In this document: positions 1 through 32,629 of the stretch, piece by piece
Numbering within the stretch: position 1 is the first letter of the stretch
How the letters are laid out: the number at the start of each line of letters is the position of its first letter
From: Candidatus Krumholzibacteriia bacterium
GTDB taxonomy: Bacteria > Krumholzibacteriota > Krumholzibacteriia > Krumholzibacteriales > Krumholzibacteriaceae
Direction of reading: 5' to 3'
Assembly: GCA_023131975.1 (NCBI GenBank)
Contig: JAGLYV010000010.1
Span: 1 to 32,629 of the forward strand
DNA: 32,629 nt
Notes under the pieces: generated by a model
The model's database searches: none
Told to the model about the DNA's origin: nothing
Seen by the model: the letters and a program-made list of their open reading frames with translations, nothing else
Translations under genes and position numbers: made by a program

Positions 1-875
1 TGATGGCCGACATGAAAGAATTCAAGGAAAAGAACGGGTGCGACAGACTGGTCATCATCTGGTGCGCGAGTACCGAGATCTTCCTGAAGCAGTCCGGGGT
101 CCATCAGTCGCTCGAAGCATTCGAAAAAGGGATGAAGGATAACGACCCCGAGATAGCCCCCAGTATGGTATACGCATACGCGGCCCTTTCGATGGGAATC
201 CCGTTCGCGAACGGAGCCCCGAACCTCACTGTCGATATTCCGGCACTGATGGAACTTGCTGACAAAAACGAAGTCCCCATATGTGGAAAAGACTTCAAGA
301 CGGGCCAGACTCTGATGAAGACGATCCTTGCTCCCGGCCTGAAAGCACGCATGATCGGCCTCAACGGCTGGTTCTCCACGAACATCCTCGGCAACAGGGA
401 CGGCGAGGTGCTCGACGATCCTGAATCATTCAAGACCAAGGAAGAGAGCAAGCTGTCCGTGCTCGAACACATCCTGCAGCCCGAGGTCTACCCCGACCTC
501 TACGACAATTTCTATCACAAGGTAAGAATCAACTATTACCCTCCACGTGGTGATAACAAGGAAGGCTGGGACAACATCGACATCTTTGGCTGGCTCGGCT
601 ATCCGATGCAGATCAAGATCGATTTCCTCTGCAGGGATTCGATCCTCGCCGCGCCGATAGTGCTCGATCTGGCCCTCTTCCTCGACCTTGCCTTCAGGAT
701 AGGCTTCAAGGGCATACAGGAATGGCTCTCGTTCTATTTCAAGAGTCCTCAGCACGCTCCGGAGCTCTACCCAGAGCACGATCTCTTTATCCAGTCGATG
801 AAGCTGAAGAATACTCTTCGCTACATCCAGGGCGAAGAGCTTATCACGCACCTCGGGCAGGAATACTACGACTAG
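1..875 (+). CDS. ino1: myo-inositol-1-phosphate synthase, 5'-truncated by window edge
   Basis: Converts glucose-6-phosphate to inositol-3-phosphate with NAD+, the first step of inositol and inositol-lipid synthesis in the cytoplasm. About 290 C-terminal residues are visible. The frame is open to the window edge, so the N-terminal NAD-binding part lies outside. Seen motifs fit the family: GCDRLVIIW followed by STE near the visible start, GKDFKTGQT (catalytic-region lysines), NGWFSTNILGNRDG, and the DSILAAPIVLDLA segment near the C-terminus. The Met at base 3 sits inside a conserved region and is not the real start. The gene ends at TAG and is followed by a strong hairpin, so it is the last gene of its transcript. 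In FCB bacteria this enzyme usually serves phosphatidylinositol or related lipid synthesis; that role here is inferred. Confidence 0.93.
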   Translation, partial: MADMKEFKEKNGCDRLVIIWCASTEIFLKQSGVHQSLEAFEKGMKDNDPEIAPSMVYAYAALSMGIPFANGAPNLTVDIPALMELADKNEVPICGKDFKTGQTLMKTILAPGLKARMIGLNGWFSTNILGNRDGEVLDDPESFKTKEESKLSVLEHILQPEVYPDLYDNFYHKVRINYYPPRGDNKEGWDNIDIFGWLGYPMQIKIDFLCRDSILAAPIVLDLALFLDLAFRIGFKGIQEWLSFYFKSPQHAPELYPEHDLFIQSMKLKNTLRYIQGEELITHLGQEYYD

Positions 876-929
876 GCCTGATTTGTGGTGGACAAGACGG
901 TCCGGGCGGACCATAGACAGATGTGATGA

Positions 930-954
930 ATGGAGGCGGATCTGCCGCCTCCAT
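930..954. terminator. bidirectional intrinsic terminator between convergent genes
   Basis: A 10-bp perfect stem (ATGGAGGCGG pairing with CCGCCTCCAT) with a 5-base loop lies between the stop of the inositol phosphate synthase and the stop of the leftward TrkA-C gene. The rightward side is followed by a moderately T-rich run (TTCTATTTCTC). The placement between converging genes suggests it serves both transcripts. Confidence 0.75.
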
Positions 955-956
955 TT

Positions 957-1640
957 CTATTTCTCTTCGCCGCCGACATCATCTTCGACGGTTGAAAGAC
1001 TCTTCAGATTGCCGAAGCAGACCAGTCTGTCACCCGCTCCGATCACTTCTTCTGCCTTCGGCGTGGCTATCAGGTGGAATCCCCTTTTGATGGCCAGCAC
1101 GACGATATTACGGGCGGTAAGCCCTGTCTCCTCCAGTTTTTTCCCGGCCAGGGGATTCGTCTCGCTGATATGGAGTTCACCGATGCCATATCCGCTGGCC
1201 AGGCGGACCATCTCCGAGTAATTCCCCATTGAGAAGCCCTTCATCTTCCTCAACCTTTTCGAAATAAAGCTGTCTATGACATTATCCAGCCCCTTTATCA
1301 CCGGCAGTGAGATGAGAAGGATGAGAAAAAATCCAACGATACCAAGCTTTGCGATCGAGTTGGCGAAAGGTTCGCTCCTGATCGAAAGAAACAGGACAGC
1401 AAGACTCGAGACGATCCCGATATTACCGAGAAGCATCAAAGCTTTTACTATCTTCCTTCTCTGGTGGTGATTGACGATATTTTCAGATTCAGAAGTAGTA
1501 AAACCGGTCCCGGTAAAAGCGGAAAGAGCCTGAAAAGCTGCTGTCTCCCTGTCGAGCCCGGTCATCCGCAGAGATATTGCTCCGACCTTGATGATCAATG
1601 CGGACAGAAATATCACGATGACAAGAACAAAAATACTCAC
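957..1640 (-). CDS. membrane protein with TrkA-C (RCK_C) domain
   Basis: A 227-residue protein with an N-terminal membrane helix (residues about 2-22), two further helices around 67-88 and 94-115, and a C-terminal TrkA-C domain from about 140 to 218. The stretch ALSAFTGTGFTTSESE resembles the pore-loop context of TrkH-like potassium transporters, but the protein is far too short for a complete TrkH. TrkA-C domains bind small ligands such as cyclic di-AMP or nucleotides and gate ion channels, so regulation of cation flux is likely though unproven. The start is GTG at 1640, preceded by AAGGAGAG. It lies 37 bases downstream of htrA on the same strand and may be cotranscribed. It belongs to a conserved uncharacterised family; ion specificity cannot be told from sequence. 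Confidence 0.8.
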   Translation of the reverse strand: MSIFVLVIVIFLSALIIKVGAISLRMTGLDRETAAFQALSAFTGTGFTTSESENIVNHHQRRKIVKALMLLGNIGIVSSLAVLFLSIRSEPFANSIAKLGIVGFFLILLISLPVIKGLDNVIDSFISKRLRKMKGFSMGNYSEMVRLASGYGIGELHISETNPLAGKKLEETGLTARNIVVLAIKRGFHLIATPKAEEVIGAGDRLVCFGNLKSLSTVEDDVGGEEK

Positions 1641-1677
1641 AGACTCTCCTTCCCCTTACCTTAAGGGTTCCACCATT

Positions 1678-3147
1678 CTATTCGGATATCGCCACATAGA
1701 AGTAATTGCCCCCCCTGTATACAAGGAGAAGGACTTTATCGCTTCTCGTCGAATCGAGTACATCCCTGAAATCAGATATATCCGTGATACGTTTCCTGTT
1801 CACTTCGACCAGGACGTCCCCCCTCTTCAGGCCAGCCTTTTCCGCTGACGTACTCCTGTCGATCTGGGTAATGATCACGCCCTTCACCTTTGAGGGGATG
1901 TTGAGTGCCTGCCTGTGGTCATCAGCCAGGGTCTCAAGGCCGACCCCGAGGAATACAGGGTTCCTGTCCTCGATATCCCTTTCGTCGATGGCAGGTTCAT
2001 CGGCGGGATGTTCTCCCATCCTGATCTCGATCTCCTTATTCTTCCCGTCACGGATGATCTCTACCTTGACCTTGATCCCGGGCCCCGCCTCAGCGGCATA
2101 CCGTCTGAATTCGTCACTCGTCTTGACCTGCCTGCCGTTGAACCTGACGACTACATCGCCCCTTTTCAAACCGGCCCTGTCGGCGGGACTGTCCTCGGCC
2201 ACATGCGACAGCAGCACGCCATTGGCATCCTCGAGGCCGAAGAAATCCTTCATGTCGGGATTGACATCCTGAGGCACAACGCCGACGTATCCCCTTATGA
2301 CACGTCCATGCTCGATGATACTGTCCATGATCTGCCTGGCGAGTTCGATCGGTATTGCGAATCCGATCCCCTGATTTCCACCCGACTTCGAATAGATAGC
2401 AGTATTGATACCAACGAGCTCACCTCTGGTGTTTATAAGCGCGCCACCGGAGTTGCCCGGATTGATCGCGGCATCGGTCTGGATGAAATCCTCGTAATCG
2501 ACAAGGTCCAGTGATCTTCCGAGTGCGCTGACGATCCCTCTTGTGACTGTCTGCCCGACCGCGTAGGGATAACCGATGGCCAGGACCGTCTGACCCAGCC
2601 TGAGTTCTTCGGAGCTGCCAAGCGGAACGACCGGCAATCCCTCCGAATCTATCTTCAGAACGGCGACATCACTTCTTGGGTCTGTTCCGACTACCTTCGC
2701 GTCGAATTGTCTCTTGTCCGGGAGAATAACCTCTATCTCTTCGGCATTCTGCACGAGATGGTTGTTTGTCAGGATATATCCATCCTCACCGACTATGACG
2801 CCCGACCCGAGATACTGCTGCTCCCTCTCTCTGGGCATATTGTAATGCTTGAAAAAATCTTCGAAAAACCTGCGAAACCTGGGGTCCCGCGACATGGGAG
2901 AATCGGCCAGCTCCCTCTGTTTTATGATTGTCTTGGACTGGATATATACCACAGCCGGAACGACTCTCTCGACTACATCGGGAAGTGATTCTCCCGCTTC
3001 ATGTGACTGAGCCAGGGCAGCGCCTGGAAAAGGTGTATTCTGTCCATCTCCCGAAAACAGCACCTCTACCAGCATGCCGGAAAAAAAGATACAGGAGAAC
3101 AACAACGCTGCCGATAACCATTTAATCCTACTCATGATGCCTCTCAT
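1678..3147 (-). CDS. degP: Do/HtrA-family periplasmic serine protease with two PDZ domains
   Basis: Envelope protein quality-control protease and chaperone of the DegP/DegQ/HtrA family. From the ATG at 3147 (489 residues) it has an N-terminal hydrophobic segment (about residues 9-32) that is either a signal peptide or an anchor, a trypsin-like domain with His130 (TNNHLV), Asp160 (SDVAVL) and Ser233 (GNSGGA), and two PDZ domains at about 280-375 and 400-485. The start at 3147 is chosen because AGGAGG lies six bases upstream; an in-frame ATG nine codons earlier lacks such a site. It lies downstream of the acylphosphatase gene and upstream of a TrkA-C protein, all leftward. A GGAACTT-containing element upstream could mean envelope-stress control. 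The triad is intact, so it should be active. Confidence 0.95.
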   Translation of the reverse strand: MRGIMSRIKWLSAALLFSCIFFSGMLVEVLFSGDGQNTPFPGAALAQSHEAGESLPDVVERVVPAVVYIQSKTIIKQRELADSPMSRDPRFRRFFEDFFKHYNMPREREQQYLGSGVIVGEDGYILTNNHLVQNAEEIEVILPDKRQFDAKVVGTDPRSDVAVLKIDSEGLPVVPLGSSEELRLGQTVLAIGYPYAVGQTVTRGIVSALGRSLDLVDYEDFIQTDAAINPGNSGGALINTRGELVGINTAIYSKSGGNQGIGFAIPIELARQIMDSIIEHGRVIRGYVGVVPQDVNPDMKDFFGLEDANGVLLSHVAEDSPADRAGLKRGDVVVRFNGRQVKTSDEFRRYAAEAGPGIKVKVEIIRDGKNKEIEIRMGEHPADEPAIDERDIEDRNPVFLGVGLETLADDHRQALNIPSKVKGVIITQIDRSTSAEKAGLKRGDVLVEVNRKRITDISDFRDVLDSTRSDKVLLLVYRGGNYFYVAISE

Positions 3148-3180
3148 CTTGCACCTCCTGTCTGAAGATTTCAATCCTTT

Positions 3181-3212
3181 CTGCTATAACAGCAGAATCT
3201 TTATAAAGTTCC
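3181..3212 (-). promoter_or_regulatory. candidate htrA promoter with GGAACTT and an overlapping palindrome
   Basis: On the minus strand, AAAGTTCC at 3205-3212 reads GGAACTTT. About 17 bases further on comes GTTATAG, lying within the inverted repeat CTGCT-N5-AGCAG (3181-3195). GGAAC boxes mark ECF/extracytoplasmic-stress promoters in many bacteria, and degP is a classic target. A weak housekeeping promoter (TTGGAA, then TGTTAT) can be read in the same place. Pattern match only. Confidence 0.3.
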
Positions 3213-3246
3213 AATTTCATCGACTATAGATCATATTTCCCTCGCG

Positions 3247-3516
3247 CTAGAACCTGATCTCGAACCCATCGTTAACCTGCTCGGGTATATGTTCGACCCG
3301 GATATCATCGACCCTCGAAGATCCGGGACCTGATCCGAAACGCTTGACGAACTCGCCCAGATCATCTTCACTTCCCTGGGCCTCGGCCTCGACCCTGCCA
3401 TCGGGCAGGTTGCGGACGTAACCATTCAGCTTGAGCTGTATTGCCGCACTCCGCGCAAAAAACCTGAATCCGACTCCCTGGACTATTCCGGACACCGTCA
3501 ATCGTACCCTTGACAT
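3247..3516 (-). CDS. acyP: acylphosphatase
   Basis: Small cytoplasmic enzyme (89 residues from ATG) that hydrolyses the carboxyl-phosphate bond of acyl phosphates. It shows the family signature GIVQGVGFR with the phosphate-binding arginine, followed by GYVRNLPDGRVE containing the catalytic asparagine, and it has the standard alpha/beta length of about 90 residues. The ATG at 3516 is preferred over the adjacent GTG because GGAGG sits six bases upstream of it. It lies 99 bases upstream of htrA, leftward, and diverges from the C25 peptidase gene. The physiological substrate is unknown for most bacterial homologues. Family assignment is very secure. Confidence 0.93.
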   Translation of the reverse strand: MSRVRLTVSGIVQGVGFRFFARSAAIQLKLNGYVRNLPDGRVEAEAQGSEDDLGEFVKRFGSGPGSSRVDDIRVEHIPEQVNDGFEIRF

Positions 3517-3607
3517 CACTTGCCTCCAACTATAGACACCTGCGGAGAGAGTACAGCCGAAAACAGTGTCAATACCAGTAAAAACGGTTTATTCCCCCCC
3601 TCGATTA

Positions 3608-3616
3608 TGGTATAAT
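3608..3616 (+). promoter_or_regulatory. extended -10 promoter of the C25 peptidase gene
   Basis: TGGTATAAT at 3608-3616 is a perfect extended -10 (TGn plus TATAAT). The -35 region 17 bases upstream (TTTATT) is weak, as expected for an extended -10 promoter. It lies inside the longest possible open frame (from GTG 3566), which argues that translation starts downstream, at 3677 or 3689. Confidence 0.6.
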
Positions 3617-3676
3617 CCCTCGATAGGTTTACTGCAACCAGTGCAGCTTTGCAACTTTAGCAGCAAGAGTCACTAC

Positions 3677-6600
3677 ATGCGTGGGCGTATGATCGCGCTC
3701 TACCTTGCTTTCCTTCTTCTCGCCACCGGTGCAAGGTCGGGTATCATAGAAAAAACCGTCAGGTTTGACAGTCCCTCACTGCAAATGACGGACGAAGGGG
3801 TCAGGGTAGTTTTGCGCGGTTGCGCCACTCTGGCTGGTCCCGGAGAACCCGCGGTCCCCGTATACCCGGCGAGATTCCTTATCCCGGCCGGACATAAAGT
3901 AATCAGGATCATCTCCACCCCGGTCTCTACCGTGGAAATACAGGCTCCCGGCAGAATAACCCCGATGCCCGGACAGCATCCATTGGGTACACCACATCCC
4001 ATGTTTCCCGAATTGGACGAATCGATCTATTCATCCGTTACGGCCTGGCCACCGACAAGTGCGGTCATCTCCTCCACCCAGGCTGGAAAAGGTTTTTCGA
4101 TATTATTCATAGATATCTTCCCATGCAGGATCGTACCGTCCAGAGACCTTATCCTCTATTCACCTGAGATCAGGGTCTCCATCGAAACGGCACCATCTAC
4201 CCCTGACGAAGCCCCCCGCGCAAGAAAACAGATACCGGGAAAAATCACGTCAAAAGGACTGCTGCCCGGGCTGACCGACAGGGAGTTTGAAAATCCTTAC
4301 GACATAAAGTCGGACGATAGGGCCCTTTCTGTTCCACCCCTCCAGGAAGATGGATCAAGGCACATCCCATACCTGATAATCACCGCGGAGGCCTTGATGT
4401 CCGGATTCGAGGGAATCGCGGAACTGAAGAAAAAAATGGGTCTCGAAACAGAGATCGTGACGGTTGAATGGATAGAAGCCAACATGCCCGGCGCGGATAT
4501 TCAGGAAAAGATCAGAAATCTGATAATCGAGGCCTATGAAAGCTGGGGTACCGAATTCGTGCTGCTTGGAGGGGACGAGGAGATCATCCCCCACAGAGAT
4601 CTTTATGTGAAGGCCGGGTCGGAGATCGAGCCAGACATCCCTTCGGATCTATACTATTCCGGGCTCGATGGTGACTGGAACACCGATAGCGACCTGTACT
4701 ACGGGGAGCCGGGAGAAGAAGACCTCATACCTGAACTCCTTCTGGGCAGGCTACCTGTCAATACGCTCGATCAGGTCAGCAATTTCTCATCCAAACTTGA
4801 GTTATATACATTCTCGCCCCCACCCGGTTCCTGCGAGACATCATTAATGACCGGGGAACTGCTCTGGGACGATGTGGTCACTACCTGGGGTGGTGATTAC
4901 AAGGACGAGATCCTGGGAGGCACCGACAACTACGGATTTGAAACGGAGGGGATTCCGGCCTCATTCACCAGCCAGACCCTCTACGAAAGAGATCTTGGCG
5001 CGTGGCCCCAGGCTGAGCTCGTACAGATACTGAACAACGGGGTCAACCTGGTCAACCATCTCGGTCATGCCAACTGGCATTCAGTCATGAAGATCCCGAT
5101 CTGGGATATCGGGTTGTTGAACGGTGACGCCCCCGGATACCTCCCTTTCATCTGCTACTCGCAGGGATGCTATCCGGCCTCTTTCGACAACCGTGACGAT
5201 CAGGGAACAGTCCTGGCCGACGACGCGATAGGCGAGCAGCTGGTCACGGCATCCGCTGGAGCAGTCGCTTTCATAGGTAACACACGGCTCGGCTGGGGAG
5301 CGCCGGGAAGCACTTCGAGTGTATCACAGTATTTCGACCGACAATTTTTCGATGCGCTATTCGGAGAAAAGGCTTCCACCCTTGGTGAGGCTTTCGAAGA
5401 TTCGAGGATCGATAACATCCCATACATCACATACGCCGCTTTCAGGTACGTTTATTATAATATGTGCCTTTTGGGAGACCCTGCCATGCCGGTGTGGACC
5501 ACGACCCCATCCACACTTGATGTCCTGTGCGACAGTGTCTTTTGCGTTGGCGAACAGATCCACAAGGTCGAGGTCACCAGCGGGGGCCTTCCTGTCGGCG
5601 GAGCGAGAGTGTCTATCAGATCGGAATTCCCCGATTTCTATACTACGACCTTCACCGACGAATACGGACAGGCATGGTTGGACGCACCGGCAGATTCGAT
5701 CACAGAAGTTGAATTATCGGTCTGGGCCGCTGATCACTACATCTTCAATGACTCGATCACGACGGGGATACCATGCGATGCCTGCCTTTCGTTCCTGTAT
5801 TTCTCTGTGGACGACGATTCGACGGATCACAGCCTCGGCGATTCGGATGGAATAATCGAGAGTGGGGAGACGATCGAACTGAACCTCGCTTTAAGAAACG
5901 AAGGAACGACCGGCACTACAGGGACGATTGTGACCATCAATTGTCCCGACCAGTATGTAACGGTCTGGAACGACACCCTGTGGGTAGGCGAAATACCTGC
6001 CCGGGCGGCTATTATCCTTGAAGATGAATTCGTTCTCGAAATCGCTGATGACATCCCTGACGGACATTCCATCGAACTCGACATCAACATCATATCGGAG
6101 GAACAGTACTGGAACAGCCAGCAGTCACTGAGTGTAAACGCCCCCGGCCTGCAGATGATTTCTTCATCTATTACAGATAGCCTGGACGGTAACAACAACG
6201 GTTGTATCGAAGGATGGGAATTCCTCAATATCGAGACGGATTGGAGCAACAACGGCAGCATGAATATCGTCAATCCGGTACTTTCCCTGAGCGCGCTGGA
6301 AGGCGGGTGGGCAAGGGTGATCAGAAAGGCTGAAGCACTCCCCGACATACCGATAGGCGAGTCGGTATCGAGTGAATACCTTCAGGTCTTTATCCAGGAA
6401 AGGACTCCCCCCTTCACCGACCTGACCTTCTTCGTCAGTTTCATGGCCGACAACGTTCCTTCGAGAGTCGAGACTCTTTCCGTTACTACCTGTGGGACTT
6501 CAATGCAGGACGATGTCTCGGGCCAGGGAGCCTGGAGACACTCAGCCCTGGTGGGATACGACGGCTGGCACGTCAGTGATGAAGAATTCAGCAGTTCTCC

Positions 6601-7342
6601 TCTCAGCTGGAAATCCGGATCCTCCTCTGGCGGGATCTACCCGAACATGATGGATGTGGTCCTTGTCACACCTCCGCTCTGCCTGCATGAAAACTCCACT
6701 CTGTCCTTCAACCACAGAATGGAAGCCGAGGCCAGTGCGGTCTATCCATACTGGGCCCAGGATGCGGGAGTCGTCGAGATCTCGACAGACGGAGGAGACA
6801 CATGGACCATTATCACTCCCCTTTTGAACTACCCCTGCAGAGCCGCTTCATCCAACACGATATTCCTCGCTCCTTATCAGAAATGTTATTCCGGCAGTTT
6901 CGGATGGGTCGGCGATACATTCGACCTTTCAGCTTTTCATGGGCCCGCTCTGTTGCGTTTTCATTTTGCTACCAACGAACAGATCGGATTCGACGGATGG
7001 TACATCGATGACATATCGATAACGACGGATCAGCTGACCGGCGATGACCCGCCACCGATGCCGGGGGCCGATGGTATTCGACGTATCTATCCGAACCCCT
7101 TTAATCCGGCTACCATCATCGAATACGAGAATGTCACATCGGGAAAAGTCGAATTGGCTATATACGATGTCACAGGAAGACGTGTCCGTACGCTGGTCAA
7201 CAGGCACGAGGAACCGGGCATACACAGGACGAAGTGGAATGGAAAAAACGATAATGGGAAATCCGTATCAAGCGGCGTCTACTTCCTCCGATACAAAACG
7301 GGTATTTATTCGGCATCCGCAAGGCTGGTCCTCGTCAGGTAA
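3677..7342 (+). CDS. secreted gingipain-like C25 cysteine peptidase with C-terminal FlgD/T9SS-type domain
   Basis: A 1221-residue exported protease. From ATG 3677: signal peptide (MRGRMIALYLAFLLLATGARSG), a beta-rich propeptide region to about residue 190, a peptidase C25 domain at about 230-610, several beta-sandwich domains (including an aspartate-rich DSDGIIESGE segment typical of FCB surface proteins and a jelly-roll-like module with FDGWYIDDI), then a C-terminal domain of about 85 residues with YPNPFNPAT and SGVYFLRY. The expected catalytic dyad is visible as His464 (NHLGH) and Cys498 (YSQGC), 34 residues apart as in gingipains. The C-terminal domain resembles type IX secretion sorting or FlgD-Ig domains, so secretion or surface attachment is likely. 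An ATG at 3689 is an alternative start. It is transcribed alone from its own promoter and converges on carbonic anhydrase with six bases between the stops. Confidence 0.9.
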   Translation: MRGRMIALYLAFLLLATGARSGIIEKTVRFDSPSLQMTDEGVRVVLRGCATLAGPGEPAVPVYPARFLIPAGHKVIRIISTPVSTVEIQAPGRITPMPGQHPLGTPHPMFPELDESIYSSVTAWPPTSAVISSTQAGKGFSILFIDIFPCRIVPSRDLILYSPEIRVSIETAPSTPDEAPRARKQIPGKITSKGLLPGLTDREFENPYDIKSDDRALSVPPLQEDGSRHIPYLIITAEALMSGFEGIAELKKKMGLETEIVTVEWIEANMPGADIQEKIRNLIIEAYESWGTEFVLLGGDEEIIPHRDLYVKAGSEIEPDIPSDLYYSGLDGDWNTDSDLYYGEPGEEDLIPELLLGRLPVNTLDQVSNFSSKLELYTFSPPPGSCETSLMTGELLWDDVVTTWGGDYKDEILGGTDNYGFETEGIPASFTSQTLYERDLGAWPQAELVQILNNGVNLVNHLGHANWHSVMKIPIWDIGLLNGDAPGYLPFICYSQGCYPASFDNRDDQGTVLADDAIGEQLVTASAGAVAFIGNTRLGWGAPGSTSSVSQYFDRQFFDALFGEKASTLGEAFEDSRIDNIPYITYAAFRYVYYNMCLLGDPAMPVWTTTPSTLDVLCDSVFCVGEQIHKVEVTSGGLPVGGARVSIRSEFPDFYTTTFTDEYGQAWLDAPADSITEVELSVWAADHYIFNDSITTGIPCDACLSFLYFSVDDDSTDHSLGDSDGIIESGETIELNLALRNEGTTGTTGTIVTINCPDQYVTVWNDTLWVGEIPARAAIILEDEFVLEIADDIPDGHSIELDINIISEEQYWNSQQSLSVNAPGLQMISSSITDSLDGNNNGCIEGWEFLNIETDWSNNGSMNIVNPVLSLSALEGGWARVIRKAEALPDIPIGESVSSEYLQVFIQERTPPFTDLTFFVSFMADNVPSRVETLSVTTCGTSMQDDVSGQGAWRHSALVGYDGWHVSDEEFSSSPLSWKSGSSSGGIYPNMMDVVLVTPPLCLHENSTLSFNHRMEAEASAVYPYWAQDAGVVEISTDGGDTWTIITPLLNYPCRAASSNTIFLAPYQKCYSGSFGWVGDTFDLSAFHGPALLRFHFATNEQIGFDGWYIDDISITTDQLTGDDPPPMPGADGIRRIYPNPFNPATIIEYENVTSGKVELAIYDVTGRRVRTLVNRHEEPGIHRTKWNGKNDNGKSVSSGVYFLRYKTGIYSASARLVLVR

Positions 7343-7348
7343 AGCCTC

Positions 7349-7915
7349 TTATCCGATCTCTGTGACAAGCCCCGAAGTAATGTCATAATGTACTCCCCTC
7401 ACACTCAGCTTTCCGGCCTCGACCATAGCTTTGAGTATCGGAGTCGAACCTTCCAGTTGCCTGACCACGTTCAGCGTATTGTCATGAACAGCTTTTACAG
7501 GGTCGCCTGCCGCATCCTCGGCAATTACCGGCCTTATCACATCGATGAAACTGCCTGAGTGACCTTCCGGTACCCCCTCCGCTATTGCGGCTTTGACAGC
7601 ACCGCAATCATCATGCCCGAGAACGAGCAACAGTGGAATGGAAAGGTGGGTAGCGGCATATTCGATACTTCCCAGGACCAGGTCATCGACCACGTTACCT
7701 GCCACCCTGACGACGAAGATATCACCGATCCCCTGATCGAACAGGATCTCAGGCACGACCCTCGAATCCGAACAGGTCAGGACTATGGCGAACGGTTTCT
7801 GTCCACCGGCCGTTTCCTTCCGCCTGTCGCTGCCGCGCCGGGGCGCCAGGGGCCTGCCCTCCGAATAGCGCCTGTTTCCCTCCATCAATTTTCCGAATGC
7901 TTCTACTCCGTCCAT
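7349..7915 (-). CDS. can: beta-class carbonic anhydrase
   Basis: Zinc enzyme interconverting CO2 and bicarbonate in the cytoplasm. The 188-residue protein carries the zinc ligands and catalytic dyad in CSDSRV (Cys, Asp, Arg) and GHDDCGA (His, Cys), plus RVAGN. Length is normal for the family. ATG 7915 is preferred to the adjacent GTG because of the spacing to the upstream GAAGGGA. It is the last gene of a leftward run, 16 bases after the permease-EIIA gene. Linkage to the APC permease suggests cotranscription, although a direct functional tie is not evident. Confidence 0.94.
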   Translation of the reverse strand: MDGVEAFGKLMEGNRRYSEGRPLAPRRGSDRRKETAGGQKPFAIVLTCSDSRVVPEILFDQGIGDIFVVRVAGNVVDDLVLGSIEYAATHLSIPLLLVLGHDDCGAVKAAIAEGVPEGHSGSFIDVIRPVIAEDAAGDPVKAVHDNTLNVVRQLEGSTPILKAMVEAGKLSVRGVHYDITSGLVTEIG

Positions 7916-7931
7916 CACGTTCCCTTCGGTC

Positions 7932-9764
7932 TCATGGCCTCTTTCTCTCTCCGAGAAGTACGATATCTCTCAGGTCCTCTATATTCTTCGCCCGCATCCA
8001 GTCTTTGTCAAAATCCGACTCATGCACGATCTGCGCTATCCCTGCAAGCGCCCTCAAGTGAAAATTCCTCTCGTCCCGCGTGCCTGTAAGCACAAATATC
8101 GAATGGATGTCTGTCGCCGACTGCGAAAACTCCACCCCCCCCCTGCACCTGGCCAGGAGTATCTCGAATTTGTTCTCTCCCGGAACGATTATATGGGGGA
8201 TAGCAAGATTTGAGGTCAACACGGTGCTGCTCTCTTTTTCCCGTTCGTGCATCAGACGGACGAATATATCCCTGTCTATTCCTATTCTACCAGCCATTTC
8301 ATCGGCGACCATGCCGAAAAAAGTACTGGCATCAATATGTTCCTCGATATCGAGAACAGCCGCCCTCTCAATGACATGGTCGAGACGGTCCTTGACGATG
8401 TCATCTCTCTCCCGGATGATCTCCTTCAATTCCGTCTCTAGGGTCCTGCTGCTGAGTTCGAGCGGGGTGATCCTCTCGATAAGGTGAAGAAGAGCAGACT
8501 CCCTGCCCGCCCTGATCCTGCCGTAAAACCAGTAGACGAATATCCCGACGATCACGATCGCCATGCTGGAGACAAGTGCCGGCATTCCCATCCCTGCCAG
8601 CATAACGCCGAAACCGATTATTCCGGCAATCTGTATCCATGGGTAGAGAGGGGACTTGAACACCGGTTTGTAGTTCTGAAGTCTGCTCTCACGCAGGATT
8701 ATCAGGGAGAGGCAGGACATCAGGTATGTCAGTATCAGGACAGCTGAAGCGGCCTTTACGAAGACTTCCAGCTTGAGGAATATGAAAAAGACCATCATCG
8801 CCACCGTTATCCCGATCGAGACGTACGGAGTCCGGAATCTCTTTCCCAGCGCCGATATCTTAACGGGCAGGAGACCGTCGCGGCTCAAGGCCATGGGATA
8901 TCTCGACGCGGCCATAATCCCGGCATTGGCCGTCGATATGAAAGCCAGAATGGCCGCTCCACCCAGGATCAGTCTTCCGGGAGTACCCATGAATGCAAAG
9001 GCCCCGTCACTGATCGGCGTGAGAGAGGTCGACAGGGCTCCCGCATCGAGGACTCCCGTCGTTACGAGTACGACGAGAAAATACAGGATCGTAACGGTGA
9101 CCAGGGAGAGGATCATTCCCAGAGGAATCACTCTGCCGGGATCCTTGACCTCCTCGGCCATACTCGCCACTTTCAGCAACCCGCCGAACGATACGAAGAT
9201 AAAACCGGCGGTCGAGACGGTCGCGCCCCATCCATTCGGAGCGAAAGGTTCGAAACGCATCACATCGATCGATGAGACTCCACGAACGACATAATAGAGA
9301 AGCGCCGATATCAGAAAGAACACGAGCACCCGCTGTATCCGGCTCGCCTCCCTGGTGCCGATCAGGTTGATGACAGTGAAGACTCCACAGAGTGCCAGCG
9401 CCGTGAGTCTCGCGTCGATATCTACAAATATCGACATGAACGCCGCCATACCGATGAGTGCAAAGACACTTTTAAGAGACAGAGAGAACCATGTCAACAA
9501 CCCCTCTACAGTACCGACTGCCGGGCCCAGCGCTCTCTTGACATAAAAATATGTCCCACCTGCCTTCGGCATCGCGGATACGATCTCGGCCTGGCTGAAT
9601 ACTCCCGCTATGGCTATCAACCCAGCCAGAAAATATGAGATCATGACAGACGGGCCTGTCCTGGCGAAAGCAAGCCCGGGAAGGATAAAGAGCCCCGAAC
9701 TGATCATTGCCCCGCTCGCGAGGCAGTAGACATCCAGAAGGCCCAGTTCTCTTTTTAGTCTCAT
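7932..9764 (-). CDS. APC-superfamily amino acid permease fused to a PTS EIIA domain
   Basis: A 610-residue inner-membrane transporter. The first 425 residues or so form an amino acid-polyamine-organocation permease with about 12 membrane helices, beginning GLLDVYCLASGAMISSGLF (the helix-1 substrate region of APC proteins). After a charged, helical linker (about 430-470) comes a domain of about 140 residues resembling PTS EIIA type 2 (fructose/nitrogen class), with the phospho-acceptor-type histidine preserved at His524 in SNLAIPH. No other PTS component lies in the window. The EIIA part therefore more likely regulates transport by phosphorylation or binding than feeds phosphate to a sugar. 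The substrate is unknown; an amino acid is most likely. The gene sits 12 bases after the patatin gene. The fusion is one continuous frame. Confidence 0.88.
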   Translation of the reverse strand: MRLKRELGLLDVYCLASGAMISSGLFILPGLAFARTGPSVMISYFLAGLIAIAGVFSQAEIVSAMPKAGGTYFYVKRALGPAVGTVEGLLTWFSLSLKSVFALIGMAAFMSIFVDIDARLTALALCGVFTVINLIGTREASRIQRVLVFFLISALLYYVVRGVSSIDVMRFEPFAPNGWGATVSTAGFIFVSFGGLLKVASMAEEVKDPGRVIPLGMILSLVTVTILYFLVVLVTTGVLDAGALSTSLTPISDGAFAFMGTPGRLILGGAAILAFISTANAGIMAASRYPMALSRDGLLPVKISALGKRFRTPYVSIGITVAMMVFFIFLKLEVFVKAASAVLILTYLMSCLSLIILRESRLQNYKPVFKSPLYPWIQIAGIIGFGVMLAGMGMPALVSSMAIVIVGIFVYWFYGRIRAGRESALLHLIERITPLELSSRTLETELKEIIRERDDIVKDRLDHVIERAAVLDIEEHIDASTFFGMVADEMAGRIGIDRDIFVRLMHEREKESSTVLTSNLAIPHIIVPGENKFEILLARCRGGVEFSQSATDIHSIFVLTGTRDERNFHLRALAGIAQIVHESDFDKDWMRAKNIEDLRDIVLLGERKRP

Positions 9765-9776
9765 CTATCCCGCCTT

Positions 9777-10703
9777 TCAGTTTTCTATGAATTCAAGCAG
9801 TTCGCCTGAGATCGATTCGGTCTCTTCGTATCCCATGGCAATGATCGTCTGCGCCCTGTCAAAGTCAAAGGTCTGAAATCCGCCCACTTCCGGGTTTATC
9901 ATAAAATGCGGTCCAGCGTTCAATTCGTTTTGCACGAGTACCCTCGATGTGACTATGGCGATGCTGTCGGTAAAAGCATCTATAAGATTCCGTCTTCTCT
10001 TTCGTTCCCTGTCTCCGGCCACCGAATCGAGCCATTTCCGAGCATTGAACGATGACATCAGGGGATTCTTTTCGATACTGTCCCTGACCCAGCCATCGAG
10101 CTTTTCGACAAGCCCGATATGACCTGCTTCGTGTGACATCCGGTCCGTAAAGACCGATCTCGACGCGTTGACTCCGATCACCCTGTCAGCACCCAGTTCC
10201 TTGGCAAGGTCCAGGGGGACAGGGTTGACCAGTTCTCCGTCTACCAGATGTCTCCCCAGGAGTTCGACGGGGGGAAACACTCCGGGGATACAGGCCGAGG
10301 CACCCATAGCGGCGACAAGGTCTCCTTCCTTGAAAACAAATTCCCTGCCCGAATCCAGATCGGCAGCGACACAGGCAAACGGGATCGGAAGATCCTCTAT
10401 CTTCTTGCCACCCAGGTCGACCCTGAGCATCGCTTCGATCTTGTCCCATTCAAGGACGCTCCTGCCTTTGAATGACAGTCTGAAAGCCTTGAGGAATTCG
10501 AGCCATCCCATGCTCAACGCTATTTCCCTCATATATTCAGGTGAAAATCCGGCTGCATAGGCTCCGCCGATGATCGAGCCGATTGAAGTCCCCGCCACGC
10601 AATGGACTTCGATACCGTGTTCCTTCAGCCAGAGAAGCACACCGATCTCACAAAGCCCCCTTGCTCCACCCGACCCCAGAGCGAGTCCTATTTTTTTCTT
10701 CAT
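9777..10703 (-). CDS. patatin-like phospholipase (RssA/YlbK type)
   Basis: Predicted cytoplasmic or membrane-associated lipid acyl hydrolase of 308 residues. It shows the oxyanion-loop motif GSGGARG near the N-terminus, the nucleophile elbow GTSIG and the dyad aspartate in DGELVNPVP, so the Ser-Asp catalytic dyad is intact. Length matches bacterial RssA-type proteins. It starts at ATG 10703, only four bases after the rhomboid stop, and ends 12 bases before the APC permease, so it is clearly cotranscribed. The natural substrate (membrane phospholipid or an acyl ester) is not identifiable. Confidence 0.92.
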   Translation of the reverse strand: MKKKIGLALGSGGARGLCEIGVLLWLKEHGIEVHCVAGTSIGSIIGGAYAAGFSPEYMREIALSMGWLEFLKAFRLSFKGRSVLEWDKIEAMLRVDLGGKKIEDLPIPFACVAADLDSGREFVFKEGDLVAAMGASACIPGVFPPVELLGRHLVDGELVNPVPLDLAKELGADRVIGVNASRSVFTDRMSHEAGHIGLVEKLDGWVRDSIEKNPLMSSFNARKWLDSVAGDRERKRRRNLIDAFTDSIAIVTSRVLVQNELNAGPHFMINPEVGGFQTFDFDRAQTIIAMGYEETESISGELLEFIEN

Positions 10704-10707
10704 CCTC

Positions 10708-11409
10708 TTACCTGCCGTTCTTCCACCGGCTGTCCGGTCCCTTGATCCTCAACAGGTCCGGCCGCTTTACCATGAGATAGAGAAAGGCCCCCGTCAGGCT
10801 CAATAACCCCGCGATCAGGAGTGGTTGTGCCACGAGCAGGCCCGGCTTGATCATGACGGAGATGACGACTCCGGACATCGCCCCTCCCAGGTGCGCCTCA
10901 TGCCCGATATTGCCGAGCCCCGACCTGATGCCGTAGACGGACACGAATATGAACAGTATCCCGAATAGCCAGGAAGGGATCGCAAAGGGAAGAAAGAGGA
11001 TCGAGATCGAGCTGCCCGGAAACATTATCACGCTGGCGTATATCACGCCGCAGACCGCCCCCGAGGCGCCTACCGCGCGGTAGCCGGGATCGTTCCTGTG
11101 TATGTAAAGAGCCATCAGGTTTCCGGCGAAAAGGCTTCCGAAGTAAACTACAAGATAGGCCCCGAACCCGAATACCGTTCCCACTCCGACACTGAACGAG
11201 TAGAGCGCGATCATATTGAACATCAGATGCCCGACATTGGCATGAAGAAATCCCGATGTGAACATCCGGATGAACTCTCTTCCACCCAGTATCCTCCCCG
11301 TATTGAACAGGTATCTCTCGAAGAAAGTCTTGTTACTGAACCCTTTCCAGGAGAATATCACATTCGCTACAATCAGCATTATCGTAAATGCTTCATTTGC
11401 CGATTCCAC
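10708..11409 (-). CDS. rhomboid-family intramembrane serine protease
   Basis: Six- to seven-helix membrane protease that cleaves substrates within or next to the membrane. It has the catalytic serine in GASGAVCG and the catalytic histidine in GHEAHLGG, and the helix-2 segment FLHANVGHLMFNM carries the conserved His/Asn region. The start is set at GTG 11409 (233 residues) because AGGGAGG lies nine bases upstream. The frame stays open to a GTG at 11442 with a poorer site, so the N-terminus is uncertain by 11 residues. It is followed four bases later by the patatin-like gene. Confidence 0.88.
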   Translation of the reverse strand: MESANEAFTIMLIVANVIFSWKGFSNKTFFERYLFNTGRILGGREFIRMFTSGFLHANVGHLMFNMIALYSFSVGVGTVFGFGAYLVVYFGSLFAGNLMALYIHRNDPGYRAVGASGAVCGVIYASVIMFPGSSISILFLPFAIPSWLFGILFIFVSVYGIRSGLGNIGHEAHLGGAMSGVVISVMIKPGLLVAQPLLIAGLLSLTGAFLYLMVKRPDLLRIKGPDSRWKNGR

Positions 11410-11456
11410 AGACAGCAACCTCCCTCTCGCGTCTCTCTCCACCCGGAGGCCTGATA

Positions 11457-11490
11457 CCGTTTCATGCCGGAGACCGTCCCATGCCGGAAA
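11457..11490. repeat. two 17-bp imperfect tandem repeats
   Basis: CCGTTTCATGCCGGAGA at 11457-11473 is followed directly by CCGTCCCATGCCGGAAA at 11474-11490 (14 of 17 identical). The second copy runs into a small GCCGG-AAA-CCGGC hairpin (11483-11495). It lies between the YigZ stop and the rhomboid start. No function is evident; it may be a local duplication. Confidence 0.5.
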
Positions 11491-11512
11491 CCGGCAGGCT
11501 TCCCATTGATGA

Positions 11513-12112
11513 TCATATGGAGAGTCCGCCCCTCGAAATATCCTCTATTTTTTTTCTTAATTCCACAATTCCCGCTTCCGGGACCGAACCTGCGATCTCG
11601 ACCTCGTCAGCGAATTTTATGTCGGCGACCTCTCCCCCGGCTTCACCTATGGCATTCGTCACCGCCCGCTGAAGTCTGTAAGGTACGTTCAGCCTGAAAT
11701 CGACGCTGACCACAAGCTCCCGCACTTTCAGTGCCGAAAGTACCGCCTTCGCGCAGTCACCGTAAGCTTTTACAAGACCACCCGTACCGAGCTTGGTGCC
11801 TCCGAAATACCGGACGATCATGACCAGAACGTTGACTACTCCCCTTCCTTTCAGGACCTCCATCACAGGCCGGCCGGCCGTGCCCTTCGGTTCGCCGTCA
11901 TCGCTCATACCCGATATCTCGCTCTTTTCTCCTCCAGTGATAAAAGCATATACTACGTGGGTACAGCCTGAATATTTCTCACGCGTCTCACGTATGATAT
12001 TCCTGGCCTGCTCAGGATCTTCTGCCGGTACGGCAAGGCCTATGAACTTCGAATTCCTGACATTCAGTTCCCTCTCGCATTCGCCGTCCGGTATGTATCT
12101 GGTGTCTGACAT
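11513..12112 (-). CDS. yigZ: IMPACT/YigZ family protein
   Basis: A 199-residue cytoplasmic protein of the conserved YigZ/IMPACT family. It shows NSKFIG near the N-terminus, GCTHVVYAF, DDGEPKGTAGRP and the signature VRYFGGTKLGTGGL, followed by a C-terminal DUF1949-like ferredoxin-fold half. Family members are linked to translation and ribosome-associated regulation, but the biochemical role is not settled. The start at ATG 12112 (MSDTRYIP) is chosen because it aligns with known N-termini and has GGGGATGG upstream. The frame continues to 12193, but the added residues look unlike the family. It is divergent from pepT and probably the first gene of the leftward run. Confidence 0.93.
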   Translation of the reverse strand: MSDTRYIPDGECERELNVRNSKFIGLAVPAEDPEQARNIIRETREKYSGCTHVVYAFITGGEKSEISGMSDDGEPKGTAGRPVMEVLKGRGVVNVLVMIVRYFGGTKLGTGGLVKAYGDCAKAVLSALKVRELVVSVDFRLNVPYRLQRAVTNAIGEAGGEVADIKFADEVEIAGSVPEAGIVELRKKIEDISRGGLSI

Positions 12113-12249
12113 ACGCGAACCATCCCCGGAAACAAGAAAATCTATTGCCTGTATCAGGGTTTTCATACTATGTATTAAAGAACGGGCGTTCAAGCTTTGT
12201 TTTCGAAACCGGCATCATTGATTCTACTGTAACGGTGGAGGTAGCGGAT

Positions 12250-13473
12250 ATGGCAGACGTAGTAAGCAGATTTCTGGATTATATCAAGATCGACACGAAA
12301 TCGAATGAGGAATCGACTTCAGTTCCCAGCACCGAGATCCAGTTCGATCTGGCCAGGAAACTTGTCGAGGAACTCAAGGGCCTCGGCCTCGAAGACGCTG
12401 AGGTCGACGACAAATGTTATATCATGGCGACGCTTCCCTCCAACATGGATGCCGACATTCCCGTAATAGGTTTTATCGCGCATATGGACACGAGTCCCGA
12501 TATGTCGGGAACAGACGTCAATCCCCAGATAGTCGAGAATTACGACGGTGGAGACATAGTTCTCAATAAAAAGGAAAAGATCGTCCTCTCACCAGCTGAT
12601 TTCCCCGAACTTGGATACTACGTGGGACAGACCCTGATCACCACGGACGGCACTACCCTTCTGGGAGCCGATGACAAGGCCGGCATCGCGGAGATCATGA
12701 CGGCACTCGAACGACTCAAGGACGACCCGAAAATCAAACACGGCACGATAAAGATAGGATTTACGCCTGACGAGGAGATCGGCAGGGGCGCCGACCATTT
12801 CGACGTCAAGAAATTCGGTGCCGAACTGGCCTATACTCTCGATGGCGGCAGGATCGGTGAACTCGAATTCGAGAACTTCAACGCGGCAAAGGCGATAGTA
12901 AATGTCAAGGGCAGGAACGTCCATCCTGGCTACGCGAAGAACAAAATGATCAACTCGATGCTGATCGCAAAGGAATTCGATTCGATGCTTCCTCCGAACC
13001 AGACTCCCTTTTACACGGAAGGGTATGAAGGGTTCTTCCACCTGATCAGTATGGCGGGCGAGGTCGAGAGCACAAAATTCGTCTATATCGTCAGGGACCA
13101 TGACATGGACAAGTTCAAGGCCAAGAAAGCACTGATGGAGAAGATTGCCGGGTTCCTCAACGAAAAACATGGTGAGAATACCGTAGAGCTGATCCTCGAG
13201 GACCAGTACTACAATATGCGTGAAAAGATCGAGCCGGTGATGCACGTCGTCGAAAAAGCGAAACAGGCGATGATAGACGCCGGTATCAAACCCCTCATGA
13301 CACCGATAAGGGGCGGCACGGACGGAGCGAAGCTCTCTTACATGGGGCTTCCCACGCCGAACGTTTTCACGGGCGGACATAACTATCACGGTAGATTCGA
13401 ATATATCCCGATAGAGTCGATGAAGAAAGCTGTAGAGTTGATACTGGGGATCATCTCTCATTACACCTCATAG
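12250..13473 (+). CDS. pepT: peptidase T (tripeptide aminopeptidase)
   Basis: Cytoplasmic di-zinc M20 aminopeptidase that removes the N-terminal residue from tripeptides. It is 407 residues, almost exactly the usual PepT length. Metal and catalytic motifs are visible: AHMDTSPDMSG (His and Asp), GADDKAG (bridging Asp), FTPDEEIGRGA (catalytic and metal Glu), YTLDGG, and GGHNYHG near the C-terminus. ATG 12250 is used because GGAGG lies eight bases upstream; the longer frame to 12145 has no such site and non-homologous residues. It is monocistronic, closed by a strong terminator 36 bases downstream. Confidence 0.95.
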   Translation: MADVVSRFLDYIKIDTKSNEESTSVPSTEIQFDLARKLVEELKGLGLEDAEVDDKCYIMATLPSNMDADIPVIGFIAHMDTSPDMSGTDVNPQIVENYDGGDIVLNKKEKIVLSPADFPELGYYVGQTLITTDGTTLLGADDKAGIAEIMTALERLKDDPKIKHGTIKIGFTPDEEIGRGADHFDVKKFGAELAYTLDGGRIGELEFENFNAAKAIVNVKGRNVHPGYAKNKMINSMLIAKEFDSMLPPNQTPFYTEGYEGFFHLISMAGEVESTKFVYIVRDHDMDKFKAKKALMEKIAGFLNEKHGENTVELILEDQYYNMREKIEPVMHVVEKAKQAMIDAGIKPLMTPIRGGTDGAKLSYMGLPTPNVFTGGHNYHGRFEYIPIESMKKAVELILGIISHYTS

Positions 13474-13508
13474 GTCGACCTGCCGTGGATCATATGCTGT
13501 TGGACATG

Positions 13509-13542
13509 AAAAAGCCGGAGGCCTGTCAGGCGCCGGCTTTTT
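13509..13542. terminator. bidirectional intrinsic terminator after pepT
   Basis: AAAAAGCCGG (13509-13518) pairs with CCGGCTTTTT (13533-13542). The 14-base interior contains its own GCCTGTCAGGC mini-stem. A-tracts and T-tracts flank the GC stem on both sides, the typical form for a terminator shared by converging genes (pepT and the CBM9-like lipoprotein gene). Confidence 0.88.
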
Positions 13543-13560
13543 CGTTTTCATTGTCATCTA

Positions 13561-14715
13561 TCACTCAAGGTCTCTCGTAACAAGTCTTCCCTCATGATCG
13601 ATGACCAGCTCATTACTTCCATCAGCATTCTTCAAGACTGCTTCGAAAAGATTTGCCGTAGCTTCTATCACGGGAGGCCAGACATAACCATGGATGACCT
13701 GTTCTTCGAGTCCAAGTCTCTCGAAGCGGTCCGTATATCTCCCGTACTGTATGAAATGAGTCTTTTCCGCGTAGTAGATCTTCCTCATCACCCACATCGC
13801 ATCCTCGACAGGAGCCGGGGTGAACGAGTCCCCGCCAAAAGACTTCATTACGTTGGTGAACATGACGAGTCCCCACATCTCCGGATAATGCATATTGACG
13901 ATTCCCTGCGGCGACCACACCCAGTTGTTCTCGGGCTTGGGTCGGCCGGTCTCCGGATCCGTTTTCTTCACATACCTGCCGTCCACAACAGTCGATTCCC
14001 ATTCCACGCGGGACATGTTGATGTGCCAGATATCTCCTTCTTCGGGAGGAATACCGCCGCTGGCACATTCCCCAAGCGTCTTCCACGGAATAGCGATCTC
14101 TACGCTCCACCCTTCATCGGAGTCACCGGGATTGTTGATAGTACCGTCGACATGGACCGCCGTCTTGAGTCCCTGAATGTCCCATGAATCGACAGCCGGC
14201 CCCCCATCCCTGTAAGGCTTCACCAAGAGCAGATCCCACTCCGTACCAAACGCGTTTATCTCAAGTTCGTAATATTCGTGAGTATCACCATCGGGATCGA
14301 TAAAGACTTCAAAATCGTTATCATGAAAAATAACTTCGTCCCGTCCCGTGATCGTCGCCCATACGTGAGGTTCTTTCATCTCTGCCCCGATATAGAGATA
14401 ATCTTCGTCCCAGAGCATCCTGGCACGGGTACGCAGCCCCGGTTCGTCCTTCTCCGGACCCTCTATGTCCGTAAAGGCCTGGGTCCATTCGACCCACTTC
14501 ATCTTCCATGGATCATCGTCGAGTCGGCCATCGATGATGATCGGCTCTGCCGTCCGTCTGCACAGATAACGCCTCGGTTCGAATTCGATCGATGGCACAG
14601 GGAAAGTCCCGTCCGAGATCTTTTTATATCGGGGTTCCCTCTTTCCATCTCCACACCCCGCGATGATAAGGATCGCCGCGATCAATGTCAGGGCCGTCAC
14701 TCTGTATCCCGTCAT
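13561..14715 (-). CDS. lipoprotein with carbohydrate-binding CBM9-like domain
   Basis: A 384-residue predicted lipoprotein. The signal peptide ends in the lipobox IIAGC, followed by GDGK. From about residue 45 the sequence fits the CBM9-like (PF06452-type) beta-sandwich: IIIDGRLDDDPW, then MLWDEDYLYIGAEM, HDNDFEVFIDPDGDTHEYYELEINA, and GWSVEIAIPW. Such domains bind sugars in secreted enzymes and surface proteins. No catalytic domain is recognisable in the remaining 150 or so residues. AGGAGAGG precedes the ATG at 14715, and the start overlaps the stop of a small upstream ORF by ATGA, so translation is probably coupled. It is the last gene of the NifS-SelD/YitT operon. The ligand is unknown; a sugar or polysaccharide is a reasonable guess. 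Confidence 0.82.
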   Translation of the reverse strand: MTGYRVTALTLIAAILIIAGCGDGKREPRYKKISDGTFPVPSIEFEPRRYLCRRTAEPIIIDGRLDDDPWKMKWVEWTQAFTDIEGPEKDEPGLRTRARMLWDEDYLYIGAEMKEPHVWATITGRDEVIFHDNDFEVFIDPDGDTHEYYELEINAFGTEWDLLLVKPYRDGGPAVDSWDIQGLKTAVHVDGTINNPGDSDEGWSVEIAIPWKTLGECASGGIPPEEGDIWHINMSRVEWESTVVDGRYVKKTDPETGRPKPENNWVWSPQGIVNMHYPEMWGLVMFTNVMKSFGGDSFTPAPVEDAMWVMRKIYYAEKTHFIQYGRYTDRFERLGLEEQVIHGYVWPPVIEATANLFEAVLKNADGSNELVIDHEGRLVTRDLE

Positions 14716-14858
14716 AACCAGACCTCTCCTCCTGCCTTCAAGATAAAGACATCGTTTTCGCGAGCTATAGACGCAAGCCTGCCGCCAGCGAGAAGCTCCC
14801 TGATCTCCGCGTCGGAAGTAATCGCCTTGTCCTGCCTGGCCATGTGATATTTCGTCAT
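14712..14858 (-). CDS. small 48-residue ORF, possible truncated PPOX-like N-terminus
   Basis: A small frame joined to its neighbours by ATGA overlaps on both sides: its ATG overlaps the TGA of yitT, and its TGA overlaps the ATG of the lipoprotein gene. The product is largely helical and charged (MARQDKAITSDAEIRELL near the start, ending AGGEVWL). The first 30 residues or so resemble the opening of pyridoxamine-phosphate-oxidase-fold flavoproteins (pattern RxDKxITxxxEIxELL..RLA), but the barrel that should follow is absent. It could be a real small protein, a translational coupler for the lipoprotein, or a remnant left by deletion. ATG 14843 is an alternative start. I cannot assign a function. 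Confidence 0.5.
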   Translation of the reverse strand: MTKYHMARQDKAITSDAEIRELLAGGRLASIARENDVFILKAGGEVWL

Positions 14859-15823
14859 TTATTCCTGCTTTTCTTGAAATCAAGTTTATCCATATCTACT
14901 TCACCCCTAGCCATAAACCCTTCCCCGAGGACCTCGTGCACCCTGTTTATTATCACGAATGCGTTCGGATCGATCTTCCTGACTCGATCGACCAGTCTGT
15001 AAGTCTCCCGTCGGTTGACCACGGTGAAGAGGATATCCCTCTCGACTCCCCTGTAAAGGCCTTTCCCGTGAAACGCTGTGGCGCCCCGTCCCATCCCTTC
15101 CATTATCTCCTCTGCTATCTCTTCGTGCTTGTCGGAGATGATGAAAGCTGATTTCGCGTAGTCAAACCCGAAGATGATGATATCGATGATCTGTGACGAG
15201 ACCACCAGAAGGAGGAATGAATACAGCATCAGCAGGAGTACCGGCTTGTCCGGCGAGAGGCCTTTCATCTGCAGCACAAGACCGGCTGCACAGATGACGA
15301 AAAAATCGGTGATGATGATCACTATCCCCGGCTTGGCCCGCCAGCGTTTCTTCGCCACGGCGGCCACGATATCGCTTCCCCCTGTCGTTCCCTTGAACTT
15401 GAAGATTATCCCCAGCCCCACACCGAGAAAAACGGCCCCCAGCAGGACAAGGAAAAAGAAATCGTTCTCGACGAGATACCTCACGGTCGCCGTGTCCTGC
15501 AGACGAATCGATTTGATAATGTCTCCACGCATCAGATCGACACAGACTGAATTGACGGTAAATCCCCAGAACGTTCGAAGCCCGAATGATTTTCCCAGCT
15601 CCTTCACTCCCCAGATGAAGAGGGGCAGATTCATCACCCACATCAGGATTCCCACCGACACCTTTCCTCCGGAAAGGTAGTGTACGGCCATGGAAAGTCC
15701 CGTCACTCCACCTGGAACGACCTTGGCGTCTATAAGGAAAACTGCGACGCCGAGAGACATTATCGCCGCCCCCAGGGTTATGAAGAGATACTCGACAAAC
15801 GTCCGGGAATTGAATTTCTTCAA
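14855..15823 (-). CDS. YitT family membrane protein (DUF161/DUF2179)
   Basis: A 322-residue inner-membrane protein. The N-terminal 210 residues form about five or six helices with the YitT repeat features (VPGGVTGLSM, then FKGTTGGSDIVA), followed by a cytoplasmic DUF2179 domain of about 80 residues (GRGATAFHGKGLYRG, then FVIINRVHEVLGEGF). DUF2179 resembles ligand-binding ferredoxin-fold domains; the family's transport substrate is not known. The start is TTG 15823 with GGAGG seven bases upstream. It begins 19 bases after the NifS-SelD stop, so cotranscription is expected. A selenium- or sulfur-related transport role is only a guess from context. Confidence 0.9.
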   Translation of the reverse strand: MKKFNSRTFVEYLFITLGAAIMSLGVAVFLIDAKVVPGGVTGLSMAVHYLSGGKVSVGILMWVMNLPLFIWGVKELGKSFGLRTFWGFTVNSVCVDLMRGDIIKSIRLQDTATVRYLVENDFFFLVLLGAVFLGVGLGIIFKFKGTTGGSDIVAAVAKKRWRAKPGIVIIITDFFVICAAGLVLQMKGLSPDKPVLLLMLYSFLLLVVSSQIIDIIIFGFDYAKSAFIISDKHEEIAEEIMEGMGRGATAFHGKGLYRGVERDILFTVVNRRETYRLVDRVRKIDPNAFVIINRVHEVLGEGFMARGEVDMDKLDFKKSRNK

Positions 15824-15842
15824 GGTATTTCCTCCAGCTTGT

Positions 15843-18056
15843 TCATTTTTTCTTTTCGATCCTGATTCGCCCCGTCCCCTTCTTCGTAAACGAACCTATG
15901 ATCGCGGAATCCACTCCGCGACTGAGAAGCATGTCGTGAAGCCTGACCGCTTCGCCCCGCGGCAGTGCTATCAGGAGCCCCCCCGATGTCTGGGCATCGC
16001 AGATCACCATGCGGTCTGTCTCGGATATCGTTTTATCCCAGTCTGTCATATCGGCTGTGAACAGATGATTGTTCACTGTTCCTCCCGGTATATTACCCTC
16101 CTCCGCCAGTTCCCTGGTCCCTTCTATGAGCGGGATACTTTCTTTCCACAACACCGCGTCGATTCCGCTTCCTTTCGTCATCTCTCTCAGATGCCCTACA
16201 AGCCCGAACCCTGTCACGTCCGTACAGGCGTTTACCGGGAAATCGGCCATTGTCTCGGCAGCCGTGCGGTTAAGACCACTCATGACTGAGATCGCCTTTT
16301 CCCTTGTCTCTTTATTCGCGCTCCCGTTTTTCATCGCTGTAGCGATTATTCCCGTCCCAAGAGGCTTCGTGAGGATGATGCTGTCACCGGGCCTGGCACT
16401 TGAATTCCGCAGTATGGAATCCGGGTGGACTATGCCGGTCACTGCCAGCCCGTACTTGGGCTCGGTATCTTCGATAGTATGTCCTCCGATGATCGATATT
16501 CCAGCCTCATCAGCTTTCGAAAGTGCCCCTTCCAGAATCTTGCGCAGGATATCGAGCGACAGCCTTTTGTCGGGAAATCCCACTATGTTCAGGCCGAACA
16601 GCGGTTTCGCGCCCATCGCGTAAAGATCACTCAGCGAATTGGCCGCCGCGATGACTCCAAAAGTGAAAGGGTCGTCGACGATCGGCGTAAAAAAATCGAC
16701 CGTCTGCACGATCGCGATATCGTCACTGATCCTGTATACCGCTGCGTCGTCGGACGTATCCTTTCCGACAAGGACATCGGGATCATCGGAGGAGGGCAGG
16801 CCTTCCAGCACCTTCTCGAGGTCCTGCGGTCTCAATTTGCAGGCACATCCGAGGCCATGCGTGTACCTGGTCAACCTGACCGATTCTCCATCCTCGACTA
16901 TATCTTCCTGTCTGTCCGCATCGGGGCCGAGTCTGCCGGCCGCTTTCAGAATGATCTCTGCCGCTCTATCCACCTCATCGACCGTGGTCATTCGTCCCGT
17001 CGAAAGTCTTATTGTCCCCATAGCGATGTCCACCGGTATCTTCATGGCCTCCAGGACAATGGATACATCGATCGAATCTGTATGGCAGGCGGCTCCCGCG
17101 GAAGCGGCTACCTCTCCGGCGATCTCATCGAGCAGTGTGTTCGCCTCTACGAAAGGAAAACTCACACTGAGAGTATTGGGAAGCCTCTGATCGATGCTCC
17201 CGTTTATCCTGATCCCTGGTGAGCCGACGAGCAGAAGGTCCTGGAGCCTGTCTCTCATCTCCCCCATATGGTCCATGTTTATTGCCAGATCTCTTTCAGC
17301 TACTTCCGCGGCCTTGCCCAGGCCGGCGATCTCGAGAATGTTCTCCGTCCCGGCTCTTATGTTCCTCTCGTGATCGGCACCGTGGATAAGCTTGGCCAGT
17401 TTAACGCCGGGCCTTATATAGAGTGCTCCGATCCCTTTTGGAGCATAAAACTTGTGTCCCGCCACAGAGAGAAGGTCCACCCCCAGTTCGTCGACCTTCA
17501 CAGGTACCTTTCCGACTGATTGAGCCGCGTCGGAATGAAAGATTATCCCCTTTTCCCTGGCGATCGCGGCGAGTCCGCTCACCGGCTGGATAGTTCCGAC
17601 TTCGTTATTGGCATGCATGACCGTCGCCAGAATCGTATCGGGAGATATAGCATCCCGGAAATCATCGATCGAGACAAGCCCCTCGCTGTCTACCGGCAGG
17701 TATGTGACCCTGAATCCTTCACCCTCCAGGAACCGACATACCTCCATAACGGCCGGATGTTCTATCGACGAAGTTATAATGTGATTGCCTTTATCCCTGA
17801 GGGCGATAGCAGCCCCCTTTATTGCCAGATTGTTCGATTCGCTGCCGCCGCTGGTGAATATCACCTCGTCCGGGTTGCACCCCAGTAGCCTGGCAAGCGA
17901 CCTCCGGGCATCACTTACCGTCTTTCTTGCCTGCAGGCCGTACCAGTGGGAACTCGAGGGATTCCCGAAATATTCATCAAGAAACGGCCTCATGGCCGCC
18001 GCGACCTCTGGAGAGATCGGCGTAGTCGCGTTATAGTCGAGATAAACAGGTAACAT
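15843..18056 (-). CDS. selD: cysteine desulfurase fused to selenide, water dikinase (NifS-SelD)
   Basis: A 737-residue bifunctional enzyme of selenium metabolism. Residues 1 to about 385 form a NifS/IscS-type PLP desulfurase with SGGSESNN, the aldimine lysine Lys202 (AGHKFYAPKG) and the likely persulfide cysteine Cys324 (SAGAACHT). Residues from about 395 form SelD, making selenophosphate from selenide and ATP, with the essential Cys404 and Lys407 in GCACK (compare GCGCK in E. coli SelD) and DTSDDAAV in the nucleotide region. The fusion implies that selenium released from selenocysteine, or carried as a perselenide, is handed directly to the SelD site. Cys, not selenocysteine, occupies the SelD active site. 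ATG 18056 has GGGAG upstream. It is the first gene of a leftward operon, divergent from the GH99-like gene. Products could feed selenocysteine or selenouridine synthesis. Confidence 0.95.
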   Translation of the reverse strand: MLPVYLDYNATTPISPEVAAAMRPFLDEYFGNPSSSHWYGLQARKTVSDARRSLARLLGCNPDEVIFTSGGSESNNLAIKGAAIALRDKGNHIITSSIEHPAVMEVCRFLEGEGFRVTYLPVDSEGLVSIDDFRDAISPDTILATVMHANNEVGTIQPVSGLAAIAREKGIIFHSDAAQSVGKVPVKVDELGVDLLSVAGHKFYAPKGIGALYIRPGVKLAKLIHGADHERNIRAGTENILEIAGLGKAAEVAERDLAINMDHMGEMRDRLQDLLLVGSPGIRINGSIDQRLPNTLSVSFPFVEANTLLDEIAGEVAASAGAACHTDSIDVSIVLEAMKIPVDIAMGTIRLSTGRMTTVDEVDRAAEIILKAAGRLGPDADRQEDIVEDGESVRLTRYTHGLGCACKLRPQDLEKVLEGLPSSDDPDVLVGKDTSDDAAVYRISDDIAIVQTVDFFTPIVDDPFTFGVIAAANSLSDLYAMGAKPLFGLNIVGFPDKRLSLDILRKILEGALSKADEAGISIIGGHTIEDTEPKYGLAVTGIVHPDSILRNSSARPGDSIILTKPLGTGIIATAMKNGSANKETREKAISVMSGLNRTAAETMADFPVNACTDVTGFGLVGHLREMTKGSGIDAVLWKESIPLIEGTRELAEEGNIPGGTVNNHLFTADMTDWDKTISETDRMVICDAQTSGGLLIALPRGEAVRLHDMLLSRGVDSAIIGSFTKKGTGRIRIEKKK

Positions 18057-18293
18057 TGGCTTTTCTCCCTATCGTCCCAGCGCCCGGATCATGATCAACA
18101 GAAACGACTCGAAACACTATTGTAAGCATATAGCTTCATTTCAATAAACAATTTTCTCCGTAAAAGTCAACGTCTCGCGGCCTGTAGTCGCAATATTGAC
18201 ATATCTCCATGTTTCGTATATCGTCAGGCATTCAACCGGGCAGGTTGATCAAAAGCCCGGCATCCGGAAATACGATCCAGGAGGAAGACGACG
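18057..18293. promoter_or_regulatory. divergent intergenic region between NifS-SelD and GH99-like genes
   Basis: A 236-base AT-richer spacer that must hold promoters for both directions. Rightward: TTGACA at 18196-18201 is a perfect -35, with TATATC (18217) or TATCGT (18219) as the -10 at 15 or 17 bases. Leftward: TTGACT lies on the minus strand at about 18166-18171, with TTATTG or TATTGA 17-18 bases on. The rightward gene is preceded by AGGAGG. No riboswitch or RNA gene was recognised. Confidence 0.5.
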
Positions 18294-19406
18294 ATGACAA
18301 AAAATATGATCTTTTTACTGATAATGACTCTTCTGATGTCTTGCGGCGATGGGAAAGAAAAAAACCGCAGCGGACCGAGAGATACCCCTCCCATGTCCGC
18401 GCGCTCCCACGATATACATATCTTCTACCATGCTGGATTCGGGACTCCGGAGATCGACGGCGAATACCGGAGCTGGAACAGCGAGGGCGAGAATAAAATG
18501 GGTGAATCCCTTTCTTACCCCGGAGGCATGGATATCGCTTCCAGTTTCTTTCCCGCCTACGGGTGTTACAGTTCGAATGATCCCCGGGTGATTGAAAGCC
18601 ATATGGGACAACTCGCCGTAGCCCAGACTGGGGTCGTATGTGTATTGTGGTACGGAAAAGACTCATATGAAAGTCGACCTGTTCAGATGATCCTGGACAC
18701 GGCCGTACGATACAGCATCAGGGTAGACTTCATGATCGCCGCTTATGAAGGCCGGACGATAGAATCGGTCGCCGGGGATATCCGGCACATAATCGATACA
18801 TGGGGAAAACACGAGGCCTTTTACATAACCGACAGATCCGGCATGCTCCCGATGTTCTTTATCGAACAGACCTGGTCGTTTGAGACGGAAGTCTGGGCTT
18901 CGATTCTCAGTGAAAAAGGAACCGGCACGATCAGAAACACCCCTTTTGACGCCATACTTATCGGCGGCTGGGAGGACAGCGGGGACGGCGACAGGGTCCT
19001 CGACGCGGGATTCGACGGATTCTACACCCCATACTCGAGCGCGGAGACCTGGGGAGCTGATGTGACCAACTGGGAGGAAATGAATCTATTCGCGATGGAC
19101 AACACACTGATCTTCATTCCCACCCTGCGTCCTGGATATGACGACACAAGGATCCACTCCTGGAACGGCGGCGCTGTTATAGATAGAGACGTTGGAGAAT
19201 TCTACATGACGATGGTCAAAGCTGCCTTGAAGCTCAAACCTCCCTATATTTCTCTCGATTCCTTCAACCACTGGCAGGCAGGGACCCAGATCGAACCGGC
19301 CGCACCCCTGAAGCTCCAGGAATTCGAATACAAAAATTACAGGGATGAGAACGGATACAGATATTTACGGGTCACCAAGGAATGGGTAAAGGGGTTCTCC
19401 AGATAG
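18294..19406 (+). CDS. GH99-like (endo-alpha-mannosidase family) lipoprotein with altered active site
   Basis: A 370-residue predicted lipoprotein (lipobox LLMSC at residues 13-17, then GDGK). The rest fits the GH99 (beta/alpha)8 family, whose members cleave inside alpha-mannan or glucosylated mannose glycans: FYHAGFGTPEIDG at the start, then MDIASSFFPAYGCYSSNDP, VIESHM and GVVCVLWYG. The C-terminal catalytic loop reads FNHWQAGTQIEPA. In characterised GH99 enzymes this loop is NEWHEGTQIE, with both glutamates catalytic. Here they are His326 and Ala329, although the GTQIE that follows is intact. The protein is therefore probably not a standard GH99 hydrolase and may bind glycans or use other chemistry. 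ATG 18294 follows AGGAGG by nine bases. It is likely cotranscribed with the EamA gene. Confidence 0.85.
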   Translation: MTKNMIFLLIMTLLMSCGDGKEKNRSGPRDTPPMSARSHDIHIFYHAGFGTPEIDGEYRSWNSEGENKMGESLSYPGGMDIASSFFPAYGCYSSNDPRVIESHMGQLAVAQTGVVCVLWYGKDSYESRPVQMILDTAVRYSIRVDFMIAAYEGRTIESVAGDIRHIIDTWGKHEAFYITDRSGMLPMFFIEQTWSFETEVWASILSEKGTGTIRNTPFDAILIGGWEDSGDGDRVLDAGFDGFYTPYSSAETWGADVTNWEEMNLFAMDNTLIFIPTLRPGYDDTRIHSWNGGAVIDRDVGEFYMTMVKAALKLKPPYISLDSFNHWQAGTQIEPAAPLKLQEFEYKNYRDENGYRYLRVTKEWVKGFSR

Positions 19407-19469
19407 CACGAGGGCACCTGCGTCCCGACAGATAGCCAGAATACCTATACCGATTCCGGAGACTGTGAT

Positions 19470-20378
19470 TTGCGATCAAAAACAATAAAATCAGAGATCC
19501 TGCTTCTTACCGCATCAGCAATCTGGGGATTCGCTTTTGTGGCGCAGAGAGTGGGCATGGAACATGTCGGCCCGTTCATATTCAACGGAATCCGGTTCGC
19601 CCTGGGAACCATAGTCCTGATCCCCCTCGCTATCCGCTCGGTCAAAAAAGGCGGTGAGCCAGCCACCCGTTCCGTCTTCCTTATCGGGGTGATCGCGGGC
19701 CTTGTCCTTTTCTTCGGCGCTTCACTACAGCAGACCGGACTGGTCTACACCACCGCCGGGAAGGCGGGGTTCATCACCGGACTGTATGTCGTACTGGTCC
19801 CGATACTTGGTATCGCGGTCAGGCAGAAGACCGGCGCGGGTACCTGGGCCGGTGTGCTTCTGGCCGGTATTGGACTTTATCTTCTCAGCTTCACCGGTCG
19901 GTTCACGATCGGAAAAGGAGATCTACTCGTCCTTGGAGGAACATTCTTCTGGGCCACACATGTCCTCCTCATAGGAGCGTTCATAAAAAGAATAAACCCG
20001 CTTGTCCTTGCCGCCACACAGTTTTCTGTCTGTTCGATCCTCAGTATCGCGACTTCCCTCCTTACGGAATCTAATTCGGTTCAGGGGGTGCGGGACGCGG
20101 CCATTCCCATACTTTACGGAGGCCTGCTCTCGGTAGCGATAGCATATACGCTTCAACTGCTGGCCCAGAGAGACACACCCCCCTCGCACGCGGCGATCAT
20201 CCTCAGCCTGGAAACCGTCTTTGCCGCCGTCGGAGGCTGGTTGATCCTGAGCGAAGTAATCCCGATGAGAGGACTTTTCGGATGCGTACTCATGCTCGTC
20301 GGTATCCTCGTATCTCAGCTGGGCGTCAGAAGAGGCAGGGGAAAATCCACAGAGCCATGTCCAGGACCCGGACTATAA
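19470..20378 (+). CDS. EamA-family (DMT superfamily) transporter
   Basis: A 302-residue inner-membrane exporter-like protein with about ten helices in two EamA repeats. The first begins LLLTASAIWGFAFVAQRVGM and the second begins near GDLLVLGGTFFWATHVLLIGAFIKR. Members of this family export metabolites such as amino acids, but the substrate cannot be read from sequence. The start is TTG 19470 with CGGAG about eight bases upstream; no in-frame ATG lies close by. It is 63 bases after the GH99-like gene without a terminator between them, and is closed by the hairpin at 20403-20454. Confidence 0.9.
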   Translation: MRSKTIKSEILLLTASAIWGFAFVAQRVGMEHVGPFIFNGIRFALGTIVLIPLAIRSVKKGGEPATRSVFLIGVIAGLVLFFGASLQQTGLVYTTAGKAGFITGLYVVLVPILGIAVRQKTGAGTWAGVLLAGIGLYLLSFTGRFTIGKGDLLVLGGTFFWATHVLLIGAFIKRINPLVLAATQFSVCSILSIATSLLTESNSVQGVRDAAIPILYGGLLSVAIAYTLQLLAQRDTPPSHAAIILSLETVFAAVGGWLILSEVIPMRGLFGCVLMLVGILVSQLGVRRGRGKSTEPCPGPGL

Positions 20379-20402
20379 AACAAGCGGTCCTGTAAAGATT
20401 CC

Positions 20403-20454
20403 AGATAATGATAAAACGGCATGCCCCACAGGAGCATGCCGCGACCGATTATCT
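20403..20454. terminator. bidirectional terminator between EamA gene and the MBX-like operon
   Basis: An inner stem CGGCATGC (20417-20424) pairs with GCATGCCG (20434-20441). An outer stem AGATAAT (20403-20409) pairs with ATTATCT (20448-20454), followed on the plus strand by TTTTTA. On the minus strand the inner stem is directly followed by TTTTAT. It lies between converging genes and probably ends both transcripts. Confidence 0.78.
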
Positions 20455-20490
20455 TTTTTATTTAGTATTGTCTGAATTACTTCTTGAGCG

Positions 20491-22260
20491 TCACCGTCCG
20501 GACAGATATTCGTTGATCGACCAGGCGGCCTTTTTACCGGTGCCTATCGCGCCTACCGCGTCGTCAGGGCCGGTCTCACAGTCGCCGCCGGCGAAAACGC
20601 CATCGATACTCGTCGTCATTCTTTCCTGATCGGCTTCGAAATTGCCCCATTTATCAAGCTTGATCCCGGCTTCACGAGCGACCTCGTCCTCGACCTTCTG
20701 CCCTATCGCCATCACACAGGTGTCTGCCTCAATAGTGAATTCGGACCCCTCGATCGCCTCAGGCCTCCGCCTGCCGCTCGAATCGGGCTCACCCAGACGC
20801 ATCCTTCTGCAGGTGAGATGAAGCCTGCCGCCCTGCTCCGTCATCTTTTCCGGAGTAGTCAGGAAGTTAAACTCCACGCCCTCCTCCATCGCCTCTTCCA
20901 CTTCCTCCGCATTCGCCGGCATCTCCTTCCTACTCCTCCGGTAGACGACCTCCACTTCGGACCCGAGCCTGAGAGCCGACCTGGCAACGTCCATGGCTGT
21001 ATTCCCGCCACCGACTACTATCGTCTTCTTCCCGATATCGGGCCTTTCGCCTTTCGAAATACGATCCAGGAAATCCAGTCCGATATGGACCGCCGGAAGA
21101 TCACTGCCCTCTACAGGCATATCTGTCCCGATCTGTGCCCCGACCGAGACAAAGACAGCATCGTAGTCGTCCAGGATCTGGCGTGCCGATATATCTTTTC
21201 CTACCCTGACGCCGGTCTTTATCTCGACACCGGCATCCTCGATCACTTTGATCTCTCTGGCGAGCACCTCGTCAGGAAGCCTGTACTCGGGTATACCGCT
21301 AAGCAACATGCCACCCGGCTTGTCCTGCTGTTCGAAGACTCTCACCTCGTGTCCGTAATGAGCGAGATAAAAACCAGCTGTAAGTCCGGCAGGACCAGCG
21401 CCTATGATGGCCACCTTTTTCCCTGTCGCGGGGATGTCTTCGGTTTCCAGTATAGAATCCCGGATATCGAGAGTATTATCAGTTATGTACCTCTTGAGCC
21501 AGCGGATAGCCAGCGGCCTTCCCTGCGCTCCGACAGGGCAGGCTGTCTCGCAATGCGCGGTGCATACTCGCCCGCACGATTCAGAGAAAGGATTCGTGTC
21601 GTAGAGGATCCTGAGACCTTCTTCGAGCTCTCCATCCCTGATAGCCTTTATATATTGTGGAACATCCATGTGGGTTGGACAGGCCTCGATACAGAGGCCG
21701 CATTCGATGCATCTGGCCGCTTCTTCAAGCGCCGCCTCGGTCGTATATCCCAGCATCATCTCATCGAAGTTCTTTTTGCGGACATCGGGTTCGACGAATC
21801 TCATCGAAGCACGGACCGGCTCTATCAGCCAGGACTCGTCCGTGGTCCTGTACCCCTTCTCCGACATATCCCATGGCTTCTGATCTCCTCCGGGAACGAA
21901 TACCCAGTCCTCACCATCATCCGAGATCCAGTTATACTCGTTCGACATCCCGAGGCTGGCGGTCGGGCATACATCGACGCACAGGGCACACCAGCAGCAT
22001 CTGCCGTAATCTATCGAAGGCCTCAGGCCGCTGTCTCCCCGCTTCGTCTCCTGGCCGGGCAACTCGACCATATCGATGGCCGCGTTCTGGCAGATAGCCT
22101 CGCAGGTACCGCATCCGACGCACTTGCCGAGATCGTTTATATGGAATCCCCTGTACGCGGGGGCACCCTCCCGGTCCGTACGCGGCCGCATGATCGTGAA
22201 CGGTTTTTCGAACGCCCTTTTCCAGGCGTAGAAGGGAGATATGATGTCTCTGAGTTTCAT
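20491..22260 (-). CDS. NuoI/MbxN-type ferredoxin subunit fused to GltD/NfnB-type FAD-NADPH oxidoreductase
   Basis: A 589-residue electron-transfer protein. Residues 1-150 form a NuoI-like two-cluster ferredoxin (CVGCGTCEAIC and CCWCALCVDVC), the position normally filled by MbxN/NuoI. From about 175 it continues as a GltD/NfnB-like flavoprotein: an N-terminal iron-sulfur region (CIECGLCIEAC, then CGRVCTAHCETAC), FAD-binding GAGPAGLTAG, NADPH-binding GGGNTAMD followed by YRRSRKEMPA, and a closing FAD motif AGGDCETGP. The fusion would let NADPH or NADP+ exchange electrons with the membrane complex through the flavin and four clusters. It starts at ATG 22260, one base after the NuoD-like stop, and is the last gene of the operon. 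GAGAGG precedes the start. Direction of electron flow is unknown. Confidence 0.92.
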   Translation of the reverse strand: MKLRDIISPFYAWKRAFEKPFTIMRPRTDREGAPAYRGFHINDLGKCVGCGTCEAICQNAAIDMVELPGQETKRGDSGLRPSIDYGRCCWCALCVDVCPTASLGMSNEYNWISDDGEDWVFVPGGDQKPWDMSEKGYRTTDESWLIEPVRASMRFVEPDVRKKNFDEMMLGYTTEAALEEAARCIECGLCIEACPTHMDVPQYIKAIRDGELEEGLRILYDTNPFSESCGRVCTAHCETACPVGAQGRPLAIRWLKRYITDNTLDIRDSILETEDIPATGKKVAIIGAGPAGLTAGFYLAHYGHEVRVFEQQDKPGGMLLSGIPEYRLPDEVLAREIKVIEDAGVEIKTGVRVGKDISARQILDDYDAVFVSVGAQIGTDMPVEGSDLPAVHIGLDFLDRISKGERPDIGKKTIVVGGGNTAMDVARSALRLGSEVEVVYRRSRKEMPANAEEVEEAMEEGVEFNFLTTPEKMTEQGGRLHLTCRRMRLGEPDSSGRRRPEAIEGSEFTIEADTCVMAIGQKVEDEVAREAGIKLDKWGNFEADQERMTTSIDGVFAGGDCETGPDDAVGAIGTGKKAAWSINEYLSGR

Positions 22261-22261
22261 G

Positions 22262-23479
22262 CTACCTCTCTATCTCCGGTGGACATGTCTGAAGCGATAC
22301 AGCCAGTCCGCCTACATCCGCTATGCTGATCCCGACTGCGAGATGCTCAAGCAGAGACATCGCGTGTGTATAGCTCGCGCCACGCACATGCACCCTCCTC
22401 GGATACCCGGAACCATCGCTGACCATGTAATATCCCATCTCGCCGCGACCCGTTTCGGCCCGCACATAAGTCTCGCCCGGGGGTATCCTCCAGTGAAGGA
22501 CGTTGGGCAGCTTTACCCTGACTGGCCCATCCTTCGGCATCCTTTTGAATATCTGTCTGATCAGGTCGATAGACATCAGGATCTCTTCCTTCCTCAGCAG
22601 CGACCGCTCGTAGGCGTCTGAGCGGCCTCCCGTGATGACATTAAAATCGAGCTGGTCATATATCAGGTATGGGGTGTCTTTTCTGACATCGTTAGCGATC
22701 CCGGTACCCCTGGCATTCGTGCCGGTAATTCCGAAAGGCTCTACCCACGATGCCGGGATCACACCCAGTCCCTGCGACCTGCTTTTTATGACGGCGTTGT
22801 CGAAGAGGACCTTTTCCAGATCGTATATCAGTTTCTCTATCTTTTTGAGGACAGCCTCGGTCCTATCTTCGAATCCGTCGGGAAGATCGCCTCGTACCCC
22901 GCCGGGGATTATGTACATATGGTATATCCTGTGGCCACTCAACTCTTCGAACAGATCGAGGATATAATCGCGATGCGCGATCGCCCACTGTCCGACAGTA
23001 CCGAGTCCGAACGATCCTCCCTGTCCACCGAGGCCCATTACAAGTGACGCGATCCTGATCATCTCCAGGGTCAACGCCCGGAGCCACCTCGCTTTTTCCG
23101 GTATCTCTATACCGGCAAGTTCCTCGGCAGCTGCGGCAAAAAGATATTCGTTATAATCAGGTTCGGGAACACAGATCCTGCAGACGATGGGAAAACACTG
23201 GATATATTTTCTTCTCTCCATCAACTTCTCGAATCCCCTGTGCAGATACCCTACATGGGTCTTCGCGTCGACTACGATATCGCCTTCCAGTGTAAGTTCG
23301 AGGGCCATATTGCCCGTGATGCCTGGATGCTGCGGCCCCTGCCATATCTTCAGGTACTTGCCTGAAGAGAGGTCGAACGATGGCCTTTCAGTCCAGACGG
23401 GATACCATGGGTCCCTCGTCTCCCTGACCGGCATCAGGTCGGGTTGTTTTCTGATCTTGTCTCCCTGCTGCCTATCCAT
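22262..23479 (-). CDS. mbxL: NuoD/MbxL-like large subunit with incomplete NiFe ligands
   Basis: A 405-residue homologue of the complex I 49-kDa subunit and group 4 hydrogenase large subunit. It begins with GPQHPGITG, typical of NuoD/HycE-type proteins. The N-terminal cysteine pair is kept (Cys100-x-x-Cys103 in VCRIC) with an extra Cys95. At the C-terminus the usual DPCxxCxxR motif reads QTCPPEIER, so Cys399 is present but the last ligand is Glu402. Hydrogenases need four cysteines for NiFe, whereas NuoD has none; an intermediate set is, from memory, a mark of MBX/MBS complexes that act on sulfur species. The start ATG 23479 overlaps the NuoC-like stop by eight bases and has AAGGAAGGG upstream. 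Confidence 0.88.
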   Translation of the reverse strand: MDRQQGDKIRKQPDLMPVRETRDPWYPVWTERPSFDLSSGKYLKIWQGPQHPGITGNMALELTLEGDIVVDAKTHVGYLHRGFEKLMERRKYIQCFPIVCRICVPEPDYNEYLFAAAAEELAGIEIPEKARWLRALTLEMIRIASLVMGLGGQGGSFGLGTVGQWAIAHRDYILDLFEELSGHRIYHMYIIPGGVRGDLPDGFEDRTEAVLKKIEKLIYDLEKVLFDNAVIKSRSQGLGVIPASWVEPFGITGTNARGTGIANDVRKDTPYLIYDQLDFNVITGGRSDAYERSLLRKEEILMSIDLIRQIFKRMPKDGPVRVKLPNVLHWRIPPGETYVRAETGRGEMGYYMVSDGSGYPRRVHVRGASYTHAMSLLEHLAVGISIADVGGLAVSLQTCPPEIER

Positions 23480-24065
23480 CGTTACCCTTCCTTTTCCTCC
23501 TGCCCCTCACCAGGTCCTTCACCGAACGTTTCACCTGCTCCTCGCTGGCATAATTCTTTTCGGCCATATGAGTGGCCGGGTCGGCCGTCTTTCTTCCTTC
23601 ACGTGGGAAGAAGGTCTCTTCGGAATATTTTTTTGTATCGAAATCTCTTCTCATCGGGGGGATTCCTTCCCACCCCTCCAGCAGCATGGGCTCGTCGACA
23701 CGAGGGCTGCCGGGAAAATCGATCCCGAACATCTCCCTGAGTTCGCGCTGGTACACCTGCGCGGCGGCCCATAGCCGATGGATACTGTCCATAGACGCGT
23801 CGTCGCGACCGATATCCGCCCTGATACCGATATCGTTCTGTTTTTCGTAGCTGTGAAGAAGGTAAGTCAGCTGGAAGACCCCCCTCTCGATATAGTCGAC
23901 GGCCGAGATCATCACGAGGTGGCGATATCCGGCCCGGTCCCTGAGATAGCCCAGACAGTCCACGACCTGCGTGGCCGGTACGGTCACGAAAACGAGATCC
24001 TCGCGTTTCTCGTCGGCGTCTCCCCCATCGAACATCGATCTTATCTTGTCTATAGTATCCTTCAT
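23472..24065 (-). CDS. mbxK: NuoC/MbxK-like 30-kDa subunit
   Basis: A peripheral-arm subunit of about 197 residues that scaffolds the NuoD- and NuoB-like subunits. The complex I 30-kDa signature is visible as RELREMFGIDFPGSPRVDEPMLLEGWEG followed by PMRRDF. The basic C-terminal tail (RGRRKRKGNDG) overlaps the next gene by eight bases. The start is uncertain: ATG 24065 fits homologues best, but AGGAGG lies about 30 bases further upstream. GTG 24077 or TTG 24122 (216 residues) are possible. Confidence 0.87.
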   Translation of the reverse strand: MKDTIDKIRSMFDGGDADEKREDLVFVTVPATQVVDCLGYLRDRAGYRHLVMISAVDYIERGVFQLTYLLHSYEKQNDIGIRADIGRDDASMDSIHRLWAAAQVYQRELREMFGIDFPGSPRVDEPMLLEGWEGIPPMRRDFDTKKYSEETFFPREGRKTADPATHMAEKNYASEEQVKRSVKDLVRGRRKRKGNDG

Positions 24066-24145
24066 ATTCCTTTTCACTGCCCCTTGCCCAGGGACCCTCC
24101 TGCCACCACCGCGCCGTTCCAACGGTCGGCGGTCGCGGCACCTGG

Positions 24146-24772
24146 CTACCAGTTGTACTCCGGCATGTTCCAGTTCTTGATGATCTTCTTCTGGTTATTC
24201 TTGTACCAGTCGAAATTCTCAGCGTAAGTGTTTGCCCCTTCAGCCTTTCCTTCCATGATCAATTCCTTCAACCTGTCGAACCCGGCAATCAGCGATTCAG
24301 GCCGCGGCATGCAACCGGCCACATAGACGTCGACGGGAATATAGTGATCGAGGCGGTTGATCGTGTTGTAGCTGTCCCAGTACATCCCGCCGTTCACCGT
24401 GCAACTGCCGAGGCCCATGACGAATTTCGGGTTCTGTATCTGTTCGTAACTTCTAATTATCCTCTTCATCGTCTTTATAGACGCGTAACCTCCGATGATG
24501 AAGAGACTGGACTGCCTGGGAGTCGGCCTGGGAAAGAGGCCGTACCTGGAGACATCGTACCTTGCCGTAAAGAGAGGCCTCAGTTCGATGGCTCCGCATC
24601 CCGTGCCGAAGCCCAGGATGAATATCGAGTTCGCCTGTGCCCAGTTCTGGAAATTCCTCACTATCCTGTTCGCGGATGGCGAGACAGGCGATGGCCTGGC
24701 ATCACAGAAATACTCGCTGATCTCGTCGAAGCCCTCGTCAATTCCGTTCACTTTTTTTATCTCGTCACTCAT
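24146..24772 (-). CDS. mbxJ: NuoB/MbxJ-like small subunit with one cluster cysteine missing
   Basis: A 208-residue subunit carrying the terminal 4Fe-4S cluster next to the catalytic NuoD-like subunit. The family core is clear: FGTGCGAIE, VMGLGSCTVNGGMY and DVYVAGCMPRPESL. NuoB normally has tandem cysteines in the first motif (CCAIE). Here only Cys59 remains and the next residue is Gly60, leaving Cys59, Cys124 and Cys154, so the cluster has an open or borrowed ligand. The N-terminal 35 residues and the C-terminal 45 residues are extensions beyond the core. The start ATG 24772 is preceded by GAGG. It follows the NuoH-like gene by ten bases. Confidence 0.9.
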   Translation of the reverse strand: MSDEIKKVNGIDEGFDEISEYFCDARPSPVSPSANRIVRNFQNWAQANSIFILGFGTGCGAIELRPLFTARYDVSRYGLFPRPTPRQSSLFIIGGYASIKTMKRIIRSYEQIQNPKFVMGLGSCTVNGGMYWDSYNTINRLDHYIPVDVYVAGCMPRPESLIAGFDRLKELIMEGKAEGANTYAENFDWYKNNQKKIIKNWNMPEYNW

Positions 24773-24782
24773 TGTCTATCCT

Positions 24783-25697
24783 CTATTTCCATGCGCTTAT
24801 TACCACCGCGAGTATCCCCACAGCCAGCGGAATCCTGATAAACCACCTTATCGACTGCTCCACCCTGTACCGCGGGAAGACAACGCCGGCAAAGACCACG
24901 ACCATAAGGAGAGCGAATGTCTTCACCACCATGACAAATATTGACGTCGCTCCACCGAAGAAGAGATTCATGAAAAGTATCAGCTTGGCCGCGTGAAAGA
25001 TCGACCTGTTCGTCTGCATCAGTGCCAGATAACTGCTGTGAAATTCTGTCGGTGGCCCTATCGGTATTTCCTGGGGCGCGAGGTGGACATCGAAAGGGGA
25101 GTGCATCATCATACCGAAGAATGCGAGCATCCCCGCCAGAGTGGCCACAGGATTCGTGATCATATTCCAGTGGGCTATCCCGCCCTGCTGCGCCGCGACT
25201 ATATCTGTGATCGACAGTGTTTGGTGCTGAGCCGCCAGGGCCATCAGCGCCAGCGCGAATGGAAGTTCCGCTGCCGTGTTCTGTGCCAGTCCCCTCATGA
25301 TCCCTATCGCCGAGTAGGGGTGTCCGCTTTCCGCCGCTCCGAGCGCCATTCCAAGCATCCCGAAGAAAACGAAATAGACCACGAGGATCACGTCTCCGGC
25401 AAAACTGAAATTCTGCATCCAGGAAGATCCATAAACGACGGGCATGAAGAACAGGAGCCCGATACCTCCGACTATCCTGAACACGGGTCCAAGATAGAAC
25501 ATGATCCCGTGCGACAGAGCCGTACGCATCGACAGGGTCTTCAATATGTTTATGTAGGGCTGCCAGATCGGCGGACCGATCCTGCCATGTACACGAGCAA
25601 CAATAATGGTCACAAGACCGACCAGGAGCAGACCGTAGTTCATCACGACCATGAGAGTCGCCAGAGAGTATCCCGCCTGCTTCAATACCTCCATCAT
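24783..25697 (-). CDS. mbxM: NuoH/MbxM-like membrane subunit
   Basis: A 304-residue subunit with about eight membrane helices that links the soluble redox arm to the ion-pumping arm. Family features include ARVHGRIGP (the conserved N-terminal Arg-x-x-x-Gly-Pro loop), ALGAAESGHPYSAIGIMRGLAQ, and the loop SPFDVHLAPQEIPIGPPTEF with conserved acidic residues. Its ATG at 25697 overlaps the antiporter-fusion stop by ATGA, with GGGAGG six bases upstream. Its position directly upstream of the NuoB-like gene is the MBX gene order (M before J, K, L, N) and not that of the canonical nuo operon. Confidence 0.92.
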   Translation of the reverse strand: MMEVLKQAGYSLATLMVVMNYGLLLVGLVTIIVARVHGRIGPPIWQPYINILKTLSMRTALSHGIMFYLGPVFRIVGGIGLLFFMPVVYGSSWMQNFSFAGDVILVVYFVFFGMLGMALGAAESGHPYSAIGIMRGLAQNTAAELPFALALMALAAQHQTLSITDIVAAQQGGIAHWNMITNPVATLAGMLAFFGMMMHSPFDVHLAPQEIPIGPPTEFHSSYLALMQTNRSIFHAAKLILFMNLFFGGATSIFVMVVKTFALLMVVVFAGVVFPRYRVEQSIRWFIRIPLAVGILAVVISAWK

Positions 25698-28600
25698 GAC
25701 AGGCCTCCCCGCGACAGGATGAACAGCAGTATCCCGAATATGAATATCTGAACGACATAGGCACCGGTATTACCCGAATAGATGTGCCTCGACATCGCGG
25801 CGACAGCTTCGGCCCATTCACCGACGGCGTTCCAGAACCTGGTCGCCGCGGGTTTGAGAATACCACTGAACGCTCTCTCGTAAGGCGTGAAGAATTTCCA
25901 CGCGTAATGTGTCGTCTCGGGAGTCTCCGGACGTTCGGCGGCGAATACGATATTGAACTGTTTTACCTTCTGCGGCTTCGGACTTATCAGAAGCAGGATA
26001 ACGAGTAAGATCGCGAACAGCGCGCAGACGACCATCATGACCGCGAAACCATTCCAGTACCCGAACGGACTGTACAGGGTATTGGCCTGCCATGTGAGGA
26101 GAGTATCGAATCTCTCTCCCACTATACCCATGATCGGCTTGATCAGTATCGACGGCTTCATAGAAAACATCATTATCGCCATTATCAGGATATACTGCGC
26201 AGCGATCAGAGACCTGGGAGCCTCTTTGATCTTCCTGAAGGCCGGTTTCGCCTGCCCGAGGAATATCGCGTGTACCAGTCTGAAGCAGTAGAGGAAAGCG
26301 ACAGTGCTGGAGAAGAAGGCGAGCGCCGCCTGCAGATACCAGCCCCGCTCGATCAACGCGTTGTAGAGCAGCCATTTTCCTCCGAAACCTGTCAGTGGTG
26401 GTACCCCTGACAGGGCAATTATTCCTATCATCACCGAGATGAACGACATGGGCATCCTCTTGATCAGCCCTCCCATCTCGTACATGTTCCTCGTTCCGGT
26501 CCTGTACACGACTCCCGCGACAGCAAGGAAGAGAAGGCCCTTGAACATGAAATGGCTCACCGAGTGATAAAGCGCGGCTACCCACCCGATCTGGTTCATC
26601 GCGGCGAGGCCAAGTATCATGTACCCCACCTGACCGATGCTTGACCAGGCGAGAAGTTTCTTCGCGTCTTCCTGCATGGCCGCGTAGAGAGCCCCGAAGA
26701 AAGCTGTTATCGCGCCGATCCATCCGATAGTCGAATATAGATAGGTAGAACCGGTGAACGCCGTCCCGGCCTTGATAAACAAAAATACAAATCCCAGCAC
26801 TCCCGCTTTAGACAGGATACTGGAGATGATCGCCGATGAATCGTCCTCAGCCTCGGCGTAAGCCCCCGGCGCCCATACATGCAGTCCCATGCCTGCCACC
26901 TTCACAAGGAAGCCCGCGGCGAGAAGGATGAATGGAAGCATCTGCAACGATCCCGACATGCCGGCAATACCATCGCCTGCTCCGCCGAATACCGTTCCAC
27001 CCGCGGAAGCGAACCCCGCCATAACGAGATAGGCGCCCGCCGCGGAAAAGACCATATAGAGAAGAGCGGGCTTCATCGCTTTTTTCCCGCGCAGGACGAG
27101 GATGTAGGATGAGAAGGTCATCAGTTCCCATGCGTAGAAAAACTGCAGGGAGGTCGATGAAAGGGCCAGCGCCGAAAGCGAACCTATCATGAGAAGCAGC
27201 ATCGGGTAGAATCCACGCGATGCCGTTCTCCTGTGAAGAGTGGCGAGGAGCATGATCGCGCCGCCACCGAGGAAAAACGAATTGAAAAAGAGGGGCATTC
27301 CCGACAGTCCAGGAATGATCATATACCCGTAATAAAGTACGGCCGCCAGGGAAACGATGCCCCGGACTCTCGGGTCGAATCGCTCGAAGAGCAGGAGTCC
27401 CGCCGCTCCTACAAGAGGCATCAGCATGAGGGTCGAGTTATCGATCATCTTCCCCATCATATAGTATGCGACGGCAGTCAGCAACGCCGCGCCGAAAAAT
27501 ATCACAGCTGTCTTTTCCGGGGTACCCTTGACGATATCTCCGGATTCCCCATCCTCCACCCCACCACGCACCGCGTATCCGAACCACCTGAAGAGATAGG
27601 CCACCTCGAAAAGAGAACCGAGAAGTATGAATACTACCCATACCTTCATCCCGCCGGAGAACATCGACATCACGAGGGTCCATTTCGACCAGAATGCGGG
27701 AAATGGTGGGAAGCCTGAAAGCGCGGCCATGAACAACCCCATCATCATCAGAAGGAAAGGCCTCCGCGCGATGACACCCCAATTCCGTATCCTGTCCTCG
27801 CCCGTGATACCGGTCAGCCAGAACAGCCCGGCCTTGGCAAGGAGGTGATTGATGAACAATCCGACCGCTATCAGCTGCCATGAGGGCAGAGATCCTTTCA
27901 GCCCGAGGCTTACTACGGTCAACAGGAGCCCCATTTGACCGATCGACGAATAGCCCAGCAATCTTCCGGCGCGTTCCTGCTTGAGCCCGATGAGGTTTGC
28001 CGCGACGAACGTGACCGAACCAGTTATCGCGGCGGCCATGTACCAGCCTTCACCCGCGATCGGCAGTATCTTGTATATGGCAAAAAGGGCGGCCCCGGCG
28101 CTGCCGGCAGATATCATAGCCGATATCCCGGGAGCGGCCGAATCGTATACATCCAGCGCCCAGCCGTTCGCAGGGAATTGTTTCATCTCGATCATGAAGG
28201 CAAAGACCAGCATGAATACGGCCGGTGCCACGAAACCCGCGGCCGCGGTGCCGGAAAATGAGACCATTCGGCTGGCTATGCTGTCTATATTCAGGGTGCC
28301 TGTAATCATGTATATGACAATGATCCCGAGCAACATGAATATCGACGCCAGGCTGCCCGCGATCGCGTACTTGAACCCTGCCGTCAGCCCTTTCGTATCG
28401 AGACGCAACGCCACAAGCGCGTAACTGGCTATTCCGGTGATCTCCATAAAGACAAAAAGGTTGAATATATCGCGAGTGAGGACCATTCCATTCATCCCCA
28501 TCACGAAAAGCAGGTAGAGCATCATCGATTTTGTTCCCCGGCCGGAAAGTTCCCTTATGAGATAAACGGCTCCTGCCAGGGTAGCGAGATTGATGGCCGA

Positions 28601-28852
28601 TGTGAATACCGCTTCCTCCATCCCGACCCTGAGATTTATCGAGAACGGCGGCCTGAATCCTGCCGTGAATATCTCACCGATCTCACATCGTCCGGTCAGA
28701 AGCGAGAAGAGCCAGTGCCAGCTGATAAGGGCTATGCCGGAGAGAGCCGCGAGAAAGACAGTCTCTGCCGCACCTTTCTTTGCCCGCTCAAGAAGCGGTA
28801 GAAGAAAAGCGATGCCCAGGGCTATTATGAATATGTATATCGGTGTTACCAT
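25694..28852 (-). CDS. double MnhD/NuoN-type antiporter subunit (MbxH'-MbxH fusion)
   Basis: A 1052-residue polytopic membrane protein made of two complete proton-translocation modules in one frame. The first (about 1-465) has FVFMEITGIASYAL (helix-5 Glu) and FMIEMKQFPANGWALD (helix-7 Lys), but the next lysine of the family (LTKVG) is replaced by the AGSAGAA region. The second (about 470-960) has FYAWELMTFSSYIL, LVKVAGMGLHVWAP and SKAGVLGF, keeping the full Glu/Lys/Lys set. A C-terminal amphipathic stretch and a last helix (about 970-1052) resemble MbhH/HyfB tails. MBX complexes usually encode these as two genes. Start ATG 28852 overlaps mnhC by seven bases. It pumps Na+ or H+ when electrons flow through the redox arm; the ion is not known. 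Confidence 0.92.
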   Translation of the reverse strand: MVTPIYIFIIALGIAFLLPLLERAKKGAAETVFLAALSGIALISWHWLFSLLTGRCEIGEIFTAGFRPPFSINLRVGMEEAVFTSAINLATLAGAVYLIRELSGRGTKSMMLYLLFVMGMNGMVLTRDIFNLFVFMEITGIASYALVALRLDTKGLTAGFKYAIAGSLASIFMLLGIIVIYMITGTLNIDSIASRMVSFSGTAAAGFVAPAVFMLVFAFMIEMKQFPANGWALDVYDSAAPGISAMISAGSAGAALFAIYKILPIAGEGWYMAAAITGSVTFVAANLIGLKQERAGRLLGYSSIGQMGLLLTVVSLGLKGSLPSWQLIAVGLFINHLLAKAGLFWLTGITGEDRIRNWGVIARRPFLLMMMGLFMAALSGFPPFPAFWSKWTLVMSMFSGGMKVWVVFILLGSLFEVAYLFRWFGYAVRGGVEDGESGDIVKGTPEKTAVIFFGAALLTAVAYYMMGKMIDNSTLMLMPLVGAAGLLLFERFDPRVRGIVSLAAVLYYGYMIIPGLSGMPLFFNSFFLGGGAIMLLATLHRRTASRGFYPMLLLMIGSLSALALSSTSLQFFYAWELMTFSSYILVLRGKKAMKPALLYMVFSAAGAYLVMAGFASAGGTVFGGAGDGIAGMSGSLQMLPFILLAAGFLVKVAGMGLHVWAPGAYAEAEDDSSAIISSILSKAGVLGFVFLFIKAGTAFTGSTYLYSTIGWIGAITAFFGALYAAMQEDAKKLLAWSSIGQVGYMILGLAAMNQIGWVAALYHSVSHFMFKGLLFLAVAGVVYRTGTRNMYEMGGLIKRMPMSFISVMIGIIALSGVPPLTGFGGKWLLYNALIERGWYLQAALAFFSSTVAFLYCFRLVHAIFLGQAKPAFRKIKEAPRSLIAAQYILIMAIMMFSMKPSILIKPIMGIVGERFDTLLTWQANTLYSPFGYWNGFAVMMVVCALFAILLVILLLISPKPQKVKQFNIVFAAERPETPETTHYAWKFFTPYERAFSGILKPAATRFWNAVGEWAEAVAAMSRHIYSGNTGAYVVQIFIFGILLFILSRGGLS

Positions 28853-29190
28853 TTCGAATCCGTATAATCCCTCACGTCAAGAGAACCTCTTTTCCCATAC
28901 ATCCTTATTATAAATGCAAGCATCAACGCGTTTACCGCCACGCCGATGACGATGGCAGTCAGTACCAGAGCCTGGGGCACGGGATCGACGAAACTCGCCA
29001 GTTCCGTGATATCTTCTGTCAGTATCGGAGCTGTCCCGCCCCTGATGAACCCGGCCGTGATCATCACCATCTGGAGGCCGACTTCCGTGATCGCGACGCT
29101 CAGCACCATCTTGATCATGTTCCGCCTCGTCATAAGGCCGTAGAACCCGGTCAACATCAGGAGAAGTCCGATTACCAGCACAGCTTTCAA
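28846..29190 (-). CDS. mnhC: MnhC/MrpC (NuoK-like) antiporter subunit
   Basis: A 114-residue protein with three membrane helices, homologous to MrpC, MbhG and NuoK. It carries the conserved helix-2 glutamate in VAITEVGLQMVM and the motif VPQALVLTAIVIGVA. The start is TTG 29190 with AGGAGG five bases upstream, overlapping the MnhB-like stop. In the complex it packs between the MnhB-like subunit and the MnhD-type modules to form part of the ion path. Confidence 0.92.
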   Translation of the reverse strand: MKAVLVIGLLLMLTGFYGLMTRRNMIKMVLSVAITEVGLQMVMITAGFIRGGTAPILTEDITELASFVDPVPQALVLTAIVIGVAVNALMLAFIIRMYGKRGSLDVRDYTDSKW

Positions 29191-29909
29191 GAGGGCCTCC
29201 TCATCTGTTCGAGGATTCCCACCAGTTCTGCTCCTACCTTCAGACCGATCAACGAATATATCACGGGAATCGCCCCGGCGCTCAATATCCTGCCGAACTC
29301 TCCGACAGGAAGGAACCTTGCGTCCAAAAATCCTCCCGCGAGGATAAGGCCCAAAAGCCCTAACCCGACATAGACTGTGCCGGAAAGCGATTCCGTCACC
29401 TTGAGTACTCCATGGTTGAGCGAGTAGAAAGGGTGAGACAGGAAAAGAAGGACTATCGCGGAAGCGATAACGGCTCCCCCCTGAAATCCCCCACCGGGAG
29501 AAAGATGCCCGTTGACAAAAATGTAAACGCCGAAGACTGCTATCGCCGGCACTACGATATCGGAACCGGTCTCGAGGATCTCGCTGGCTTTCCTGCGGGT
29601 CTTTTCATTCTCCAGGCCACCTGCATTACCACCATCCTGTTTTCTCGAGAGCCTTCCAGCTCCCAGCAGAAAGCCTATCCCTGCCGCGGCGAGAAAAAGG
29701 ACACTGACCTCACCGAGCGTATCGAGCCCTCTGTAAGTCACGACGATCGCTGTGACTATATTTGCGGCGCCAAGCTCTTCCCTGCCTTTTTCCATGTAAT
29801 GGCGAGCGATCTCGCCGAGGCCGGACAGTCCTTCCCAGCCAGTTACCATAAGCAGAAACTGCCATGCGAAAAACGCGAGGACCAGAAATATGAGTGCTCT
29901 TTTAATCAT
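29187..29909 (-). CDS. mnhB: MnhB/MbhE-MbhF-type antiporter subunit
   Basis: A membrane protein of about 240 residues combining an N-terminal MbhE-like part (two helices, with VVTYRGLDTLGEVSVLF) and a C-terminal MrpB domain with four helices (VYIFVNGHLSPGGGFQGGAV and GLKVGAELVG). The motif HLSPGGGFQGG is diagnostic for MrpB/MbhF. Its ATG at 29909 overlaps the preceding gene as ATGATTAA; an ATG three codons earlier (29918) is also in frame. Archaeal MBH splits these parts into two genes, so the joined form follows the MBX pattern. Confidence 0.9.
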   Translation of the reverse strand: MIKRALIFLVLAFFAWQFLLMVTGWEGLSGLGEIARHYMEKGREELGAANIVTAIVVTYRGLDTLGEVSVLFLAAAGIGFLLGAGRLSRKQDGGNAGGLENEKTRRKASEILETGSDIVVPAIAVFGVYIFVNGHLSPGGGFQGGAVIASAIVLLFLSHPFYSLNHGVLKVTESLSGTVYVGLGLLGLILAGGFLDARFLPVGEFGRILSAGAIPVIYSLIGLKVGAELVGILEQMRRPS

Positions 29910-30156
29910 CGTCCACATCCCTGTCAGTCGTCCTTCTCAGTGCGTACAGAAAGATCACCGTCGAAAGCCCCGCCCCGATCGCCGCTTCGGTCATCGCCAC
30001 ATCCGGAGCCTGCATTATCAGGTAGATAATGCTCGAAAAAAGACTGAGTATCCCGACCGCGATGACGGCCATGAGGAGATTCTTCGTATGCAGGGCGAAT
30101 ACCGCCGAAACAACCATCGTCACGCCCATGAGGATAATAAGAGCTGTGATGATCAT
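29902..30156 (-). CDS. MbhD-like (DUF4040) antiporter subunit
   Basis: An 84-residue protein with three helices, matching the MbhD/DUF4040 family, which corresponds to a C-terminal piece of MrpA (NuoJ-like). The core is IYLIMQAPDVAMTEAAIGAGL, with the buried conserved Asp and Glu of the ion path. It begins at ATG 30156, overlapping the MnhG stop by one base (TGATG), and ends inside the MnhB-like start. Its presence without a full MrpA marks this as a respiratory-complex-linked Mrp module and not a stand-alone antiporter. Confidence 0.92.
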   Translation of the reverse strand: MIITALIILMGVTMVVSAVFALHTKNLLMAVIAVGILSLFSSIIYLIMQAPDVAMTEAAIGAGLSTVIFLYALRRTTDRDVDDD

Positions 30157-30569
30157 CAGCCACCACCCCCCAAGTCACCAGCCGGACGGTCATCATTTAT
30201 TGTGTCATTTCCAATCGGATCCGGGCTGCCGGAAGCAGCATCTTCAGCCTCTTCCACTTCGAGCCTGTCACAGACAGAACCTTTGACCAGCTTGACACCG
30301 GCAAAGTGCGCCGCCCTCGCGAGAGCGTGCGAAGATATGGGATTTGTGATCACGATAAAGGCCAGAAGAACGAGCATACGTGACAACAGGGCGGGATGAT
30401 AGATACCGAGCCCGATAAACACGCACATGCTTCCCAGTGTCGTCGCCTTGGTCCCGGCCTGGATCCTGTTATAGACATCGGGCATACGCAGAAGTCCCAA
30501 TCCTCCAAGAAAGAGAAATACCGAACCGATGAAAACGATTATCGCGCCTGCCAGCCGAAGGATCTCCAT
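30156..30569 (-). CDS. mnhG: MnhG/MrpG antiporter subunit
   Basis: A 137-residue protein with three helices in the first 95 residues. Family features are GGLGLLRMPDVYNRIQAGTKATTLG and the helix that follows. A hydrophilic tail of about 40 residues rich in Asp, Glu and Gly extends past the usual end of MrpG. Starts and stops overlap neighbours by one base on both sides (TGATG), showing tight translational coupling within the operon. Confidence 0.92.
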   Translation of the reverse strand: MEILRLAGAIIVFIGSVFLFLGGLGLLRMPDVYNRIQAGTKATTLGSMCVFIGLGIYHPALLSRMLVLLAFIVITNPISSHALARAAHFAGVKLVKGSVCDRLEVEEAEDAASGSPDPIGNDTINDDRPAGDLGGGG

Positions 30570-30838
30570 CAGAGTCCCCCTTCCAGGTAACGCGCGACCG
30601 CGACAACACCGATGAAGCTGAGGATCCCGTATATCATCGCCACATCGATAAATATGATCCTTCCGAAATACTGGGCCAGCATCGCTATGATAGAGATCGA
30701 TATAATCGTCAGCGTGTCGAAAGCGGCAGTCCGGTCCGCCGCGGTCGGCCCCATAAGGAACCTTAACGCCGCGAATACTATCGCCGCCATCGTCAACACA
30801 GCCGATGCGAAAAGAATGATCTCGATCAGATCAGCCAA
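30569..30838 (-). CDS. mnhF: MnhF/MrpF antiporter subunit
   Basis: An 89-residue, three-helix subunit. The motif RFLMGPTAADRTAAFDTLT is the MrpF signature, with the conserved Asp-Arg pair. The start is placed at TTG 30838 because GGAGG lies five bases upstream and it overlaps the MnhE stop by eight bases. An upstream in-frame start at 30874 would add 12 residues unlike the family. It acts with MnhE and MnhG in the membrane antiporter module. Confidence 0.9.
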   Translation of the reverse strand: MADLIEIILFASAVLTMAAIVFAALRFLMGPTAADRTAAFDTLTIISISIIAMLAQYFGRIIFIDVAMIYGILSFIGVVAVARYLEGGL

Positions 30839-31340
30839 AGATGACCTCCAGGTATTTCTCGAAACCAGCCACAATCATTTTTGCCTCTTCCTCTCCACCA
30901 TGACCCTGCACATCGATCCAGTGTATATACAGCCTGCTGCCCTTTATCTCTACAGAGAGAGTCCCCGGCGTAAGCGTGATGGAATTTGCCAGAACGGTCC
31001 GGCCGATCGGAGTAGTAAGCTTTGTATCAACCGCGACTATTCCGGGGTTGAGCGGTATCGTCGGTTTAATGACCCTGCTGGCTACATCCAGATTAGCCTT
31101 TACTATCTCTACCACCATGTATGGAATATAGGCGGCAGCGTATGCTATCTTTTTCAGCCCGGGACGCGGAAATATCCCACCCCTGACGAAGACAGCGCAT
31201 GTCCCGAAAGCCAGGACCGTGAAGATCGATATATCATATGGATCTGTCGCCCCTGTCCAGAACACATAGATCAGGGTAAACATCAGCCCGCTCAATATCA
31301 CGGCTCCAATCCTTCCTGATCTTTTTCCGCTTCCGCTCAT
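30831..31340 (-). CDS. mnhE: MnhE/MrpE antiporter subunit
   Basis: A 169-residue protein with two or three N-terminal helices and a cytoplasmic C-terminal domain. MrpE features include the ANLDVASRVIKPTIPLNPGIV region, then ANSITLTPGTLSVEI and LYIHWIDV. It is the first structural gene of the complex, 35 bases downstream of the MarR regulator gene, so both are likely on one transcript. Start ATG 31340. Confidence 0.93.
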   Translation of the reverse strand: MSGSGKRSGRIGAVILSGLMFTLIYVFWTGATDPYDISIFTVLAFGTCAVFVRGGIFPRPGLKKIAYAAAYIPYMVVEIVKANLDVASRVIKPTIPLNPGIVAVDTKLTTPIGRTVLANSITLTPGTLSVEIKGSRLYIHWIDVQGHGGEEEAKMIVAGFEKYLEVIFG

Positions 31341-31375
31341 CCTCTGTCCCGAACACTTTCCGCGAGTGTCGCTCG

Positions 31376-31837
31376 CTATGATTCGGACCTGCTGTCGAGC
31401 CAGTCGGTCAACGCGAATACGAGATGCTCGACTGCGGTGATGACTGCTTTCCTCTGTGCCGGTTCTATCCTGTCAATGATCTCTCTGTGCATCTTGATCG
31501 AAGCCCGCTTGATCCGGGCGATCACCTTCTTACCTTCATCTGTGAGGACGACATCGATGTTCCTTCTGTCCTGAAGCGATATCCGTCTCTCGACAAGGCC
31601 CTGCTCTTCAAGACCCGCGATTATCCTGGTCACTCCGCCCGGCGTGATACCAAGACTTCCGCTAAGCTCTTTCATGCCGTGCGATCTGGTATCCACGAAC
31701 TGCATGAGACAATTATAGTCTCCGGATGATATCCCTTCGTTTGTCACAAAGTACATATCCTTGAGACAACATTTCTGTCTCAGTTCGAATATCAGTTCCG
31801 CCATTTTCAATACCTGATCGTCTTTACTGACATTCAT
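31376..31837 (-). CDS. MarR-family transcriptional regulator
   Basis: A 153-residue winged-helix DNA-binding protein. The recognition region MKELSGSLGITPGGVTRIIAGLEEQGLVERR and the wing DRRNIDVVLTDEGK are typical of MarR proteins, which act as dimers and repress until a ligand or oxidation event releases them. Cys23-Cys24 and Cys43 near the N-terminus could sense redox state or bind metal; this is speculative. It leads the MBX-like operon, so it probably controls that operon and itself. A palindrome overlapping its promoter is a candidate operator. ATG 31837 has only a weak ribosome binding site. Confidence 0.9.
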   Translation of the reverse strand: MNVSKDDQVLKMAELIFELRQKCCLKDMYFVTNEGISSGDYNCLMQFVDTRSHGMKELSGSLGITPGGVTRIIAGLEEQGLVERRISLQDRRNIDVVLTDEGKKVIARIKRASIKMHREIIDRIEPAQRKAVITAVEHLVFALTDWLDSRSES

Positions 31838-31879
31838 TTCGCACCATCATTAGTTGCGGCAGTTAATAATTACAATACA

Positions 31880-31908
31880 ATAATATCATCAATATCAATA
31901 ATTGACAA
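31880..31908 (-). promoter_or_regulatory. promoter of the MarR/MBX-like operon with overlapping palindrome
   Basis: On the minus strand, TTGTCA (31908-31903) and TATTAT (31885-31880) form a good sigma-70-type promoter with a 17-base spacer. The palindrome TCAATAATTGA (31895-31905) overlaps the -35 box and spacer, an apt position for repression. The transcript would carry about 35 untranslated bases before the MarR gene. Confidence 0.65.
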
Positions 31909-31970
31909 TCTAAACTATTTCCTCAGAACCTGTCAAGCGTTTTTGGAGCCCGCCCCGGAGATGCTTTTCA

Positions 31971-31998
31971 TTGACTTGGATTTTATCGGTGCTAATAT
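31971..31998 (+). promoter_or_regulatory. candidate rightward promoter upstream of saccharopine-dehydrogenase-like gene
   Basis: TTGACT at 31971-31976 and TAATAT at 31993-31998 are separated by 16 bases, near the consensus. The distance to the gene start is about 240 bases, so a long untranslated leader or another nearer promoter must exist. Confidence 0.4.
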
Positions 31999-32239
31999 TA
32001 CTTCATGAGTATGAAAGATTTCCACAATATTTTTGCTTTTTGTAAACATAGGGACTCCCTCGTGAGCTGGCTGAACCGTTCCAACGGCCTCTAATACACT
32101 CTCTACCTTCCCGGCAGGCACGAGCCTGTCCAGAGCCCCCGGTCGATCTTCCCGGAGATCGGTCGGTCGATCGGCTCGAATTCAAACAATCTTTCCATGT
32201 CAGACATTCAGGTCGGAATACGGCCGAGAAGGAGAATAA

Positions 32240-32629
32240 ATGAAAGCTATAATTCTTGGAGCAGGACTCGTAGGCGGCCCGATGGCGATCGATCTCGCCG
32301 GAGACAGTAGATTCGAAGTAACGGTCACAGACAGGGACCAGGCCGCTCTGGACGCACTGAACGACAGAAATGACATCAACCGCATCAGAAAAGACCTGTC
32401 TGATCCCGCGGACGTCACTTCCCTCGTATCAGAATACGATATCGTGATAAACGCCGTGCCCGGGTTTATGGGTTATCGCACACTCAAAGCGATCATCGAG
32501 GCGAAAAAAGACGTCATCGACATCGCCTTCTTTCCTGAAGACCCTTTCGACCTCGATCCCCTTGCCCGCGAAAAGGGAGTCACCGCTATCATGGACTGCG
32601 GCGTGGCGCCCGGGATGAGCAACATACTC
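32240..32629 (+). CDS. saccharopine dehydrogenase-like NAD(P)-binding protein, 3'-truncated
   Basis: The first 130 residues of a Rossmann-fold oxidoreductase that runs off the window. It begins IILGAGLVGGPMAIDLA (dinucleotide-binding GxGxxG-type loop), has TVTDRD at the end of strand 2, VINAVPGF, and DCGVAPGMSN near the edge, a motif of saccharopine dehydrogenase and lysine 6-dehydrogenase-like proteins. Its role could be lysine or polyamine metabolism; the family is broad and the substrate cannot be fixed from this part. ATG 32240 has AGGAG five bases upstream. Confidence 0.85.
   Translation, partial: MKAIILGAGLVGGPMAIDLAGDSRFEVTVTDRDQAALDALNDRNDINRIRKDLSDPADVTSLVSEYDIVINAVPGFMGYRTLKAIIEAKKDVIDIAFFPEDPFDLDPLAREKGVTAIMDCGVAPGMSNIL

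Follow-up and report, generated by a model that had tools for sequence, protein, structure and literature searches.

The window, a stretch of 32,629 nt from a Candidatus Krumholzibacteriia bacterium (contig JAGLYV010000010.1), carries on its minus strand a complete gene set of the type that encodes the membrane-bound sulfane sulfur reductase of P. furiosus (MBS, formerly MBX; PDB 6U8Y). The features are collected in Table 1. Both antiporter-like modules of MBS are present, as is an Mrp module in which MbsE combines MbhE and MbhF; the same fusion of MbhE-type and MnhB-type domains has been described for MbsE of P. furiosus (PMC8415708). Cloacimonadota, Bacteroidales and other sufficiently long bacterial loci share the order A-B-C-D-E-G-HH'-M-J-K-L-N, with H and H' fused in the nearer clade and separate in the Mcinerneyibacterium and Peptococcaceae-titled loci. 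Two further genes of the window, one of them adjoining the operon, are included in the table.

Table 1. Genes and residues of the window (positions count from the first letter of the stretch; residues are numbered within their own protein)
Feature	Position	Strand	Basis or remark
737-aa fusion of NifS/IscS-type cysteine desulfurase and selenide, water dikinase SelD	15843..18056	-	
Glycoside hydrolase family 99-like protein	18294..19406	+	adjoins the operon
mbsN-like 2x[4Fe-4S] + GltD/NfnB-like NAD(P)H:FAD oxidoreductase, 589 aa (N)	20491..22260	-	NuoI models N-terminal, GltD models 130-588
mbsL-like, NuoD/49-kDa family, 405 aa (L)	22262..23479	-	best PDB sequence match 6u8y_L, E 9e-93
L Glu402	22274-22276	-	
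L Cys399	22283-22285	-	
L Glu106	23162-23164	-	
L Cys103	23171-23173	-	
L Cys100	23180-23182	-	
L Cys95	23195-23197	-	
mbsK-like, NuoC family	23472..24122	-	TIGR01961, E 2e-22; synteny
mbsJ-like, NuoB family (J)	24146..24772	-	best match 6u8y_J, E 1.6e-62; GTGC-GAIE, GSC and GCMPRP motifs
J Cys23	24704-24706	-	N-terminal extension
mbsM-like (NuoH) membrane anchor	24783..25697	-	NuoH model, E 5e-24; synteny
mbsH-mbsH' fusion, 1052 aa	25694..28852	-	PRK08377 residues 9-427, PRK08668 509-1045; two Proton_antipo_M stretches
mbsG-like (MrpC/NuoK)	28846..29190	-	PF00420, E 4e-22
mbsE-like, 243 aa, MbhE and MnhB/MrpB domains fused	29187..29918	-	PF20501 + PF04039
mbsD-like (MbhD type)	29902..30156	-	PRK08378, E 5e-22
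mbsC-like (MrpG)	30156..30569	-	PF03334
mbsB-like (MrpF)	30569..30874	-	PF04066
mbsA-like (MrpE)	30831..31340	-	PF01899
MarR-family regulator, head of operon	31376..31837	-	PF01047; also upstream in loci L057 and L008

The initial annotation described L as a catalytic subunit that keeps three of the four NiFe cysteines, with Glu402 as the last ligand. The reading frame of L, its Cys95, Cys100, Cys103, Cys399 and Glu402, and the QT that precedes Cys399 in place of DP were all confirmed in letters and coordinates. The register of the ligands was set by aligning L with 160-odd homologues from whole genomes, including nine hydrogenase-type large subunits, one of them encoded by another NuoD-like gene in this organism's genome (G000:C126, L002). 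Eight of these nine carry the N-terminal motif ERxCGIC and the ninth reads PRACGIC; the C-terminal DPCxxC is complete in most of them. Arg101 of L is invariant in the family and aligns without a gap with the Arg of ERxC, so that the first ligand of the hydrogenase N-terminal CxxC falls on Cys103 and the second on Glu106, while the column of Cys100 holds Glu in eight of the hydrogenase-type subunits and Pro in the other. The C-terminal ligand pair corresponds to Cys399 and Glu402. Columns 103, 106, 399 and 402 thus read C/E/C/E in place of the two CxxC pairs of group 4 [NiFe] hydrogenases, and L retains two of the four ligand positions, not three. Cys103 and Cys399 do stand at ligand columns, as annotated; Cys100 is out of register, and C100-x-x-C103 mimics the hydrogenase CxxC at an offset of three residues. 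The view that classic NiFe chemistry is unlikely is supported.

The same cysteine pairs are a published criterion that separates hydrogenases from MbxL, FuoD and NuoD (PMC6085437). In the alignment, Cys103 and Cys399 correspond to C85 and C385 of P. furiosus MbsL, the pair that MBS retains. L ends in PPEIER, without the C-terminal extension found after CTER in the hydrogenase. The loop that holds E21 in MbhL has no Glu in L, and the quinone residues Nqo4 H38 and Y87 are replaced by T55 and V104; the equivalents of all three residues are absent from P. furiosus MBS as well (PMC7684303).

Comparison with proteins of known structure placed both subunits closest to MBS. Against the PDB, L scored 314 bits with 6u8y_L, at most 222 bits with complex I, 140 with MbhL (6cfw_L) and 86 with formate hydrogenlyase subunit 5; J scored 214 bits with 6u8y_J, 127 with the next match and 78 with MbhJ. 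In a tree of 98 rows, a 66-row branch with support of 99 united L, PfMbsL and all GltD-fused bacterial sequences, and this branch was still present after the cysteine columns had been removed from the alignment. L is thus intermediate between hydrogenase and complex I, as had been proposed, in that it groups with MbsL, a published intermediate. An AlphaFold2 monomer of L (pTM 0.83, with pLDDT below 50 at residues 100-103 and 400-405) was searched with Foldseek, which bore out the fold; 6u8y_L ranked sixth by E-value and had top TM-scores among the 50 matches listed. The E-values do not separate MBS from complex I, chains of which rank as high as 6u8y_L.

An ordinary quinone-reducing variant of complex I is what the automatic label implies, as L scores above the cut-off of the NCBIfam model 'NADH-quinone oxidoreductase subunit D', and L does share with respiratory complex I (NuoD/NuoB) its fold and the Glu at position 402. 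Complex I differs, however, in having no cysteines at 103 and 399, in the tandem CC pair of NuoB, which J lacks in the alignment, and in its quinone His and Tyr, which L lacks. Given these absences and the grouping of L with MbsL, we regard this explanation as very improbable. Automatic annotation labels bacterial MBS-type L proteins NuoD.

Mbh, the group 4 [NiFe] hydrogenase, has homologous L, J, M, H and Mrp-type subunits, but it differs in its four complete ligands, in a J CxxC with a three-residue longer loop and in the C-terminal extension of L. A second operon of the same genome (L053, G000:C126) encodes an Mrp-linked [NiFe] hydrogenase of Mbh type in which the four ligands are all present, so that the organism, like P. 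furiosus, pairs an Mbh-like with an MBS-like complex; no third NuoD-like gene was found in the genome beyond L and the Mbh-type hydrogenase gene. In one Cloacimonadota locus (L190), genes for Mbh-like M, J and L stand immediately after an MBS-like operon whose N is GltD-fused. Judged from its sequence, the L gene is not that of a hydrogenase with a damaged site; it is that of a subunit of a bacterial relative of archaeal MBS.

Conservation of the cysteines was scored in 96 bacterial homologues, the window included, that matched at 300 bits or more and had both L regions readable. None has Cys at position 106 or 402, so that close homologues with all four ligands, the case that would have overturned the initial annotation, did not appear. 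Cys100, Cys103 and Cys399 occur together in 40 of the 96; Cys103 and Cys399 are both present in 61 and both absent in 14, and no L cysteine is universal in the set. Tyr takes the place of Cys399 in many Cloacimonadota and Bacteroidales, and Val does so in another group; some homologues have Ala, Thr, Ser or Asn for Cys103. Some of the Bacteroidales carry Ile or Val at the Cys100 position, frequently with a Cys directly before it. Across the family Glu106 and Glu402 hardly vary. In J, by comparison, Cys59, Cys124 and Cys154 are present in the bacterial homologue groups wherever those stretches can be read.

It had been proposed that the pattern in L defines a distinct metal or cluster site. Such a mononuclear or cluster site, lying between a NiFe site and none, would use the cysteines with Glu402 and Glu106, and Cys103, Cys399 and the two nearly invariant glutamates do fill the four ligand columns. 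However, Glu402 is the usual residue in complex I too, without metal there, and many members have other residues for Cys103 and Cys399. Moreover, P. furiosus MBS has the same two cysteines and no NiFe site; its C85 and C385 lie about 12 Å from the proximal cluster and are dispensable, the C85A/C385A enzyme being fully active (PMC7684303). This explanation is the least probable of those considered, with hardly any likelihood left to it. The odd cysteines of L are mostly explained by MBS kinship, and we infer that they are relics or local tuning residues and not a metal site. The natural variants, which lose each leftover NiFe cysteine separately, make the relic claim testable.

Since the L cysteines vary and the J cysteines do not, the conserved special feature of the family is the three-Cys motif of J. 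Cys59, Cys124 and Cys154 are the predicted ligands of the proximal [4Fe-4S] cluster, and the motif holds no fourth Cys, as in MBS; GTGC-GxIE, GSC and GCMPRP recur in nearly all close homologues. The unusual site of the complex is this predicted three-Cys cluster in J, not a site in L. In P. furiosus MBS no more than three MbsJ cysteines bind the proximal [4Fe-4S] cluster, and this cluster reduces polysulfide (PMC7684303). By analogy of sequence, J probably carries a reactive three-Cys [4Fe-4S] cluster of the same kind. Gly56 of J occupies the position of P. furiosus MbsJ Cys25, an unused cysteine, and nearly all close homologues likewise have Gly in this column. Several Cloacimonadota J proteins (L010, L069, L093, L095 and others) read VCSC for LGSC, which puts an extra Cys two positions ahead of the second ligand of the cluster. 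In nine Asgard loci (L161, L170, L172, L173, L175, L178, L179, L181 and L183), single ORFs of about 670 aa hold both J and L homologues; these are probably J-K-L fusions, and such single chains would be useful for modelling the J-L interface.

The retention of Cys100 in most close relatives suggests that it has a role beyond the explanation given so far. Of 98 sequences at close and middle range, 75 have it, and nearly all the close ones have Gly for Cys25 of J; Cys100 also persists in the L054/L190-L194 group, in which Cys103 and Cys399 are both lost. The Glu aligned with it in hydrogenases (by our own mapping, Glu73 of Hyd-5) lies near the proximal cluster (PMC3940037). Cys100, with or without Cys95 and J Cys23, could be a functional thiol beside the proximal cluster, either as a fourth, inter-subunit ligand in place of the missing J Cys25 or as a relay that binds persulfide and serves the sulfur substrate. 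Against this, eight homologues, mainly Bacteroidales, lack both Cys99 and Cys100 yet keep the three-Cys J motif, and the L055/L190-L194 group has J Cys25 together with L Cys100. A test on independent pairs yielded only two pairs, too few to show coupling, and the AlphaFold2 monomer is unreliable at L residues 100-103. We consider a functional thiol improbable, and slightly more so its elaborated form, in which Cys100, perhaps with Cys95 and J Cys23, would act in this bacterial clade as a switchable inter-subunit ligand or persulfide relay at the open iron of J, in a sulfur reductase that pumps ions at the expense of NAD(P)H. A strict replacement of J Cys25 by Cys100 fitted the first 20 loci and was rejected as a general rule across more than 160 homologues. 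J Cys23 is an extra cysteine shared by many, not all, of the homologues with L Cys95; the two vary together only loosely (both in 33, neither in 20, one alone in 25).

A departure from the MBS of P. furiosus lies in N. Complexes of the P. furiosus type have a separate small ferredoxin-oxidizing MbsN with two [4Fe-4S] clusters; in N, a pair of [4Fe-4S] motifs like those of MbsN/NuoI stands at the N-terminus, ahead of a GltD-like part that has FAD and NAD(P) sites and a further pair of [4Fe-4S] motifs. The fusion contains the domains Fer4_7, Fer4_20 and Pyr_redox_2 and aligns across phyla, and bacterial homologues have it down to a score of about 300 bits; in Asgard archaea N is a short subunit. 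As the other sequence features of MBS are all present, we file the complex as an MBS variant and not as a strict member, and it is almost certainly of MBS type without NiFe. Its electron partner is likely to be NAD(P)H, as predicted from the GltD-like part. The nucleotide-binding loop of N reads YRR, which in GltD-like proteins is associated with NADPH; the loop is not the same in other members, and the coenzyme may therefore differ among them. We take the MBX operon of Thermotoga maritima to end in a glutamate-synthase-like gene, in which case the GltD fusion may already exist there. No published description of a GltD-fused MBS was found in a targeted literature search, which does not prove that none exists.

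Taken together, the comparison with P. furiosus MBS and the domain content lead us to favour, with reasonable though not strong confidence, a bacterial MBS-type complex that would act as an NAD(P)H-driven, ion-pumping reductase of sulfane sulfur, polysulfide or other disulfides. The sequence itself gives only the architecture. In the proposed mechanism, NAD(P)H would reduce the FAD of the GltD part, and electrons would pass from the [4Fe-4S] clusters of that part through those of MbsN to the proximal cluster of J. In the chamber formed by J, L and M, the cluster iron without a cysteine ligand would then reduce an S-S bond, that of polysulfide or another, and the energy would pump ions by way of M, the antiporters of the H-H' fusion and the Mrp-type module A-G. 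For sulfane sulfur in particular as the acceptor, we put the chances at about even. Some points count against this reading. Less energy is released by electron transfer from NAD(P)H to polysulfide than from ferredoxin to polysulfide, which makes coupling less obvious, and no dedicated sulfur enzyme marks the locus. In a search of the same genome, the closest gene resembling a CoA-disulfide reductase scored well below the cut-off.

A different direction of electron flow has to be weighed. The complex could be a ferredoxin:NAD(P)+ oxidoreductase, with the GltD part making NADPH and the J/L chamber serving electron transfer or being vestigial. This is the older proposal for MBX, once described as a ferredoxin:NADP+ oxidoreductase in a statement quoted in PMC6349859, and the N fusion would supply the NAD(P)H module. 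In such an enzyme, however, there would be no need for electrons to travel as far as the J cluster, which lies at the coupling loops, and the presence of a three-Cys motif in J would go unexplained. We judge this alternative unlikely, if somewhat less so than a functional Cys100 thiol.

The similarities to P. furiosus MBS extend to genes A-N, the MbsE fusion, the two antiporter modules, an L with only the C85/C385 equivalents, the shortened three-Cys J motif and the lack of quinone and hydrogenase proton residues. The window complex differs in the fusion of MbsN to a GltD-like NAD(P)H flavoprotein, the fusion of MbsH with MbsH', the change of J Cys25 to Gly, the extra Cys100 and Cys95 of an L that is about 39% identical, and its bacterial host. 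The finding on L as first stated is largely explained by known biology, and what remains of interest is the bacterial architecture linked to NAD(P)H, which we infer to be present in several anaerobic bacterial phyla. This suggests that NiFe-free MBS-type complexes are common in anaerobic bacteria, where a GltD/NfnB-type NAD(P)H module of their own would stand in for the NuoEFG module of complex I. It further suggests that this module is a second route by which the lineage from hydrogenase to complex I gained a pyridine-nucleotide partner.

Two other bacterial systems resemble the window complex. The Ehr complexes of Margulisbacteria and Saganbacteria are likewise group 4-like and Mrp-linked and have lost the NiFe ligands, but differ in their proposed pairing with formate dehydrogenase and NuoE/F-like subunits (PMC6349859). 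The MBX of Thermotoga maritima, likened to the window complex here by description, is a bacterial MBS homologue reported to be up-regulated with sulfur (PMC9431562, PMC2246101).
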